Below are positions 1-64,000 of a DNA stretch of 64,000 nt, in pieces. The translations under genes were made by a program, and so were the position numbers. A model generated the notes under the pieces. The model was not told the origin of the DNA. It saw nothing but the letters and a program-made list of their open reading frames with translations, and did not search any database. The stretch covers positions 1,006,572-1,070,571 of the forward strand of contig JALEGD010000001.1 in the NCBI GenBank assembly GCA_022763425.1, written 5' to 3'. This DNA is from Pelagibacteraceae bacterium. Its GTDB lineage: Bacteria; Pseudomonadota; Alphaproteobacteria; Pelagibacterales; Pelagibacteraceae. Within the stretch, counting starts at the first letter, position 1. Each line of letters starts with the position of its first letter.

Positions 1-2808
1 GTTTCTATCGCCATGAACATTGTCTACTCTTGCCACAGGTGGCCAGAATTTATTGGCTTTTAAATAGCTAAGCGGGAATGCAGCTTGCTCTCTTGTATAC
101 TTATGTGTCCAAGAGTCAGATGATAGTTCTAAATTCGTATGAGGTGCATTTTTAAGTGGATTATCTTGTTTATCAAAAACTTCGTTTTGAACCATTTTAA
201 TCTCTTTTCTAATATTAATCATCGCATCACAAAACTTATCCATTTCTAATAAGCTTTCACTTTCAGTTGGCTCAATCATCAATGTACCTGCAACTGGCCA
301 AGACATTGTTGGAGCATGATAACCATAATCTATTAATCTTTTAGCTATATCTTCTTCAGAGACTCCAGACTCAGCTTTTATTGGTCTAAAATCCAAAATA
401 CATTCATGGGCTACCAGGTTATTTTTTCCTTTGTATAAAGTTTGATAAGAAGTCTCTAACTTTTTTGACATGTAATTTGCGTTTAATATTGCAACTTCAG
501 TTGCTAATCTTAAACCTTCTGCTCCCATCATTTTGATGTACATCCATGAAATCGGTAGAATACTTGCGCTTCCCCAAGGTGCTGCTGACACAGATCCCAT
601 TCCAGTTTTAGGGCCAGAATTAACAAGAACATGATTTGGTAAAAATGGCTCTAAATGTTTTCCAACACCAATAGGTCCCATTCCAGGTCCACCGCCACCA
701 TGAGGTATACAAAAAGTTTTATGAAGATTCATATGACAAACATCTGGTCCAAACTTTCCAGGTTTTGCCAATCCTACTAGAGCATTTAAATTTGCTCCAT
801 CCATATATACTTGACCACCATGCGAATGAATAACATCACAAATCTCTTTAATATGCTCTTCAAATACCCCATGTGTTGAAGGGTAAGTAACCATTAAAGC
901 TGCCAGTTGTTTTGAATTTTCTTCAGCTTTTTTGCTTAGATCATCAATATCAACATTACCGTCTTTATCACAATTAACGACGACAACTTTCATACCTGCC
1001 ATCTGTGCACTTGCTGGATTAGTTCCGTGTGCTGAACTTGGTATCAGACAAATATTTCTATCTTTATCTCCGTTACTTAAATGAAACTTTCTAATCACCA
1101 TCAATCCTGCATACTCGCCTTGTGCTCCTGCATTTGGTTGTAAAGATACTCCAGAAAATCCTGTAATTTCTGTAAGCATATCTTCGAGATCAGCAAACAT
1201 TTTTGAATAACCTTTAGCCTGATCCAAAGGTGCAAAAGGATGAATACCGCCAAACTCTGGCCATGTTACTGGTATCATTTCTGCAACAGCATTTAATTTC
1301 ATTGTGCAGGATCCAAGTGCAATCATTGACCGATTTAATGCTATATCTTTATCTTCTAATTTTTTTAAATATCGAAGCATTTCTGTCTCAGAATGATATG
1401 AATTAAAAATTTCATGAGTTAAAAATTTAGAGGTTCTTTGAAGTGAATTTTCAATTGAAGAAATATTTACATTATTAATGCTATCGATTTGTTCATTTAA
1501 ACCAAAAATTTTTAAAAGATTATTTAAATCTTTAATTTCTGTTGTTTCATCAAAAGAAACTGACAGTGCATGTTGATCTATTAATCTTAAATTGACTTTA
1601 AACTCTAAAGCTTTTGCATAAATCTCTTGCGTTTTATCTTTTGTGTTTATTGTAACAGTGTCAAAAAACTGATCTGATAAAATTTCAAATTTTGTTTTTA
1701 CAATATCTGCAAATGCATTTGCGAATTTTGCTGTTCTTTCTCCGATATGTTTTATGCCATCTGGACCATGATAAATTCCATATGCTGCTGCCATTATTGA
1801 TAATAATGCTTGGGCTGTACAAATATTACTTGTCGCTTTTTCTCGTCTAATATGTTGTTCTCTTGTTTGAAGAGCCATTCTTAAAGCTTGATCATTATTT
1901 CTATCTTTTGATACACCAATTAATCTTCCTGGCATTGCGCGTTTAAATTCATCTTTAGTTGCAAAGAATGCTGCGTGAGGACCACCGTAACCCATTGGAA
2001 CACCAAAACGTTGAGAGTTTCCTACAACAATATCCGCGCCCATCTCTCCAGGAGGCTTTAATAAGGTTAAAGCTAATAAATCTGTTACTAGAATAGCTTT
2101 TCCATTTTTATCTTGAGTTTTTTTAATAAAAGTTTCCGCTCCGTTTATTTCTCCATAAGTATTGGGATATTGATAAATTGAGCAAAGTAAATCTCCTTCT
2201 ACTTTATCTATATTGTCATCATCTCCAATTATAACGTCGAGATTAAAAGGTTCTGCTCTTGTTTTAACAACATCAATAGTTTGAGGATTGCAATTTTTAG
2301 ATATAAAGATTTTGTGAAGTTTGCTCTTATCTACTCTTTGACAAAGGGCTACAGCTTCAGCGGCCGCGGTTCCCTCATCCAAAAGTGAAGCATTTGCGAT
2401 ATCCATACCTGTAAGATCAGTAACCATCTGTTGGAAATTTAATAACATCTCTAATCTTCCTTGAGCTACTTCGGGTTGATATGGAGTGTAAGATGTGTAC
2501 CAACCTGGATTTTCTAATAAATTTCTTAAAATTACATTTGGCGTATAGGTTCCGTAATAACCCATACCAATAAAGCTTTTAAAAATTTTGTTTTGACTAG
2601 CGATTTGCTTCAATTGTTGAAGCGCTGCATTTTCAGAAATAGGTGAATCGATATTTAAAGCACTGTTTTCTAAAATTTTTTCAGGAACTATTTTTTTAAT
2701 AAATTCGTCTAAAGAATTAAATCCCAAATAAGATAACATCTTATTTTGATCTGAAGATGATGGACCAATATGTCTTCTAATAAATTCTTTGTTCCTGTTA
2801 TCTGCCAT
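1..2808 (-). CDS. gcvP: Glycine dehydrogenase (decarboxylating), P-protein, C-terminus cut by window edge
   Basis: P-protein of the glycine cleavage system: the PLP enzyme that decarboxylates glycine and passes the aminomethyl group to the lipoyl arm of GcvH. My minus-strand translation runs open for 936 codons from ATG at 2808 to the window edge with no stop. The family is about 950 residues, so only the extreme C-terminus is missing. N-terminal RRHIGPS and a [11 protein letters not shown] stretch are typical. The glycine-rich PLP region reads [19 protein letters not shown], where the HK lysine should be the PLP lysine. The frame ends in VHGDRN, usually followed by a short conserved tail. 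The start codon overlaps the gcvH stop by one base (TAATG), so the two are probably translationally coupled. It is the third gene of gcvT-gcvH-gcvP. This is a single fused P-protein, not the split gcvPA/gcvPB form. Confidence 0.97.
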
Positions 2809-3185
2809 TAAGCGTTCTCCGTTACAAATTTGTCATAATCATCTTTACTCATCAATTCATTGATTTGTTCAGGATTAGTCACCTTTACTTTAAAAAACCA
2901 TCCGTTTCCTTCAGGATCTTGATTTACAAGAGAAGGGTCAGAAACTATTGCTTCATTACTTTCTGTAACTTCGCCAGCAATCGGTGAATAAACATCACTT
3001 GCTGCTTTCACAGACTCTACAACCGCAGCCTCTCCTCCAGCTTCAAATGTTTTTCCTTTATCTGGAACCTCAGTAAAAACAATATCTCCTAATTGCTCAG
3101 TTGCATGTTTTGTTATTCCAATCGTTGCTGTATCTCCATCTAGTTCAACCCACTCATGTTTTTTTGAATATTTTTTTTCAGCCAT
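2808..3185 (-). CDS. gcvH: Glycine cleavage system H protein
   Basis: Lipoyl carrier of the glycine cleavage complex; it shuttles the aminomethyl intermediate from GcvP to GcvT and is reoxidised by dihydrolipoamide dehydrogenase. At 125 residues it has normal length. The lipoyl-attachment segment [14 protein letters not shown] is intact and Lys60 is the expected modified residue. The ending [10 protein letters not shown] is also typical. It lies 11 bases after gcvT and overlaps the gcvP start by one base, so it belongs to the gcvTHP transcript under glycine-riboswitch control. Confidence 0.97.
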
Positions 3186-3196
3186 AATTTTCCTTT

Positions 3197-4306
3197 CTAT
3201 TTTACGTAACTTTTTTTATAAAAAGGCATCTTAAAGATTTTTGCAGCATGCCTTTTTCCCCTCACTTCTAATTCTAAATCTTCTCCTTCATTAGAAAATT
3301 CTTTTAATACATAACCCATTGCAACAGGTCCGTTTACACTTGGTCCAAATCCACCACTTGTTACAATTCCTATTTCTTTATCACCTTTAAAAACTTTTGA
3401 ACCTTCTCTTGCGATTGTTTTTTCAGGTTTGATACCTACTCTCTTTTTTAAAGCACCATTTTTGATTTGATCTTTTACAATTGAAGCACCTAAAAAATTT
3501 CCTTCTTCTTTATTTTTCTTAGATAAAGCCCAAGTTAAACTTGCTTCTACAGGTGTAGTTTTGGTATCTAGATCGTGGCCATATAAACATAAACCAGCTT
3601 CTAATCTTAAAGAGTCTCTTGCTCCTAAACCAATAAGTTTAACATTATGATCTTCTAACAACGTTTTGCAAAATTTTTCAGCTAAAGAATTTTTTATTGA
3701 TACCTCAAAACCATCTTCTCCAGTATATCCAGAACGCGTGACATAAATATCTTCATTATTTAATTTAAACTTTGATCCGTTCATAAAAGTTAAAGCTGAA
3801 ACTCCAGGAATGATATTATCTAAAATTTCAACAGCTTTGGGACCTTGTATTGCAATTAAAGATAAGTCTTCATGTAATTTAGTTTTTGAAGGATCAATTA
3901 CTTCGTGAATTCTTTTAATATCGTGATGTTTGCAAGCCGCATTAAGAACTATATTTAGTCCACCTTCAACTTTCGTGACAATTAAATCATCGTCAATACC
4001 ACCATCTTTATTCATCAAAACAGTGTACTTAGATTGATTGTTATTTAATGATTTTAAATCAATAGGAACTATTTTTTCTAAAGGCAAATACTCTTCTTCA
4101 GTTCCATAGATTGAGAATTGACCCATATGGGAAACATCAAAAATTCCAGCATTAGCCCTTACATGTAAGTGCTCTTTCATAATGCCTTCAGGATATTGCA
4201 CTGGCATTTGATATCCCGCAAATTGAACCATCTTTCCACCAACGGATACATGAAAATCGTAAAGCGCTGTTTTTAAATCTGTAATTTTTTCTGCGTTTTG
4301 ACTCAT
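3197..4306 (-). CDS. gcvT: Glycine cleavage system T protein (aminomethyltransferase)
   Basis: Transfers the methylene group from the GcvH aminomethyl arm to tetrahydrofolate, giving 5,10-methylene-THF and ammonia. The 369-residue protein has normal length, with the N-terminal folate-binding region (FAGYQMPVQY, FDVSHMGQ), the SGYTGEDGFE motif and the LGARDSLRLEAGLCLYG motif. It is the first gene of gcvTHP. The ATG at 4306 lies directly behind a tandem glycine riboswitch. The only Shine-Dalgarno-like bases (AGAG, 7 bases before ATG) fall inside the P1 stem of the second aptamer, which suggests control at translation initiation. Confidence 0.97.
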   Translation of the reverse strand: MSQNAEKITDLKTALYDFHVSVGGKMVQFAGYQMPVQYPEGIMKEHLHVRANAGIFDVSHMGQFSIYGTEEEYLPLEKIVPIDLKSLNNNQSKYTVLMNKDGGIDDDLIVTKVEGGLNIVLNAACKHHDIKRIHEVIDPSKTKLHEDLSLIAIQGPKAVEILDNIIPGVSALTFMNGSKFKLNNEDIYVTRSGYTGEDGFEVSIKNSLAEKFCKTLLEDHNVKLIGLGARDSLRLEAGLCLYGHDLDTKTTPVEASLTWALSKKNKEEGNFLGASIVKDQIKNGALKKRVGIKPEKTIAREGSKVFKGDKEIGIVTSGGFGPSVNGPVAMGYVLKEFSNEGEDLELEVRGKRHAAKIFKMPFYKKSYVK

Positions 4307-4307
4307 T

Positions 4308-4470
4308 AATAAACTCTGTTCATATGCCCGTCTGTCGATTTACCTGAGAGATTTGCTCCTTCGGTGGGACTTTAATCCGCTTTCCAGAGTTTATTTTATA
4401 TACGGTCCATTTACCTGAGAGTTTCCTGGGCTTTGCTCCTTCGGTGCTGATTTAACAGACTCTCCCGTAT
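4308..4470 (-). promoter_or_regulatory. Tandem glycine riboswitch upstream of gcvT
   Basis: On the minus strand two glycine-aptamer cores follow each other, each with the conserved CACCGAAGGAGCAAA-type block and a CTCTCAGGTAAA-type block. Aptamer I spans about 4400-4470 and is closed by a 6-bp P1 (4400-4405 with 4465-4470). Aptamer II spans about 4308-4395 and is closed by an 11-bp perfect P1 (4308-4318 with 4385-4395). The linker is only about 4 bases. The 3' strand of P1-II ends one base before the gcvT ATG and contains its AGAG ribosome-binding bases. No terminator hairpin with a U run is visible, so control is more likely translational. Glycine riboswitches before gcvT are established in SAR11. 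Confidence 0.95.
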
Positions 4471-4483
4471 AAAATCACACTAT

Positions 4484-4512
4484 CTTTTACCTATCTGAAT
4501 ACAATAACGCAA
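4484..4512 (-). promoter_or_regulatory. Candidate sigma-70-type promoter for gcvTHP
   Basis: Minus strand reads TTGCGT (4507-4512), a 17-base spacer, then TAAAAG (4484-4489), placing transcription start a few bases before riboswitch aptamer I. The match to consensus is moderate (3/6 and 4/6), so this is a positional inference. The rest of 4471-4565 shows nothing else. Confidence 0.35.
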
Positions 4513-4565
4513 TAGTTGTGAGGGTAATTTAGGTTCGTTTTGATAAATGGGTTTGCTTCCCAGAT

Positions 4566-5531
4566 TTAATTATTTATTTTTTCAGATAATAATTTCGCAT
4601 TAATCCATGCATTTTCAGCTCTTCCGCCTGTAAACCAATCACCAGTAATGCCAATGTATTTTTTATCATCCCAAAAAACTTCAGAAGATTGATTTTCAGA
4701 ATAAGCATATAGCCAACCGTGAATGTTTTTATGAATCACCTCAGAATCATCAATTTTAAAAATATCTAAAAATTCACTCAAAATTTCATTTAAGATATGC
4801 TCTTTGTTTTCCCTGTATCTTTTAAAGTTCGTAAAACCATACTCTTCTGTAGTTTGAAGAGTTAACAATGTAAGATCCTTATTGTTTAAATCTCTAAATT
4901 TAGAACTTTCATTTGCACACCAAGATATAATTTTATTATTTTTAATTACATAGCCTGAATGTTTAAAAATTGGAGACTCTTTTAAAGCTAGCATGATAGT
5001 AAAACATGGCTTCATAAAGTTTTCCTTTATCTCAAATTTTAAATCTAAATCTTTTATTAAAATATTCGTTTGTTCTTGAGGAAGAGTTAAAATAATTTTT
5101 TTTGCAAGATGCTCATTTGAACTATCATCAATAAGTTTCCAGTGATCATTTTGATACTCAATTTTTTCAATTCTAGTTTTGAAATGACATTGATCTAAAT
5201 TGATATTTGATTTTACAAAATCATTATTGCCAGTGATACCAATTAATTTTTCAGATGGAGGTAAAACAGAGACTTTCCTGTCAATCTCAACAAAGTCTCC
5301 TTCCCATTGCTTAACACTTTTATTTAATTTTAAAAATTCTGAAAACTTTTTATCTTTAGGTGAAATATATTGAAGACCATGATCAAACACTCCAATATCA
5401 TCTACTTTCCTTGTAGAAGATCTACCTCCTGGTCCTCTTGCTTTTTCAAAAATTTTGATATCTTTTTCGTTTAAATAACAAGAAAGTACCGAAGTTGAAA
5501 ATCCTGCGCCAATAATTGCAATTTTTATCAT
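4566..5531 (-). CDS. Renalase-like FAD-dependent amine oxidase family protein
   Basis: 321-residue flavoprotein with an N-terminal Rossmann FAD motif (IIGAGFSTSVLSCYL, residues about 5-19), then an FEKARGPGGRSSTRK segment typical of the renalase/amine-oxidase superfamily (COG3380-like). A C-terminal ITGDWFTGGRAENAW segment closes the FAD site. Soluble, with no signal peptide. The substrate cannot be read from sequence; bacterial renalase relatives oxidise or isomerise aberrant dihydronicotinamides, so a metabolite-repair role is possible. Its start abuts the stop of the upstream EamA transporter gene (TAA then ATG), so the two are probably one operon. The gene ends about 95 bases before the glycine riboswitch. 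Confidence 0.75.
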   Translation of the reverse strand: MIKIAIIGAGFSTSVLSCYLNEKDIKIFEKARGPGGRSSTRKVDDIGVFDHGLQYISPKDKKFSEFLKLNKSVKQWEGDFVEIDRKVSVLPPSEKLIGITGNNDFVKSNINLDQCHFKTRIEKIEYQNDHWKLIDDSSNEHLAKKIILTLPQEQTNILIKDLDLKFEIKENFMKPCFTIMLALKESPIFKHSGYVIKNNKIISWCANESSKFRDLNNKDLTLLTLQTTEEYGFTNFKRYRENKEHILNEILSEFLDIFKIDDSEVIHKNIHGWLYAYSENQSSEVFWDDKKYIGITGDWFTGGRAENAWINAKLLSEKINN

Positions 5532-6380
5532 TTATTTTTTAAACGTTTTTAATAATAAAGCACAAAAGATAATTGCACCACCAACAAATACTCCAAGAGA
5601 AGGATTTTCGCTTATAAAAATCCAGGCCCAGACTGGTCCAGCGATAGCCTCTGTAAAGGCAAAAATTCCAACCTTTGCAGACTCTGTTGTCCTTGATCCT
5701 AATGTTAAACAGATAAAGCCTGGAGCATATTGTAAAGAACCAAATAAGAAAGCTAGAACAAGATCATGAAAATTTATACTTAAATCTTTGGTCATAATTG
5801 AACCCACGCACATACAAAAAATCCCTGAAAGAGCAACTGCAGGAACCATATCGGTTTGATTATATTTTCTTATAATTATTACAATTGTCGTGAAACAGAT
5901 TGGTGTTATAAATGCTAAAGCATTACCTAACGTTGTGCCATTTGAAATTTTAGTTCCAATCATAATATAAATCCCAATTCCTGCTAAAATGATTGCGACA
6001 AATGTTGAAAAATTTATTTTTTCTTTAAGAAAAAAATAACCAGCAATTGCAAGCATAAAAGTTTGAGTACTTATGATAAATAATACATTTGCAACTGTTG
6101 TATGTTTCATTGCAAACATATAAGCCCCACTACCAGTCGCATATAAAGCGGCACAAAAAATACCTATTAATCCTAAATTTTTAAATTTTGGAATAATGTT
6201 ACCTTTTGATGTAAAAAATAAAAAAATAATTACCGCGGGGGTGAAAAAAAAAGATCTCCAAAAATATATCGTCCAAACATCATTAGTTTCAAAAAGTTTA
6301 AACAAAGTGCCACCCGAACTTAAAAACAATCCACCAAGAGCCACGAGTATAAATCCAGGTATTTTATAATTGGATAACAT
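5532..6380 (-). CDS. EamA-family (DMT superfamily) transporter
   Basis: 282-residue membrane protein with about ten hydrophobic segments in two repeated halves, the pattern of EamA/RhaT drug-metabolite transporters. It likely exports a small metabolite or amino acid; the substrate is not predictable. The gene is divergent from the ProC-like gene at 6406 with only 25 bases between start codons, so promoters must be very compact or overlap coding sequence. It is followed directly by the renalase-like gene. Confidence 0.85.
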   Translation of the reverse strand: MLSNYKIPGFILVALGGLFLSSGGTLFKLFETNDVWTIYFWRSFFFTPAVIIFLFFTSKGNIIPKFKNLGLIGIFCAALYATGSGAYMFAMKHTTVANVLFIISTQTFMLAIAGYFFLKEKINFSTFVAIILAGIGIYIMIGTKISNGTTLGNALAFITPICFTTIVIIIRKYNQTDMVPAVALSGIFCMCVGSIMTKDLSINFHDLVLAFLFGSLQYAPGFICLTLGSRTTESAKVGIFAFTEAIAGPVWAWIFISENPSLGVFVGGAIIFCALLLKTFKK

Positions 6381-6405
6381 CTGTCTTTAGTTTAATACTA
6401 TATTT

Positions 6406-7182
6406 ATGAAATTAGGATTTTTAGGTACAGGAACTATTGCAACTGCTGTCATTGAAGGCCTAATTAAGTCAAAAGCTAGGGTTGAGCAATTTAATATTTC
6501 TAAAAGGTCCGTTAAAAACTCATCAGTTTTAAAGAAAAAATCAAAAAAAATTAAAGTTCATAATAAAAATCAAGAAATTGTAGATAAATCTTCAATTATT
6601 TTTATTAGCCTGCTTCCAAAAGTTGCAAAAAAAGAAATAAAAAAATTACAATTCAAAAAAGATAAAATTATTGTCAGTTTTGTTTCTACACTGGATATAA
6701 AAAGCTTAAAAAAAATATGTTATCCAGTAAAAACAATTATTAAAGCGGCGCCTTTACCAATGGCGATAGATGGGTTGAGCCCAACTATTATTTATCCAAA
6801 TCATAAATTTATTAGAAATTTATTTGAAAAAATTGGAACAGTTGTTGTTGCAAAGAATGAAAACCAAAACAATCATTTTTGGGTTATGTCTTCATTTATG
6901 GCAACTTATGTATCTATTATTCAAATAATGAAAAAATATTTGTTAAAAAATAAAGTAAGAAATGAAGATGCCAATAAATATATTAATACCTTTTTAACTG
7001 GAATGTTATTTGAATTAAATAACAAAAAATTTATTTTAAAAAATTCCATAAAGTCTCTTCAAACTAAAGGGGGTATTAATGAAGAGTTATTAAAACGATT
7101 AATTAAAGATAAATTTTTTAAAAAATTAGAAAATAATCTTAATAAAATTTTTTTAAGATTAAAAAAAGCAAACGATAAATAG
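6406..7182 (+). CDS. Pyrroline-5-carboxylate reductase family oxidoreductase (divergent ProC)
   Basis: 258 residues with an N-terminal NAD(P)-binding Rossmann motif ([15 protein letters not shown], residues 4-18), a [19 protein letters not shown] stretch where ProC has its active-site loop, and a helical C-terminal half with [10 protein letters not shown] where ProC has the dimer-interface glycine motif. This is the layout of pyrroline-5-carboxylate reductase, but the RAMPN-type motif is degenerate (AAPLP), so proline synthesis is not assured. The protein is rich in Lys and Asn. It ends 8 bases before gloA and may share its transcript. Confidence 0.7.
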
Positions 7183-7190
7183 GAGCGCAT

Positions 7191-7694
7191 ATGTTTAATG
7201 AAGTAGAAGGAAACTGTAAAACACCCGATCAAGAAACTCAAAATTATAGATTAAATCATACGATGATCAGAGTAAAAGATCCTGTAAAGTCTATAGATTT
7301 TTATACCAGGATTATGGGAATGAAATTATTAAGAAAAATTGATTTTCCTGCAGCAAAATTTTCTTTATATTTTTTAGGTACTTTCGATGAAAATGAAGTG
7401 AAAGATATTCCAGAAACTGATGATGAAAGAAGGTCTTGGGTACTTAGTCAAAAGTCTATTCTAGAGCTTACACATAATCATGGAACTGAAGATGATCAAA
7501 ACTTTTCTTATCATGATGGAAATAAAGATCCAAGAGGATTTGGACATATAGCATTTAGAGTTCCTGATGTAATCAAAGCATGCGAGCGTTTTGAAAAACT
7601 TGGAGTTACATTTCAAAAAAAACCTGCGGACGGACGCATGAGTAATATTGCATTTATCAAAGATCCGGATGGATATTGGATTGAAATTGTTTAA
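7191..7694 (+). CDS. gloA: Lactoylglutathione lyase (glyoxalase I)
   Basis: 167-residue member of the vicinal-oxygen-chelate superfamily. It isomerises the methylglyoxal-glutathione hemithioacetal to S-lactoylglutathione. The four metal ligands of glyoxalase I are recognisable in order: His in LNHTMIRV, Glu in LELTHNHG, His in GHIAFRV, and Glu in the terminal YWIEIV. The [20 protein letters not shown] segment is characteristic. A good ribosome-binding site (AGGAG) precedes the ATG. The 3' end overlaps the convergent pdxH gene by 4 bases. Confidence 0.93.
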
Positions 7695-8308
7695 GGGTAA
7701 AGTATTTCTTTAGACCACGCCTGCCCTATTCGACTATAGCACAATCTTTGATGTAATCTGTTTTTGACATCTTTCCAAAATTCTATTTTATAAGGCGTTA
7801 GTGCCCAACCTGACCAGTGCGCTGGTCTTGGAACTTTATTTTCATCGGGGTATTTTTCTTTAAATTCTTTAATTTTATTTTCAAACTCATCACGGTGTTT
7901 CATCACTTCAGATTGAGATGATGCCCAAGCTCCAATACGACTACCGTATGGTCTAGAATTATAATATTCATCAGCTGTTTTGCTATCAACAAGCTCAACG
8001 GATCCTTGAATACGAATTTGACGAAGCAAGGATTTCCAATGGAAACACATCGAAGCCTTTGGATTTCCCTTTAAATCTTTACTCTTTTTACTCTCAAGAT
8101 TGGTATAAAAAATAAAACTGGTATCGGTTAAACCTTTTAACAACACTACTCTGTTATCGGGTTGACCTGCGCTGTCTACAGTAGCGACGTTCACTGCATT
8201 GGGATCATTAGGTTCAGATTTTTTTGCTTCTTCCATCCATGCTTTAAATAAATCAAATGGATTTTCTTCATTTAAAAAGGCTGGATCTAGTCCTAATTTT
8301 TCATTCAT
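7691..8308 (-). CDS. pdxH: Pyridoxamine/pyridoxine 5'-phosphate oxidase
   Basis: 205-residue FMN enzyme that oxidises pyridoxine or pyridoxamine 5'-phosphate to PLP. Visible family motifs are RVVLLKG near residue 53, [29 protein letters not shown], the PRPAHWSGW active-site segment and the C-terminal RLCYSR. Normal length. It is transcribed toward gloA and diverges from aroC, leaving about 32 bases for two promoters. PLP is the cofactor of GcvP in the same window, although no regulatory link is visible. Confidence 0.95.
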
Positions 8309-8340
8309 AATTAAGCCAAATTAACCTATATAATACCCTT

Positions 8341-9426
8341 ATGTCATTCAATACTTTTGGGAAATTATTTAGATTTACAACATGGGGTGAATCTCATGGT
8401 CCTGCTCTTGGTTGTGTGGTTGACGGATGTCCTCCAAACATACCTTTAAAAGAAAGTGATATACAAAAAGAACTTAATCGAAGAAAACCCGGGCAATCTA
8501 AATTTGTAACGCAAAGAAAAGAGAGTGATACCGTACATATTTTATCTGGTGTTTTTGAAGGTAAAACTACAGGAACGCCTATTTCACTTGTGATTTACAA
8601 TGAAGATCAAAAATCAAAAGACTATGGTGATATCAAAGATAAATTCAGACCAGGTCATGCTGACTTTACTTATTTTAAAAAATATGGAATTCGAGATTAT
8701 CGAGGTGGAGGAAGATCATCTGCCAGAGAAACTGCTGCACGAGTTGCAGCGGGTGCAATTGCAAGAAAAGTTTTAGAACAAAAACTTGGAAAAAAATTTA
8801 ATATTGTTGGAGCAGTGACGCAAGTGGGTCCAGTTTTTTCAAATCCAGAAAATTGGGATGATAAACAAATTAGTAAAAACCCATTCTTTGCTGCAGATAA
8901 AGATGTTGTCTCTATATACGAACATTACCTCATGGATATTAGAAAATCTGGAAGTTCATGTGGCGCAATGATTGAACTAAGAGCAAGAGGTATTCCTGTT
9001 GGTCTTGGTGCTCCTATTTATTCAAAACTTGATGCAGATATTGCAGCAGGTTTGATGAGTATTAATGCAGTAAAATCTGTAAACATTGGTGCAGGAAGTG
9101 AAGTAGCATCGTTATCAGGTGAATTAAATTCAGATGAAATGAGAGCATCTGGTAAACAAGTAAAATTTAAATCTAATAAAGCTGGTGGAATTTTAGGTGG
9201 GATTTCTTCTGGACAAGAAATCATATGTTCATTTGCAGTAAAACCTACCTCATCTATTTTAAACACAAGAGAGACTGTAAATAAAAAAGGAAAGAATACA
9301 AAAATTTCTGTAAGAGGAAGACATGATCCTTGTGTTGGAATTCGAGCCGTTCCAATTGGTGAAGCGATGCTAGCATGTATTTTGTTAGATCATTACTTGA
9401 TGCATAAAGCACAATGTGGAAAATAA
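8341..9426 (+). CDS. aroC: Chorismate synthase
   Basis: Last common step of the shikimate pathway: 5-enolpyruvylshikimate-3-phosphate to chorismate, requiring reduced FMN. The 361-residue protein carries the three signature regions: [17 protein letters not shown] near the N-terminus, the [20 protein letters not shown] segment, and [19 protein letters not shown] near the C-terminus. It is followed without any gap by the rhomboid gene, so the two are probably co-transcribed. Confidence 0.98.
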
Positions 9427-10158
9427 GTGATCCCACTCAAAGACGATAATCCAACATCCTCAACCCCAATCATTACTTACTTTTTAATTGGAGTTTGCGT
9501 TGTTATTTTTTTATTAGAACTTTCATCTCCTAATTATGATAGTGGAGCAATATTTTATTCCTGGGGATTTATCCCTGCATCCTTTTTTCATAACTTTGAA
9601 GTTCCAAGTGAAGTTTACCGAGTTACACCTATGGCGACATTGTTTACCTCAATGTTTATGCATGGAGGATTTATGCATCTTATTGGCAACATGCTTTATA
9701 TGTGGATCTTTGCAGATAATATTGAAGATGAACTTGGGAAAACCAAGTTTATTATTTTTTACCTTTTATCAGGTGTAGCTGCAGCTTTAACACAAGGCTA
9801 TATGAATACAGAGTCTACTATTCCTATGGTTGGTGCAAGTGGTGCTATTGGAGGCATACTTGGGGCATACATTGTTAATCATCCCAAGGCCAAGGTGCTC
9901 GTTTTAATCCCTCTTGGGTTCTTCTCCCAGATCATAAAGATCCCAGCAATTTTTGTTCTAGGTTTTTGGTTTGTTCTTCAGTTCATCAGTTCAGCTGCGA
10001 CAAGTAGTACAGGTGGTGGTGTTGCTTATGGTGCTCATATCGGTGGTTTTATCTTCGGAGCCATCGCAATTCTCTTCTTCAATCGAGGAGTGAGAAGAAA
10101 ACCTGCTCGAGCAAAAAAAGTTTCAAAAAAAATCAAAAATCCATGGGATCAAGCCTAA
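9427..10158 (+). CDS. Rhomboid-family intramembrane serine protease
   Basis: 243-residue polytopic membrane protein. The catalytic dyad is visible: Ser138 in GASGA (136-140) and His204 in AYGAHIGG. Asn88 in the HLIGN motif after HGGFMH (79-84) is the oxyanion-hole position. About six transmembrane helices are apparent, followed by a basic cytoplasmic tail. The start is GTG, directly after the aroC stop, which implies coupling. The substrate is unknown. The basic, lysine-rich C-terminus (residues 220-240) is unusual compared with minimal rhomboids. Confidence 0.93.
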   Translation: MIPLKDDNPTSSTPIITYFLIGVCVVIFLLELSSPNYDSGAIFYSWGFIPASFFHNFEVPSEVYRVTPMATLFTSMFMHGGFMHLIGNMLYMWIFADNIEDELGKTKFIIFYLLSGVAAALTQGYMNTESTIPMVGASGAIGGILGAYIVNHPKAKVLVLIPLGFFSQIIKIPAIFVLGFWFVLQFISSAATSSTGGGVAYGAHIGGFIFGAIAILFFNRGVRRKPARAKKVSKKIKNPWDQA

Positions 10159-10238
10159 CCCAATCTGACAAATAAAAACCCTAAACTGGGTGTGGATAAT
10201 ATTGTGTTAAAAATGTGTTTTGGGTTTAATGCATTTGT
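10159..10238. other. Intergenic region
   Basis: 80 bases between the rhomboid and zinc-ribbon genes. A short inverted ACCC/GGGT pair (10178-10181 and 10188-10191) is present without a U run, too weak to call a terminator. No RNA gene is recognised. Confidence 0.4.
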
Positions 10239-10667
10239 ATGAAATTTTTCAAATGTCCTTGCTGCTCAAAACTACATTTTACTACTGTAAATGGATTAAC
10301 ATTTGAAAATGACTTTATAACACTTCAGGATTTTACCATTAAGAAAAAGCTTAAATGCGAAAAATGTCAAAATAACCTAGCTATTTTAATCCATAATAAA
10401 AGAGGCGAGACTAAAATTATTTGGGAAGAATATTACAAAGTTTACGATGATGGTTTTAAAAAACAACAAGAGCTTCAATCAAAAAAAGAAGAGATTTTAA
10501 AAATTGAAAGTGAAAATGATAAACAAAAACAATTAGAAAATGTTTTAAAGGAAATTAGAAATCTTCAAAACGAAGTAAATATTAAACAATCAAAACTTAG
10601 AATAAAAGCTAGAATTATATCTCCAGAAGCTTCACTTGGAATGAGTGAAAGACTATCAAGTAGTTAA
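10239..10667 (+). CDS. Small zinc-ribbon and coiled-coil protein, function unknown
   Basis: 142 residues that I do not recognise as a named family. The N-terminus has a CPCC cluster (Cys6, Cys8, Cys9) and a second CEKC pair (Cys40, Cys43), which together look like a four-cysteine zinc ribbon. Residues about 70-125 are strongly charged and heptad-like (KQQELQSKKEEILKIE), predicting a coiled coil. No signal peptide or membrane segment. The 3' end overlaps the convergent GMC oxidoreductase gene by 4 bases. Codon use matches its neighbours, so it is a real gene and probably native. A nucleic-acid or protein-binding role is only inference from the zinc ribbon. Confidence 0.7.
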   Translation: MKFFKCPCCSKLHFTTVNGLTFENDFITLQDFTIKKKLKCEKCQNNLAILIHNKRGETKIIWEEYYKVYDDGFKKQQELQSKKEEILKIESENDKQKQLENVLKEIRNLQNEVNIKQSKLRIKARIISPEASLGMSERLSSS

Positions 10668-12355
10668 TTTTTTCTTAAAATCTTTTTAGCAATCGTTTCT
10701 GCAATTAACATCACTGGTGCGTTGGTATTTCCCGATGTAATTGATGGCATAACAGATGCATCAATCACTCTTAATTTTGAAATTCCTCTTAGTCTGCACT
10801 CAGAGTCTAATACAGTCATTGGATCTTTTGCATTTCCATTAATATCAACCTCACCCATCGCGCATGTTCCTACAGGATGAAAAATTGTCGTTCCAAGATC
10901 ACGAGCTGCATTTTGAAGCTCTGTTTCAGAATTTAAATTTGGACCTGGCAACATTTCCTCAGGTGCAAAAGGTTTTAAAGCATTGCTTTTCATAATTGAT
11001 CTTGTTTTTTTTAATCCACTTACTGCAACATCTAGATCTTTTTGAGTAGATAAATAGTTACACATGATTTTTGGGTATTCAAGTGGATCAGAACTTTTTG
11101 CATGAATGTAACCTCGTGATGTTGGTCTTAAATTACAAACACTAGGTGTAATTGCATTAAATGGATGCAAGTCTTCTCCAAACTTTGGAAGTGATAGAGG
11201 TTGCACATGCCATTCAAGATTTGCACTTTGTTGGCTTTCATCACTTTTAGTAAAAGCTCCTAATGTTGATGGCGGCATCGTCAATGGTCCAGTTCTAAAA
11301 AATAAATATTCTAATCCCATCATCATTCTTGAAAATATATTTTTATACATGGTGTTAACCGTTTTACAGTTTGATACTTTGTAAACTGTTCTAATTTGTA
11401 GATGGTCTTGTAAATTTTCTCCAACACCAGGTAACTCATGAACATGCTCAACATTAATTTTATTTATTAAATCTTTTGATCCTATTCCTGATACTTGCAA
11501 AAGATGTGGAGTGCTAACTGCACCAGAAGATAAAATGACTTGTTCTTTAGCAGTTACATTTAATTTTTGATTTTGATTTAAAACTTCTAAGCCATAAGTT
11601 TCAATTTTAGAATTAGCCCATCCTCTTTCATTATATTTTTGATTTTGTTTGGTCTCATCAGTTTTCTGTCTTGTTAAAACTTTTAAAACTTGAGTCTTGG
11701 TCATGATGGTTAAGTTTTTTCTATTTTGAATAGGTTTTAAAAAAGAGTCTGACATGGACCAACGGACACCTTTTTTTTGGTTCATGTGAAAATAAGCACA
11801 CCCCTCATTGTCCCCTCGATTAAACTCTTCAATTTTTGGAATACCATTTTCATCAGCAGCATCTCTCCATGCATCTAGTATTGGCCAGCTCACTCTTGGA
11901 TATTCAACTCTAATCTCACCCTTTGTTCCGTGCCACTCATTTTCACCACCAAAATAATTTTCTATCGATTTATAAGTCTCTAAAGCACTCCCCCAATTCC
12001 ACGTTGGATCATTTGTTGCTTGGTTCCATAAATCATAATCACTCTTTTGGCCTCTCATATAAATCATAGCGTTAATAGAAGAGCATCCACCTAAAACTCG
12101 GCCTCTAGCGTAATGAATTGACCTTCCATTTAAGCCAGGATCTGGCTCTGTTTTAAAGCACCAATCAGTCCTTGGATTTGCAATGGTATATAAATATCCA
12201 ACTGGAATTTTGATCCATATCCAATCATCCTGGCCACCGGCTTCTACAAGAAGTACTCTGTGATTTGGATCCGCTGATAAACGGTTAGCTAATAAACAAC
12301 CTGCGCTACCAGCCCCTACAATAATAGTATCAAATTCGAGGTTTTTTTGTTCCAC
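10664..12355 (-). CDS. GMC-family FAD oxidoreductase (choline/alcohol dehydrogenase-like)
   Basis: 563-residue flavoprotein of the glucose-methanol-choline family. It shows the FAD Rossmann motif GAGSAG (14-19), LLVEAGG, the GMC signature 1 region with ARGRVLGGCSSINAMIY, the GMC signature 2 region with SSGAVSTPHLLQVSGIG, and a C-terminal FHPVGTCAMG motif containing the catalytic His, followed by SGNTNAPVMLIAE. Members oxidise choline or primary alcohols; the substrate here is not decidable, and bacterial annotation as BetA is often wrong. No betB or betaine-related gene is adjacent. A tandem 11-bp repeat lies about 95-125 bases before the start. Confidence 0.88.
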   Translation of the reverse strand: MEQKNLEFDTIIVGAGSAGCLLANRLSADPNHRVLLVEAGGQDDWIWIKIPVGYLYTIANPRTDWCFKTEPDPGLNGRSIHYARGRVLGGCSSINAMIYMRGQKSDYDLWNQATNDPTWNWGSALETYKSIENYFGGENEWHGTKGEIRVEYPRVSWPILDAWRDAADENGIPKIEEFNRGDNEGCAYFHMNQKKGVRWSMSDSFLKPIQNRKNLTIMTKTQVLKVLTRQKTDETKQNQKYNERGWANSKIETYGLEVLNQNQKLNVTAKEQVILSSGAVSTPHLLQVSGIGSKDLINKINVEHVHELPGVGENLQDHLQIRTVYKVSNCKTVNTMYKNIFSRMMMGLEYLFFRTGPLTMPPSTLGAFTKSDESQQSANLEWHVQPLSLPKFGEDLHPFNAITPSVCNLRPTSRGYIHAKSSDPLEYPKIMCNYLSTQKDLDVAVSGLKKTRSIMKSNALKPFAPEEMLPGPNLNSETELQNAARDLGTTIFHPVGTCAMGEVDINGNAKDPMTVLDSECRLRGISKLRVIDASVMPSITSGNTNAPVMLIAETIAKKILRKN

Positions 12356-12448
12356 GGCAGTTTTTTAAATATTTTAAATTTATATTCTACAGGCGTATTG
12401 AGGCAGTAACTTACTCACATTTTACCTTATTAATTAATCAAATGTTCT

Positions 12449-12481
12449 CGTTTTGATTCTGTTTTGATTCTAATTTGATTC
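12449..12481. repeat. Three tandem 11-bp repeats before the GMC oxidoreductase gene
   Basis: On the plus strand, CGTTTTGATTC, TGTTTTGATTC and TAATTTGATTC follow one another with no spacer (12449-12459, 12460-12470, 12471-12481). The 11-bp period is close to one helical turn, so all copies would face the same side of the DNA. The array lies in the 151-base gap between the MFS gene and the GMC gene, both transcribed leftward, which fits an upstream operator of the oxidoreductase. The rest of 12356-12506 is AT-rich with nothing else recognisable. Confidence 0.6.
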
Positions 12482-12506
12482 AAAAATACAACCTCAGAAG
12501 GTGTTG

Positions 12507-13739
12507 TTAATAACTCTTAGGAACATCAACTCTTCTTAACATAATGATACCAGCTAACACTAAAACCACAATTGATAAGAAACCAACATCTAAACTAGTG
12601 AAATAAGTAATCGTTCCAACCATAATTGGACCAAGTATTGCTGTTGATCTAGATGCCAAAGTAAATAATCCAAAACCTTGACCAAGATTACTTTGGCTTA
12701 CAAAACTTGTCATAAAGACACGGCTTGCGCTTTGAAGTATACCAAAGAAAAAAGCACCTATTTGAAATATAATAATAAAAATTGTTCTTTCCTGAAAAGA
12801 AACAAGTCCAATTATCGCAAATAAAACAACATATAAAGAATATTGTATTAATAATTTACTTCCAATTTTATCATTCAATAAACCGCCAATAAATGATCCT
12901 AAAGCTTGGATGACGGATGTGATGATGACGAGTTGAAAAATTTCTTTAACGGTTAAACCTAAAACTTTTACAGTAAATATTGCAAAAGAAATTTGTATTG
13001 CAATGATTGCATCAGCGTAGAATAATCTCGCGATCAAAAAGTTTCCAAGATTAGTTATTTTTTTTTCATGATAAACTAAACTTAATAAAGGCTGAACATC
13101 TTCTTTTTTTGTGACAGGTCTAGGTTCTGTAAATTGAATGAAGGCAAATATTGGAATAGAAAAAATTAAAAACCAAATAGCAACTACAACTGGCACAACT
13201 CTAACATGTTCAAACTGAGATTTATCTAAATTTAAAAAAGTTTGCTCTGGTAAAATAAATAAATTTATTAATAAAAGTAATAATGGAATGATTGCAATAA
13301 ATCCTAGAGCAAAACCTAATCCTGATACAAAACCTCGATTATTTTTTTCAGAAAAATCAAATAAGTATGAGTTATAAAACATTTGGCATAACTCATAGAA
13401 AAAATTAGCAATAAAAAAAATAGCTAAGCATTTAAAAATATTCTCAGTACCAGGAGCACAGCTCCATAAAAAAAAAGTTGAAAAAATACAAAGTAAAGTT
13501 GAAATATAAAAAAAATTTCTTCTTCCACCTTTAATTTGATCACTAAATGATCCTAATTTAATTCCAACAATAGAAACAACAATCGCACAGAGTCCAACAG
13601 TCCATTGCCAATAGGCAGAACCAATCTGTGGGTCGCCAACAATTTGGTTAGCAAAGTAAGGTGAAAAAATAAGACTGATAATTAATACCTGAAAAGGTGA
13701 ATTGGCTATATCAAATAGCCCATAAATATATTTTTTCAT
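12507..13739 (-). CDS. MFS transporter, UMF1/Atg22-like
   Basis: 410-residue membrane protein with about twelve hydrophobic helices. The N-terminal YGLFDIANSPFQVLI segment and the LGQGFGLFTLASRSTAILGP segment in the second half are characteristic of the UMF1 (Atg22-like) branch of the major facilitator superfamily. The substrate is unknown. The gene lies 7 bases after the winged-helix regulator gene on the same strand, so the regulator and transporter are probably one transcript. It may be functionally tied to the GMC oxidoreductase downstream, but that is only neighbourhood inference. Confidence 0.85.
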   Translation of the reverse strand: MKKYIYGLFDIANSPFQVLIISLIFSPYFANQIVGDPQIGSAYWQWTVGLCAIVVSIVGIKLGSFSDQIKGGRRNFFYISTLLCIFSTFFLWSCAPGTENIFKCLAIFFIANFFYELCQMFYNSYLFDFSEKNNRGFVSGLGFALGFIAIIPLLLLLINLFILPEQTFLNLDKSQFEHVRVVPVVVAIWFLIFSIPIFAFIQFTEPRPVTKKEDVQPLLSLVYHEKKITNLGNFLIARLFYADAIIAIQISFAIFTVKVLGLTVKEIFQLVIITSVIQALGSFIGGLLNDKIGSKLLIQYSLYVVLFAIIGLVSFQERTIFIIIFQIGAFFFGILQSASRVFMTSFVSQSNLGQGFGLFTLASRSTAILGPIMVGTITYFTSLDVGFLSIVVLVLAGIIMLRRVDVPKSY

Positions 13740-13746
13740 AAAAAAA

Positions 13747-14286
13747 TTATATTTTTTCTTTTACAAAATCATCAATCATACCAAGATTGTTTAATTGACG
13801 AATTAATGCTTTAAAACTTTGAATTGTTTTATCTGCAAATGGAGAATGAATTTTCAAAAACTCTTTACCAACAATTATGCCGTCAACTTTTGATTTTTGT
13901 AAAATTCCCTTTTTAACTAAATTCTCGATTTTTCTTCTTGTTGTTTCTTCTGGCATTTCTAATACATTTGAGATGCTGTTAATTCCAAGTTTTCGATTTT
14001 TAGTTTTAAAAAAACCTTCTAATTGAGTTTGCTGAATATCTTTTTTTAATTGATCCAAACTTGTATTTGCCTCTTTCATTTTTCTTGCCTCATAAATTCC
14101 GTGCTGAAGTACCACTACAATAATCATGAATGTATCAAAGTCTAAATTGTAATCTGTTTTAACTCTTCTGTAATAATCAGTTAAAAAAACTTGAAATGCG
14201 TAAGCGGCTTTTGAAATATCTCCTTCAGGATCTTTTGTGGACTGAACTAATGTTTCTTTACCTGTAAAATTTTTTAACGCGCTCAC
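13747..14286 (-). CDS. Winged-helix DNA-binding regulator (unassigned family)
   Basis: 179 residues. Residues about 103-145 read as a winged helix-turn-helix: NSISNVLEMPEETTRRKIENL, a recognition-helix-like segment, followed by VKKGILQKSKVDGIIV as the wing. The N-terminal half (about 25-95) is helical and may be a dimerisation or sensor part; I do not recognise the family. The start is GTG at 14286, supported by a GAGGGAG ribosome-binding site. Directly upstream are three 12-bp repeats at exact 20-bp spacing, a plausible autoregulatory operator. It is probably co-transcribed with the MFS gene that follows 7 bases later. SAR11-type genomes carry few regulators, so a dedicated one here is notable. 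Confidence 0.75.
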   Translation of the reverse strand: MSALKNFTGKETLVQSTKDPEGDISKAAYAFQVFLTDYYRRVKTDYNLDFDTFMIIVVVLQHGIYEARKMKEANTSLDQLKKDIQQTQLEGFFKTKNRKLGINSISNVLEMPEETTRRKIENLVKKGILQKSKVDGIIVGKEFLKIHSPFADKTIQSFKALIRQLNNLGMIDDFVKEKI

Positions 14287-14320
14287 TTATATAGTTCTCC
14301 CTCAGATCAAGTATTGCTAA

Positions 14321-14372
14321 ACTTAAAATGGGATTTTACAACTCAAAATGGGAAAATAAAACCTAAAATGGG
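14321..14372. repeat. Three 12-bp direct repeats at 20-bp period (candidate operator)
   Basis: Plus strand reads ACTTAAAATGGG (14321-14332), ACTCAAAATGGG (14341-14352) and ACCTAAAATGGG (14361-14372). The AAAATGGG core is identical in all three and starts recur every 20 bases, about two helical turns. The array lies between the outer-membrane barrel gene stop (14385) and the regulator GTG start (14286), so it overlaps where the regulator promoter should be. The most likely binder is the regulator itself; that is inference. Confidence 0.75.
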
Positions 14373-14384
14373 TTTAAAGTATTT

Positions 14385-15125
14385 TTAGAATTTGTAACCT
14401 ATACTACCAACTAAGAAGTCTTGGTTTTGAGAGTCTAAAGTTGAGGAAATTGGACCTTTTCCCATATTATCTACGTATTTTACAGAAAGCTCTAAACGCT
14501 TTGTTACATCCATATCAAATCTAATTGATTTCACTCCTCGTAAATTCACACCCTCAGCATATCCAAGTTTTAAATGAACAGGATAATCAGAAATGCTTGT
14601 AAGGTTTTTTTTATTATACCTTAAATCAAATACTCTTTGAGAGTGTCTTACTCCAGCTAAAACTGCACCATTTGATAACTCTTCTCTATAATCAGCACTT
14701 ATAAATACATCTTTTGAAAAATATTGTTGAATAACGATACCTAAATGAGAATTATCGACTTGTTTTGCCGGATTTTCATCATGCCAAAGTATTTTTCCAT
14801 ACGGATAAAATATAGTGCCTTTTCTCTTATATAATAATCCTAATCTTTGGTTAAACTCGGTATTCATTGTTTCATCACCAGAAGTCGTGTCATTATAATT
14901 GATAACGTTATTAAAACTCTTAATAGATAAATTATCTGTTAAAGGATAGGTAAAATGTAAATCTAAAGCAGGTCCTGGTCTTGTATCATCATAACGTGTT
15001 CCAAGATCATCAACGAGAGTTGTAAAGTACCTAACTCGACCATCAACTTTTAATTTAGTGGTATCTGCTAATAAATCAGTTTTGAAAACTAAAAATGCTA
15101 TAAAAAAAGTAATAATTTTTTTCAT
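14385..15125 (-). CDS. Outer-membrane beta-barrel protein, function unknown
   Basis: 246 residues. A Lys-Lys start, hydrophobic core and small residues near 18-21 (LLADTTK) form a signal peptide. The mature part consists of alternating polar/hydrophobic strands, e.g. KVDGRVRYFTTLV, PALDLHFTYPL, LSIKSFNNVINY, and ends in VGSIGYKF with the terminal Phe typical of substrates of the Bam machinery. Ten to twelve strands are plausible. The family was not recognised. It starts 5 bases after the dxs stop, so it may be read from the dxs transcript. A porin or structural role is inference only. Confidence 0.75.
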   Translation of the reverse strand: MKKIITFFIAFLVFKTDLLADTTKLKVDGRVRYFTTLVDDLGTRYDDTRPGPALDLHFTYPLTDNLSIKSFNNVINYNDTTSGDETMNTEFNQRLGLLYKRKGTIFYPYGKILWHDENPAKQVDNSHLGIVIQQYFSKDVFISADYREELSNGAVLAGVRHSQRVFDLRYNKKNLTSISDYPVHLKLGYAEGVNLRGVKSIRFDMDVTKRLELSVKYVDNMGKGPISSTLDSQNQDFLVGSIGYKF

Positions 15126-15130
15126 TTTGA

Positions 15131-17041
15131 TTATTTTATAATCTTAATTCCATCTTTATTAAAAAAAACGTTCTCAATTTTTTCTACAATCTGTTTAGCG
15201 TTAAGACCTGCTATGTCATACATTTTTTCAGGTGTATCTTGATCGATAAATATATCTGGCAAAGTCATTGATCTAAATTTCAAACCTTTATCAAAAAAAC
15301 CTTTTTCAGCTAATAAATGTGACACATGCGAACCAAAGCCACCGATAGAGCCTTCTTCGATGGTAATTATCATTTCATGTTCTCTTGCACATCTTAAAAT
15401 TAAATCTTGATCAAGCGGTTTTGCAAATCTTGCATCAACTATGGTAGTTGTAATTCCTTTTGGATCAAGTTGTTTGGCAGCTATTTTACATTCCTCTAAT
15501 CTTGTTCCAAAATTTAAAATGCAAACAGTAGATCCTTCTTGGATTATTCTCCCTTTCCCAATTTCAATGGTCTCATTAATATCGGGTAGTTCTAGTCCAA
15601 TGCCATTGCCTCTTGGATATCTAAATGCGCACGGTGCATCATTAATTTCAACTGAGGTATTGATCATTCTTACAAGCTCTGCCTCATCACTTGCCGCCAT
15701 TACAATAAAATTTGGAAGTGTTGATAGGTATGTAATATCAAATGCACCTGCATGCGTTGGGCCATCTGCTCCAACTAATCCTGCACGATCAATTGCAAAT
15801 CGAACTGGTAATTTTTGAATAGCTACATCATGAACCACTTGATCATAAGCACGTTGTAAGAATGTAGAATAAATTGCTGCATAAGGTTTATATCCTTCTG
15901 TTGCAAGTCCTGCAGCAAAAGTCACCGCGTGTTGCTCAGCAATCCCTACATCAAAAGATCTTTTTGGAAATTTGTTTTGAAAAATATTTACTCCAGTTCC
16001 AGATGGCATTGCCGCGGTTACAGTTACAATCTTGCTATCCTTTTCAGCATGCTTTGTTAAAGTTTCTCCAAAGACTGAAGTATATGACGGGATGTTAGAT
16101 TTTGATTTAGACTGTTCACCTGTCTCAACATTAAACTTAGTTACCCCGTGATATCTATCTTTTGAGTCTTCTGCTGGCTTATAGCCTTTTCCTTTTTCTG
16201 TAATAGCATGAATTAAAAAAGGACCTTCGTGTTTAGAATTTTTAACGTTTTCTAGGACAGGAAGCAGATGATCAAAGTTATGACCATCAACAGTACCCAC
16301 ATAAAAGAAACCCATTTCTTCAAACAAAGTTCCCCCAACCGCAAGTCCTCTAAGATATTCCTCAGCTTGACCAATGCTTTTCTTTAAAGATTTTGGAAAC
16401 TTATTTGATAGTTTTTTAAAGAACTCTCTAAAACCAATATATTTATTCCCAGATAATAATTTTGCCAGGTATGAACTCATCGCTCCAACTGGTGGTGCAA
16501 TCGACATATCATTATCATTTAAAATCACGATCAATCTTGAATCCATAGATCCAGCGTTATTCATCGCCTCATAAGCCATACCCGCGCTCATGGCTCCATC
16601 ACCAATAACTGAGATTATATTATTTGTTTTACCATCTAAATCTCTAGCCACAGACATTCCAAGTCCTGCAGAAATAGAGGTTGAACTGTGTGCAGTTCCA
16701 AAAGGATCGTATTCACTCTCAGATCTTTTGGTAAATCCTGATAGCCCGCCTCCTTGTCTTAAAGTTCGTATACGATCACGTCTACCTGTTATAATTTTAT
16801 GAGGATACGCTTGATGCCCAACATCCCAGATCAATCTATCTTTTGGAGTATCAAATACATAATGGATGGCTAAAGTCAGTTCAACAACACCAAGTCCTGC
16901 TCCAAGATGACCTCCTGTTACAGAAACAGCATCAATCATCTCTTCTCTCAATTCTTTTGCTAATGTTGTGAGATCTTTTTTATCAAAAGAACGAAGGTCA
17001 TGAGGATAATTAATTTTATCCAGCAGTGGAGTTTTTGACAT
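15131..17041 (-). CDS. dxs: 1-deoxy-D-xylulose-5-phosphate synthase
   Basis: Thiamine-diphosphate enzyme that condenses pyruvate and glyceraldehyde 3-phosphate, the entry step of the MEP isoprenoid pathway. The 636-residue protein has normal length with the [12 protein letters not shown] region, [12 protein letters not shown], the ThDP motif [43 protein letters not shown] and [18 protein letters not shown]. It lies on the minus strand after proteorhodopsin, separated by a strong terminator, so it probably has its own promoter in 17042-17080. It supplies isoprenoid precursor for the retinal genes across the intergenic region and for quinones and undecaprenyl carriers. Confidence 0.98.
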
Positions 17042-17079
17042 AAGTTTATTTTAACTGATTAGAAAATTATTGGAATAAA

Positions 17080-17109
17080 TAAAAAAAAAGGCCCGCCGAA
17101 GCGGGCCTT
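17080..17109 (-). terminator. Rho-independent terminator of the proteorhodopsin gene
   Basis: Minus strand: a perfect 9-bp GC-rich stem (17101-17109 with 17088-17096) closed by C(TTCG)G, an extra-stable tetraloop, then a run of T. In this AT-rich sequence it is one of the strongest terminators seen. It lies about 20 bases after the proteorhodopsin stop and should isolate that abundant transcript from dxs. Confidence 0.95.
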
Positions 17110-17129
17110 AATTTAAGCTCTAAGCCTTA

Positions 17130-17831
17130 TTACTTTGCTGATGCAGGAGTAAGTGACTTAGCTGTATGCCAGATCACTAAACCAAAGATCAACTTGTTAA
17201 TAAAGTCTGCTAGGTTGTAAATGATGTTTAACGAAACTTCGTCCGCTGAACCAGTCATATAACCAAATAGGTAACCTAATGGATATACCGCCCAACCGAT
17301 AGTAACGATCCACTTACAGAATTCGAAACAGCTCGCAGCAGCGCCTTTTAATTTTTTCGCTTCTTGACCTGCTTCACCTGCAAATACTTCATATAGAATG
17401 TAGATCCATCCAGCCATACCGATGATGAAACCTAAGTTGATGCCGATGTAACCAGCTTCTCCTAGGTAACCACCTACTAGCATGATTAAAGTACCGATTA
17501 ATAGTCTCCAGAAAATACCACCAGAAACTTTTTTAACTGCTGATAAGATGAAGTAGAACTCAATCATCAATAGCGGCACAGTTAGTAACCAGTCGATATA
17601 TCTAAATACAGTTGGTGAAGTACCAGTTGTTACCCAAACGTCTCTCATGTACATGTAGTGCACGAATGCAATACCAGTAACTAGACCAGATAACGTAACT
17701 GAAGTTCTCCAAGATGCTTTTACTGAATTTCTTTCGATGAAAAAGAAAACAGTAGCTGCTAACATAGTCATTGAAATCAACCAGAAAGTAACTCCAGTGA
17801 AGTCATTTGACTGTAGTATTACGTTTTTCAT
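17130..17831 (-). CDS. Proteorhodopsin, green-tuned light-driven proton pump
   Basis: 233-residue seven-helix microbial rhodopsin. By alignment to the well-known green proteorhodopsin, Arg77, Asp80 (counterion, D97), Leu88 (tuning site L105, predicting green absorption), Glu91 (proton donor, E108), His58 (H75) and Lys213 (retinal Schiff base, K231) are all present, so this should be an outward proton pump. The protein begins MKNVILQSND and has no separate signal peptide, unlike many proteorhodopsins. The start is well supported by AAGGAG 5-6 bases upstream. It is divergent from crtI across 176 bases, has a structured leader with an internal terminator-like hairpin, and ends in a strong terminator. 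Likely one of the most expressed genes here. Confidence 0.98.
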   Translation of the reverse strand: MKNVILQSNDFTGVTFWLISMTMLAATVFFFIERNSVKASWRTSVTLSGLVTGIAFVHYMYMRDVWVTTGTSPTVFRYIDWLLTVPLLMIEFYFILSAVKKVSGGIFWRLLIGTLIMLVGGYLGEAGYIGINLGFIIGMAGWIYILYEVFAGEAGQEAKKLKGAAASCFEFCKWIVTIGWAVYPLGYLFGYMTGSADEVSLNIIYNLADFINKLIFGLVIWHTAKSLTPASAK

Positions 17832-17839
17832 ATTTCTCC

Positions 17840-17906
17840 TTTTTGTTTAAACAAAAAAAAGCGAAACCAATTGGAGTCGCTTTTAGATGCGACACTTTAT
17901 ACTTAT
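17840..17906 (-). promoter_or_regulatory. Proteorhodopsin 5' leader with alternative hairpins and palindrome
   Basis: Read on the minus strand: a TATAAGTATAAAG stretch (about 17894-17906) usable as -10; hairpin A, GTCGC (17889-17893) with GCGAC (17876-17880) around an 8-base loop; hairpin B, GCGACTCC (17873-17880) with GGTTTCGC (17861-17868), imperfect, followed at once by eight T; then an 18-bp perfect palindrome centred on GTTTAAAC (17840-17857), and the AGGAG site. A and B share GCGA, so they exclude each other, as antiterminator and terminator do. The structure is read directly; regulatory function is inferred. Confidence 0.5.
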
Positions 17907-18007
17907 ATTTGCGTTCATTAAAACCCTTAAAAAACATTAATTTCCACAAAAAGACGCTTTTTTCCTGAAAAAATGCAACTTTTAATATACTTTTTAGATA
18001 GTTCAAA

Positions 18008-19480
18008 ATGAGTGAAGTTAAAAAAATTGCAGTAATAGGATCTGGTTTTGGTGGCATTGCTGCTGCATTAAGACTGAAAGCAAAGGGTCATGAAGTTACT
18101 TTAATTGAAAAACAAAATGATCTTGGTGGACGTGCAAGAGTTTTTAAAAAAGATGGCTACACTTTTGATGCTGGACCCACTGTTATCACTGCTCCTCAAT
18201 TAATTTATGAACTTTTCCAACTGTTTGATAAAAAATATCAAGACTATGTAAACATTGTTCCTCTTAAAATTTGGTATCAATTCATATTTGATGACCTATC
18301 TAAATTAAATTACGGTGAAGATTTAAACCAACTGTTACAAGATATAGAAAAAATTGATCCAAATGACAAAAAAGGATTTGAAAAGTTATTAATTGAATCT
18401 GAAAAAATATTTAATATTGGATTTTTAAAATTAGCAGACAAACCTTTTCACAAAGTATGGTTTATGCTCAAACAAATTCCAGCATTACTTAAACTTAAAA
18501 GTTATAATTCAGTTTTTACTTTCATTTCATCGTTTATTAAAAATGAAAAACTCAGAAAAGCATTTACGATTCATCCATTACTTGTTGGTGGTAACCCTTA
18601 CAGCACAACTTCAATTTATGCATTGATCTTGTTTCTAGAAAGAAAATGGGGAGTTCATTATTCTATGGGAGGTACTGGAAATATTATTAGTGCATTTGAG
18701 AAATTAATGAATGAAGTGGGTGTAAAAATTATCAAAGGACAAGAAATTGTAAAAATAAATCATGAAAATAGAAAAGTTAAAAATATAGTCTTAAAGAATA
18801 ATGATGTTTTAGAAATTGATAGTGTTGTCTGTAATGCTGATCCACCTAAAGTTTATGATGAATTAATACATCCAAAAATTAATAACAAATTATTTAATTT
18901 AAAAACTGATCGGTTAAAATATTCAATGGGATTATATGTTTATTATTTTGGAACAAAAAAAAAATATGAAAATATTGAACACCATACAATTTACCTTGGT
19001 AAGTCCCACAAACAATTGTTAGACAAAATCTTTTATACCAAAACGCTTGATGATGATTTTAGTTATTACCTACACCGCCCTTCAGCAACCGATCAAAGCA
19101 TGGCGCCAGCTGGAAAAGATTGTTTTTATGTCTTGGTACCAGTTCCCAACAATCAATCTAAAATAAACTGGGAACAAGAAGGCAAAGCCTTTAAAGATAA
19201 AGTGATAAGAAAACTAGAACAAACTTGTATGCCAGAGTTATCTAAATATGTTGAAGCAGAAATTTTTGTTACTCCAGATTATTTTGAAAAAGAATTAAAT
19301 ACTAAATACGGATCTGGTTTTTCAATTGAACCCGTATTTACGCAATCAGCATACTTTAGGTTTCATAACAAATCTGAGATATTAGATAATCTATATTTTG
19401 TAGGAGCAGGCGCGCATCCAGGAGCAGGTATTCCAGGAGTATTATCCTCTGCTAAAGTTTTAGATCACCTTGATATTTAA
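18008..19480 (+). CDS. crtI: Phytoene desaturase
   Basis: FAD enzyme that converts phytoene to lycopene by successive desaturations. The 490-residue protein starts with the dinucleotide-binding motif IGSGFGGIAAALRLKAKGHEV (written here as GSGFGG, residues 11-16), followed by GGRARVFKKDGYTFDAGPT, and ends with the carotenoid-oxidase motif NLYFVGAGAHPGAGIPGVL. It is first in crtI-crtB-crtY-blh-ispH, divergent from proteorhodopsin. No clear Shine-Dalgarno precedes ATG; a TAATAT (17983-17988) could be its -10. Confidence 0.96.
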   Translation: MSEVKKIAVIGSGFGGIAAALRLKAKGHEVTLIEKQNDLGGRARVFKKDGYTFDAGPTVITAPQLIYELFQLFDKKYQDYVNIVPLKIWYQFIFDDLSKLNYGEDLNQLLQDIEKIDPNDKKGFEKLLIESEKIFNIGFLKLADKPFHKVWFMLKQIPALLKLKSYNSVFTFISSFIKNEKLRKAFTIHPLLVGGNPYSTTSIYALILFLERKWGVHYSMGGTGNIISAFEKLMNEVGVKIIKGQEIVKINHENRKVKNIVLKNNDVLEIDSVVCNADPPKVYDELIHPKINNKLFNLKTDRLKYSMGLYVYYFGTKKKYENIEHHTIYLGKSHKQLLDKIFYTKTLDDDFSYYLHRPSATDQSMAPAGKDCFYVLVPVPNNQSKINWEQEGKAFKDKVIRKLEQTCMPELSKYVEAEIFVTPDYFEKELNTKYGSGFSIEPVFTQSAYFRFHNKSEILDNLYFVGAGAHPGAGIPGVLSSAKVLDHLDI

Positions 19481-20341
19481 ATGATGAATAATACTGCTCA
19501 AGATATTTTGAAAAAACATGCAAAGTCTTTTTATTTTGCAGGTTTACTACTTGATAAAAAAACGCTTAATGATGCAGCAATTTTATATGCTTTTTGCAGA
19601 CAACTTGATGATGCGGCTGATGAGGAAGATCAACAAACTAAGCTTAATGATTTAATTACAGATTATAAAAAAGAAGATCCAGAGGACCTAATTAATAAGG
19701 AATTTAAAAAGTTACAAAGAACATATCAGTTAAATCAAAAATTTATTGATGATTTAATTATAGGTGTCTCATCAGACATTAATTTCAAACAACCTAAAAA
19801 TTTGAGTGAGCTAATAAAATACAGTTATCAAGTTGCTGGTACTGTTGGAGGTTTGATGGCAAAGATCCTTGGTGCAGTTGATCATAATGCCTGGAAATTT
19901 GCTATAGATCTTGGAATTGGAATGCAAATTACAAATATATCGAGAGATATTAAAGAAGATGCACAAAATGGGAGGATTTATATTCCAGAAGATATGCTGC
20001 CAAAAAATTTTAAGCCAACTGATATTACTAATGGGACAAATGATGGATTAATTTTTAATTTAACAAAACAATTACTAGATATTGCTGAAACATATTATCA
20101 AAGTGGCTTTGAAGGTATTTATTATATACCTAAAAAAAATAAGTTTAGTATTTTAATTGCTGGAGTACTCTATAACTCTATTGGTAAAAAAATTATCAAA
20201 AACAAAACACTTTTTTTGAAACAACGAATTTACTTAAATACTTTTGAAAAACTTTTAATCTTAGTTTCAAATATATTTACAAAATATAAATCAAAAGAAC
20301 CTGTTCATTTAACCCATCAGCTTCATTCAAATTATTTCTAA
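19481..20341 (+). CDS. crtB: Phytoene synthase
   Basis: Condenses two geranylgeranyl diphosphates to phytoene, the committed carotenoid step. The 286-residue protein has both Asp-rich motifs: DDAAD at 43-47 (in YAFCRQLDDAADEED) and the second in NISRDIKEDAQNGRIYIPEDML, with DIKED at 156-160. The ATG follows the crtI stop with no gap, so expression is coupled. A minimal C-terminus without extra domains points to a plain CrtB. Confidence 0.96.
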   Translation: MMNNTAQDILKKHAKSFYFAGLLLDKKTLNDAAILYAFCRQLDDAADEEDQQTKLNDLITDYKKEDPEDLINKEFKKLQRTYQLNQKFIDDLIIGVSSDINFKQPKNLSELIKYSYQVAGTVGGLMAKILGAVDHNAWKFAIDLGIGMQITNISRDIKEDAQNGRIYIPEDMLPKNFKPTDITNGTNDGLIFNLTKQLLDIAETYYQSGFEGIYYIPKKNKFSILIAGVLYNSIGKKIIKNKTLFLKQRIYLNTFEKLLILVSNIFTKYKSKEPVHLTHQLHSNYF

Positions 20342-20343
20342 AT

Positions 20344-21435
20344 ATGATTTATGATATTGCAATTATTGGAGCAGGATGTGCAGGATTATCTCTTGCCCAT
20401 CAAATTTCTAAAACTAATCAGAATAAAAAAGTTATCATTGTAGATTCTAAAACTGAATTTCAAAATGATCGTACATGGTCTTTTTGGAAAACAAATGATC
20501 ATGACTTTGAAGATTGTTTAGAAAAACAATGGTCTGATTTTGAAGTGAAAAACAAAGAGCAAATAAAAATATTTAACCAAACAAAATATCCCTATCAAAC
20601 GATTAATAGTTTAAAATTTTATGAAAAAATTAAAAATAATTTAAATGATAAATTTGTTCTCAAATTAGGATTTCAAATTAATGACATTCAAAAAACTTCA
20701 GAAGTTTTTCAGATTAAAAATAATAACGAAGTTATAGAAAGTAAATTAGTTTTTGATAGCCGTGTACCAGAAATTAAAATGGGAAATCTTTATCAACATT
20801 TTTATGGTCTTACTATTGAAACAGATCAAAACGCTTTTGATAAAAATAAATTAACTTTAATGGACTTTAAACAAAAAGAACAAGGCGTTCATTTTTTTTA
20901 CATTCTACCATTTAAAAATAATCGGGCTTTAATTGAGACAACCTGGCTATCAAAATTAAATGAATTAAATAAAGAAAAGTATGTTGATGAACTTGATCAG
21001 TACATTCAAAATGATCTTGGTATCAATCAATTTAATATTATTCGTGAAGAGATTGGTGCAATTCCAATGTTCAGAAGATCATCAAAAAATGAAACGGGTT
21101 ATGTTGATATCGGTATTAGAGGAAACATAAATCGTATGAGCACAGGGTATGCATTCCCATACATACAAGCACATTCTAAAATCATTGCCAATGCTTTAGA
21201 TCAATTAAGTTTCAAAAGACCAATTTCAGCTAAATATGAATTTTTAGATCAATTGTTTGTTAAAGTATTAAAGAACCACACAAATCAAATGCCTGATATA
21301 TTTTTTAGACTTTTTGATCAAAATAATCAGGAAAGCGTAATTAGATTTTTATCTAGTGAAGGAAGCTGGTTAGATGATATGAAAATTATATCTAAGATGC
21401 CAAAACTATTATTTTTAAAAAATTTATTTAATTAG
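20344..21435 (+). CDS. crtY: Lycopene beta-cyclase
   Basis: 363-residue flavoprotein that closes both ends of lycopene to give beta-carotene. The N-terminal FAD motif IIGAGCAGLSLAHQI (7-21), DRTWSFW and the later TGYAFPYIQ stretch are typical of CrtY-type cyclases. It lies 2 bases after crtB and 4 bases before blh, in the order of carotenoid biosynthesis and cleavage. The product is the substrate of Blh. Confidence 0.94.
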   Translation: MIYDIAIIGAGCAGLSLAHQISKTNQNKKVIIVDSKTEFQNDRTWSFWKTNDHDFEDCLEKQWSDFEVKNKEQIKIFNQTKYPYQTINSLKFYEKIKNNLNDKFVLKLGFQINDIQKTSEVFQIKNNNEVIESKLVFDSRVPEIKMGNLYQHFYGLTIETDQNAFDKNKLTLMDFKQKEQGVHFFYILPFKNNRALIETTWLSKLNELNKEKYVDELDQYIQNDLGINQFNIIREEIGAIPMFRRSSKNETGYVDIGIRGNINRMSTGYAFPYIQAHSKIIANALDQLSFKRPISAKYEFLDQLFVKVLKNHTNQMPDIFFRLFDQNNQESVIRFLSSEGSWLDDMKIISKMPKLLFLKNLFN

Positions 21436-21439
21436 TCAT

Positions 21440-22354
21440 ATGCCATTAAACAAAATTCAAAATATATTACTTATTATATTCTCCATATTTGGATCTCTCT
21501 CATACATATTAACTACCAATAACTTCATTCAAGATGATTTAACCTTACTATTTTTTTGTTTCTTTTTAATTCTTGTGCTTGGAGTATCGCATGGTGCACT
21601 GGATCATATTCGTGGAAAAAGAATTTTGGAGCCAAAATTTAATAAAGCATGGTCTATCTTATTTTTTCCAGGATATATTATTCTAGGTTTAATCGTCATT
21701 ATTAGCTGGGTTACCTTTCCGCCAGTGACCTTATTATTATTTTTAATAACTGCTGGTTATCATTTTGGGGAAGAGGATCTTAGTTTTTTTAAAGAGGATA
21801 ATGGCATTATCTTTACAATAGTAAGTTTTTTAAAAGGTTTTTTGATTATTACATTGTCCTTTCATTATAGTTTTGAAAATACATCATTATTTTTTGAATA
21901 TTTAATGGTTCCACAAAATTATTATGAGGCACTCGTTCCTTATAAATCTACTTTATTCTCTGTTAATTTAATATGTTTGGTTGCAGGTTTAATTTATTTA
22001 TTTAAAGATAGTATTAATCACCTCGTATTAACCTTGCTTGAAGTTTTGTTGATCACTTTATCATTTGTCTATTTGCCTCTCATCCTAGCCTTTTCACTTT
22101 ACTTTTGCTTTCTTCATTCTTCTAAACACATTATTGGACTTGCAAAAGAACTAGATAAACAGGATATAAAAAATGGATTAAAGCTATTTTCTGTTAAAGC
22201 GGTCCCGTTAACATGTATTACGGCACTAGCTGCAGTATTATTTGTCTTTTTATTAAGTGAAAAACTCGATGAAAATATCATTAAAACAATTTTTATTGGT
22301 TTGGCTTCACTTACGCTTCCTCATATATTATTAGAAATTTTAGATAAAAAATAA
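21440..22354 (+). CDS. blh: Beta-carotene 15,15'-dioxygenase (Brp/Blh family)
   Basis: Integral membrane dioxygenase that splits beta-carotene into two molecules of retinal, the chromophore of proteorhodopsin. The 304-residue protein has about seven to eight hydrophobic segments. Iron-binding histidines of the family appear in GVSHGALDHIRGKR, GYHFGEEDL and FLHSSKHIIGL. It ends one base into the ispH start (TAATG overlap). Its presence completes a local route from isoprenoid precursor to holo-rhodopsin. Confidence 0.94.
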   Translation: MPLNKIQNILLIIFSIFGSLSYILTTNNFIQDDLTLLFFCFFLILVLGVSHGALDHIRGKRILEPKFNKAWSILFFPGYIILGLIVIISWVTFPPVTLLLFLITAGYHFGEEDLSFFKEDNGIIFTIVSFLKGFLIITLSFHYSFENTSLFFEYLMVPQNYYEALVPYKSTLFSVNLICLVAGLIYLFKDSINHLVLTLLEVLLITLSFVYLPLILAFSLYFCFLHSSKHIIGLAKELDKQDIKNGLKLFSVKAVPLTCITALAAVLFVFLLSEKLDENIIKTIFIGLASLTLPHILLEILDKK

Positions 22355-23298
22355 TGAGTGAAGATTTAGATATATTACTTTGTGCTCCAAGAGGTTTTTG
22401 TGCTGGAGTTGACCGTGCTGTTGAAATTGTAGAAAAAAGTTTGCAAAAGTTTGGCGCACCAGTTTATGTAAGACATGAAATCGTTCACAATAAACATGTT
22501 GTCCAAAACTTACAAAACAAAGGAGTCATCTTTGTTGATGAGCTTGATGAAATTGAAGATAAAACAAGACCAGTAATTTTCTCAGCCCATGGTGTATCAA
22601 AAAAAGTTTATGAAGACGCTGAAATAAAAAATATTCAGTTTATTGATGCAACATGTCCATTAGTTTCAAAAGTACACCGAGAAGCAGAATTACTAAATAA
22701 ACAAGGTTACCAAATTATTCTTATCGGTCACAAAAATCACCCTGAAGTGATTGGGACTATGGGTCAGTTGCCTACAGGAGAAGTTACATTAATAGAAAAT
22801 ATTGAAGATATAAAAAACATCAAACTTAACAAAGAAAAAATAGCTTATATTACCCAAACAACACTATCCGTTGATGATACTAAAGATATTATTGATGCTC
22901 TAAAAATAGAATTTCCAAATATTAAAGAGCCTATTAAAAGTGATATTTGTTACGCAACAACTAATAGACAAGCAGCAGTTAAAAATATTGCAGCAAAATG
23001 CGATGTCTTTTTTGTTGTAGGAAGTCAGCAATCTTCAAATTCAAAAAGACTTGTTGAAGTGGCTAAAAAAAATGGAAGCAAAGAAAGTTATCTTGTTCAC
23101 CAAGAATTTAAATTACCTATTGATCTAATTAAAAAATCTAAGTGCATTGGAGTTTCATCTGGAGCATCTGCGCCTGAAGTTTTGGTTGATCGATTAATAG
23201 ATCAAATCAAAGAAATCAGAAATATTAAAGTTCAAGATATAGAAATTATTAAAGAAAACGTTGAGTTTAAACTTCCAAGAGAACTTAGAGAAAATTAA
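22354..23298 (+). CDS. ispH: 4-hydroxy-3-methylbut-2-enyl diphosphate reductase
   Basis: Iron-sulfur enzyme for the last MEP step, giving IPP and DMAPP. The 314-residue protein has the three cluster cysteines: Cys16 (GFCAGVDRAVE), Cys101 (DATCPLVSKVHRE) and Cys199 (SDICYATTNRQ). It is translationally coupled to blh, so isoprenoid supply is tied to the carotenoid operon. The 3' end overlaps the convergent polyprenyl synthase gene by 4 bases. Also known as lytB. Confidence 0.97.
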   Translation: MSEDLDILLCAPRGFCAGVDRAVEIVEKSLQKFGAPVYVRHEIVHNKHVVQNLQNKGVIFVDELDEIEDKTRPVIFSAHGVSKKVYEDAEIKNIQFIDATCPLVSKVHREAELLNKQGYQIILIGHKNHPEVIGTMGQLPTGEVTLIENIEDIKNIKLNKEKIAYITQTTLSVDDTKDIIDALKIEFPNIKEPIKSDICYATTNRQAAVKNIAAKCDVFFVVGSQQSSNSKRLVEVAKKNGSKESYLVHQEFKLPIDLIKKSKCIGVSSGASAPEVLVDRLIDQIKEIRNIKVQDIEIIKENVEFKLPRELREN

Positions 23299-24173
23299 TT
23301 TTTTCTATCAATAATAAAATTAATACAATTTAATAATTCATCTGTTTGAGAAAAAGAACTTAATTGATTTGTAATTTCAGCTTTTAAATCAGCAATAAGT
23401 GCTTTGGTTTTTTCTTCTCCTAAATGAACAATTAAAGTATTTTTTCCTTTACTCTCATCTTGTTGAGTAGGTTTGCCTAAAGTTTCAGATTTTCCATACT
23501 TATCTAAAAAATCATCTGCAATTTGAAATAATAAACCTATTTTAATTCCAAGATCTCTAAATGTTTTTGCTAATTCATTTTTATGAGAAAGTAATGGTGC
23601 AACTTCTGTACAAAAACCCATGAGTGCTCCAGTTTTTTTATTTTGCATATCGATGATGGTCTCTTTATCAACTTCACTCTTTTTTAAACTTAAATCAAAA
23701 AATTGTCCTCCTGCAATTCCAAGATGTCCGGATGAAGATGATAAAGCATGAATGATTTTAATTTTAATATCTTCATCAATTTCAAACTTTGGATCAGATA
23801 TCATTTCAAACGCTAGGGTTAACAAAGAGCTTCCAGCTAAAATTGCAGTATACTCACCATACGCTTTATGCGTACTTTCCTTTCCTCTTCTAAAATCATC
23901 ATTATCCATCGAAGGTAAATCGTCATGAATTAAAGAATAACTATGAACACACTCTACTGCTGAAGCAATTGGAATATATTTTTTTTCATCAATATCAAAA
24001 ATTTTACACGCAGACTGAACAAGATAAGACCTAATCATCTTGCCTCCAGAGAATAATCCGTATTCCATAGCTTCGTATAATTTATTATCTGCAGATTGGT
24101 TCTTGAAATAACTTTTAAGAAAAGTATTAACCTTATCTGCAGTAAGCTTTAGCTCTTGCTGAAAATTAGACAT
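23295..24173 (-). CDS. ispA: Polyprenyl diphosphate synthase (farnesyl/geranylgeranyl)
   Basis: 292-residue trans-prenyltransferase that extends DMAPP with IPP. The first Asp-rich motif reads DDLPSMDNDD starting at residue 84, with the two-residue insertion of bacterial FPP synthases; the second lies in QIADDFLD. The residue five before the first Asp is Tyr79, as in E. coli IspA, and an aromatic there usually stops elongation at C15. Since CrtB needs C20 GGPP, either this enzyme makes GGPP despite the signature or another synthase exists elsewhere. It follows xseB by 6 bases, the usual xseB-ispA pair. Confidence 0.93.
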   Translation of the reverse strand: MSNFQQELKLTADKVNTFLKSYFKNQSADNKLYEAMEYGLFSGGKMIRSYLVQSACKIFDIDEKKYIPIASAVECVHSYSLIHDDLPSMDNDDFRRGKESTHKAYGEYTAILAGSSLLTLAFEMISDPKFEIDEDIKIKIIHALSSSSGHLGIAGGQFFDLSLKKSEVDKETIIDMQNKKTGALMGFCTEVAPLLSHKNELAKTFRDLGIKIGLLFQIADDFLDKYGKSETLGKPTQQDESKGKNTLIVHLGEEKTKALIADLKAEITNQLSSFSQTDELLNCINFIIDRKN

Positions 24174-24179
24174 GAATTG

Positions 24180-24437
24180 TTATTTTTTTTTTCTTACAAA
24201 TGGTTTTTCTGTAACATTGCCATGTTTATCAATTTCTATTTGATCAATTTTCATGTTTGCTTCTTTTAATTTTTGATCGCAATGTTTTTTTAACTGGATG
24301 CCACGTTGATATTTTTCAATAGATTCTTCCAGCTCAATTGACCCATTTTCTAAATCAGAAACAATTGTCTCAAGTTCAGCCATTGCCTTTTCAAAAGACA
24401 TTTTTTCAATATCAGCGTATTTGTTTGCTTTATTCAT
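24180..24437 (-). CDS. xseB: Exodeoxyribonuclease VII small subunit
   Basis: 85 residues, the usual size for XseB, which binds the large subunit XseA to degrade single-stranded DNA. The family segment SFEKAMAELETIVSDLENGS and LEESIEKYQRGIQLKKHC is clear; the whole protein is helical and coiled-coil-like. It is the first gene of xseB-ispA on the minus strand, divergent from the Sua5-type gene. xseA is not in the window. Confidence 0.95.
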   Translation of the reverse strand: MNKANKYADIEKMSFEKAMAELETIVSDLENGSIELEESIEKYQRGIQLKKHCDQKLKEANMKIDQIEIDKHGNVTEKPFVRKKK

Positions 24438-24476
24438 TTATAGATTTTAACTTTGATGCATAATAAATATTTCAAA

Positions 24477-25421
24477 ATGAAAAACTATTCAAATATCTTT
24501 AGCCCTACTGGTAAAAATTTAAAAAAGTGCTCTAAGATATTAAAAAACCATGGCATCGCGGCATTACCAACTGAAACAGTCTACGGATTAGCTGGAAATG
24601 CATATTCAAATCGCGCTGTTACAAAAATATACAGTTTAAAAAAAAGACCAAAGAAAAACCCATTAATTGTTCACTTTGATAGCCTTCAATCTATCCTTAA
24701 AGAAACCGAGCAAAATGCATATCTTCAAAAACTATATCGCAAGTTTTCTCCAGGACCCATTACCTATGTTTTAAAGTTAAAAAAGAAATCTAAAATTTCA
24801 AAAAAACTTATGAATAAAAATGGCACCATTGCATGTAGGGTTCCTGCAAACATACATTTTAGAAAAATAATAAGATTTACTCATACACCTCTAGCAGCGC
24901 CAAGTGCTAATATCAGTAATCATGTATCCCCTACATCATCAAAGGATGTTTTTGATGAATTTGGAAAAAAAATTAAATTCATATTAGATGGGAAACAATC
25001 AAAGGTTGGAATTGAATCTACTGTAGTAAATCTTGTTGGAAGACCTAAAGTATTACGTCCTGGTAAAATAACAAAGCATGAAATTCAAAAGGTCATAAAG
25101 CATGTTACAAAAAATATATCTAAAGAAATTTTATCTCCAGGGCAGCTTAAAAAACATTACTCTCCTGGTATACCTGTTTTTTTAAATCAACAAAAACCAA
25201 AACCAGGTGGTGCTTTGCTTGTATTTGGCAAAACAAAATTAAAAGGGAAAAATATATTCTATCTTTCAAAATCAAAATCATTGGATGAATGTGCAAAAAA
25301 ACTTTATCTAAAGTTAAGACAAATTAAAAAATTAAAATATAAAACGATATCTGTTACAAAAATTCCAAATCAGGGTATTGGAATAGCAATAAATGACAGA
25401 TTAAAAAGAGCATCATCATGA
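24477..25421 (+). CDS. L-threonylcarbamoyladenylate synthase (Sua5 type)
   Basis: Makes threonylcarbamoyl-AMP for the universal t6A37 modification of ANN-decoding tRNAs. The N-terminal YrdC domain has ALPTETVYGLAGNAYS, KRPKKNPLIVH and APSANISNHVSPT; a C-terminal extension with SPGQLKKHYSPGIPV is the Sua5 domain, so this is the long Sua5 type and not short TsaC. An in-frame ATG at 24453 would add eight residues; neither start has a clear Shine-Dalgarno, and I chose the inner one as closer to family length. The end overlaps the ABC gene start by 4 bases. Confidence 0.92.
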   Translation: MKNYSNIFSPTGKNLKKCSKILKNHGIAALPTETVYGLAGNAYSNRAVTKIYSLKKRPKKNPLIVHFDSLQSILKETEQNAYLQKLYRKFSPGPITYVLKLKKKSKISKKLMNKNGTIACRVPANIHFRKIIRFTHTPLAAPSANISNHVSPTSSKDVFDEFGKKIKFILDGKQSKVGIESTVVNLVGRPKVLRPGKITKHEIQKVIKHVTKNISKEILSPGQLKKHYSPGIPVFLNQQKPKPGGALLVFGKTKLKGKNIFYLSKSKSLDECAKKLYLKLRQIKKLKYKTISVTKIPNQGIGIAINDRLKRASS

Positions 25422-26149
25422 AATCAATTGAAGTTAAAAACTTAAAAAAACAATTTAAAACAATTGAAGCTGTAAAAGGAATTAATTTTTCAATTAATCA
25501 AAGTGAAACTTTGGCACTCCTTGGTCCAAATGGTTGCGGAAAGACAACAACCATTGGAATGTTACTTGGATTAATTACTCCAACATCAGGAAACATATTT
25601 ATTAATGAAGAAGAATTAAATTACAAAGATCATCAATTTTTAAATATCATGAATTTTGCATCACCTTATGTTGAGCTTCCAAAAAAACTCACTGTCTTAG
25701 AAAATTTAAAAGTTTATGGGAGAATGTATTTAATAAAAAATTTTAAAGAAAAAATTGATCAACTGATAGAAGATTTAAACTTAAAACCTTTTTTAAATAA
25801 AAGAACAGGTGAACTTTCATCGGGTCAAAAAAACAGAGTATCTTTAGCAAAATCTTTAATTAATGATCCAAAGATCTTACTACTTGACGAACCAACAGCA
25901 AGTTTAGATCCTGATACCGGTGACTATGTAAGAAGTTATTTAGAAAAGTATAAAAAAGAAAATGATATTAGTATTCTCTTGGCCTCTCATAATATGGATG
26001 AAGTCACAAGATTAAGTGATTATGTTTTAATGATGAAAGAAGGTCAAATTATTGATCATGGTAAAGCAAAAGATTTAATTGATAAACACGGAAGAGAAAA
26101 TTTAGAACAAGTGTTTTTAAAATTGGTGAGGCAGAAAAATGAACATTAA
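25418..26149 (+). CDS. ABC transporter ATP-binding protein (ABC-2 type exporter)
   Basis: 243-residue ATPase with Walker A GPNGCGKTT (about residues 35-43), Q-loop region, signature LSSGQKNR, Walker B LLLDEPTA and the switch His in LASHNMDE. The sequence resembles the exporters of the NodI/CcmA-like DrrA group. It overlaps the permease gene by 11 bases, so they make one complex. The exported substrate is unknown; lipids, polysaccharide or a natural product are typical for this class. Confidence 0.92.
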   Translation: MKSIEVKNLKKQFKTIEAVKGINFSINQSETLALLGPNGCGKTTTIGMLLGLITPTSGNIFINEEELNYKDHQFLNIMNFASPYVELPKKLTVLENLKVYGRMYLIKNFKEKIDQLIEDLNLKPFLNKRTGELSSGQKNRVSLAKSLINDPKILLLDEPTASLDPDTGDYVRSYLEKYKKENDISILLASHNMDEVTRLSDYVLMMKEGQIIDHGKAKDLIDKHGRENLEQVFLKLVRQKNEH

Positions 26150-26930
26150 AAGATCTTCATCATTAATGCTAAGGCATTTTTATTTAATCAGGTCATCTTT
26201 CCCAAGAATTTTTGACCTCATTTATTGGCCAACTGTACAGATTATTCTATGGGGCTTTGTCTCTAAATTTTTTACGATGCACAGTGATTATTTTAATAAT
26301 GTTACTGGTGTCATATTAAGTGCTGCTATCCTTTATGACTTCTTATTTAGATCAAGTATTAGCTACAATATGCTTTTCTTAGAGGAAATTTGGAGTAGAA
26401 ACATTATTAATTTATTTGTCTCCCCTCTTAAAATATCTGAGATTATCATGGCATTAACTTCATCTGCTTTAATTCGAACCATGATTGGGTTGGTTCCAGC
26501 TGCACTGATTGCAATTCCATTATTTGGAATATCTATATTTGAACTAGGCATCCCATTAGTACTCTTATTATTTAGCCTTTATTTATTCGGTGTAACCCTT
26601 GGACTTTTAGTTACTGCGGGCCTTGTTAGGTTTGGTCCATCATTTGAAAATGTAGCATGGGCAAGTTTATTTTTTATAGCACCACTTGGATGTATTTATT
26701 ATCCTGTAGAGATACTGCCCAGTTGGGTTCAGCCTATCGCACTTGGGTTACCACTTGCTCATATATTTGAAGAAACACGAAATATCCTTGTTAATCAAAA
26801 GGTCATTTTTACAAACATTTATTATGCGATTGGTTTAAATTTAATTTACCTCACCCTTGCTATTTCAATATTTTACAAATCCTTTTCTAGCGCTAAAAGA
26901 AATGGAACATTGGTTAATATTGGTGAATAA
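26139..26930 (+). CDS. ABC-2 type transporter permease
   Basis: 263-residue membrane subunit with six hydrophobic segments. The LVTAGLVRFGPSFENVAWA segment followed by PLGCIYYPVEILPSWVQPIALGLPLAHIFEETR is typical of the ABC-2 permease family (NodJ/DrrB-like). It pairs with the ATPase encoded just upstream by an 11-base overlap. tRNA-Arg follows about 30 bases later. Confidence 0.9.
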   Translation: MNIKRSSSLMLRHFYLIRSSFPRIFDLIYWPTVQIILWGFVSKFFTMHSDYFNNVTGVILSAAILYDFLFRSSISYNMLFLEEIWSRNIINLFVSPLKISEIIMALTSSALIRTMIGLVPAALIAIPLFGISIFELGIPLVLLLFSLYLFGVTLGLLVTAGLVRFGPSFENVAWASLFFIAPLGCIYYPVEILPSWVQPIALGLPLAHIFEETRNILVNQKVIFTNIYYAIGLNLIYLTLAISIFYKSFSSAKRNGTLVNIGE

Positions 26931-26960
26931 TTTTTAAAATATTGATAAATATTATTTCAT

Positions 26961-27037
26961 GCGCCTGTAGCTCAACTGGATAGAGCGCCAGATTTCGGCT
27001 CTGGAGGTTCAGGGTTCGACTCCTTGCAGGCGCGCCA
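26961..27037 (+). tRNA. tRNA-Arg (anticodon TCG)
   Basis: Full cloverleaf of 77 bases: a 7-bp acceptor stem (GCGCCTG with CAGGCGC), discriminator G, encoded CCA, anticodon stem CCAGA/TCTGG (26988-26992 with 27000-27004), loop TTTCGGC with anticodon TCG at 26995-26997, and a T-arm with GGTTCGACTCC. It reads CGN arginine codons through wobble at T34. It is flanked by the ABC-2 permease and the betaine transporter; no direct repeat of its 3' end is seen nearby, so there is no sign of integrated DNA. Confidence 0.97.
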
Positions 27038-27187
27038 AAAATAAAAAGTCCTATAAAAATTTACAAATGTTCCAAAAATATCTTTGAAACCACAAGATAT
27101 GCTAAATGCAACTTTCTGGTTGTATACGGTTACATCAATAGTTGATGTTTGTTAGTTATTAAAATCAACTAATAGGGAGATTTTAAA
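27038..27187 (+). promoter_or_regulatory. Upstream region of the betaine-type transporter, with inverted repeats
   Basis: Two inverted repeats precede the gene: ACATCAA-TAG-TTGATGT (27132-27148, 7-bp perfect arms) and TTAGTT/AACTAA (27152-27157 with 27167-27172). They are operator-like in size, and the first could bind a dimeric repressor or activator. A clear ribosome-binding site AGGGAGA (27174-27180) lies 7 bases before ATG. No -10/-35 pair is convincing, and no riboswitch is recognised. Confidence 0.5.
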
Positions 27188-28147
27188 ATGAAACTACTAC
27201 GAATAGTATTATATATATTAACAGTTGTATCATTCGCCGCCAGTGGGCATGCGAAGTCCATTAAGATGGCAAAAGCAAACTGGGATACAGGATATTTCCA
27301 AGCTGAAGTTTATAAAATGGGATTAGAAAAGCTGGGATACAAAGTTAAAAAACCTCAGGCCATCAAACCTTCAGTTTTTTATTTAGCAGCTGCATCTGGT
27401 GATGCTGATCTTTGGGTTAATGGCTGGGAAGGCACTCATCAAACTTATCTGAAAGATAAAAACGTTAAAGGCAAAGTTAAAGCTGTTGGATATGTCATGA
27501 AAAAAGGTGGCTTACAGGGTTACTTAATTGATAAAAAAACTGCTGATGCATTAAATATCAAGAGCGTATTAGATATTAAAAAACATGCAAAACAATTTGA
27601 TGCAAATGGAGATGGAAAAGCCGATATGGTGGCATGTCCTCCAGGATGGGGTTGTGAAAAAAGAATTACAAAACAATTTGCAGAACTGGGTTTGGGTGAT
27701 TTTATTAACCCCATTAAAGCAGAGTATTCTGCGTCCATGGCTGATGCATTAGCAAGATATAAAAATGGAAAGTCAATTCTATTTTATACTTGGACACCAA
27801 ACTGGACGGTTGGAGCTTTTAAATTAGGAAAAGACGTTGTTTGGATTGAAGTTCCTATGAAAGATACTAAAGCTGTTAAAGTTGCAAATGCAACAAAATC
27901 TAAAATCAATATGGGTTTTGGTGCAGATGATATTAGACCATTTGCAAATACGACTTTCTTAAAAAAAAATCCAGAAGTTAAAAAATTTCTAGAAGTTGCC
28001 TCGATTCCATTAGCAGATATTTCTGCTCAAAATTTGAAGATGAACAAAGGTGAAAAAAGTGAAAGAGATGTTCGTCGTCATGCAAAAGAATGGATTAAAG
28101 CGAACCAAAGTACATTTGATAGCTGGATTGCAAAAGCAAAGAAGTAA
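27188..28147 (+). CDS. Glycine betaine/proline-type ABC transporter substrate-binding protein
   Basis: 319 residues with an N-terminal signal peptide ending near SGHAKS (about residue 23), then the ProX/OpuAC fold: ANWDTGYFQAEVYKMGLEKLGY, an aromatic ligand box in GDADLWVNGWEGTHQTYL and WTPNWTVGAFKLG. It probably captures quaternary amines such as glycine betaine; proline, choline or DMSP are also possible. Together with the permease 6 bases downstream it forms an osmolyte uptake system, typically highly expressed in SAR11. Inverted repeats lie upstream. Confidence 0.9.
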   Translation: MKLLRIVLYILTVVSFAASGHAKSIKMAKANWDTGYFQAEVYKMGLEKLGYKVKKPQAIKPSVFYLAAASGDADLWVNGWEGTHQTYLKDKNVKGKVKAVGYVMKKGGLQGYLIDKKTADALNIKSVLDIKKHAKQFDANGDGKADMVACPPGWGCEKRITKQFAELGLGDFINPIKAEYSASMADALARYKNGKSILFYTWTPNWTVGAFKLGKDVVWIEVPMKDTKAVKVANATKSKINMGFGADDIRPFANTTFLKKNPEVKKFLEVASIPLADISAQNLKMNKGEKSERDVRRHAKEWIKANQSTFDSWIAKAKK

Positions 28148-28153
28148 TTCAAA

Positions 28154-28993
28154 TTGGATTTTTTAAACCCGTCAAATTACGGCTATGTTCCATTAGCTGA
28201 ATGGATTGAAAAATATGTTAAAGACTGGTTGTTTGCACAGCGACCAGTCTTTAAAAAAATATCTGTGCCTATTGAAAGCACACTTGATTCACTTGATAGT
28301 CTTTTTAATTTTGTTCCATTGCCAATTGTTATCCTTTTTTTTGTCTTTGCGGCCTATAAAACTAATGGAATCAAGTTTGCAGTATTTACATTTTTAAGTT
28401 TAGTTTTTATTGATCTTCTTGATATCTGGGAAGAAACGATGACGACCATGGCTATGATTGTGACCGCTGTTTTATTTTGTTGTTTAATTGGCATTCCGCT
28501 TGGTATCGCTGCATCACGAAGTAATGTATTTGAAATTATTTTGCGTCCTATCTTAGATGTAATGCAAACTATTCCAAGTTTTGTTTATTTAATTCCAGTT
28601 GTGATGCTATTTGGTGTTGGTTTAACACCAGGCGTAATTGCAATTATTATTTTTGCTCTAGCTCCAATTATTCGTTTAACAAATCTTGGACTTAGACAAG
28701 TAACGAAAGGCGTTAAAGATGCAGGTCGTGCACTTGGTTGTAGTAAATTTGTTATACTTTATAAAATTGAATTACCACTTGCTTTAAAATCAATCATGGC
28801 TGGAGTAAATCAAACTTTAATGCTGTCATTATCAATGGCAGTGATTGCAGCTTTAATTGGAGCGGGTGGGCTTGGTCTTACTGTTTATGTTGGTCTTGGA
28901 CGATTAGATATTGGGCAAGCTTTTGTTGGTGGACTTGGAATTGTTCTCATTGCAATTATTTTTGATCGCATTACTCAAAAAATAATTAAATAA
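28154..28993 (+). CDS. Glycine betaine/proline-type ABC transporter permease (ProW-like)
   Basis: 279-residue membrane protein with about six to seven segments. The ABC permease loop motif is present (GLRQVTKGVKDAGRALGCSK, EAA-like), as are PILDVMQTIPSFVYLIPVVMLF and MLSLSMAVIAALIGAGGLG, the ProW/OpuAB signature. It uses TTG as start at 28154, with the next in-frame Met deep inside the membrane domain. The ATPase that should complete the transporter is not next to it: 120 bases later an amino-acid binding protein begins. Confidence 0.9.
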   Translation: MDFLNPSNYGYVPLAEWIEKYVKDWLFAQRPVFKKISVPIESTLDSLDSLFNFVPLPIVILFFVFAAYKTNGIKFAVFTFLSLVFIDLLDIWEETMTTMAMIVTAVLFCCLIGIPLGIAASRSNVFEIILRPILDVMQTIPSFVYLIPVVMLFGVGLTPGVIAIIIFALAPIIRLTNLGLRQVTKGVKDAGRALGCSKFVILYKIELPLALKSIMAGVNQTLMLSLSMAVIAALIGAGGLGLTVYVGLGRLDIGQAFVGGLGIVLIAIIFDRITQKIIK

Positions 28994-29113
28994 ATACAAC
29001 CTTTAATTGTTTTTGTTATATCCCAAATTCATAACTGGGATAATTAAATAATTGTAATTTAACTTAGATTTTTCTATCTTAAGCCATCTTTAATTTAAAT
29101 TAAAAGGGGAACA
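28994..29113 (+). promoter_or_regulatory. Upstream region of aapJ with inverted repeat
   Basis: TATCCCA (29019-29025) and TGGGATA (29036-29042) form a 7-bp perfect inverted repeat with a 10-base spacer, about 72-95 bases before the aapJ ATG. No T run follows, so it reads as an operator or RNA hairpin more than as a terminator. A strong ribosome-binding site AAAGGGGA stands before ATG at 29114. Confidence 0.4.
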
Positions 29114-30157
29114 ATGAAAAACATAATGAAAGCAATTGGTAGTTTATCAGTATTAGCTTTTGTTTTAACAGCTTGCGGCGACGGCGGTGGAGCTAAAAAA
29201 ACAACTAGTACTTTAGATACTACTAAAAGTCAGGGCTTTGTAAAATGTGGAGTTTCACAAGGTCTTCCAGGATTTTCTAATGCTGATGCATCAGGAAACT
29301 GGACAGGTATCGACGTAGACGTTTGTAGAGCAGTAGCTGCTGCAGTTTTAGGTGATGCTAATAAAGTAAAGTATACACCTTTAAGTGCTAAAGAAAGATT
29401 CACCGCATTACAAGCTGGAGAAATCGACGTACTTTCAAGAAACACAACTTGGACATTAGAAAGAGATGCTTCAATCGGATTAACATTCGTTGGTGTAAAC
29501 TTCTACGATGGTCAAGGTTTCATGGTAAGAAAAGCAACTGGAATAAAATCAGTTAATGATTTTAAAAACGGTGTAAAAGTATGTACAAACACTGGTACAA
29601 CAACTGAGCTTAACATGGCTGACTTCTTTAAATCTAAAGGAGTTCAATATGAACCTGTAGTATTTGAAAAAGCGGACGAAGTTGTACAAGCTTATGATGC
29701 TGGTAGATGTGATACTTATACAACTGATAAATCAGGATTAGCAGCTCAAAGAACTAAAATGTCTGCACCTGGTGACCACGTTGTATTACCAGAGACAATT
29801 TCTAAAGAACCTTTAGGCCCTGTTGTAAGACAAGGTGATGCTAAATGGGAAGATGTTGTTAGATGGTCATTAAATGTATGGATTGAAGCTGAAGAGTACG
29901 GTGTAAATTCAGGCAATATTGACTCTATGAAAGACAGCAAAAACCCAGCTATTCAAAGAATAGTCGGTGCTGAAGGTACTAAAAATGGTGAAGCCCTAGG
30001 TTTAGATAACCAGTGGAGCTATAGAATTATCAAGCAAGTTGGTAACTATGGTGAAAGCTATAAAAAACATATAGCTGATACTGGTATTTTACCTGACAGA
30101 GGTCCAAATAACTTATGGACTAAAGGCGGAATACTTTACGTACCACCAGTTAGATAA
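29114..30157 (+). CDS. aapJ: General L-amino-acid ABC transporter, substrate-binding protein (AapJ-like)
   Basis: 347 residues: a signal segment with lipobox LTAC, so Cys21 is predicted to be lipid-modified, followed by Gly/Lys linker and the amino-acid-binding fold (VKCGVSQGLPGFSNADASGNW, GIDVDVCRAVAAAVLGD, FTALQAGEIDVLSRNTTWT). It is closest in pattern to AapJ/BztA, which take up many L-amino acids. Codons are cleaner and GC a little higher than in neighbours, consistent with strong expression. A terminator-like hairpin separates it from the permease genes, which would allow excess binding protein. AapJ of other species is usually a soluble periplasmic protein, so the lipobox is noteworthy. 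Confidence 0.93.
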   Translation: MKNIMKAIGSLSVLAFVLTACGDGGGAKKTTSTLDTTKSQGFVKCGVSQGLPGFSNADASGNWTGIDVDVCRAVAAAVLGDANKVKYTPLSAKERFTALQAGEIDVLSRNTTWTLERDASIGLTFVGVNFYDGQGFMVRKATGIKSVNDFKNGVKVCTNTGTTTELNMADFFKSKGVQYEPVVFEKADEVVQAYDAGRCDTYTTDKSGLAAQRTKMSAPGDHVVLPETISKEPLGPVVRQGDAKWEDVVRWSLNVWIEAEEYGVNSGNIDSMKDSKNPAIQRIVGAEGTKNGEALGLDNQWSYRIIKQVGNYGESYKKHIADTGILPDRGPNNLWTKGGILYVPPVR

Positions 30158-30167
30158 AACACTATTT

Positions 30168-30200
30168 AAAAAAGGGCTGGATTTTCCAGCCCTTTTTTTT
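30168..30200 (+). terminator. Terminator-like hairpin between aapJ and aapQ
   Basis: GGGCTGG (30174-30180), 5-base loop, CCAGCCC (30186-30192), then eight T, with A/T extension of the stem by about three pairs. It is a full rho-independent terminator located 12 bases before the next gene of an operon, so it is best read as a partial terminator that sets the ratio of binding protein to permease. Confidence 0.93.
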
Positions 30201-30212
30201 AATCTACCTAAA

Positions 30213-31409
30213 ATGTCTTTTATTCAAAATCATTTAGAAAAAATTGATCAGTACTTAAATGATCATCCAAGAGTAAAATTTTTATTACCACAAGCAATTC
30301 TTATTATATTTGTTTTATCAGTCATTTCTTATTTTTCATTCAATGCAAGCTCAAATCTTTCAGCAAGAGGTATTAATACTGGGTTTGGTTTTTTAAGTAA
30401 CAAAGCATCTTTTGATATTCAGTTTAGTTTAATCGAGTTTGACTCGAGTATGACTTATGGTCGTGCTTATTTAGTAGGTTTATTAAATACAATTTTAGTC
30501 TCTGTTATTGGAATTATATTTGCAACCATTCTTGGTTTTATATTTGGTATATTAAGACTTTCATCAAATCCTTTAGCATCAGGATTGGCGACTTCTTATA
30601 TTGAGTTTTTTAGAAATATTTCTTTATTACTTCAAATCTTTTTTTGGTATTTCACCGTACTTCGTTTGTTACCTCAGGCAGAAAATTCGATTATATTTTT
30701 TGACTCTATCTATGCAAATATCAAAGGAATTTATTTTCCAGAGTTTATCTGGACAAATTTAAGTTTCTTAGTTTACGGTTTAATTTTTACATTTATTTCC
30801 ATTTACTTCTTTAATGCCTATGCCAAAAGATTAAGAGAAAATACTGGAAAACAATTACCTCAATTTCTAATTTCGCTTGGAATTTTAATTATTTTACCAA
30901 CATTAGTAATATTTATTTTTGGCGTTGGTGTTGAGTTTTCTCATCCAAAACTTGAAGTTAAAATGGGAATTGCAAACTACATTGGAGGATCATCAATTAT
31001 ACCAGAATTTTTAGCCCTAGCCTTTGCGTTATCAATTTATACATCAACTTTTATTGCAGAAAACGTTAGAGCTGGAATTTTAGGAATTGATAAAGGGCAA
31101 AAAGAAGCTGCAGCATCAATTGGATTAACGAATACTCAAATTTTAAGATTAGTAGTCATTCCTCAAGCATTAAGAATTATTATACCACCAACGACTAACC
31201 AGTATTTAAATCTGACTAAAAACTCATCTCTTGCAGCTGCTATTGCTTACCCAGATATTGTTTTAGTTTTTGCTGGAACAGCTTTAATGCAAACAGGTAG
31301 AGCAATTGAAATTGTAACCATCACGATGCTTACTTATTTAACGTTAAGTATAAGTATTTCTATCTTTATGAATTGGTACAACAAAAAGGTTTCTTTGACA
31401 GAAAGATAA
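30213..31409 (+). CDS. aapQ: Amino-acid ABC transporter permease (AapQ-like)
   Basis: 398-residue membrane permease, the long form of the HisMQ family found in Aap/Bzt systems. N-terminal transmembrane segment with an FSFNASSNLSARGINTGFGFL stretch (residues about 42-62, shortened here to ARGINTGFGFL), and the EAA loop in GILGIDKGQKEAAASIGLTN. It forms a heterodimer with AapM encoded 1 base downstream. Its start is only 12 bases after the operon hairpin. Confidence 0.92.
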   Translation: MSFIQNHLEKIDQYLNDHPRVKFLLPQAILIIFVLSVISYFSFNASSNLSARGINTGFGFLSNKASFDIQFSLIEFDSSMTYGRAYLVGLLNTILVSVIGIIFATILGFIFGILRLSSNPLASGLATSYIEFFRNISLLLQIFFWYFTVLRLLPQAENSIIFFDSIYANIKGIYFPEFIWTNLSFLVYGLIFTFISIYFFNAYAKRLRENTGKQLPQFLISLGILIILPTLVIFIFGVGVEFSHPKLEVKMGIANYIGGSSIIPEFLALAFALSIYTSTFIAENVRAGILGIDKGQKEAAASIGLTNTQILRLVVIPQALRIIIPPTTNQYLNLTKNSSLAAAIAYPDIVLVFAGTALMQTGRAIEIVTITMLTYLTLSISISIFMNWYNKKVSLTER

Positions 31410-31410
31410 T

Positions 31411-32457
31411 ATGAATAAAACTTTAAATTACATTAGAGAGAAATTTTTTTCATCACCGATTGATGCATTTCTTACAATATCAATTAGTTATTTAATCTAT
31501 CTAACTATTCCACCACTACTTGATTGGATGTTCATCAGTGCAACTTTTTCAGGTGAAAGTAAAACAGAATGTGTTTCAGGTGGAGCATGCTGGGTATTTG
31601 TAAAAATTTGGTTTAATAGATTTTTATATGGAATGTATCCAAATGATGAAATTTGGAGAATCAATCTTCCATTTGGATTTTTAGTAGTATCAATTATTGT
31701 CTACAGATTTTTAAATGAAAAATATAAAAAATATCTATTTTTATTTTTAGTTATTCCTTTTCCAATTTTATCCTTAATGCTTTTTTCTGGTGGCTTTCTT
31801 GGTTTAATGCCAGTTGATACAAGGGAATGGGGAGGATTATTTTTAACACTCGTTATATCAATATTTGCAATCATCTTCTGTTTCCCATTAGGCGTTCTTT
31901 TGGCAATGGGGAGAAGATCAAATCTTCCAGTAGTGCGATATTTTTCAATTGGCTTTATTGAATTTTGGAGAGGGGTTCCTCTAATTACAGTTTTATTTAT
32001 GGCAGGCGTTATGTTCCCGCTTCTTTTACCGGCTGGAACTAATATGGATAAATTAGTTAGAGTTATTATTGCAATTACCTTGTTTGAAGCTGCTTATATG
32101 GCTGAAGTGGTTAGAGGTGGATTGCAAGCTGTAGGTCGCGGTCAATATGATGCATCAAAAGCAATTGGTATGGGATATTGGAAAAGTCATATCTTTATTA
32201 TTCTTCCACAAGCTTTAAAATTAGTGATACCTGGAATTGCAAATACTTTCATTGCACTATTCAAAGATACACCTTTAGTTTTTGTGGTTGGACTACTTGA
32301 AATTTTAGGAATGGTAAATTTAGCAAAAACAAATCCTGCATGGCTTGGAATGGCAACAGAAGGTTATGTATTTGTAGCTTTAGTTTACTGGATTTTCTGT
32401 TTCGCTATGAGCAGATATAGTTTAAGTATAGAGAGAAAATTAAAAACAACTAACTAG
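31411..32457 (+). CDS. aapM: Amino-acid ABC transporter permease (AapM-like)
   Basis: 348-residue second permease of the general amino-acid transporter. It has the extended N-terminus of AapM with a [21 protein letters not shown] segment (residues about 54-74; core ACWVFVK), and the EAA loop in [23 protein letters not shown]. It is followed by the ATPase gene after 5 bases, completing aapJQMP. Confidence 0.92.
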
Positions 32458-32462
32458 GGATA

Positions 32463-33194
32463 ATGGAAAGCATAATTCAATTAAAACAAGTCAATAAATG
32501 GTACGGTGATTTTCACGTCCTAAAAGATATTAACTTTGAGGTTAGCGAGAAAGAAAAAGTTGTTATTTGTGGCCCTTCTGGATCAGGAAAGTCTACATTA
32601 ATTAGATGCATCAATAGATTAGAAGAACATCAAAAAGGTGAAATCATAGCAGATGGCATGACCCTTGATGAGAATACAAAAAATATCTCAGCAATTAGAA
32701 GTGAAGTTGGAATGGTGTTTCAACAGTTTAATTTATTTCCACACCTATCTATTTTAGAAAATTGTACACTTGCTCAAATTTGGGTGAAGAAAAAGACAAA
32801 AAAAGAATCTGAAGCTTTAGCTATGGATTATTTGAAAAAAGTTCAAATTGATGATCAGGCTGCAAAGTTTCCGGGACAGTTATCAGGTGGACAGCAACAA
32901 AGAGCTGCTATTGCTAGAGCGCTTTGTATGGAACCAAAGATTATGCTTTTTGATGAGCCTACATCTGCATTAGACCCTGAAATGATTAAAGAGGTTTTGG
33001 ATGTGATGGTTGATTTAGCAAAAGGCGGTATGACAATGTGTGTGGTAACACATGAGATGGGTTTTGCAAAAGAAGTTGCAGACCGTGTCGTATTTATGGA
33101 CGAAGGTAATATTGTTGAAGCTAAAAAGACTAAAGACTTCTTTGATAACCCAGAGAATGAGCGAACAAAACTTTTCCTAAGTCAAATTCTATAA
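32463..33194 (+). CDS. aapP: Amino-acid ABC transporter ATP-binding protein (AapP-like)
   Basis: 243-residue ATPase with Walker [10 protein letters not shown] (about residues 36-44), [15 protein letters not shown]-loop, signature [15 protein letters not shown], Walker [14 protein letters not shown] and switch His in VVTHEMGF. It is the usual polar-amino-acid subclass. It completes the operon of binding protein, two permeases and ATPase. It is not evidently shared with the betaine permease upstream, which needs a ProV-type ATPase with a different fold extension. Confidence 0.95.
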
Positions 33195-33228
33195 ACTTTT
33201 TGTTTATATAAGATATACTTTAACTCAG

Positions 33229-34206
33229 ATGAATAACTATAATTTTGTAGTTGATGAAAATTTTGATCAAAAAAGAATTGATCAAGTTGTAGCAAAACAA
33301 TATCCAAAAATTAGTAGATCAAAGGTTAGTAAAATTATAAAAACTGAGCTCCTTAAACTAAATGGTGAAGTTTTAAAAGATCCATCTCATAAAGTTAAAT
33401 CAGGAGACCAAATCGAATTTGAGAATTTAAAAGAAGAAACCATTAATCTTATTCCAAAGAAAATGGACCTTAACATTATATTTGAAGATCAAGATATCAT
33501 TATCATAGATAAGCCTATTGGAATGGTTGTTCACCCAGGTGCGGGTAATTATGAAGATACGATGGTTAATGGTTTGCTTTATCATTGTAAAAATAATCTT
33601 TCAGGTATGAACGGTGAAGATCGACCGGGTATAGTTCATCGTATTGATAAAGATACCAGTGGATTATTAGTTGTTGCTAAAAATGATCAAGCACATGCCT
33701 TTATTGCAAAACAATTTGAAGAGCATTCAATTAAAAGAAGTTATTTAGTTTTTGTCTATGGAATTCTTAGACCTCTTCATGGAAAAATTGAAACCTTGAT
33801 TGGTAGGAATAAAACTAACCGACAAAAAATGAGTGCAGATGTGATTAGAGGTAAAGATGCGATAACCAATTATGAAACGCTAGAAGTTTTTAAAGGAAAT
33901 AAAATTCCAGATATTAGTTTAGTTAAATGTATTCTTGAGACAGGACGAACTCATCAAATTCGAGTTCACATGTCTCATAAAGGTAATCCAATTTTAGGAG
34001 ATCAAACTTATGGTAAAAAGATAAAAAAAATTAGAGGTATTGATCAAGAATTTGAAGAAATTTTAAAATCATTAAAAAGACAAGCCCTACACGCTCATAC
34101 TCTTGGATTTATTCACCCAACAACAAATGAAGAGGTATTCTTTGCCTCAGAATTGCCAGATGATTTAAATAAATTAAAAAATAGGCTGGAAACACTAAAA
34201 AATTGA
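33229..34206 (+). CDS. rluD: Large-subunit pseudouridine synthase, RluA/RluD family
   Basis: 325 residues: an N-terminal S4-like RNA-binding domain (KRIDQVVAKQYPKISRSKVSKII) and the RluA catalytic domain with the Asp in HRIDKDTSGLLVVAKN. GRTHQIRVHMSH is the C-terminal motif. By family and by its place before rpoH it most likely is RluD, which modifies helix 69 of 23S rRNA; RluC-type specificity cannot be excluded. It lies 34 bases after aapP. Confidence 0.9.
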   Translation: MNNYNFVVDENFDQKRIDQVVAKQYPKISRSKVSKIIKTELLKLNGEVLKDPSHKVKSGDQIEFENLKEETINLIPKKMDLNIIFEDQDIIIIDKPIGMVVHPGAGNYEDTMVNGLLYHCKNNLSGMNGEDRPGIVHRIDKDTSGLLVVAKNDQAHAFIAKQFEEHSIKRSYLVFVYGILRPLHGKIETLIGRNKTNRQKMSADVIRGKDAITNYETLEVFKGNKIPDISLVKCILETGRTHQIRVHMSHKGNPILGDQTYGKKIKKIRGIDQEFEEILKSLKRQALHAHTLGFIHPTTNEEVFFASELPDDLNKLKNRLETLKN

Positions 34207-34243
34207 GCCTTGAAGGTTTGAAATTAAAAATTACATATACAGC

Positions 34244-35146
34244 ATGAGTAAAGAAATAAGTAAAACTAATCTTCCTGTTTTATCTCCTGACGGGAGTTTT
34301 GACTCTTATTTACAAAAGATAAGAAAATTTCCAATGCTGGATGCAGCAGAGGAATATATCCTAGCTAAAAATTGGAGGGAAAAAGGTGACAAAGAATCTG
34401 CTCATAAACTTGTTACTTCTCACTTGAGATTGGTTGCAAAAATTGCAACGGGTTACAGAGGATATGGTCTTCCAATGAGTGAATTGGTTTCTGAAGGTAA
34501 TATCGGATTAATGACTGCTGTTAAAAAATTTGATCCTGAAAGAGGTTTTAGATTAGCAACCTATGCAATGTGGTGGATTAAAGCGTCTATGCAGGAATAT
34601 ATTTTAAGATCCTGGAGCTTAGTTAAAATTGGAACAACTGCTGCACAAAAAAAGTTATTTTTTAATTTAAGAAAAATGAAAAACCAAATTATGAGATCAG
34701 ACCAAACTGATCTTTTGCCAGAACAAGTTACAGAAATTGCAAACCGACTTGATGTGACTGAAGATGAAGTGAATTCAATGGATCAGCGAATGAAAGGTCC
34801 TGAAGCATCATTAAATTCTACCATTTCTGGTGAAGAAGGTGAATCGGAATGGCAAGACTGGGTAGTAGATGAAAATGCTGATCAAGAGTTACAAATTGCA
34901 CACCGCCAAGAAACTAATAAAAGAAAAGCCTTATTAGATAAAGCAATGTCTATTTTAAATGAAAGAGAAAAAGAAATTTTATTTGATCGAAGATTAAATG
35001 AAGAGCCAAAGACATTAGAAGAATTAAGTCAAAAATATAATATTAGTCGTGAAAGAATTCGACAAATTGAAAATAGAGCATTTGAAAAACTACAAAAAGA
35101 AATGCTTGAACAAGCAAAAGACCAAAAACTAATTTCTGTAAATTAA
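34244..35146 (+). CDS. rpoH: RNA polymerase sigma factor RpoH (sigma-32)
   Basis: 300-residue heat-shock sigma factor. Region 2 is clear ([57 protein letters not shown]), followed by the RpoH box-like segment, and region 4 ends with [19 protein letters not shown]. It follows rluD, the standard alphaproteobacterial pair. The 3' end overlaps convergent purA by 4 bases. SAR11-like genomes have very few sigma factors, so this is one of the main global regulators. Confidence 0.95.
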
Positions 35147-36435
35147 TTATTAAAAGGATTTTCGAGAAGAATGGTATCTTCTCTTTCAGGGCTTGTTGAA
35201 ATGCTTGAAATTTTTGCACCAATAAAATCTTCTACAGCACCAACATAAATTTTTGCAAGATCTGGAAGATCTTCAATATTTCTAATTCCTTTTGTTTCAG
35301 ATTTCCAACCTTTAAATGTTTTGTAAATTGGTTTTACTTTTTTTTGATCTTCAACAGCTGCTGGGAAATAATCAATTTCTTTTCCATCAAGTTCATATTT
35401 TTCACAAAATTTAATTTCATCAAAATCATCAAGGACATCAAGTTTAGTCAATGCTATGCCATGTATACCTGCAACTTTAATGGTTTGTCTAACGAGCACT
35501 CCATCAAACCAACCGCAACGTCTTTTTCGATTTGTTACTGTTCCAAATTCATGTCCACGTTTTCCTAATTTTTCTCCATCAGCATCTTCAAGTTCGGTTG
35601 GAAAAGGACCCTCACCCACTCTAGTCGTATAAGCTTTTGTAATTCCAAGAACATAACCAATGGTATCTGGTCCACAGCCAGATCCTGTTGCAGCATTTGC
35701 AGCTACGGTATTAGATGACGTGACAAACGGATAGGTTCCATGGTCAACATCAAGTAAAATCCCTTGCGCACCTTCAAATAATATTTTTTTATTTTCAGAT
35801 TTAAATTCATCAATTTTTTTCCATACGGGTTGAGAATATTTTAAAATCTCAGGTGCAATCTTCATGAGTTCTTTTTTTAATTCTTCTTTTTCATAAATCT
35901 TTTTATTTAACCCTTTTCTAATTGCATTGTGATGTTGTAGTACAATATCTAGTCTTTGATCTAGGTTACTTTCAGATCTTAAATCCATGACACGAATTGC
36001 TCGTCTTCCCACTTTATCTTCGTAAGCAGGACCTATTCCTCTTCGTGTTGTTCCAATTTTTCCTTTTCCAGCAGCATCTTCTCTAATTTCATCCATTTCA
36101 CTGTGGTAAGGTAAAATTAAATTAGCAGTTTCAGCTATAATTAAATTTTCTTCTGTTACTTTAACGCCCTGATCTTGAATAGACTTAATCTCTTCTAATA
36201 GTGCCCAAGGGTTAACTACAACGCCATTTCCAATAACTGAAATCTTGCCTGGTCTGACAATTCCTGAAGGTAAAAGTTTTAATTTATAAGTGATGCCATC
36301 AATAACTAGTGTGTGTCCTGCATTATGACCACCTTGAAAACGAACAACAACATCTGCTTGATCTGACAACCAATCTACAATTTTACCTTTGCCCTCGTCT
36401 CCCCACTGCGAACCTACGACAACCACATTCTTCAT
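35143..36435 (-). CDS. purA: Adenylosuccinate synthetase
   Basis: GTP-dependent ligation of IMP and aspartate, first step of AMP synthesis. The 430-residue protein starts with [20 protein letters not shown] (glycine-rich loop GDEGKG, catalytic Asp), has [30 protein letters not shown] and the C-terminal base-recognition [12 protein letters not shown]. Normal length. It follows thiD by 2 bases in glmM-thiD-purA on the minus strand. Confidence 0.97.
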
Positions 36436-36437
36436 AC

Positions 36438-37250
36438 TTACTTAAACTCTTTATTTATACTAACAGATGTTAGATGGTTAATTGGACCATGACCTTTTCC
36501 ATAATTAATCTTAGATCCAATAGCTTGATTAACATATTTGATACCGAGTTCGCATGCTTTGTTTATAGTTTTTCCACATGCTAAATAAGTTGTAATTGCG
36601 CTTGATAATGTACAGCCAGTTCCATGAGTATTTTTGGAATTAATTTTTTTATTTTTAAATACTTTAATCTCTTTTTTGTTGATCAAAACATCTCTTACAA
36701 AACTACCTTTTAAATGGCCCCCTTTAATTAGAACATTCGTTGCTCCTTTATTAATTAAAATTGACCCTGCATAAATCATATCTTCTGGCGTGTTAATTTT
36801 CATATTTGATAAAACTTCTGCCTCAGGAATATTAGGTGTAATCAAATATGCATGTTTGATCATTTGTTTTTCTAGAAACTGAATTGCTTTATTATTAATT
36901 AATTTAGCCCCACCTTTTGCGACCATCACTGGGTCTAGAATAATATGTTTTGTTTTAATTTTTTTTAAGCAACTAATAACTTGCTTAATCACTTCAACAG
37001 AATGAAGCATGCCAATTTTAATAGCATCAGGTTTAATATCATTTGCTGTAAACATGATTTGGTGTGCAATTTCTTTTGGTGGTATGGCAACAATTGATTT
37101 CACACCAGTTGTATTTTGAGCTGTGATGGCTGTTACTGCAGTCATCGCGTAACCACCAATTGCAGAAACTGTTTTTATATCTGCTTGTATTCCGGCACCA
37201 CCAGAAGAATCGGATCCTGCGATAATTAAAATCTTTGCTCTTGGTTTCAT
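36438..37250 (-). CDS. thiD: Hydroxymethylpyrimidine (phosphate) kinase
   Basis: Phosphorylates HMP and HMP-P to HMP-PP for thiamine synthesis. The 270-residue protein has [42 protein letters not shown], and the anion-hole motif [18 protein letters not shown]. It overlaps the glmM start by one base. ThiE is encoded at 56562 in the same window; no thiC is seen, consistent with the known HMP dependence of SAR11, though absence in the rest of the genome cannot be judged here. Confidence 0.95.
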
Positions 37251-38578
37251 TAATGAACTGTTTTTTTAATAATTGAAATGCACTTTTGTAATAATTTTTT
37301 ATTATCAGACTCACCCATAATTCTAATTTTAGGTTCGGTTCCAGACTTTCTAACCAGCATCCTTCCTTGACCTTTCATTAATTGATTAGCTTGGTTAATT
37401 GCCTTTTTGCATTTTGGAGAATTAATAATATTTTTATCTTTTACTGTTACATTTTCTAATATTTGAGGAGTAAGTTTGAACAAGTTAAATAGGTTACTTG
37501 TCTTTTTTGATTTTCTTAAGCTAAATAAAACTTCTAAAGCAACTAATAAACCGTCACCGGTTGTTGCAAACTTTCCAAGTATAATATGTCCAGATTGTTC
37601 TCCGCCTAAATTAAAGTTATTTTTTTTCATCACTTCTTTAACATACCTGTCTCCAACATCTGCACGTTTAAATTTAATTTTTTGATTTTTAAAATATTTT
37701 TCTAAACCATAGTTAGACATTAAAGTTCCAACAACCCCGCCTTTGAGTAATCTTTTTTTTCTCCACCTTGTAGCTAGCATTGCAATAATTTGATCACCAT
37801 CAATAATTTTTCCTTTTTCATCACAAATAATAATCCGGTCAGCATCTCCATCAAGTGCTATTCCAATATGAGCTTTATATTTTTTTACCGCTGATTGAAT
37901 TTTATTTGGAAAAGTTGATCCACAATTCTTATTTATATTTAATCCATTAGGTTCAGTTCCAATGGTAATAACTTTTGCACCAAGAGATCTAAGTAATTTA
38001 GGTCCAGCCTTATAACCTGCGCCATTTGCACAATCTAAAACAATTTTTAGTTTCTTAAGATTAAAGTTTTTTGGAAAATTTTTCTTTATAATATCAATGT
38101 ATAGATCAGTACCCGTTTCTAACCTTTTTACTCTTCCTAATTTTTCTGCATTGATAAGGTGCTTTTGAGTATTGGTATCTATAATTTTTTCAATTTTTTT
38201 TTCAATTTTATCTGATAACTTCATTCCATCTGGGCCAAACAGTTTCATACCATTATCATCATAAGGGTTATGAGATGCGGTAATCATGATGCCCATATTT
38301 GCTTTCATACGCTTTGTGATCATCGCTAGTGCGTTGGTTGGCATAGGACCAAAAGTAAAAACGTTCATTCCAGCAGAGGTTAATCCAGATACTAATGCAG
38401 GCTCTAAAGTATAACCTGATAACCTTGTATCTTTTGCAATAATAGCAACGGGTTTATTTTTTTTTGGATTTGTAAAATAGGTCGCCGCGGCCAAACCAAA
38501 TTTAAAGAATTTTTCACCGTTAATTAAACCTTGGTTTACTTTCCCTCTGATGCCATCTGTTCCAAAATATTTTTTCAT
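37250..38578 (-). CDS. glmM: Phosphoglucosamine mutase
   Basis: Converts glucosamine 6-phosphate to glucosamine 1-phosphate for UDP-GlcNAc, hence peptidoglycan and LPS. The 442-residue protein has the FGTDGIRG start, catalytic phosphoserine Ser102 in TASHNPYDDNGMK, the metal loop DGDADR, GGEQSGHI sugar-binding loop and RKSGTEPKIRIM phosphate loop. folP stands directly upstream and ends one base into glmM, the common ftsH-folP-glmM order. Confidence 0.96.
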   Translation of the reverse strand: MKKYFGTDGIRGKVNQGLINGEKFFKFGLAAATYFTNPKKNKPVAIIAKDTRLSGYTLEPALVSGLTSAGMNVFTFGPMPTNALAMITKRMKANMGIMITASHNPYDDNGMKLFGPDGMKLSDKIEKKIEKIIDTNTQKHLINAEKLGRVKRLETGTDLYIDIIKKNFPKNFNLKKLKIVLDCANGAGYKAGPKLLRSLGAKVITIGTEPNGLNINKNCGSTFPNKIQSAVKKYKAHIGIALDGDADRIIICDEKGKIIDGDQIIAMLATRWRKKRLLKGGVVGTLMSNYGLEKYFKNQKIKFKRADVGDRYVKEVMKKNNFNLGGEQSGHIILGKFATTGDGLLVALEVLFSLRKSKKTSNLFNLFKLTPQILENVTVKDKNIINSPKCKKAINQANQLMKGQGRMLVRKSGTEPKIRIMGESDNKKLLQKCISIIKKTVH

Positions 38579-39633
38579 TAAATTGAGTTTAAAGCCTCCT
38601 GAACTTTTAGTGCTTCATAAGATTCTTTTATATCATGAACTCTAAAACACTGCACACCTTGGTTATACCCTGTTATGACTGCTGCCAAAGTACCACCTAA
38701 TCTATCTTTACTATCTTTATCTTTCATAACTTTGCCAATAAAACTTTTTCTTGATGGTCCTAACATAATTGGACATCCTAAAGCATGGAATAAACCAATG
38801 TTAGAAATAAGATTTAAATTGTGATCCAAATTTTTACCAAAGCAAATACCTGGATCTAAAATAATATTTTGTTTTAAAAACTTTTTTTTGGTTAATTGAT
38901 TAATTTTATTTTCAAAATAATCATAAATATCCAAAAGCACATTTTGATAGCTTGGATTGTTTTGCATAATATCTGGCGTTCCTTGAGAATGATTTAAAAT
39001 AATTGGTTTTTTTAACTTGGCTACAACGCTTAATGATTGTGGATCAAAATCCATCGCAGAAACATCATTAATTATTTTTGCACCTTTTTTTATTGCAGCA
39101 ACCATAACTTGTGATTTTCTTGTATCGATTGAGATTTTATATTTCTTAATTTTTGAGATAACTTGTAATACCCTTTTTTTCTCATTTTCTACTGAAATAA
39201 GTTTTGCACCTGGACGCGTAGACTCTCCACCAATATCAATGATATCAGCGCCTTGATTTATCATTTCTTTAGAATGCTTGATTGCTTGCTTTAATTTATT
39301 AAATTTACCACCATCTGAAAAGCTATCTGGTGTAACATTTAAAACGCCAAAAATTTTGAAGGTATCAAGATTTATACCTGATATTTTTTTTCTTTTTTGA
39401 GTGATGTTTCTAATTTTTTTTAAAACTTCTTTTTTTAATTTGGATGGTAAATTTCTTAATTGACTTATATTTATTGTTTTAATTTGGTTTTTTTTACCTC
39501 GAGTTGTGATTTCTACTTTACCAAAAGCTAAGTTTTTATTTGCACATATGGGTAAGGCCTGTTTTGATTTAATCAATTTTCTGGCGTCTGAACCATAAGA
39601 CATACTTATGGGTCTTACATAAATTTTTTGCAT
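38578..39633 (-). CDS. folP: Dihydropteroate synthase with N-terminal extension
   Basis: Joins p-aminobenzoate to dihydropterin diphosphate in folate synthesis. The catalytic barrel starts near residue 93 with FGVLNVTPDSFSDGG and continues with IDIGGESTRPGA, IDTRKSQV and ILDPGICFGK. The 351 residues exceed the 270-280 of E. coli FolP because of about 90 N-terminal residues; similar extensions occur in other alphaproteobacteria, so this is a lineage trait and not a fusion to a known domain. It lies 10 bases after ftsH. Confidence 0.94.
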   Translation of the reverse strand: MQKIYVRPISMSYGSDARKLIKSKQALPICANKNLAFGKVEITTRGKKNQIKTINISQLRNLPSKLKKEVLKKIRNITQKRKKISGINLDTFKIFGVLNVTPDSFSDGGKFNKLKQAIKHSKEMINQGADIIDIGGESTRPGAKLISVENEKKRVLQVISKIKKYKISIDTRKSQVMVAAIKKGAKIINDVSAMDFDPQSLSVVAKLKKPIILNHSQGTPDIMQNNPSYQNVLLDIYDYFENKINQLTKKKFLKQNIILDPGICFGKNLDHNLNLISNIGLFHALGCPIMLGPSRKSFIGKVMKDKDSKDRLGGTLAAVITGYNQGVQCFRVHDIKESYEALKVQEALNSI

Positions 39634-39643
39634 CGTTTATTGA

Positions 39644-41551
39644 TTAAGTAAGCTTTGGCTTTAAACCAATTGAGCCTAGAGCAGATTCTTTTTTACCACT
39701 ACCTTGATTTTGATCTGGTTTATCAGAATGTCTAGTTGGATAAGTATCTTTGTATAAAATATTTGAGATTTCATCAAAAGTTAAAGTTTCATAATCCATC
39801 AAAGCCTTTGCAAGTTTATGTAGATCATCAATTTTGTCTTCCATAATCTTTTGAGCTTTTTGATAACCTTCAAACACAATTCGTTTAACTTCTTTATCAA
39901 TCTTTTGCACAGTCTCTTCCGACATACTTTGGTTTTTAGTAATTGATCTTCCAAGAAATACCTCTTCTTCATTATCACCATAAGCAATTGGTCCTAGTTC
40001 TTCGGACATTCCATATTTTGTCACCATGTCTTTTGCTATTTGTGTTACCTTTCCAATATCAGAACTTCCTCCACCACCTGCGCCTGTTGTGACTTTATCT
40101 TTTCCAAATATTTTTTCTTCAGCAACTCTTCCGCCCATTGCCATGGCAATCATTCCTTCAAATTGATCTTTTGATTGATAATCTTCATCTTTTTCAGGTA
40201 ACCACATTACCATTCCGCCAGCCATTCCTCTTGGAATAATTGTTGCTTTATGCATTTTAATATTTTTAATTTTTACATTTAATCCAACGATCGCATGACC
40301 TGCTTCATGATAAGCTGTTAATTTTTTGTCATCTTCTGTAATGACTTTAGAACGTCTTTCTGCTCCCATCATGATTTTGTCTTTTGCTTCTTCAACATCA
40401 ATCATGGTAACAATTCTTTTATTTTTTCTAGCAGCAAGTAATGCTGACTCGTTAATAATATTTGCTAAATCCGCTCCAGAAAACCCAGGTGTTCCTCTTG
40501 CAATTGTTCTTAAATCTACATCTGGTCCTGTTTGGATTTTTTTTGCGTGTACTTTTAATATTGCTTCTCTTCCGATAATATCAGGTCTTGGGACAATAAC
40601 TTGTCTATCAAATCTTCCAGGTCTTAATAGGGCTGGGTCTAGGACATCAGGTCTGTTTGTAGCTGCAATTAAAATGACTCCATCATTTGTTTCAAATCCA
40701 TCCATCTCAACTAATAATTGGTTTAATGTTTGCTCTCTTTCATCATTTCCTCCACCAAGTCCTGCACCTCTACTTCTTCCAACTGCATCAATTTCATCTA
40801 TGAAAATAATACAAGGTGAGTTTTTCTTTCCCTGTTCGAACATATCTCTTACTCGTGATGCTCCAACCCCAACAAACATTTCTACGAAATCTGATCCTGA
40901 AATTGTAAAGAATGGCACATTAGCTTCACCGGCTACTGCTCTTGCAATTAAAGTTTTACCTGTACCTGGAGGTCCAACTAACAAAGCACCTTTTGGAATT
41001 TTTCCACCAAGTCTTTGATACTTTCTTGGATCCTTTAAAAATTCTACAACCTCTTCTAATTCTTCTTTAGCCTCTTCAACTCCTGCAACATCTTTGAATG
41101 TCACTCGGCCTTTAACTTCATTCATTAGTTTTGCTTTGGATTTTCCAAAACCCATCGCTCCACCTTTTCCTCCTTGCATTTGACGCATGAAGAAAATCCA
41201 AACTCCAATTAATAATAACATTGGGAACCATGACAATAAAACACCAAAGAATGATGGCATACTATCTTCGGATGGTCCTGCAGTAATTGCTACTCCTTTA
41301 TCAGTTAATTTTTGAACTAGTTCAGGATAATTTGGAGAATAAGTTTTAAACCTTGTTCCATTTGAAAAAGTTCCGGAAACTTCACTTCCTCTAATGTCAA
41401 CTGAAGTTACGTTACCTTTATCTACTTCAGTGATAAAGGTAGAAAATGGAAGGTCTCTAGATGATGTATTATTTGGATTTTGGAATAGATTAAACAAACC
41501 TAAAACCAAAAGGGCAATGATACCCCACATCATCAGATTTTTAATATTCAT
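39644..41551 (-). CDS. ftsH: ATP-dependent zinc metalloprotease FtsH
   Basis: Membrane-anchored AAA+ protease of 635 residues: two N-terminal transmembrane segments (about 7-22 and 101-123) with a periplasmic domain between, AAA module with Walker A GPPGTGKT (193-200), Walker [12 protein letters not shown] (about 248-258), the SRH region [19 protein letters not shown], and the zinc site HEAGH (415-419). It degrades membrane proteins and, in E. coli, sigma-32; rpoH is also in this window. It is followed by folP-glmM. Confidence 0.97.
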
Positions 41552-41606
41552 ATAATATAAAGTAATTATTAATTCGTTTTAAACAAGATCAAAAAGGTCC
41601 TATTTA

Positions 41607-42608
41607 TCAACGTTTTCTATTTTCTTTTTTTACTTTGACTAAATTAAGGCCATTTTCAAAAACATAACCGCCAAGAGTAACTTTGTTAGTATTATTTTTA
41701 GATAAATCTGTGATTAGGCGATCAATACCTTTGGCTCTTGGAGGATAATTCTTATTTTTTGCCAAAAAAGAAGAGATAGATCTAAAAATAACCTCATTAG
41801 GCTCTTTAAATAATTTTTTTGAAATACTAGAAACGTTTCCTTTGTTTGTAATATATTTTTTTACAGCTTGATTAGAATAAAATTCTAATGCCTCACTTGC
41901 CTTGTCTAAATTAGTTAAGGTTTTTAAAAGTCTTTGATCGCCAAGACCCTCTTTTTCCATAAAATTTCTTAATTTTCTTACTCTGGATCTTAAGTATTTA
42001 TCTTTAAAATTAGATGGATCATTAACAAAAAAACTAAAGTTTTTTTTAGCAATTTTAACTAATTCATTTTTTTTAGTATTTAAAAATGGTCTTAAAAAAT
42101 AAATGTTCTTATATTTTGATACTTTTTTAATTGGTGAGAGTCCTGTTAAACCACTACCTCGACTTAACCTGATATAAAAATTTTCAACTTGATCATCTAG
42201 ATGATGACCTAATAGAATTTTTTTAACTTTTTTTCTTTTACAAAATTCAATGATTTTATCATATCTTTTAACTCTAGCTTCAGAGTGAAAATTGCTAGAA
42301 TTCTCAAATTTTATCTTAAAAATATTAGATTTTATTTTATGTTTTAATAAAGATGATTTAACTTTTTTGGCTTCTTTATCACTATTTTTTCTAACTCCGT
42401 GATCAATAATTATGCATTCAAAGTTTTTATTGCGATCAATAGAATATACTTTGGACAAATAAGCTAAAGCCATACTATCTGGTCCACCAGATACCCCAAT
42501 AACAAATTTTTTTTCTTTTAAATTTTTGTCTAAAAAGTTTTTAAAATGAGGAAATATATTTTCTAAGCTTTTATCCAATGCTTGGGCACTTGTATTTTTT
42601 CTTTTCAT
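41607..42608 (-). CDS. tilS: tRNA(Ile)-lysidine synthase
   Basis: Modifies C34 of tRNA-Ile(CAT) to lysidine, needed to read AUA. The 333-residue protein has the PP-loop SGGPDS (40-45), LGHHLDDQVENFYIRLSRGSG (core HHLDDQ) and RPFLNTKKNELV. C-terminal domains of longer TilS proteins are reduced. The gene start overlaps the cpoB end by 38 bases in another frame, so coupling to cpoB is likely. Order cpoB-tilS-ftsH is standard. Confidence 0.95.
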   Translation of the reverse strand: MKRKNTSAQALDKSLENIFPHFKNFLDKNLKEKKFVIGVSGGPDSMALAYLSKVYSIDRNKNFECIIIDHGVRKNSDKEAKKVKSSLLKHKIKSNIFKIKFENSSNFHSEARVKRYDKIIEFCKRKKVKKILLGHHLDDQVENFYIRLSRGSGLTGLSPIKKVSKYKNIYFLRPFLNTKKNELVKIAKKNFSFFVNDPSNFKDKYLRSRVRKLRNFMEKEGLGDQRLLKTLTNLDKASEALEFYSNQAVKKYITNKGNVSSISKKLFKEPNEVIFRSISSFLAKNKNYPPRAKGIDRLITDLSKNNTNKVTLGGYVFENGLNLVKVKKENRKR

Positions 42609-43494
42609 ACTTCGCTTTTTGGATAACAGACTGTTTAGCTTTAGGATACTGTTTTGTTATACCATCAAGCATCTGACAACCTTGGTCTTTTTCACCCAGC
42701 TCAGATAATGTGACTCCAAGCTTTAATAAATTTTGCGGTCCTTTAGAACTTTGAGGATATTTTTGATATCCATCAAGGTAAGCTGCTGCTGCATCATGAT
42801 AAAGTTGTCTGATATAAAAAGTTTCTGCATACCAGTATTGTGCGTTTCCAGCGAGTTTATGTTTTGAATTTTTTTTAACAAATTCTCTTAAAGCTAATTC
42901 GGCTTGATCATAATCACCAACTTTAATTAAACTTGTTGCAAATTTGTATTGCTCCTCAGGAGATTTTTTTGGTAAAATTTCTTTAACTTCTGGCTCTTCA
43001 ATTTTCACAACACTTGCAGGATTAATTGAACTTGTTTGTTGTTGCTCAGGTTCTTTTTGAACCACCATGTTACCTAAATTTTGAGGTTTGTCTGTTCCAG
43101 GAAATTGTTTTGTTTTTGTTTTTTTTGTAACTTGTTTAACATTACCTGTTTCTAAATCTGATAATCTTAATTCATTATCTTTTTGCGTTTTGTTTAGTCT
43201 TTCATTTAATTGTTCAAATGAAAACATAACTTCTTCATGACTAGCAGTAAGTTTTTGCATTTGCTCTTCAAGCTCTGTTATTTTTACAAGCTGTCGGGTT
43301 AAAGCACCTTCCAGCGAACCTGATGCTTGAGTTTTTCCAGAACCTTTAAAGCTTTGTGAGTAAACTGCTTTTTCCAAAGTTTGCATATCTTTTTTGATTT
43401 GCTGCAGTTCTTTTAAAACTTGATTTAATTTTTCATCTGCCTTGGCAGTAGAAAAAATTAATAGGAATGAAAAAATAAAAATAATAAATCTCAT
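42571..43494 (-). CDS. cpoB: Tol-Pal system protein CpoB (YbgF)
   Basis: 307 residues: signal peptide (about 1-19, ending AKADE), a coiled-coil trimerisation region (about 20-110), a Pro/Gln/Lys linker and C-terminal TPR repeats (about 180-300) with YDQAELALREFVKKNSKH and AQYWYAETFYIR. The periplasmic protein links Tol-Pal constriction with PBP1B in E. coli. It is separated from pal by a terminator, so a separate promoter or read-through is expected. Confidence 0.92.
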   Translation of the reverse strand: MRFIIFIFSFLLIFSTAKADEKLNQVLKELQQIKKDMQTLEKAVYSQSFKGSGKTQASGSLEGALTRQLVKITELEEQMQKLTASHEEVMFSFEQLNERLNKTQKDNELRLSDLETGNVKQVTKKTKTKQFPGTDKPQNLGNMVVQKEPEQQQTSSINPASVVKIEEPEVKEILPKKSPEEQYKFATSLIKVGDYDQAELALREFVKKNSKHKLAGNAQYWYAETFYIRQLYHDAAAAYLDGYQKYPQSSKGPQNLLKLGVTLSELGEKDQGCQMLDGITKQYPKAKQSVIQKAKYEKKKYKCPSIG

Positions 43495-43522
43495 TAAGTT
43501 AAGTAATACCTAAAAAATTGGC

Positions 43523-43555
43523 AAAAAAAAGACCCTGCGTTTAGACAGGGTCTTT
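43523..43555 (-). terminator. Rho-independent terminator after pal
   Basis: On the minus strand: AAAGACCCTG (43546-43555), 8-base loop, CAGGGTCTTT (43528-43537), then a run of T (43523-43530). Ten-pair stem with GC-rich middle. It sits between the pal stop and the cpoB start, so it ends or attenuates the tol-pal transcript before cpoB. Confidence 0.93.
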
Positions 43556-43585
43556 AATTAATCTTTTAAACCTTATGTAAACTGA

Positions 43586-44053
43586 TTACTTAGCTTTTAC
43601 AGTTACAGATCTTCTGTTTTGAGACCATGCTAGTCTTGAAGATTCTGGGTTTACAGGTCTTTCTTTACCATAACTGATTACAGTCACGTTACTTCCGCTA
43701 ACACCTTGAGACATTAAATAATCTCTTACAGCGTTTGCTCTTCTTTCACCTAATGCTAAGTTGTACTCTCTAGTACCTCTTTCGTCGGCATGACCTTCTA
43801 CTACCACACTAATTCCAGAAGACTTAATATAAGCTGCTTGCTTATTTAAAGTGCTTTTAGATGCAGTATGTAAAGCTGATTTGTTAGTTGCAAAGAATAC
43901 TCTATCAGGAACACCAGCTGCTAAAAATTTTACAGTGTCTGTTCCAGTGTACCAATCGTTTGACGTTCTTTTTTTTCCGCCAGTTGCACAGGCAGATACT
44001 AAAAAACCTAAAACTGCTACAAGAGCGAAATTTCTAATATTAGTTAATGACAT
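43586..44053 (-). CDS. pal: Peptidoglycan-associated lipoprotein Pal
   Basis: 155 residues: a lipoprotein signal with lipobox (VSAC, Cys22 predicted lipidated), a short linker, and a C-terminal OmpA-like peptidoglycan-binding domain containing VEGHADERGTREYNLALGERRA and a NRRSVTV end. It anchors outer membrane to the cell wall and binds TolB. Order tolQ-tolR-tolA-tolB-pal is complete here. About 94 bases separate it from tolB. Confidence 0.97.
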   Translation of the reverse strand: MSLTNIRNFALVAVLGFLVSACATGGKKRTSNDWYTGTDTVKFLAAGVPDRVFFATNKSALHTASKSTLNKQAAYIKSSGISVVVEGHADERGTREYNLALGERRANAVRDYLMSQGVSGSNVTVISYGKERPVNPESSRLAWSQNRRSVTVKAK

Positions 44054-44147
44054 ATATCCTCTTAAAATTTAAATTTTATTAATCTCACTTCTACATAATT
44101 GAAAACGAGTTTCAACCCTAGATTAATAAAAAAAACCTTCAATTCGC

Positions 44148-45485
44148 CTATTTTGACAATAAACCAGACCAAGATGGGTCTGATGCGTCAGTTGGAGTTT
44201 TAATTTTAACCTCATTGTAGCCAGTAATATCAATAGCCCATAACTTTGCACTAGATCCTTGTCCTTTTTTTCCACCAGCTGTTTCACGATAGAAAATTAA
44301 TACTCTTCCATTTGGTGACCATGATGGTGCTTCTTGATAAAAGTTTTGTGTTAACAATCTTTCACCTGTTCCATCGGTTCGCATAACACCGATATAAAAT
44401 TTTCCTTTATGAATTTTTGTAAATGCAATTAAATCTCCTCTTGGAGACCAAACTGGAGTTCCATACAAACCTTTTCCTCTTGAAATTCTTTTGACACCTC
44501 TTCCATCACTTCTCATGGTATAAATTTGTTGAAAGCCACTTCGGTCTGAATTGAACACAATAAATCTTCCATCAGGTGAAAATGATGGCGATGTATCAAT
44601 TGCAGGATTAGATGTTATCTGCTCGACACGCCTTGACTCAATATCCATTGTATAAATATCTGAGTTACCATCTCTTGCAAAACTCATAATAATTTTTCTT
44701 CCATCTGGAGAAAATCTTGGTGCAAAAGTCATTCCTGGAAAATCACCGACTACTTCTTGAATCCCAGTTTCAATATTTAATAAATAAACTCTCGGTAAAT
44801 TTTTAAAATAAGACATGTAAGTCACCATTTTTCCATTTGGACTAAATCTTGGTGTAAGCACAAGTTCATTTCCTAACGTTAAAAATTTATTATTCGCACC
44901 ATCTTGATCCATGATAGCTAATTTTTTTTCACGTTGTGTTTTTGGACCACTCTCCGCAACATAAATAATTCTAGTATCAAAATATCCTTCCTCACCGGTA
45001 AGTCTTTGATAAATTTTATCAGAAATAATATGAGCAATTCTTCTCCAGGACGATGGTGTAGCAAATAAAGCAAGTCCTTCAATTTCTTTTGCTGAGACTA
45101 CATCCCACAGTCTAAACTCTACTCTTAATCTTCCTTTATCATCAATTCTCAATTTGCCTGAAACCATGATTTGAGCTTTGATTAATCTCCAGTCCTCAAA
45201 TCTAGGTTTTAAATGAGATAATTTTGGTTGCTGAATGTAAGATTTATTATCTAAAACATAAAATAAACCTGAGCGCATTAAATTTCCCTTAATCACTTTT
45301 GGTAAATTTTCTTCTAATTTTAATGATTTAATTTTTTCAGAAAATTTTTCTGGATTATCAATATAAAAATTTGATATCGCAGTTGGCAGTGGTTCAAGAT
45401 TTCCTCTTGTAATATCAATTGTAACTACAGCAAAAGATTTACTGGTAAATAGAATTAAAAATAAAGTTACTAATATTTTTTTCAC
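44148..45485 (-). CDS. tolB: Tol-Pal system periplasmic protein TolB
   Basis: 445 residues with a signal peptide (about 1-19, ending KSFA), an N-terminal mixed domain, and a C-terminal beta-propeller with repeated motifs such as [32 protein letters not shown] and [16 protein letters not shown]. Standard length. It bridges Pal and TolA at the division site. It starts 2 bases after tolA, so it is coupled. Confidence 0.97.
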
Positions 45486-45487
45486 AA

Positions 45488-46300
45488 TTATCCTCTTAAC
45501 ATTTCTTTTGCGTCAAAATTAAGTTGTAAATCTTTCCACTTATCATGTCCAGTTGCCGGCATCTTTAAAGGATTACACAATCTTACTGCTCTTAGTGCGC
45601 TTTCTGCTAAAACCTTATAAAATCCTTGTCCCGGTCTGTTCATTCTAACGTGATCTAAAATTTCTGAACTCATTATAGACCCATCTTTATTTAATTTTAA
45701 CCTCACTCTTACAGTTAAATCCTCATCATAAGGCAAACCAAGTGGGATGTTCCAACACTTAAAGATTTGCGCCTTTATGGCATCTTCTTGTGTAATAGTA
45801 AGACCTTTATCTAAACTAACAGTAGAATCTTGATCCTGTGTAATTTCTAAGCTTTGCTTTTGTTGAATATCAGCAGTTTCTTCTTTAGATTTATCAATTA
45901 AAGCAGCAATTTTATTAGGATCAAAAAGCTCTTTTTTTTCAAACTCAGATGACTGCCTAATCTCATCTTTAACTTCTTCAGGATTTTGTTTGTCAGTTTC
46001 TTTAGGCTTCTTTTTCTTAATTTGATCGGGCATAGGAACAGCGTCTTGCTTTTCTTTTTTCACAATCTTTGGTGGCGCTTGTTTTGTAACTACTCTTTCT
46101 TTTTCTTCCTTAATTTTTTCAATAATTTCCCTTGCTTTTGGAGCAAATGGTAATGCTGTTTTTTCTGATATTTGTATTAGATCAATTGATATGATTGGTG
46201 GAACATCGATTGGCTTTTTTACAATAAAAGGTAATGTAAAAAATGTTATCGCAAATATTCCTGCATGAAAAAGTATAGATAATGATAAACTTCTATACAT
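45488..46300 (-). CDS. tolA: Cell-envelope protein TolA
   Basis: 270 residues: one N-terminal transmembrane helix (about 5-25), a long Lys/Glu/Pro/Gln-rich periplasmic stalk (about 60-170), and a C-terminal TonB/TolA-like domain with [24 protein letters not shown] (core [10 protein letters not shown]) and [14 protein letters not shown]. It transmits force from TolQR to Pal/TolB. The stalk is shorter than in E. coli TolA (421 residues). It lies 1 base after tolR. Confidence 0.92.
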
Positions 46301-46301
46301 A

Positions 46302-46721
46302 TTAACGTTTTGTTTCAGTAATTAATGCGACCTTTGTAAAACCGTTTCCTGATAAATTACCCATAATATCAATAACGCGTCCGTAATTTAAATTTTTATC
46401 ACCCCTCACATATATTCTAGTATCAGTTCTGTTCTTTGATATGGCTAGAAGTTTTGGAACTAAATCAGAATAACCAACTCTTGTATCTTGTACAAAAATT
46501 TCTCCTTTTGCATTAATTGAAACTGTTAAAGGCTCATTATCATCAGGCAATGAATCTGCATTAGTCTCGGGTAAGTTTACTGGTACGCCAACTGTAAGCA
46601 TAGGAGCGGTCACCATAAATACAATTAATAAAACTAACATAACATCCACAAATGGAGTAACATTTATTTCACTAATAGGGGAATTGGATCTTGAAGAACT
46701 TTTATTTAGATTAACACCCAT
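46302..46721 (-). CDS. tolR: Tol-Pal system protein TolR
   Basis: 139-residue ExbD/TolR family protein: one membrane helix with the proton-coupling Asp in INVTPFVDVMLVLLIVFMV (Asp27 by my count of the sequence), then a periplasmic domain. Partner of TolQ. It overlaps the tolQ stop by one base. Confidence 0.96.
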   Translation of the reverse strand: MGVNLNKSSSRSNSPISEINVTPFVDVMLVLLIVFMVTAPMLTVGVPVNLPETNADSLPDDNEPLTVSINAKGEIFVQDTRVGYSDLVPKLLAISKNRTDTRIYVRGDKNLNYGRVIDIMGNLSGNGFTKVALITETKR

Positions 46722-47398
46722 TAAATTATTGATAAGAAAGTTTGTGTAAAGTTTTCTAATTTTTGAGTAAATTTTCGAGAACTACTTGTAAATTTATTAT
46801 AAGCAACAACTGCTGGAATTGCTGCTAACAAACCTAAAGCTGTAGCAAATAATGCTTCGGCAATACCTGGTGCTACAATTGCTAAACTAGTATTTCTAGA
46901 AATTGCGATTGACTGAAAGGAATTCATAATTCCCCAAACTGTTCCGAATAATCCAATAAAAGGTGCAACTGAACCCACTGTTGCAAGGAAAGTTAATTTA
47001 TTTTCATATTTTTCAACTTCTTTATCAATTGCAACATCCATCACTCTTTTAACTTTTTCAGTCAAAACAGCTTGAGACTGACTTTTGTTTTGCATTAAAT
47101 AATTAGCGCCAGATCTAAATACTACTGTCATTGGATCATCTGTATCTGAGCTAGTTTTTTCAAACAAAGTTTTTACAGATTTAGAATTTAAGAACTCTTC
47201 TTCAAATTCTTCTGAACTTTTAAATATTTTTTTAAATACTTTATATTTTTCAAAAATTAGTGCCCATGAATAGATTGATGCTGCAATTAACATAATAATT
47301 ACAGATTTAACGATAAAATCAGCTCTAGTAAAAAGAGTCCAAAAAGAAAAATCTGCTGCAGCAATTGCGGAAGCTGCGGCTCCTACTTGTGGTTCCAT
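46721..47398 (-). CDS. tolQ: Tol-Pal system protein TolQ
   Basis: 225-residue ExbB/TolQ family membrane protein with three hydrophobic helices; the family segment LATVGSVAPFIGLFGTVWG and the following SLAIVAPGIAEALFATALGLLAAIPAV (core EALFATALGLLAAIPA) form the proton channel. First gene of tolQRAB-pal; ybgC stands upstream by 63 bases. Confidence 0.96.
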   Translation of the reverse strand: MEPQVGAAASAIAAADFSFWTLFTRADFIVKSVIIMLIAASIYSWALIFEKYKVFKKIFKSSEEFEEEFLNSKSVKTLFEKTSSDTDDPMTVVFRSGANYLMQNKSQSQAVLTEKVKRVMDVAIDKEVEKYENKLTFLATVGSVAPFIGLFGTVWGIMNSFQSIAISRNTSLAIVAPGIAEALFATALGLLAAIPAVVAYNKFTSSSRKFTQKLENFTQTFLSII

Positions 47399-47461
47399 AT
47401 TTATAAATTCCTATTTTTGAAAATTGTCATTAATATGACAATGATCTATTGATATTTGTAA

Positions 47462-47875
47462 TTAAATACAACTTTTGAAAGATTTATATAGATCCTCTGG
47501 CATCTTTTTGGGTTTTCCAGATTGATCAATCACTGCAAGTTCAACATTTGCTATTACACGAGTTTCGCTATTCACATTTACAGACTGAATTAAATTAATT
47601 CTAACCGGTGAAATTTTAGATAACTTAGTGACAACGCTAACCTCTTCTTCAAATTTAACAGGCTTTTCATAATCTGTATGACACGATCTTACGACAATAT
47701 AAACGTCATTTTGATTGAGTTTTTTATGATCGTAACCTAAAGAATAAATCATTTCAGTTCTAGCTCTTTCAAAGTATTTTAAATAGTTAGCGTAATAGAC
47801 AATCCCACCCGCATCTGTGTCTTCGTAATAAATTTTTGTTTTATAGGTAAATGCTTTATCCATGAAAACCTTCAT
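47462..47875 (-). CDS. ybgC: Acyl-CoA thioesterase YbgC
   Basis: 137-residue hot-dog-fold thioesterase with the family active-site segment YYEDTDAGGIVYYANYLKYFERARTE (core YEDTDAGGIVYY), where the Asp is catalytic. It hydrolyses acyl-CoA and is traditionally encoded with tol-pal. Its annotated ATG lies 20 bases inside the ruvC-like gene; a second ATG at 47863 would cut the overlap to 8. Confidence 0.95.
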   Translation of the reverse strand: MKVFMDKAFTYKTKIYYEDTDAGGIVYYANYLKYFERARTEMIYSLGYDHKKLNQNDVYIVVRSCHTDYEKPVKFEEEVSVVTKLSKISPVRINLIQSVNVNSETRVIANVELAVIDQSGKPKKMPEDLYKSFKSCI

Positions 47876-48353
47876 TATTAAAATGATCTAAAAAATATCT
47901 TCCTATCAAAATAGCATCAGCTTTATTAGCATCTTTTTTTTTGGCCATATCATTTGAAAAACTTGGAAATAATTCTATCGCTTTTGTTCTACTGGCATCT
48001 TTTGAAGAACCAATAAGATTAAAATGCTTCTTCCATTTAACAGGCCTTACAAAATAAATGGGCAAGGTTAAAGCCGAACATATTCCTTTAATCACCCCAA
48101 AAGATTGTCCAAAATTAAACATACTAGTAACTCCCTGTCCTGGCATAGCTGTCACATGCTCAATGACTACTGCTGTTTCTGATGATCCATTAATTCTTTG
48201 TTTAATCTCTAACGACAATTGAGCTGCATTAATTTGTTTTTTATTTTTTTTTCCTTCACTCATTGTAGGCATATCAATGACTTCTTTGAGTTTTTTGTTC
48301 TCATAAATGCTAAGCGCACCACTTACTCCAGGATCAATACCAAATACGATCAA
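47856..48353 (-). CDS. Holliday-junction resolvase, phage-type RuvC-like
   Basis: 165 residues of the RNase-H-fold RuvC superfamily. The first catalytic Asp is in VFGIDPGVSGAL, the central Glu in AVVIEHVTAMPGQG, and a C-terminal DANKADAILIGRYFL has the last acidic pair. The text AMPGQGVTSMFNFGQSFGVIKG and RPVKWKKHFNLIGSSKDASR is the style of phage-encoded resolvases and not of canonical cellular RuvC. It occupies the normal ruvC position next to yebC, but ruvA and ruvB, usually between ruvC and ybgC, are missing. It overlaps the yebC stop by 4 bases. Confidence 0.88.
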   Translation of the reverse strand: MIVFGIDPGVSGALSIYENKKLKEVIDMPTMSEGKKNKKQINAAQLSLEIKQRINGSSETAVVIEHVTAMPGQGVTSMFNFGQSFGVIKGICSALTLPIYFVRPVKWKKHFNLIGSSKDASRTKAIELFPSFSNDMAKKKDANKADAILIGRYFLDHFNNEGFHG

Positions 48354-49093
48354 GATGACATTTCCTCCAATATTTTTTGATCTACTTCAAAATTTGAGTA
48401 AACTTTTTGAACATCATCATCCTCTTCTAAAGCATCAATAAAATTAATAATTTTTTCAAAACCCTCTTTGTCAATTTTTATAGTATTTTTTGGATTATAA
48501 ATTATTCCACAAAAACTAAGGTCATACTTTTTTTCCAGCTCAATTTGTAATGTATGGAGATCATTTTTTTCAGAAAAAATTTCATAAAAATCTCCTTCCA
48601 CTTTAAAATCACTTGCACCATAATTAGTTGATTGTTCAAATATCTCATCTTCTGAACATGAATCTTTTTTTATTCGAATTAAGCCGCAAATTTCAAATTG
48701 ATATGAAACTGAACCTTCACTTCCTAATGAACAGCCATTTTTTTCAAATATAGATCTTATATTTGAGATAGTACGATTCTTGTTATCTGTTAGCGCCTCT
48801 ACAATAATGCCAGTTCCTGATGGTCCAAAACCTTCATATACAATAGCCTCATAATTAGCTTCATCACCACCTTGAGATTTCTTAATCGCCCGATCAATAT
48901 TGTCCTTTGGCATGTTTGCTTCTTTTGCAGCTTGTACTGCAGATCTTAATCTTGGATTCATACTTGGATCTGGCATACCAAGTTTTGCTGAAACTGTAAT
49001 TTCTCGACTTAATTTTGAAAAAAGCTTTGAACGTTGCTTGTCAGCTTTTCCTTTTTTATGTTTAATTCCTGCCCAATGCGAATGTCCTGCCAT
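48350..49093 (-). CDS. yebC: YebC/PmpR-family transcriptional regulatory protein
   Basis: 247 residues with the exact family start MAGHSHWAGIKHKKGKADKQR (core AGHSHWAGIKHKK), AKEANMPKDNIDRAIKK and YEGFGPSGTGIIVEALTDNKNRT. Members act as DNA-binding regulators and more recently as ribosome-associated factors relieving stalling. It stands next to the RuvC-like gene, as in most bacteria. Confidence 0.95.
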   Translation of the reverse strand: MAGHSHWAGIKHKKGKADKQRSKLFSKLSREITVSAKLGMPDPSMNPRLRSAVQAAKEANMPKDNIDRAIKKSQGGDEANYEAIVYEGFGPSGTGIIVEALTDNKNRTISNIRSIFEKNGCSLGSEGSVSYQFEICGLIRIKKDSCSEDEIFEQSTNYGASDFKVEGDFYEIFSEKNDLHTLQIELEKKYDLSFCGIIYNPKNTIKIDKEGFEKIINFIDALEEDDDVQKVYSNFEVDQKILEEMSS

Positions 49094-49094
49094 A

Positions 49095-49895
49095 TCAATT
49101 ATTATATTTTAAATTTCCACCTACCATAATAGGTTGAATATCTTTTGCTAAGCCTGTTTTATCATCCGCTATTACTTTGATGCCACAAATAGTTGCGTCT
49201 TTAATAACAGGAACAAGTCTATCACTTTTTTTCTTAAAAAATTTTAAAATGGCATTTTCTTTATTCATACCTATGACTGAATTATAATCTCCACACATCC
49301 CGGCATCTGTTTGATAAGCCGTTCCGTGTTCCATAATTCTAAAATCAAGAGTGGGTGTGTGGGTATGAGTGCCAACTACAAAAGTTGCTTTTCCATCTAA
49401 AAGGTGACCCATAGCTTGTTTTTCACTAGTAATTTCAGCATGAAAATCTACAGCTAAAAAATCTACTTCTTTTTTTAAATTAATTTTTTTTATTTGCTCT
49501 TCTACGTATGGAAAAACTTCTTCACATTTTTTCATATAAACATTACCCATGATATTCATCACGCCAATTTTAAAACCTTTTTTTTCAAAAATTTCAAATC
49601 CACGTCCTGGTGTTCCTTCTTGAAAATTCATAGGTCTTAATAATCGGTTTTCCTTTATAATATGGTTCATGGTTTCTTTTTGATCCCATATGTGATTTCC
49701 GGATGTAATGACATCAACTCCTGCATCAAATAAATTATTACAAATTTCTTCAGTAATACCATAACCCCCTGCCGAATTTTCACCATTTGCAATGACAAAA
49801 TCTATTTCATATTGATCGATCAAATCTTTCAATTTTTCAATAACAATATTGCGCCCTGCTCTTCCAACTATGTCGCCTAAAAATAAAAAGTTCAT
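49095..49895 (-). CDS. YmdB-like metallophosphoesterase (TIGR00282 family)
   Basis: 266 residues with metal-binding motifs in FLGDIVGRAGRN, ANGENSAGGYGIT, TSGNHIWDQKE and GTHTHTPTLD; the text follows the YmdB family of dinuclear phosphodiesterases, some of which hydrolyse 2',3'-cAMP or affect RNA decay. It abuts yebC by 1 base and the cyclo-ligase gene by a shared base, so it belongs to one minus-strand operon. The physiological substrate is unknown. Confidence 0.9.
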   Translation of the reverse strand: MNFLFLGDIVGRAGRNIVIEKLKDLIDQYEIDFVIANGENSAGGYGITEEICNNLFDAGVDVITSGNHIWDQKETMNHIIKENRLLRPMNFQEGTPGRGFEIFEKKGFKIGVMNIMGNVYMKKCEEVFPYVEEQIKKINLKKEVDFLAVDFHAEITSEKQAMGHLLDGKATFVVGTHTHTPTLDFRIMEHGTAYQTDAGMCGDYNSVIGMNKENAILKFFKKKSDRLVPVIKDATICGIKVIADDKTGLAKDIQPIMVGGNLKYNN

Positions 49896-50446
49896 TAACT
49901 TATTAAGTTCTTTTCAGTTAAAATATAATCAAGTTTTTTATCATGTTTTTCTGAAGGAATTTTTTTTGCCTCCTGAAATGAAAAAGCGATACCAATAGAT
50001 ATAATATTTTTTTGTTTCGAAACCTGATTTAAAAAACGATCATAAAATCCTCTACCATATCCTAAGCGATTTTTATTTTGATCAAAGGCAACAAGTGGAG
50101 TTAAGATTAACTGAGGTTTTGTTTTTTTATTCTTTTTATTTGGCTCTAAAATACCAAAACGATTAACATAAAATGGTTCTAGTGTTTTCCATTCTCTAAA
50201 GCTCATTTTGTTATTTTTTTCTACTACTGGTAAAAAAGGTTTTAAATTTTTAATTTTAATTTTAGAAATAATAGAAACAATATCTACCTCATAATTAATA
50301 GGATAATAAAATCCAATTTTTTTAACTTTATGATTTTTACAAATTTTTGTTATTTGATTAGAAAAAAAGCTTTGATTTTTTTTATCAAGATCAAAATATT
50401 TTTTTTCTCTAAGTTTTAAAAACTTATCTCTAATTTTTTTTTTCAT
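49895..50446 (-). CDS. 5-formyltetrahydrofolate cyclo-ligase
   Basis: 183 residues. ATP-dependent conversion of 5-formyl-THF to 5,10-methenyl-THF, relevant because 5-formyl-THF inhibits glycine and serine enzymes. Motifs: an N-terminal basic KKKIRDKFLKLREKKY, IGFYYPINYEVD, PLVAFDQNKNRLGYGRGFYDRFL (core GYGRGFYDR). It lies 5 bases after zapA. In many proteobacteria 6S RNA lies between these genes, but there is no room for it here. Confidence 0.92.
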   Translation of the reverse strand: MKKKIRDKFLKLREKKYFDLDKKNQSFFSNQITKICKNHKVKKIGFYYPINYEVDIVSIISKIKIKNLKPFLPVVEKNNKMSFREWKTLEPFYVNRFGILEPNKKNKKTKPQLILTPLVAFDQNKNRLGYGRGFYDRFLNQVSKQKNIISIGIAFSFQEAKKIPSEKHDKKLDYILTEKNLIS

Positions 50447-50451
50447 TAAAA

Positions 50452-50880
50452 TTAAACAGCTTTAGTGATGAAGCTATTTATAGACTCGCTCGCCTTATTC
50501 AAAATCTGCGTATAATTATTTTGATTTTCCTCAATCGTTTTTTTTAATTCATCAAGCTTGACTTTTAATTCCTCGACTTCTTTATCTCTATCTTCTTTAT
50601 AGCTAATAGATAAATTTTTAATTTCTTTAAACTTACTCTCAAGATCACTTGAATGATCTTTTAATTTTTTTAAGGATGTTTTCAGGGTATATAATTCATC
50701 GATAACTTGAATTGCCGTAATTAAAAGAAGTTTTCCTTCGCCTAAATTGCCAAGATCTTTTTTTAATTGATTAAATTTTTTTCCAAGTTCTTCTGTTAAT
50801 TTTTGAAGATCTTCTTCTTGCCCTTCTTCACACGCGAGAAGGTAGTCTCTACCATTAAAATTTACATTAACATTTACCAT
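50452..50880 (-). CDS. zapA: Cell-division protein ZapA
   Basis: 142 residues: N-terminal ZapA domain (VNVNFNGRDYLLACEEGQEEDLQKL) and a C-terminal coiled coil (about 75-130). ZapA bundles FtsZ filaments at the division ring. The start lies in a 7-base overlap with the preceding coiled-coil gene. Longer than E. coli ZapA (109 residues), mostly in the coiled coil. Confidence 0.9.
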   Translation of the reverse strand: MVNVNVNFNGRDYLLACEEGQEEDLQKLTEELGKKFNQLKKDLGNLGEGKLLLITAIQVIDELYTLKTSLKKLKDHSSDLESKFKEIKNLSISYKEDRDKEVEELKVKLDELKKTIEENQNNYTQILNKASESINSFITKAV

Positions 50881-51314
50881 TCATCAGATCCTAATAAATC
50901 ATTTGCTTCTTGATTTAATTCATCAAGTCTTTTTGAAACTTCATCTTTATTTTTCTCTGCTTGTATTACTTTATATCTTGAGGTTTCTAAATCTTCCTCT
51001 AATTTCGCTATAGATTTTTTTAACTCTGCATTTTCTGTTTCCATGTTCAAAATTTTTTCTTTTAAATTTTCATTTGAAACATCATCGCTGTTCATTTTGT
51101 TCTCAAGCTCTTGGAGCTCTGCTTTTAGACCTTCGTTTTCGTTTTCAAGTGTGGATAACTTAACCGTAAGATCATTTTTTTCAGTCTCTAATTTTGATTT
51201 TACCTCTTGAAGATCTACAATCTTTTTCTTTGATCCAACAACTAAGTCGGTAATGGTGTCTAATCTGACCAAAGACTCCAGTAATTTCTGCTCTTTTTCT
51301 TTTAAATTATCCAT
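50874..51314 (-). CDS. Coiled-coil protein coupled to zapA, function unknown
   Basis: 146 residues almost wholly in heptads (about 1-140; e.g. LETEKNDLTVKLSTLENENEG). No signal peptide or catalytic motif. It overlaps zapA by 7 bases, so stable co-expression is likely. A divisome partner similar in role to ZapB is a reasonable inference, but coiled coils cannot show homology reliably. Confidence 0.65.
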   Translation of the reverse strand: MDNLKEKEQKLLESLVRLDTITDLVVGSKKKIVDLQEVKSKLETEKNDLTVKLSTLENENEGLKAELQELENKMNSDDVSNENLKEKILNMETENAELKKSIAKLEEDLETSRYKVIQAEKNKDEVSKRLDELNQEANDLLGSDEW

Positions 51315-51393
51315 AGAAAACGAATATTATTATTTATAAATATACTACAAAGTAATAATAATTTCGAGAAATTAAGTCTTACATAATTTGTTA

Positions 51394-53337
51394 ATGAAAA
51401 AATACTCACATAATGATTTAGCGAATGCTATTCGTTTTTTGTCAGTTGATGCTGTTCAAAAAGCTAACTCCGGTCATCCAGGTATGCCGATGGGAATGGC
51501 AGATGTTTGCACAGTCCTATTTAAAGACTTTTTAAAATTTAATCCTGAGAATCCAAACTGGGAAAATAGAGATAGATTTATTTTGTCTGCAGGTCATGGA
51601 TCTATGCTTTTATACTCTCTGCTTTATCTTACGGGTTACAAAAGCATTACAATTGAGGATATTAAAAACTTTAGACAATTAAATTCAATATGTGCGGGTC
51701 ATCCTGAATATGAACATGGAACTGGAATTGAAACAACTACAGGTCCATTGGGCCAAGGTATTGGGAATGCAGTAGGATTTGCCTTGGCTGAACAAATTCT
51801 ACAAGCAAAATTTGGAAAAAAAATATTTAATCATAAAACTTATGTCTTAGCTGGTGATGGTTGTTTAATGGAGGGTATCAGCCACGAAGCCATGAGTTTA
51901 GCTGGTCATTTAAAACTCAAAAACTTAATCATGCTGTTTGATAATAATTCAATCTCAATTGATGGTCCAACAAATCTTGCTGTGTCAGATAAATATAAAA
52001 AAAGATTTGAAAGTTATAATTGGGATTTTATAGAAATTAATGGTCACAAAGAAAAAGAAATTTTTAAAGCACTCAAGAAAGTGCAAAAAGCAAAAAAACC
52101 TACTGTAATTTCATGCAAGACTAAAATTGGATTTGGCTCACCAAATAAAGCAGGTAAATCTTCTGCGCATGGTAGTCCAATGGGTGATGATGAAATTAAA
52201 TTAATAAGAAAAAAATTAAAATGGTCATATGAGCCATTTGAAGTTCCAGAACATATTTTAAAAGCTTGGAGAGAAATTGGAAAAAAAGGTAAAGTTGAAG
52301 AAAAAAAATCAAATAAGTTTTCTTTTAAAGAAGAAACAATTAAGAAAAAGATTAAATCGATTATAAATCATTCAAAAGAAACTGCTGCTAAAGAGTTGAA
52401 ACCATTGGCAACAAGAAAATCTTCTGAAAATATATTAAAAAATATAACCAAGGACTTACCTTTGCTTATAGGTGGATCTGCTGATTTAACTGGATCAAAC
52501 AATACTAAAACAGAGCACCAACAAATTATTTCACCAGGCAAGTTTAAAGGTAATTACATTCACTATGGAGTAAGAGAGCATGCAATGGCATCTGTTATGA
52601 ACGGTCTCGCACTTCACAGTCATTTAATACCGTACGGAGGAACCTTTTTAGTTTTTAGTGATTATTGTAAACCATCAATAAGATTATCTGCTTTGATGAA
52701 ACAAAGAGTCATTTATGTTATGTCACATGACTCTATTGGTCTTGGTGAAGATGGCCCAACGCATCAACCCATTGAGCATTTGAGTAGCTTAAGATCAATT
52801 CCAAATCTAAATGTATTAAGACCATGCGATACCACTGAAACAATAGAATGTTGGGATATTGCACTTAACAGCAAAGATAAGCCAACGGTGATATCTTTGA
52901 CGAGACAAAACCTTTCTCAACCAAGAGACCAAATGAAAAATGAAAACCTTTGTGAACTTGGAGCATATGAAATATTTAGAAGTTCAGAAAATATTGACCT
53001 AACTTTAATGGCAAGTGGCTCTGAGGTTGAAATTGCAATTTCAGCTTCAAAGAAATTAGCTCAAAAAAACCTGAATTCCAAGGTAGTCTCTTTTCCATCA
53101 ATGGAATTATTTGATGCTCAATCTGAACAATATAAATCTAAGATATTAGAAGAGACTAAATTAAAAATTTCAATTGAAGCTTCTCATCCAATGTCATGGA
53201 AAAAATATGTTGGAAATGATGGTGTAACACTTGGCATTGAAGATTTTGGTAGAAGTGCACCTTATAAAGATGTTTATAAATATTTTAAATTAACTGATGA
53301 TGATATAGTTAATGAAGCTTTAAAATTAAGGAGTTAA
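51394..53337 (+). CDS. tkt: Transketolase
   Basis: Thiamine-diphosphate enzyme moving two-carbon units in the non-oxidative pentose phosphate pathway. About 647 residues with [12 protein letters not shown], the ThDP motif [35 protein letters not shown], and [15 protein letters not shown] place the start at ATG 51394 because the upstream codons are TTG TTA with no better signal. First gene of a tkt-gap-pgk-fba cluster as in other alphaproteobacteria. No clear Shine-Dalgarno. Confidence 0.96.
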
Positions 53338-53341
53338 AAAA

Positions 53342-54346
53342 GTGTTGAGAGTAGCAATTAATGGTTTTGGAAGAATTGGCAGAATGGTCCTTAGAGCTAT
53401 TTATGAAAATAAATACAAAGGATTAAAAGTTGTAGCAATTAACAATAGAGCTAAACCAGAAACAAGTGCCTTTTTATTAGGAAGAGACACCATTCACGGT
53501 AGGTTTGATTTTAATATTAAACATACAAAAGATGAGATCATTATTGGTAAAGATAAAATTCAATGCTATCACGAGAGCGATCCTATCAACTGTCCTTGGG
53601 ATGAAGAAAAGGTTGATATTGTATTTGAATGTACTGGAAAATTTAATTCAAGAGACGAGTCATATAAACACATAGAAGCTGGGGCAAAAAAAGTAATTGT
53701 TTCAGCTCCATGCAAAGAAGCTGATCAAACAGTGGTGTACGGTATTAACCATAAAGCTATTACAAAAAAGGATGAAATTATTTCGGTTGCATCCTGTACA
53801 ACAAATTGTCTGGCTCCACTTGCCTATGTTATGCATAAAAATTTTAAAATTGAAAAAGGATATATGACAACAATCCATTCTTATACTACTGATCAAAGAC
53901 TCTTAGATAACTCGCACAAAGATATGAGAAGAGCAAGAAGTGCTCCTAATTCAATGGTACCAACAAGTACAGGTGCTGCAAAATCTTTAAAATTAATTAT
54001 TCCAGAATTAGAAGGTAAGGTTGATGGTATTTCAGTTCGTGTGCCCACTCCAAATGTATCTTTGGTTCAATTGAGCTTCAATTCCAAGAAAAAAATTACA
54101 AAAGACTCCGTTAACAATGCATTAGCAAAAGCTAGTAAGACTTATCTCAAAAACATATTAGGTATTGAGCACAAACAACTTGTTTCTTCAGATTTTAATC
54201 ATGATCCAAGATCTTCAATTATTGATGTTGCTTTGACAAAAGTAATTGGTGATAATTTCGGAACTGTATTTTCTTGGTATGATAATGAATGGGGTTTTTC
54301 TAATCGAATGATTGATGTGGCTTTGACATTAAAAAATAAACTATAA
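53342..54346 (+). CDS. gap: Glyceraldehyde-3-phosphate dehydrogenase
   Basis: 334 residues; NAD-binding start VAINGFGRIGRMVLRA, the active-site motif ASCTTNCLAP with the catalytic Cys, and RRARSAPNSMVPTSTGAAK. The start is GTG at 53342 with AAGGAG 9 bases upstream. Type I enzyme for glycolysis or gluconeogenesis; cofactor choice is not decided. Stop and pgk start overlap (TAATG). Confidence 0.97.
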   Translation: MLRVAINGFGRIGRMVLRAIYENKYKGLKVVAINNRAKPETSAFLLGRDTIHGRFDFNIKHTKDEIIIGKDKIQCYHESDPINCPWDEEKVDIVFECTGKFNSRDESYKHIEAGAKKVIVSAPCKEADQTVVYGINHKAITKKDEIISVASCTTNCLAPLAYVMHKNFKIEKGYMTTIHSYTTDQRLLDNSHKDMRRARSAPNSMVPTSTGAAKSLKLIIPELEGKVDGISVRVPTPNVSLVQLSFNSKKKITKDSVNNALAKASKTYLKNILGIEHKQLVSSDFNHDPRSSIIDVALTKVIGDNFGTVFSWYDNEWGFSNRMIDVALTLKNKL

Positions 54347-55527
54347 TGAGCCAACTTAAATCTTTAAAAGATTTATCAAAAATTAAAGGAAAAAAAGTTT
54401 TTCTAAGAGTTGATTTTAATGTTCCAATATCTGGAGGAAGAGTTTCAGACGCTACTAAAATTGAAAAGTTAGAAGAAAATATCAAAGATTTATTAAACCA
54501 AAACTGTAAAATTATTTTAGGATCTCATCTCGGTAGACCTCAAAAAAAAGGTAAATCTGGATTGTCTTTGCTACCTGTTAAAAAAATGACAGAAAAAATT
54601 TTAAATGAAGAAATAAATTTTTTAGAGATCAATAATGAAGCTAAAAAAATAATCAGTGAGAGTGATAATAAAATATTTATGCTAGAGAATTTAAGATTTG
54701 ATCCAGGCGAAGAAGCCAACAGTAAAGATTATGCAAAACTCTTGGCATCATTTGCCGATGTTTATATTAATGAGGCATTTTCTTGTTCGCACCGTGCGCA
54801 TGCATCAATCGATGCTATAACTCAATTTTTAGAGTCTTATGCTGGCTCAAGTATTATTAATGAAGTTGAAGCGCTTGAGAAAGTTTTTTTAAACTCTAAA
54901 AAGCCAGTTGCATGTTTGATTGGTGGATCAAAAATCTCTACTAAAATTGACTTAATTATTAATTTAATGCCAAAAATGGATTTCATGATCATTGGTGGAG
55001 CAATGGCAAATAACTTTTTTAAATACGAAGGTTTTAATGTTGGTAAATCACTGCTTGAAGAAAATATAGAACAAACAATCAAACAAATTTACCAAGAAGC
55101 TAAGAGAAATAATTGTGAACTCATACTACCAGTTGATGTTGTTTGTTCAAAAAAGTTTGATCAACCAGGCGAGAACAAAAAATTAAATGAGATAGAAGAT
55201 AATGATATTATCCTTGATATTGGAATTGAAGGAACTAGTAAAATAGATGAAATTTTAAAACAGTCTAAAACTGTTTTATGGAATGGTCCATTTGGTCTTT
55301 TTGAGTATGATGATTTTGCAAACGGGACAAATGATATTTCTAGATCCATTGCAAGATATACAAAAAATAACAACCTAATTTCGGTAGCAGGTGGCGGGGA
55401 TACCTTTGCTGCTATCAAAAAATCAAATCAACAAAATAACTTCACATATATCTCAACCGCAGGTGGTGCTTTTCTAGAATGGCTTGAGGGTAAAATGCTA
55501 CCTGGTTTGAAAGTTCTTGAAAAATAA
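54346..55527 (+). CDS. pgk: Phosphoglycerate kinase
   Basis: 393 residues: FLRVDFNVPISGGRVSD, the substrate-binding HLGRP, RFDPGEEANSKDYAKLLA, GGSKISTKIDLI, GGAMANNFFK and the C-terminal nucleotide motif ISVAGGGDTFAAI. Standard length. Coupled to gap by one shared base. Confidence 0.97.
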   Translation: MSQLKSLKDLSKIKGKKVFLRVDFNVPISGGRVSDATKIEKLEENIKDLLNQNCKIILGSHLGRPQKKGKSGLSLLPVKKMTEKILNEEINFLEINNEAKKIISESDNKIFMLENLRFDPGEEANSKDYAKLLASFADVYINEAFSCSHRAHASIDAITQFLESYAGSSIINEVEALEKVFLNSKKPVACLIGGSKISTKIDLIINLMPKMDFMIIGGAMANNFFKYEGFNVGKSLLEENIEQTIKQIYQEAKRNNCELILPVDVVCSKKFDQPGENKKLNEIEDNDIILDIGIEGTSKIDEILKQSKTVLWNGPFGLFEYDDFANGTNDISRSIARYTKNNNLISVAGGGDTFAAIKKSNQQNNFTYISTAGGAFLEWLEGKMLPGLKVLEK

Positions 55528-55553
55528 TAAAACAATAAATATTGAGTCCAATA

Positions 55554-56558
55554 ATGAATATAAATGAAATTGCAAAATTGATGGTAGCTAAAGGCAAAGG
55601 TATTTTAGCAGCAGACGAGAGCACGGGTACTATGACAAAGAGATTGGATTCTGTAGGAATTGATTCTAATCCAGAAAATAGATTGAACTTTAGATACACA
55701 TTATTCACATCTAAAGAATTCAAAAATTATATAAGTGGCGCTCTTTTGTTTGATGAAACCATTAGACAAGAAAAAAACGGAAAATCTATTCCTGAAATTT
55801 TGAGCGAACAAAAAGTTCTTCCAGGAATCAAGGTTGATAAAGGTGCTAAAAAATTAGTTGGTAGTGATGAGACAGTGACTGAAGGCTTAGATGGTTTAAG
55901 AGAAAGACTAAGTGAATATTATAAATTAGGCGCAAGGTTTGCAAAGTGGAGAGGTGTTTATAAAATAAGTAATGAATTTCCAAGTAATAATTCGATAATT
56001 GCAAACGCACATGCATTGGCAAGATATGCAGCACTTGTACAAGAAGTGGGTATGGCTCCAATTGTAGAGCCTGAAGTATTAATGGATGGCAAACATGATA
56101 TCCAGAAATGTTATGATGTTACCTCTAAAGTTTTAGAGGAGTGTATGAATCAGCTAAGAATTGCCGGTATAGATTTTTCAGGTATGGTTCTTAAGCCTAA
56201 TATGATTTTAAATGGGAGTGAGTCAGGTATAAAAAATAAAAAAGAGCAAGTTGCTGAATTAACACTTAAATGTATTCAAAATCAATTACCAAAAGAAGTT
56301 CCTGGAGTTGCATTTTTATCAGGTGGTCAATCAGAGTTTGAAGCAACTGAAAATTTAAATGAAATTAATAAAAAAAACAAAACAACATTTGCTATGACAT
56401 ATTCTTATGGAAGAGCTTTGCAACAAAGCGCTCTAAAAACTTGGGCTAAAAACTTAAAAGATACTGAAGCTGTTCAAAAAGTTTTTGATGAAAGATCGAG
56501 AATGAATAGCTTAGCTGCTAAAGGTGAGTGGAAAGCTGACCTTGAAAACGCTGCTTAA
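55554..56558 (+). CDS. fba: Fructose-bisphosphate aldolase, class I
   Basis: About 334 residues with the class I segment ILAADESTGTMTKRL at the N-terminus, FAKWRGVYKISN, PIVEPEVLMDG and the Schiff-base Lys segment GMVLKPNMIL, plus FLSGGQSEFEAT. No metal-binding class II motifs. The start is ATG 55554; a TTG 12 bases earlier is less likely. Fourth gene of the tkt-gap-pgk-fba group. Eukaryote-like class I aldolases occur in many alphaproteobacteria. Confidence 0.96.
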   Translation: MNINEIAKLMVAKGKGILAADESTGTMTKRLDSVGIDSNPENRLNFRYTLFTSKEFKNYISGALLFDETIRQEKNGKSIPEILSEQKVLPGIKVDKGAKKLVGSDETVTEGLDGLRERLSEYYKLGARFAKWRGVYKISNEFPSNNSIIANAHALARYAALVQEVGMAPIVEPEVLMDGKHDIQKCYDVTSKVLEECMNQLRIAGIDFSGMVLKPNMILNGSESGIKNKKEQVAELTLKCIQNQLPKEVPGVAFLSGGQSEFEATENLNEINKKNKTTFAMTYSYGRALQQSALKTWAKNLKDTEAVQKVFDERSRMNSLAAKGEWKADLENAA

Positions 56559-56561
56559 AAA

Positions 56562-57161
56562 TTGAAAAGAATTTATCTAATCACACCAAATATCTTAACA
56601 AAAAAATTCTATTCATTTTTACCTAAAGTATTAGCATCTAAAAAAGTTAAGTTTTTGCAACTAAGATGCAAATCATATTCTCGATCTAAAATTGATATTC
56701 ATTTAAGAAAAATATTAACGATTACAAAAAGACATAATGTAAAACTAATTATTAACGACGATTCATTCTTTGTAAAAAAATATAAAAATACTGGCTTTCA
56801 TTTAGGTCAAAAAGATTTAATGAAAAAAGATAATATTTCTAATTTAAATAAAAATAATTGTTTTGGTATTACATGCCACAACTCTATTTCACTAGCAAAA
56901 AAAGCATTAAAATTTAAACCTCATTACATTGCATTTGGTGCATTCTATCCCACAAAAACTAAGCAGGTTAAGTATATCGCTAAAAAAGATATTTTAAAAA
57001 AAGCTAAAAAATTTGAAACTAAAGTTGTGGCAATTGGAGGAATTACAAACAAAAACTATAAAGAACTTATTAAAAGTGGTGCCGATTATATTGCGATCTC
57101 TAGCTTTATTTGGAAAAACAAACAATTTAATCCTGCTCAAGCAATAAAACTTTTTAAATAA
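56562..57161 (+). CDS. thiE: Thiamine-phosphate synthase family protein
   Basis: Couples HMP-PP with the thiazole phosphate to thiamine phosphate. The 199-residue barrel has FLQLRCKSYS, KLIINDD, GFHLGQKDL, FGITCHN, IAFGAFYPTKTK, and VVAIGGITNKN, all at expected ThiE positions. Unusual residues (RCKS for the usual RxK) make TenI-like function possible. Start TTG. It follows fba by 3 bases, so it is read with the glycolytic genes. ThiD is encoded at 36438. Confidence 0.83.
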   Translation: MKRIYLITPNILTKKFYSFLPKVLASKKVKFLQLRCKSYSRSKIDIHLRKILTITKRHNVKLIINDDSFFVKKYKNTGFHLGQKDLMKKDNISNLNKNNCFGITCHNSISLAKKALKFKPHYIAFGAFYPTKTKQVKYIAKKDILKKAKKFETKVVAIGGITNKNYKELIKSGADYIAISSFIWKNKQFNPAQAIKLFK

Positions 57162-57199
57162 CTATTAATTTTTACAAAAAAAGGTGTATTAACGAGCCT

Positions 57200-57763
57200 A
57201 TGAAAATTTCTGCTAACGAAATAAAGCCAGGTACCATTATTGAATACAAAAATGATTTATGGCGTTGTCTTAAAAGCCAAGCAGTAAAACCAGGGAAAGG
57301 TGGCGCTTTTAATCAAGTAGAACTTAAAAGTATTACAAAAGGTACCAAGCTAAATGAAAGATTTAGATCCAGTGAGACTATTGAAAAAGCTTCATTGGAC
57401 GAAAGAGATTTTCAATATTTATATAGTGACAATGATAACTTAGTATTTATGGATAGCAAAAGCTTTGAACAAATTAATGTATCGAAAGATACCATTGGTG
57501 ATGATGAAAATATCTTAAAAGAAAATATGGAAGTTAAAATAGAATTTCATGAAGAAAACCCACTGATTGTTACACTTCCTAAGAGTGCAGATTATGAAAT
57601 TTTGGAAACTGAGGCAGTGGTAAAAGGTCAAACTGTTTCAAGTTCATATAAGCCAGCCATCATTCAGAATAATGTAAAGATTATGGTTCCACCTTTTATA
57701 AATCAAGGTGATACTGTTTCTATAGATTGTCATACTAGAGAATACATCAAGAAGGCTAACTAA
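57200..57763 (+). CDS. efp: Elongation factor P
   Basis: 187 residues, all three OB-like domains. The tip loop reads KPGKGGAF with the Lys near residue 34 that is beta-lysylated in E. coli; C-terminal VDCHTREYIKKAN-type segment. It relieves ribosome stalling at polyproline. The 3' end overlaps the phosphatase start by one base. Confidence 0.97.
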   Translation: MKISANEIKPGTIIEYKNDLWRCLKSQAVKPGKGGAFNQVELKSITKGTKLNERFRSSETIEKASLDERDFQYLYSDNDNLVFMDSKSFEQINVSKDTIGDDENILKENMEVKIEFHEENPLIVTLPKSADYEILETEAVVKGQTVSSSYKPAIIQNNVKIMVPPFINQGDTVSIDCHTREYIKKAN

Positions 57764-58548
57764 TGCCTCTTCTTTCAGCAGAAATAAATGTTTTAGAAAA
57801 AATTTGTGACAAAGTAAGTAAAGTTATTATTCGAGACTTTGGTGAAGTTGAAAAATTACAGGTTTCAAGAAAAGGTCCTGGAGACTTTGTGACTAAAACA
57901 GATAAGAAAGTTGAAAAAATCATCATTGAAGAGCTTGAAAAAGCAAGGCCCAAATATGGTTTCATTGCCGAAGAGTCTGGTGAAAGAAAAAATGAAAGTG
58001 AGTTTAATTGGGTCATAGATCCCATAGATGGAACTTCAAACTTTATGCATGGTATTCCACACTTTGCTATTTCAATAGCATTAGAAAAAAACGGCGAAGT
58101 TATATCTGGAATTGTTTGTGACCCCATTAAAAATGAAACATTTTATGCAGAAAAAGGTCGAGGTGCTTACTTCAATAATAGACGAATTAGAGTTTCATCA
58201 AGAAAAAGTTTGGATGAAGTTATTGGTTTATATGGTTGTCCGCCAATGATAAAAATTGACGGAAATAAATTTTTTGATCAAATAAAAAAAGCATCTTCCC
58301 AAATTCATAAATTAAGAAACTATGGAAGCGCTGCTTTAGATTTTGCCTACGTTGCAGCTGGCCGAGCTGATTTTGCCTGGTACGATCATCTAAATTACTG
58401 GGATTATGCAGCAGGTAAAATTATTTTACTCGAAGCAGGTGGGACTATTACAGATTTTGCTGGCAAAAGTTTTGTTAAACAAAAAGAAACATTTATTTCT
58501 AACTCATATATTCATGATGAAGTTATAAAAATTCTTTTTAAAAATTAA
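57763..58548 (+). CDS. Inositol monophosphatase family protein (SuhB-like)
   Basis: 261 residues. Metal and substrate motifs: DFVTKTDKKVEK, FIAEESGE, WVIDPIDGTSNFMHGIPHFA (core DPIDGTSNF), and the second acidic site in WYDHLNYWDYAAGKIILLEAGG. It may be SuhB-type inositol phosphatase, or act on related sugar phosphates such as fructose-1,6-bisphosphate; context with glycolytic genes leaves this open. Coupled to efp. Confidence 0.9.
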   Translation: MPLLSAEINVLEKICDKVSKVIIRDFGEVEKLQVSRKGPGDFVTKTDKKVEKIIIEELEKARPKYGFIAEESGERKNESEFNWVIDPIDGTSNFMHGIPHFAISIALEKNGEVISGIVCDPIKNETFYAEKGRGAYFNNRRIRVSSRKSLDEVIGLYGCPPMIKIDGNKFFDQIKKASSQIHKLRNYGSAALDFAYVAAGRADFAWYDHLNYWDYAAGKIILLEAGGTITDFAGKSFVKQKETFISNSYIHDEVIKILFKN

Positions 58549-59717
58549 TGCTTAAATTTGTAATCTTTCTTTTTCTAGATGTTGTTGCTTTCAGTGGCGT
58601 TCTGGTTGCAACCCTTCCCTTTGTTATAAATAATTTTGGAGGTTCGGTATTGCTGGTTACAATTGCATTTGGTTCTTTTTCTTTTTTTCAATTTTTTGTC
58701 TCACCTTTCTGGGGTAGTTTATCTGATCGAATAGGTAGAAAGCCTCTTTTAATTTTAAATTGTGTTGCAGAATTAATCGCAAATATATTACTTGCAGTTG
58801 CAACTAATTTGCCAATTATTTTTTTAGCTCGAGTTATCGCTGGTTTGTTTAAAACAAACATATCAGTTGGAACAGCTTATATCGCAGATATTACAGATGA
58901 AAAAAACCGAGCAAAAGGCATGGGAATGTTTGGTGTTGCTTTTGGATTAGGTTTCACCTTTGGTCCACTTGCAGGTGGGTTAATAGCTGGATCTGATTAT
59001 TCACAGGAAACTTTGAGTTATGTAGCTTGGTTAGCTTCTGCAATAAATCTATTTAATCTAATTTTTGTTGTAACGTCTTTAAAGGAAACCAATATTAACA
59101 AAGCTGAAACAGAAAATAAAAAATCAAATAAAGCTTTATATAAACAAATAGAAACATTAAAAAATCCTATTTTATTTCCATTCTTTTTACTTATTTTTTT
59201 AATCTATATTTCTTTTGCAGGAATGGAGGGCACTATTGCAGTTTGGACAAAAGAAACATTTACATGGGGGCCAAGGGAAGTTGGTTTTGTGATGTTGCTT
59301 GCTGGCATATGTCAAATCATAGTTCAAGGTGGCTTGTTAAGAGTTTTAATTAAAAAATTTGATGAAATAAAATTAATCATCTCAGGTTTTGTTTGTTTTA
59401 TTTTTGGCTTTGCACTAATCCCTACAGAAAATATATATCTTATTCCTGTTGCAATAATTTTATTAAGTTATGGTATGGGAATTTCTAACCCTTGTATTAA
59501 TAGTATTTTGTCAAAAAAATCAGAACAAAATAAAGGACTAGTTCTTGGAACGGGGTACTCTTGTCAAGCAGCGGCAAGGTTTATTGGACAACCTTTAGCA
59601 GGCTTTATGTTTTTGTATTTTGGGAAAAATGTTCCCTTCTATTTTGATGTAATATTCTTAATGATTGTAGCCACAGGGTATGTGTTTTTATTCAAAAGTA
59701 TTAAAAATGAGGGTTAA
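58548..59717 (+). CDS. MFS transporter (TetA-like drug/metabolite branch)
   Basis: 389-residue membrane protein with twelve segments. Loop 2-3 motif WGSLSDRIGRKPLLI and motif C region MFGVAFGLGFTFGPLAGG place it with the TetA/MdtG-like antiporters. A substrate cannot be named and resistance should not be assumed. The start overlaps the phosphatase stop by one base. Confidence 0.87.
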   Translation: MLKFVIFLFLDVVAFSGVLVATLPFVINNFGGSVLLVTIAFGSFSFFQFFVSPFWGSLSDRIGRKPLLILNCVAELIANILLAVATNLPIIFLARVIAGLFKTNISVGTAYIADITDEKNRAKGMGMFGVAFGLGFTFGPLAGGLIAGSDYSQETLSYVAWLASAINLFNLIFVVTSLKETNINKAETENKKSNKALYKQIETLKNPILFPFFLLIFLIYISFAGMEGTIAVWTKETFTWGPREVGFVMLLAGICQIIVQGGLLRVLIKKFDEIKLIISGFVCFIFGFALIPTENIYLIPVAIILLSYGMGISNPCINSILSKKSEQNKGLVLGTGYSCQAAARFIGQPLAGFMFLYFGKNVPFYFDVIFLMIVATGYVFLFKSIKNEG

Positions 59718-59765
59718 ATCTCCATTGAGTATCCTACTTTATTTGCTATAAACCAGCCTTTAATT

Positions 59766-59987
59766 ATGAAAAAAGATTTACATCCAAAGCTAAATAAAAT
59801 TAAAGTTCAAATGACTGATGGATCAGAATTTGAGACTTTGTCTACATGGGGTTCAGATGGAGAAGTAATGAAACTCGAAATTGATCCCAAATCTCATCCT
59901 GCTTGGACAGGAGAAAGTCAAAAAGCTCAAGACAAAGGTCGAGTAAGTAAATTTAATAAGCGTTTTGCTAATTTAAAAAAGAACTAA
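59766..59987 (+). CDS. rpmE: 50S ribosomal protein L31
   Basis: 73 residues: [19 protein letters not shown], then [22 protein letters not shown], the L31 ending. It lacks the CxxC pair of zinc-binding L31, so this is a zinc-free form, as typical of alphaproteobacteria. It ends 2 bases before the TrcR-like gene. Confidence 0.94.
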
Positions 59988-59989
59988 TT

Positions 59990-60589
59990 ATGAATTTACC
60001 ATTAATGCCAAAAGCAACTGCTGTTTGGTTAATTGAAAATACGAGTTTAACTTTTAAACAAATTGCAGATTTTTGTGGGCTTCATGAACTAGAAATTAAA
60101 GGCATTGCGGATGGAGATGTTGCAGTAGGTATAAAAGCTTATAATCCAATTTTATCAAATCAGTTAACTAGAGATGAAATTGAAGCTTCATCAAAAGATC
60201 CAAATAGACCATTAAAACTTGTTGAAAAAAATGTTGAGTTTGAAGTTAAAAAAATGGTTGGTACAAAATATACTCCAATTTCTCAAAGAGAAGATAAGCC
60301 AAATGCAATTGCTTGGCTGACAAAAAATTATCCTATTTTAACCGATGCTCAAATTTGTAAGTTAGTTGGTTCAACAAAAAATACTGTGGATGCGATTAGA
60401 AATAGAAAGCATTGGAACATGTCAAATATTTCACCTAAAGATCCTGTGATGGCAAGCTTATGTTCTCAAACTGAATTACAAGCGGCAATCGATAAAGCTA
60501 AAAGAAGACAAGAAAGAGAAGCAAAGAAAAAAGGGCGAGAAGCCAAAAAAGCAGCAAAAGCTGCAGCATCAACTGAAGTCCAAAATTAA
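59990..60589 (+). CDS. TrcR-like cell-cycle regulator (DUF1013 family)
   Basis: 199 residues. It starts MNLPLMPKATAVWLIENTSLTFKQIADFCGLHE (core PKATAVWLIENT), and has a second helix-turn-helix-like repeat at KPNAIAWLTKNYPILTDAQICKLVGSTKNTVDAIRNR (core AWLTKNYPILTDAQI). This pattern is the DUF1013/TrcR family of alphaproteobacteria, implicated in cell-cycle transcription. The C-terminus (165-199) is very Lys/Arg/Ala-rich and may bind nucleic acid. It follows rpmE closely. Confidence 0.85.
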   Translation: MNLPLMPKATAVWLIENTSLTFKQIADFCGLHELEIKGIADGDVAVGIKAYNPILSNQLTRDEIEASSKDPNRPLKLVEKNVEFEVKKMVGTKYTPISQREDKPNAIAWLTKNYPILTDAQICKLVGSTKNTVDAIRNRKHWNMSNISPKDPVMASLCSQTELQAAIDKAKRRQEREAKKKGREAKKAAKAAASTEVQN

Positions 60590-60600
60590 TTTAATTAATA

Positions 60601-61098
60601 ATGAAAAAGAGAAAAAAAAATAATTCTCCAGTTGTTTCTATTGTTATGGGAAGTAAATCAGATTGGCCTACAATGAAACATGCTGCAAATGTTTTAAAAT
60701 CTCTTAAAGTAAAGTTTGAAAAAAAAATAGTATCAGCTCACCGAACTCCAAAAAGAATGTTTGAGTATGCAGTTAATGCAAAAAAGAATAATATAGGAGT
60801 TATAATTGCAGGCGCTGGAGGTTCAGCTCATCTGCCAGGAATGATAGCATCTTTAACCGAAGTACCAGTGCTTGGTGTACCTGTAGAGAGTAAAAAATTA
60901 AAAGGTCTTGATAGTCTATTATCAATAGTTCAAATGCCAAGAGGTATTCCCGTGGGAACGGTTGCAATCGGAGAAGGTGGAGCAATGAATGCTGCTTTGC
61001 TTGCTGCATCAATTCTTGGAATTTCTAATTCAAAAATAAGTAATCAACTTAAACAATATAGAATTCGACAAACAAAATCAGTTAAATTAAAACCCTAG
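60601..61098 (+). CDS. purE: N5-carboxyaminoimidazole ribonucleotide mutase
   Basis: 165 residues with the class I PurE motifs [43 protein letters not shown] and [19 protein letters not shown]. It converts N5-CAIR, the product of PurK, to CAIR in purine synthesis. The purK start follows 2 bases later. Confidence 0.97.
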
Positions 61099-61100
61099 AT

Positions 61101-62144
61101 ATGTCTAATCATAAAGTTCTGGGTATTATTGGTGGTGGCCAATTAGGAAGCATGCTTTGTCAAGCAGCGTCTAAAATTAATATTAAAACAAAAATTTATT
61201 GTGATGATAAAGATGCACCTGCACAAAATTACTCTGATGAATTTATATACGGAGCATATAATGATGATGATAAAATCATTGAGTTTGCAAATCAGGTTGA
61301 TGTTGTAACTTTTGAATTTGAAAATATTCCTGTTCCTACTCTAGAAAAAATTAAATCTACAAAACCAGTCTACCCTGATCCTAATATTAATTTTATTATT
61401 CAAGATAGAAGTAGAGAGAAAAAATTTATCAATGATCTTGGTATAGAAACCGTGAGTTATAAAAAAATATCTTCTCAAAAAGATCTTGAAAATATAGATA
61501 AACTTATTCCAGGAATTTTAAAAACTACAACTTTAGGATATGATGGAAAGGGGCAATATATCATTTCTAAAAATAACGATCTAAATGAAATTCCATTAAA
61601 TAACGATTTTATTTTAGAAAAAAAAATTACCTTAAAAAAAGAGATATCTGTAATCATTACCAGATATCAAGATGGTAGCAGTGCAATCTATGAGCCAATT
61701 GAAAATATTCATAAAGATCAAATACTGGATACTTCCACTATTCCTTCAAGTGTGAGTCATGAAATTACAAATTTAAGTAAAAAATATGCAAAACTTTTAG
61801 CAGATAAATTAGACTATATTGGAACCATGTGTATTGAGTATTTTATTGATGAAAATGATAATTTACTTGTAAATGAAATAGCACCAAGAGTACACAATTC
61901 AGGACACCTGACAATTAATGCGTACAATGTCAGTCAGTTCGAATCTCATGTAAGAGCGGTATGTAATCTAGAAAAAATTGAACCTAAAATGACATCAAAA
62001 GCTGTCATGAAAAATATTATTGGAGATGAAATTTTTGAATATAGAAATAAAGAAACAAATTCTGATGAATTTTTCTTTGATTACTTAAAAAAGGAGTCAA
62101 AAAATAAAAGAAAAATGGGTCATATAACAAAGTTATTAGATTAA
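61101..62144 (+). CDS. purK: N5-carboxyaminoimidazole ribonucleotide synthase
   Basis: 347-residue ATP-grasp ligase using AIR, bicarbonate and ATP. GIIGGGQLGSMLCQAA at the N-terminus, FEFENIPVPTL, TTLGYDGKGQYII, VNEIAPRVHNSGHLTINAYNVSQFE (core EIAPRVHNSGH). The 3' end overlaps the convergent COQ9-like gene by 4 bases. Confidence 0.96.
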   Translation: MSNHKVLGIIGGGQLGSMLCQAASKINIKTKIYCDDKDAPAQNYSDEFIYGAYNDDDKIIEFANQVDVVTFEFENIPVPTLEKIKSTKPVYPDPNINFIIQDRSREKKFINDLGIETVSYKKISSQKDLENIDKLIPGILKTTTLGYDGKGQYIISKNNDLNEIPLNNDFILEKKITLKKEISVIITRYQDGSSAIYEPIENIHKDQILDTSTIPSSVSHEITNLSKKYAKLLADKLDYIGTMCIEYFIDENDNLLVNEIAPRVHNSGHLTINAYNVSQFESHVRAVCNLEKIEPKMTSKAVMKNIIGDEIFEYRNKETNSDEFFFDYLKKESKNKRKMGHITKLLD

Positions 62145-62593
62145 TATCCTCTGCCAGTATTTTTTGAAAATGGTCTGTCCTTTAAATTCTGAAAAGTAGA
62201 AATTATTTTTGATTTTAATTTATTAAATTTTCCAACATTTTTAATTTCACCTTTTATATCTATTTCCATTTGCTCTAGACTATAATCTTTTAATGCTAAT
62301 ATCTTAAAATATAATTTTGAAAGTATTCCAGTTAAAATTAATCGTTTTGTGTAAAAATTATAGTCAGTAGATTTATCTCCTGCCAAATACCACATATCGC
62401 TAGCAATATTATATAAGTAGAATATTTCACCATCGCATTTTGATATTTTAGATTTAATATCATTTTTAATGATATCTTTTGACTTTAAATCACTCTTAAG
62501 TTTATCTAAAAGCATAATAGTAATTTTCTGATTGGTGCTATTAATACCTTTGATTTTTTTTTCTAAGTTTTTTTTTTCTTTATCTGTAAGCAT
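62141..62593 (-). CDS. Short COQ9-family protein (putative ubiquinone biosynthesis factor)
   Basis: 150 residues. The stretch LYNIASDMWYLAGDKSTDYN and FYTKRLILTGI (residues 60-91) matches the diagnostic COQ9 motif (AGD-STD-N-YTKR), which binds isoprenoid lipids. Eukaryotic and alphaproteobacterial COQ9 proteins are longer, about 200 residues or more; the N-terminal TetR-like half is much reduced (only about 55 residues before the motif). It overlaps mreD by 14 bases and converges on purK. Function in ubiquinone synthesis is inferred from the motif. Confidence 0.75.
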   Translation of the reverse strand: MLTDKEKKNLEKKIKGINSTNQKITIMLLDKLKSDLKSKDIIKNDIKSKISKCDGEIFYLYNIASDMWYLAGDKSTDYNFYTKRLILTGILSKLYFKILALKDYSLEQMEIDIKGEIKNVGKFNKLKSKIISTFQNLKDRPFSKNTGRGY

Positions 62594-63110
62594 TTTGTGA
62601 AACTAATTTTGAAATAATAAACCAAAATATTGGGTATACTAATAATGTTATAATGAAGTTAGTTAATAATGGAACAATCTCTGACATATGATTGTGGGCT
62701 GTTTGTGTATTTTTATAAATTGTTTCATGGTGTAAAAATTCTAAACCAAAAAATACGCAGTATGCAATAATTAATGATACTCCAAATGAAATCCATTCTG
62801 ATACAAATAAACTTCTCAATTTAATTGATGCTTGAAATGCAGCTACCGCAAATACAATAAAATATAATATTCCTGAAGTTCCAAACCAAAGCCCATTTAA
62901 TACATCACTAATAATACTAATTAAAAATAAAAATACCCCTTTTCCAAAATTTAGACCAGGATTAGATATTTTAAAAACGTAGATTAAAATAAGTTGTAAA
63001 TTTGCATAATTTGAAATTGGTTTTCCTAAAATGGATATTTCAAAAGAACTAATTAAGACGCTCAATAACAAAATAATTGTTGCAATATATCGATTAACAA
63101 AACTTATCAT
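62580..63110 (-). CDS. mreD: Rod shape-determining protein MreD
   Basis: 176-residue membrane protein with five to six hydrophobic segments, following mreC by 1 base. MreD sequence is poorly conserved; the call rests on topology, length, the LNGLWFGTSGILYF-type segment and position after mreB-mreC. It helps form the elongasome. Confidence 0.88.
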   Translation of the reverse strand: MISFVNRYIATIILLLSVLISSFEISILGKPISNYANLQLILIYVFKISNPGLNFGKGVFLFLISIISDVLNGLWFGTSGILYFIVFAVAAFQASIKLRSLFVSEWISFGVSLIIAYCVFFGLEFLHHETIYKNTQTAHNHMSEIVPLLTNFIITLLVYPIFWFIISKLVSQNAYR

Positions 63111-63111
63111 T

Positions 63112-63924
63112 TTATTTACGCATTTTTACAATTGTTAAATAATCCATTTGATTAAAATCATACATTGGTTTTAGATAAAATTTATCTTGTTTATCTTTTT
63201 TAATTTGCCCGACTAAAATTCCATCCGGCATAATATTATCTATACTTGTTGTATAAACATAATCATCTTCGTTTAATGAATATTCCTTAGGTAAAAAATC
63301 TAAATTAATAGTGTTTGCATTACTTGGATTTCCAACCGCAATTGCATTATAATTTTTTTGTCCAATTCTTACTGGAACACGACTATTAATATTTGTGATT
63401 AAAACACCATAGGACGAATTGAAATTTACATCAGTAATTTTTCCAACTAACATATTGTTTTTAATTATAGGATCTCCAGATGAAATTCCATGGCGCGATC
63501 CTTTATTAATAATTATAGACTCGCTTAAGATATTACTTTTATAACTTAGAACTTTTGTTTTGATTGTTTCAAATTTATAATTCTCTTCACCAGTAATTTT
63601 TTTTAAATTTTCAAGCTGAAGTAACAAAGTTATTTTTTCATTCTTTAACTTTGTGACTTCACTTTCTAAATCTAATAATTTATTTTTTGCGATAATCTTC
63701 TCATCAACAAAGAAATTATTAAATGAAGAAACTGTATCTGAAATAAAGTTTAATGGAGACTTTAAAACTACTGTGGTGTAAATTATTCCATCATTAATTG
63801 CAGATCTCGTAATCTTAAAATATTTATTATCACTTCGATCGATAAAAAATAATATTAAAGATATTATAATAAATATAATAACATTTTTTTTTACATCTAC
63901 ATTTTCAGAAGATGCAAACTTCAT
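63112..63924 (-). CDS. mreC: Rod shape-determining protein MreC
   Basis: 270 residues: a cytoplasmic start, a transmembrane helix (about 16-32), a coiled coil (about 72-105) and a beta-barrel periplasmic domain with IINKGSRHGISSGDPIIKNNMLVGKI and YGVLITNINSRVPVRIG. Partner of MreB and MreD. It begins 5 bases after the mreB stop. Confidence 0.94.
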   Translation of the reverse strand: MKFASSENVDVKKNVIIFIIISLILFFIDRSDNKYFKITRSAINDGIIYTTVVLKSPLNFISDTVSSFNNFFVDEKIIAKNKLLDLESEVTKLKNEKITLLLQLENLKKITGEENYKFETIKTKVLSYKSNILSESIIINKGSRHGISSGDPIIKNNMLVGKITDVNFNSSYGVLITNINSRVPVRIGQKNYNAIAVGNPSNANTINLDFLPKEYSLNEDDYVYTTSIDNIMPDGILVGQIKKDKQDKFYLKPMYDFNQMDYLTIVKMRK

Positions 63925-63929
63925 TATTA

Positions 63930-64000
63930 TTAATATTCAGTCAGCATTGATGAGAAGATACCTTCTTGCTCCAAAGCTTTACCAGTACCAATCGCAACAC
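63930..64000 (-). CDS. mreB: Rod shape-determining protein MreB, C-terminal end only
   Basis: The last 22 codons translate to a stretch with GTGKALEQEGIFSSM and end in LTEY before TAA at 63930-63932, a recognisable MreB tail. The rest lies beyond the right edge. Actin-like cytoskeletal protein of the elongasome, first of mreBCD. Confidence 0.85.
   Translation of the reverse strand, partial: VAIGTGKALEQEGIFSSMLTEY

Follow-up and report, generated by a model that had tools for sequence, protein, structure and literature searches.

The array of three repeats in front of a winged-helix regulator gene most probably consists of three cognate operators of the CCCA-N3-TGGG type, through which the 179-aa MarR-fold product of that gene, acting as a homodimer, would autorepress the regulator-MFS operon. 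The first-pass annotation of this DNA had proposed that the adjacent winged-helix protein binds the array and so regulates its own gene. In outline, this proposal is most likely right, as judged by the family-wide association of the site with the regulator genes, while the type of repeat unit had to be corrected.

Within the window, that is, the whole 64-kb stretch of DNA that was analyzed, the three 12-bp repeats occupy positions 14321-14332 (ACTTAAAATGGG), 14341-14352 (ACTCAAAATGGG), and 14361-14372 (ACCTAAAATGGG) of the plus strand, with starts exactly 20 bp apart, as had been described. They are located upstream of the regulator gene, between the GTG of its ORF and a 246-aa outer-membrane-like gene (14385-15125, minus strand) on the upstream side of the array. 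No other exact match to ACYYAAAATGGG occurs in the window, and the genome-wide search for further arrays that had been suggested confirmed that the three exact copies in the single-contig genome of 1,211,322 bp are all in the array, with 26 matches at up to one mismatch. At up to two mismatches, the window had 26 matches to ACYYAAAATGGG, no more than chance predicts (26.9). Equally spaced 12-mer triples, defined by at most two mismatches between each neighboring pair, at least four G/C, and a spacing of 13-60, were represented by a single case in the window, and 40 dinucleotide shuffles produced none.

The unit had been read as an asymmetric 12-bp direct repeat, a candidate that was rejected because relatives of the regulator show a dyad of the CCCA-N3-TGGG type. 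On the strand of the regulator gene (minus), the units are the near-palindromes CCCATTTTAGG, CCCATTTTGAG, and CCCATTTTAAG, each an imperfect 11-bp dyad CCCA-N3-TRRG, with units 2 and 3 being imperfect copies of CCCA-N3-TGGG that carry TGAG and TAAG halves on the coding strand. With a position weight matrix (PWM) trained without the window's genus, putative operator 1 (CCCATTTTAGG, 14362..14372, minus strand) scored 17.8 bits and putative operator 2 (CCCATTTTGAG, 14342..14352, minus strand) 13.1 bits, the best and second-best sites of the entire 64-kb window. Putative operator 3 (CCCATTTTAAG, 14322..14332, minus strand) was the weakest of the three, with 9.7 bits and rank 11 in the window. A GGGAG sequence at 14297..14301 (minus strand) is the likely Shine-Dalgarno element.

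The regulator ORF runs from a GTG at 14286 to 13747 on the minus strand and is followed after a gap of 7 bp by an MFS/Atg22-like transporter gene (12507..13739, minus strand); both had been described in this way, and the two genes are likely co-transcribed. Profile, model, and fold comparison identified the 179-aa product as a MarR-fold winged-helix regulator. Its recognition-helix segment PEETTRRK (residues 112-119; 13930..13953, minus strand) is carried by helix 113-125 of the AF2 model (pLDDT 81), and residues E114, T115, R118, and K119 are invariant across 17 family members. No Pfam or NCBIfam model matched the protein at cut-off, PHROGs gave no informative match, and a sequence search of solved structures returned only weak winged-helix matches, the best being PagR (E 0.0053). 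According to the profile search, it is the sole family member in the source genome, and the possibility of further members there was rejected. The closest named relative is the HIMB114 counterpart (L196) with 64% identity. Compared with HIMB114, the regulator diverges far faster than the MFS protein (94% identity), the outer-membrane-like protein OMP (97%), and dxs (97%); its recognition region is nearly unchanged despite the low overall identity. The regulator-MFS adjacency is kept in 15 other nonduplicate loci from several genera, and among the loci examined, an upstream OMP and/or dxs gene is common only to the window's genus (L010-L014) and genus g12 (L015, L099).

The regulator belongs to a family of unnamed winged-helix proteins with the recognition helix P-x-E-T-x-R-R-K. 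A single-protein search of the genome contigs found no relative, and it was the profile search that did. Family members were present in 293 of the 397 genomes of the order (E ≤ 1e-5), in 116 of the 151 order genomes with a completeness of 90% or more and a contamination of 5% or less, and in 11 genomes (at 1e-4) of a class sample of 289 that included the source genome. Two architectures were found, with single-domain proteins of about 150-230 aa and tandem-domain proteins of about 290-360 aa; the members analyzed, 136 loci plus the window, are a subset of those found. SAR11 bacteria are the most abundant heterotrophs of marine plankton and have few transcriptional regulators, according to PMC13198564. 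This agrees with the earlier characterization of a genome type with few regulators, yet the family itself is widespread in the order. The suggestion that both site and regulator may be new, made when the family could not be named, is in keeping with the window protein's scores below all Pfam and NCBIfam cut-offs and with a literature search, chiefly of openly accessible papers, that found no description of the regulator family or the CCCA-N3-TGGG site. Neither is described in the accessible parts of PMC2704228, PMC13198564, and PMC12753301.

The dyad CCCANNNTGGG with at most one mismatch was found within 250 bp upstream of 64 of the 127 member ORFs (18/44 single-domain and 46/83 tandem) and of only 3 of the 186 control genes, while shuffles of the 127 upstream regions gave a mean of 1.35 matches. 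The control genes for this and the following comparisons were drawn from the same loci as the members. After removal of similar upstream regions, 80 members and 119 controls remained. When 62,460 gapped words were counted, the top word was CAAA-N1-TGGG (27/80 versus 0/119, p = 9e-13, a value that ignores the remaining relatedness among loci), and the next-ranked words were pieces of the same motif. Symmetric PWM sites above 10 bits preceded 55 of the 80 nonredundant members and 5 of the 119 controls; for this count and the upstream count, the motif was first noticed in the same loci, many of which are related and thus not independent. Since the pattern had been first seen in the test loci themselves, the PWM was cross-trained between the two architectures. 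At 10 bits, training on single-domain members recovered sites in 17/46 tandem members versus 4/119 controls (p 8e-8), and the converse in 14/34 single-domain members versus 4/119 (p 1e-7), the former falling at 11-12 bits to 7/46 (p about 0.01).

The association is not universal, with no site above 10 bits just upstream of 25 of the 80 nonredundant members (14/34 single-domain, 11/46 tandem). L015 keeps the OMP-regulator-MFS synteny and no site was found there; likewise, no site precedes the SBF gene in L016-L018, where the regulator lies behind an SBF transporter. The OMP-regulator-MFS arrangement at L099 (G043:C1:1236928-1240462) includes a second regulator, broken into two ORFs (80 and 123 aa) and lacking a site, while L019, another copy in that genome, has a pair of sites with a 20-bp spacing. 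A genome-wide regulon in the source genome was rejected on the basis of the sites examined there: the single perfect CCCANNNTGGG begins at 226240, a copy close to perfect is at 38247, and each falls inside an ORF.

A separate set of 80 loci was obtained from a profile search of named genomes, of which 32 were used after removing 44 that resembled the earlier upstream regions and 4 that were mutually redundant. Among its AT-rich (SAR11) members, 17/20 had a site above 10 bits and 10/20 had a site with at most one mismatch. The GC-rich members had a site above 10 bits in 7/12 cases, one with at most one mismatch in 9/12, and an exact site in 6/12; since a one-mismatch match is weak evidence in GC-rich DNA, only the exact sites should be counted there. 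Five Thauera-type loci with 65-71% GC have an exact CCCATTTTGGG or CCCACTTTGGG, of the form CCCA(T/C)TTTGGG, 35 bp before the ATG of a gene encoding a 155-aa PKETVRRK protein. Overall, 13 GC-rich loci, several of them orthologues, contained 12 exact sites versus about 1.9 expected from composition. In L178, from a high-GC alphaproteobacterium, an exact TACCCATTTTGGGTA lies upstream of a family member; in L176, L177, L180, and L184, the surroundings of the member gene lack an exact site. L185, for which a wrong frame was chosen, carries no information on this point, and the start of L265 was miscalled in the separate set. Exact CCCANNNTGGG copies away from the start of the regulator in non-SAR11 loci (L257:969, L268:2465, L273:2253, and L181:1329) are possible other targets.

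When each site of the nonredundant set was split into a strong and a weak half, the weak half was found to correspond to the helices of the adjacent protein. Of the 40 tandem proteins whose second helix reads P/A-T-x-x-R, 29 have a site, and their weak halves are TGAA, TGGA, TGGT, or TGAT, with TGGG in 0/45; tandem members with an E-x-x-R-R second helix have TGGG in 4/5, and one further tandem protein was unclassified. In single-domain members, the weak half ends in G in 27/35 cases. This pattern is consistent with symmetric sites for homodimers and asymmetric sites for fused pseudo-dimers. Because the helix and half-site classes follow clades, it perhaps represents one or two independent changes.

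The spacing of the sites also differed between the architectures. Among pairs of sites above 9 bits and at most 70 bp apart, those of single-domain members were separated by 20 bp (6), 21 bp (3), 28 bp (2), 40-41 bp (3), or other distances (8), so that 20-21 bp accounted for 9/22 pairs and recurred in other genera, and those of tandem members were 32 bp apart in 17/17 cases. Conservation of the array spacing, a check that had been proposed at the outset, was found in part: the exact 20-bp triple is kept in HIMB114, but L011-L014 keep sites with different spacing, and in four of the five genus relatives with sites, the spacing is different or there is a single site. A strict pattern, CCCANNNTRGG N9-10 CCYANNNTRGG, had three matches in the 397 order genomes and none for the reversed control. 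Two are beside family members, one upstream of the regulator in L019 (G043) and the other between a regulator and an inverse-autotransporter gene in G031; the third is within a coding repeat. The pattern misses the window's own array because of the TGAG and TAAG halves of units 2 and 3. The two-site array in G031 (L195, 1480-1579), which separates the regulator from an inverse-autotransporter beta-domain gene, suggests control of an outer-membrane protein. The one non-family match (L193, G115:C17, 55-2454) is a 799-aa ORF that is extremely rich in Met and Gly, with MMGGMDPMMG repeats.

The promoter of the window was assigned by homology, since its -35 is weak and a consensus scan at the array reported no standard sigma-70 promoter. 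The -35, TTTTAT (14356..14361, minus strand), is equivalent in position to TTAACA in HIMB114 (L010), and the -10, TAAAAT (14333..14338, minus strand), follows after a 17-bp spacer, also by homology with L010. Putative operator 1 would thus abut the -35, operator 2 would lie in the spacer, and operator 3 would be just 3′ of the -10. Counted from the first base of the best -35, the sites are at -6/+14/+34, exactly as in HIMB114. The single-domain loci L020 and L071 have sites at -14/+14/+35, and tandem members have sites at -6/+26 in many, though not all, cases. Rather than reflecting a cooperative oligomer on the array, as had first been proposed, the 20-bp spacing may be set by the promoter.

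Sites upstream of the -35, in the spacer, and over the start region point to occlusion of polymerase, i.e., repression. The same regulator and operator could also serve activation or dual regulation, with the upstream site or sites recruiting polymerase, since operator 1 and the first site of tandem members abut the -35 (-6), a position from which activators can also act. We consider this unlikely, as the other sites fall in the spacer (+14) or over or after the -10 (+26, +34/35), which is typical of repression. It is appreciably less probable that the sites are those of some other, global regulator under which these genes happen to fall. At L023, L091, and L030, the site indeed adjoins the neighboring gene and is not before the family regulator, but few control genes have such a site (3/186), both of the other near-perfect sites examined in the source genome lie inside ORFs, the form of the half-site tracks the helices of the adjacent protein, and the link between site and family persists in Thauera. 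An element of the leader RNA, with CCCAUUUUGGG forming hairpins or repeats in the transcript, is very improbable: a full dyad could give a 4-bp stem with a 3-nt loop, but the sites overlap or precede promoter elements, so that most would be untranscribed, the copies in the window are imperfect dyads, and no terminator-like site was found at the array. Chance or a recent functionless 20-bp tandem duplication, to which three copies with an exact period might point, is strongly disfavored and scarcely credible, as the 8-bp linkers between the units differ in sequence, the sites are found again in distant relatives and with other distances between them, and HIMB114 keeps the array with a regulator only 64% identical.

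Autorepression through the three operators thus remains the preferred reading, and the mechanism that we infer comprises binding, dimerization, repression, and a ligand. The 179-aa protein would bind as a homodimer, with its PEETTRRK helix reading the TGGG-like half-sites; the bound dimers would cover the regulator-MFS promoter upstream of the -35, in the spacer, and in the start region, causing repression; and a signal, perhaps the substrate of the MFS transporter, would release them. Across the family, SBF-type (sodium/bile-acid symporter family) genes adjoin members in 26 loci, including L016-L018, L022, and tandem loci, and the site precedes a neighboring gene and not the regulator's own in L023, L091, L093, L096, L030, L105, L110, and others. 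From the neighboring genes and the positions of the sites, the family looks like a group of regulators that act locally, for the most part on transporters and envelope proteins. A predicted membrane protein of about 73 aa without a Pfam match is often encoded divergently from or beside tandem regulators (L132, L143, L128, and others), with operators in the shared or a nearby intergenic region.

A broader proposal, to which we give about an even chance, is that one undescribed MarR-fold family spans the SAR11 order as well as other Alphaproteobacteria and Betaproteobacteria, with the conserved operator CCCA-N3-TGGG and a code in which an E-T-x-R-R helix reads TGGG/TRGG and a P/A-T-x-V/I-R helix reads TGAA/TGGA. 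Homodimers would occupy symmetric sites and fused tandem dimers asymmetric ones, at a fixed promoter spacing specific to each type (20-21 bp or 32 bp). If true, this would give bacteria credited with little transcriptional control a major local feedback switch acting on their transporters and outer-membrane proteins. The presence of the family in most genomes of the order, together with a readable operator and predicted targets, would make local gene control in SAR11 directly testable in vitro, and the paired single-domain and fused forms would offer a natural experiment on the joint change of recognition helix and half-site.

Among known systems, the MarR family is the closest in fold. The model has the MarR topology, with N- and C-terminal helices on either side of the winged helix, and the best matches are almost all MarR chains, including MepR (5fb2; Z 11.3, rmsd 3.9, 125 aligned) and, as the best Foldseek match, MexR (E 2.1e-3). 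Since the Foldseek E-value is only about 2e-3, this likeness is one of fold, with homology unproven. No curated MarR model matched the window protein at cut-off, and MarR_2 appeared in 4/17 members (best E 0.022). MepR of S. aureus regulates the MepA efflux pump, as its structure entry title states, and is likewise tied to a transporter; a dyad at the regulator's own promoter, here a putative operator, is a further MarR-like trait. The family differs from MarR in a recognition helix that looks CRP-like, a short dyad (CCCA-N3-TGGG), and the inclusion of fused tandem members with asymmetric sites.

CRP reads its half-site through R-E-T-x-x-R, and the E-T-x-x-R recognition helix is shared between CRP/FNR and the window's family. 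HTH_Crp_2 was the commonest Pfam match at E ≤ 0.1 (9/17 members, best E 1.3e-4); even below cut-off, a Crp-type HTH was absent for the window protein, and one tandem member reached 24.5 against a cut-off of 27. CRP/FNR half-sites are TGTGA/TTGAT, whereas those of the family are TGGG, with a 3-bp gap between the 4-bp halves, and the window protein lacks the N-terminal cyclic-nucleotide-binding beta-roll, the N-terminal part of its model being helical. Two tandem members just passed the TrmB model with the HTH part only (29.4 and 26.0 versus 25.6), and the window protein had no TrmB match in the Pfam search. The tandem-member model (pLDDT 89.8, pTM 0.88) has two repeats, and its top PDB match was SarS (1p4x, Sar/MarR) from S. 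aureus, with E 2.3e-3 and a low TM-score of 0.28/0.34. SarS is a fused Sar dimer. Like it, the tandem members would have two winged-helix units per chain, although SarS comes from another bacterial phylum and the window protein itself is single-domain.

Follow-up and report, generated by a model that had tools for sequence, protein, structure and literature searches.

A conserved 5'-terminal stem-loop in the proteorhodopsin leader of SAR11 bacteria, with an attenuator-like appearance in one genome

The analysed window, a stretch of 64,000 nucleotides, belongs to a SAR11 genome that is complete at 1.21 Mb. Among named relatives the nearest is HIMB114, which we take to belong to subclade IIIa. 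The window carries a proteorhodopsin gene on the minus strand, divergent from crtI (18008, plus strand), and relatives of this gene were identified in 318 of 397 genomes of the family. Read on the minus strand, the leader is TATAAA-GTGTCGC-ATCTAAAAGCGACTCCAATTGGTTTCGCTTTTTTTTGTTTAAACAAAAAGGAGAAAT-ATG, with the ATG at 17831.

17901-17896, minus strand: TATAAA, the -10 box predicted for proteorhodopsin, from conservation and spacing to hairpin 2
17893-17889 and 17880-17876, minus strand: hairpin 1, GTCGC/GCGAC, originally proposed as an antiterminator and judged here not to be a functional RNA hairpin
17888, minus strand: predicted transcription start, an A 7 nt 3' of the -10 box, from homology to the HTCC7211 start and the conserved TGnCGCA
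17884-17857 (core 17880-17861), minus strand: hairpin 2, 5'-terminal, originally proposed as a terminator; from folding and compensatory changes
17857-17840, minus strand: AT-rich perfect 18-bp palindrome TTTTTGTTTAAACAAAAA, second stem-loop of the predicted leader, with homologues at the same place
17840-17836, minus strand: Shine-Dalgarno sequence AGGAG, free of pairing when the RNA is folded from 17888 at minimum energy
17130-17831, minus strand: proteorhodopsin gene, an open reading frame of 233 aa with about 99.6-100% identity to HIMB114
17109-17088, minus strand: intrinsic terminator-like site AAGGCCCGCTTCGGCGGGCCTT plus T7, 3' of proteorhodopsin, GC-rich and a local yardstick for a strong terminator
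29114-30157, plus strand: yhdW orthologue (78% identical), an amino-acid ABC transporter binding protein

The core of hairpin 2 is GCGACTCCAATTGGTTTCGC (17880-17861), which is followed by T8 (17860-17853); with its A-U extension the hairpin comprises AAAAGCGA/UCGCUUUU plus CC/GG (17884-17857). Both GTCGC/GCGAC and the hairpin at 17861-17880 with its U8 are present on the minus strand as described in the original prediction, and they do share the GCGA segment. The 18-bp palindrome before AGGAG is present as well, overlapping the last five U of the run rather than following it. The sequence TTTTGTTTAAACAAAA occurs once in the genome. On the other side of the intergenic region, TTTTTTCCTGAAAAAA at 17958-17973 lies near the presumed -35 region of crtI and is mostly kept in close relatives, and is possibly a regulator site.

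Both hairpin segments fold better than dinucleotide shuffles, with z-scores of -4.0 for hairpin 1 and -3.0 to -4.5 for hairpin 2 (-11.3 kcal/mol and z -4.5 alone). A transcript starting at 17888 is predicted to fold into two stem-loops, hairpin 2 and that of the palindrome, at -13.6 kcal/mol and z -3.3 with the Shine-Dalgarno sequence open, and one starting at 17894 would form hairpin 1 and pair AGGAG. The position of the 5' end therefore matters.

A promoter consensus scan gave no minus-strand site at the proteorhodopsin leader, so the start was placed from conservation and a published start site. Start sites have been mapped in situ on HTCC7211, with gene coordinates (PMC5069720, Table 2). 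We infer that the 5' coordinates of the genes with start-site reads are the mapped starts, and hence that the table serves as a start-site list, because glcB gives exactly the 162-nt leader stated in the text of that paper and because the majority of the remaining genes with such reads have a -10-like box just 5' of the coordinate. Decoded in this manner, the proteorhodopsin coordinate 529616 is 74 nt 5' of the ATG; TATTTA lies 7 nt upstream of it, and the stem of hairpin 2 begins after 5 unpaired nucleotides. Since the reads came from the environment and were aligned to the reference, this start belongs to populations close to HTCC7211. The window shares its 11-12 nt between -10 box and hairpin 2 with 65 of the 70 leaders scored and with most Ia leaders. 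The site of TATAAA (17901-17896) reads TATAAA or TATATA in each of the six close relatives, whereas they do not keep the neighbouring TATAAG. On these grounds the start in the window strain is predicted by homology at A17888, inside hairpin 1 and not at its head as had been proposed.

Comparison with relatives gives hairpin 1 little standing as an RNA element. In six close relatives its cells are paired in 63% of cases and show zero double changes, it is complete only in the window strain, and it is absent from the distinct leaders compared in other genera. Of its arms, only CGC/GCG is kept among relatives. The conserved CGC is better read from its position as a promoter discriminator just after the -10 box, and the CGC/GCG would be kept because one side is this discriminator and the other is the 5' arm of hairpin 2. 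Moreover, the 5' arm of hairpin 1 comes after the -10 box but before the predicted start, hence probably upstream of the transcript. An attenuator with hairpin 1 as its antiterminator was rejected on this combination of partial pairing, missing compensatory change and a probably untranscribed arm.

A wider form of the idea is that, at least in subclade IIIa, hairpin 2 and a run of U6-8 terminate transcription at about +36 unless some factor or hairpin 1 prevents it. Such a run follows hairpin 2 in 11 of 13 IIIa leaders, and the stems of some IIIa leaders reach 11-12 pairs. However, the run doubles as the 5' arm of the palindrome, and the remaining two IIIa leaders have U3 and U4 while keeping the palindrome. 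Upstream of hairpin 2 there is no room for an antiterminator, and hairpin 1 is unsupported and probably untranscribed. Leaders of other genera and of the Ia type lack a U-run after the hairpin even though hairpin 2 covaries there; because the run is limited to subclade IIIa, termination cannot be the general role of this structure. Together with the constitutive, light-independent expression reported for a SAR11 isolate (PMC3090418), these observations speak against the proposed antiterminator/terminator switch, and we regard attenuation as improbable even in IIIa.

Hairpin 2 behaves quite differently from hairpin 1. Leaders were collected from about 150 proteorhodopsin loci, of which 120 differ from one another within their final 95 nt, and in 92 distinct leaders from many genera a hairpin stands directly 5' of a perfect AT-rich palindrome, which is followed by the Shine-Dalgarno sequence. 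The arms of the hairpin are wholly replaced between lineages with the pairing retained, as in these examples.

HIMB114, hairpin 2: GCGAAUCC-GAAU-GGCUUCGC
HTCC1062, hairpin 2: GACUUAAAC-AUUU-GUUUAAGUC
another leader, hairpin 2: UGUGAAUUCUAU-AUAA-GUAGAAUUCACA
another leader, hairpin 2: GGCUUAAG-GAAG-CUUAAGCC
another leader, hairpin 2: GUUCGAG-GAAA-CUCGAAC
another leader, hairpin 2: GGUCUAAAU-UGU-AUUUAGACC

Among the close relatives of the window strain, 92% of hairpin 2 cells are paired. In the 42 leaders with a 12-nt palindrome, seven of the eight hairpin 2 pairs changed on both sides, giving 29 double-changed cells against 7.9 in shuffles, and the palindrome pairs are invariant. Because the shuffle test ignores kinship, evolution was also simulated along the proteorhodopsin gene tree (24 columns, 31 leaders, fitted column rates, and a root fixed as the consensus hairpin, a choice that works in favour of the null). 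The observed values were 91.1% paired, 25 double changes and a covariation score of 0.454, against null means of 70.1%, 7.3 and 0.168, and none of 1000 simulations reached the observed paired fraction, double changes or covariation score. The MAFFT alignment of the IIIa set was out of structural register and is excluded from these pair counts. The 34 nt 5' of the palindrome also fold better than dinucleotide shuffles, with mean z-scores of -3.45, -2.68 and -2.78 by leader group; control stretches upstream of the leaders gave means of -0.3 to -0.5. Since its letters change freely while the pairing is kept, hairpin 2 is a real RNA element, and the comparisons show selection on its structure throughout Pelagibacteraceae, with its distance from the promoter fixed. 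The compensatory changes that the original prediction sought in both hairpins are thus found in hairpin 2 and not in hairpin 1, and it is likewise hairpin 1, not hairpin 2, for which conservation fails and a start inside the element is predicted.

No aptamer-like or loop nucleotides are conserved in hairpin 2 among the compared leaders, and the leader has no Rfam match at either the gathering or a relaxed threshold; with the hairpin sequence unconserved, a riboswitch or a known RNA family was rejected. Leaders of the freshwater Fonsibacter/LD12 group (L006, L008, L009, L014-L017, L098) lack both hairpins and are otherwise unstructured, which means that LD12 has lost the leader. Hairpin 2 is also missing from the proteorhodopsin leaders of the sister family (L250-L269), most of which carry a palindrome such as TAATTTTATAAAATTA directly 5' of the Shine-Dalgarno sequence GGGGA. 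Second rhodopsins, about 42% identical, occur in some genomes, and no such leader was present in those examined. A search for viral copies of the proteorhodopsin gene found none.

The palindrome has the form GTTT...AAAC and measures 8 nt in IIIa and 12, 14 or 16 nt in other genera; its core GTTTAAAC is invariant in the 13 IIIa leaders. The centres vary (UUAA, AUAU, AAUU, UAUA) and are always self-complementary, loop included. AT palindromes alone are not rare here, as 6 of 68 sampled open reading frames of the window have a perfect palindrome of at least 12 nt upstream. One open reading frame of 156 aa at 44053 on the minus strand has TAAAATTTAAATTTTA directly 5' of AGAGGA, a Shine-Dalgarno-like site. 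A possible third AU stem is formed by the flanks of the Shine-Dalgarno sequence in six leaders (L132, L121, L117, L133, L140, L147), in forms such as AAAAACU..AGUUUUU, GAAAAC..GUUUUC and GAAAC..GUUUC, with matched length and G-C changes.

It could be supposed that the palindrome is a DNA operator which binds a dimeric transcription factor just 3' of the start site, as all variants are perfectly palindromic, centre included, with constant half-sites GTTT/AAAC. The half-site spacing nevertheless differs between lineages (0, 4, 6 and 8 bp for palindromes of 8, 12, 14 and 16 nt), the adjoining hairpin covaries as RNA, and the exact 16-mer of the palindrome has one occurrence in its own genome. We consider an operator very unlikely. 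A genome-wide operator was rejected separately, the exact core being unique and two-mismatch matches being close to the control count.

Control of translation is harder to dismiss. A protein, small RNA or metabolite may act on the palindrome hairpin and the Shine-Dalgarno sequence, with hairpin 2 as a scaffold. Palindrome, spacer and Shine-Dalgarno sequence are far more conserved than hairpin 2, an extra AU stem in Ia and some other genera puts the Shine-Dalgarno sequence in a loop, the window fold pairs AGGAG if hairpin 1 is transcribed, and a similar palindrome lies upstream of yhdW. Set against this, the covarying hairpin has no conserved loop or aptamer-like nucleotides and no Rfam match, the Shine-Dalgarno sequence is open in the predicted fold, and expression is reported not to respond to light (PMC3090418). 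We found no explanation for a palindrome that changes length and is always self-complementary; a simple hairpin would not require this, nor would an operator for a dimer. Because this property is unaccounted for, we keep a control element as a possibility that deserves consideration, albeit on the unlikely side.

Other SAR11 leaders provide a context. In 26 HTCC7211 genes that are highly transcribed and have start sites (PMC5069720, Table 2), leaders are mostly 0-34 nt. Long and strongly structured leaders of their own are limited to proteorhodopsin (74 nt, -19 kcal/mol) and glcB (a glycine riboswitch); the "long" leaders of PB7211_8 and atpD seem to begin within the coding sequence upstream. 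A glycine riboswitch is also present in the window at 4393-4477 on the minus strand (Rfam RF00504, 63.9 bits). The yhdW leader of HTCC7211 is 60 nt, and in 28 other SAR11 genomes it shows a ATTCAAAA..TTTTGAAT hairpin and then an invariant TATTTGTTAACAAATA, a layout that resembles proteorhodopsin, with a weak fold (z -1.2). In the window, yhdW has the perfect AT palindrome TTTAATTTAAATTAAA (29089-29104) directly 5' of its Shine-Dalgarno sequence and a leader with no significant fold (z -0.2). One might speculate, as a rather doubtful proposal, that proteorhodopsin, yhdW and other very abundant mRNAs share a leader RNA of a new class that extends through the SAR11 order, in which an always self-complementary AU hairpin at the Shine-Dalgarno sequence is bound by a factor, or joins one mRNA to another by pairing, and controls how the mRNA is translated or decays. 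If true, such a class would govern the surface ocean's chief mRNA for light energy.

On balance, we lean towards a 5'-terminal stem-loop that shields a highly expressed, light-independent mRNA with an open Shine-Dalgarno sequence, and that is not an attenuator. The proteorhodopsin mRNA would start at about A17888 with 4-5 unpaired nucleotides, followed by hairpin 2 (17884-17857), free in sequence and kept in pairing, then directly by the AU-rich stem-loop of the perfect palindrome (17857-17840) and the open Shine-Dalgarno sequence. Hairpin 2 may hinder access of RppH and RNase E to the 5' end, as the E. coli ompA-type stem-loop does, so that a highly expressed and constitutive mRNA would last and be translated. 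Hairpins at the 5' end are known to hold back RppH and can make an mRNA more stable (PMC3997798), and proteorhodopsin expression in a SAR11 isolate is constitutive and light-independent (PMC3090418). RNase E (PF10150) and RppH (NF001938) scored above cut-off in five SAR11 genomes, including that of the window. As in ompA-type leaders, the stem lies a few nucleotides from the 5' end (5 nt in HTCC7211, and by prediction in the window strain), and its pairing is conserved while its sequence is not. Stabilisation of the mRNA by hairpin 2 is what we infer from these parallels.

Several observations weigh against a stabiliser. Judged by eye, the likely start lies about 10 nt 5' of the hairpin in several IIIa genera. 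Such a distance is more than ompA-type protection usually tolerates. A generic stabiliser does not account for the near-invariant and always self-complementary palindrome, and LD12 does without the leader. The ratio of RNA-Seq to start-site reads for proteorhodopsin, 265/507 and not length-normalised, is not high (PMC5069720).

Proteorhodopsin is a light-driven proton pump, and in SAR11, the most abundant bacteria of the ocean, its gene is one of those most heavily transcribed in surface waters; in HTCC7211 it ranks 10th by start-site reads (PMC5069720). The leader provides a specific locus at which mRNA lifetime, translation or both can be tested, and its natural loss in freshwater LD12 offers a ready comparison. 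We found nothing in the literature on control of SAR11 proteorhodopsin mRNA, and the structured leader is absent from Rfam with no prior description found. What holds of the undescribed control originally suggested is hence the structured leader itself, and not control by attenuation. SAR11 cis-regulatory RNAs described to date include the rpsB, rpsL and ffh motifs and SAM-V (Meyer et al. 2009, PMC2704228), and HIMB5 has been surveyed (Stav et al. 2019, PMC6429828); the main texts of both papers do not mention rhodopsin, and an anonymous entry in their supplementary tables is possible. Those RNAs are likewise structured leaders of the same organisms, obtained by comparing intergenic regions, and the proteorhodopsin leader differs from them in having no aptamer-like conservation.

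Transcription attenuators share with the window strain a hairpin and then U8 near the start codon. The SAR11 leader differs in that it has no conserved antiterminator, in that its hairpin stands at the very 5' end, and in that most lineages have no U-run. A hairpin and U-run at the very 5' end can therefore mimic an attenuator in one genome, and it is the relatives that show otherwise. The closer likeness is to the stabilisers of ompA and papA in E. coli and aprE in B. subtilis, which also place a stem-loop a few nucleotides into a highly expressed mRNA, with a free stem sequence and an open Shine-Dalgarno sequence downstream, and SAR11 encodes both RppH and RNase E. In contrast with these known stabilisers, SAR11 hairpin 2 is adjoined by an ever-present AT palindrome and is conserved across a bacterial family.
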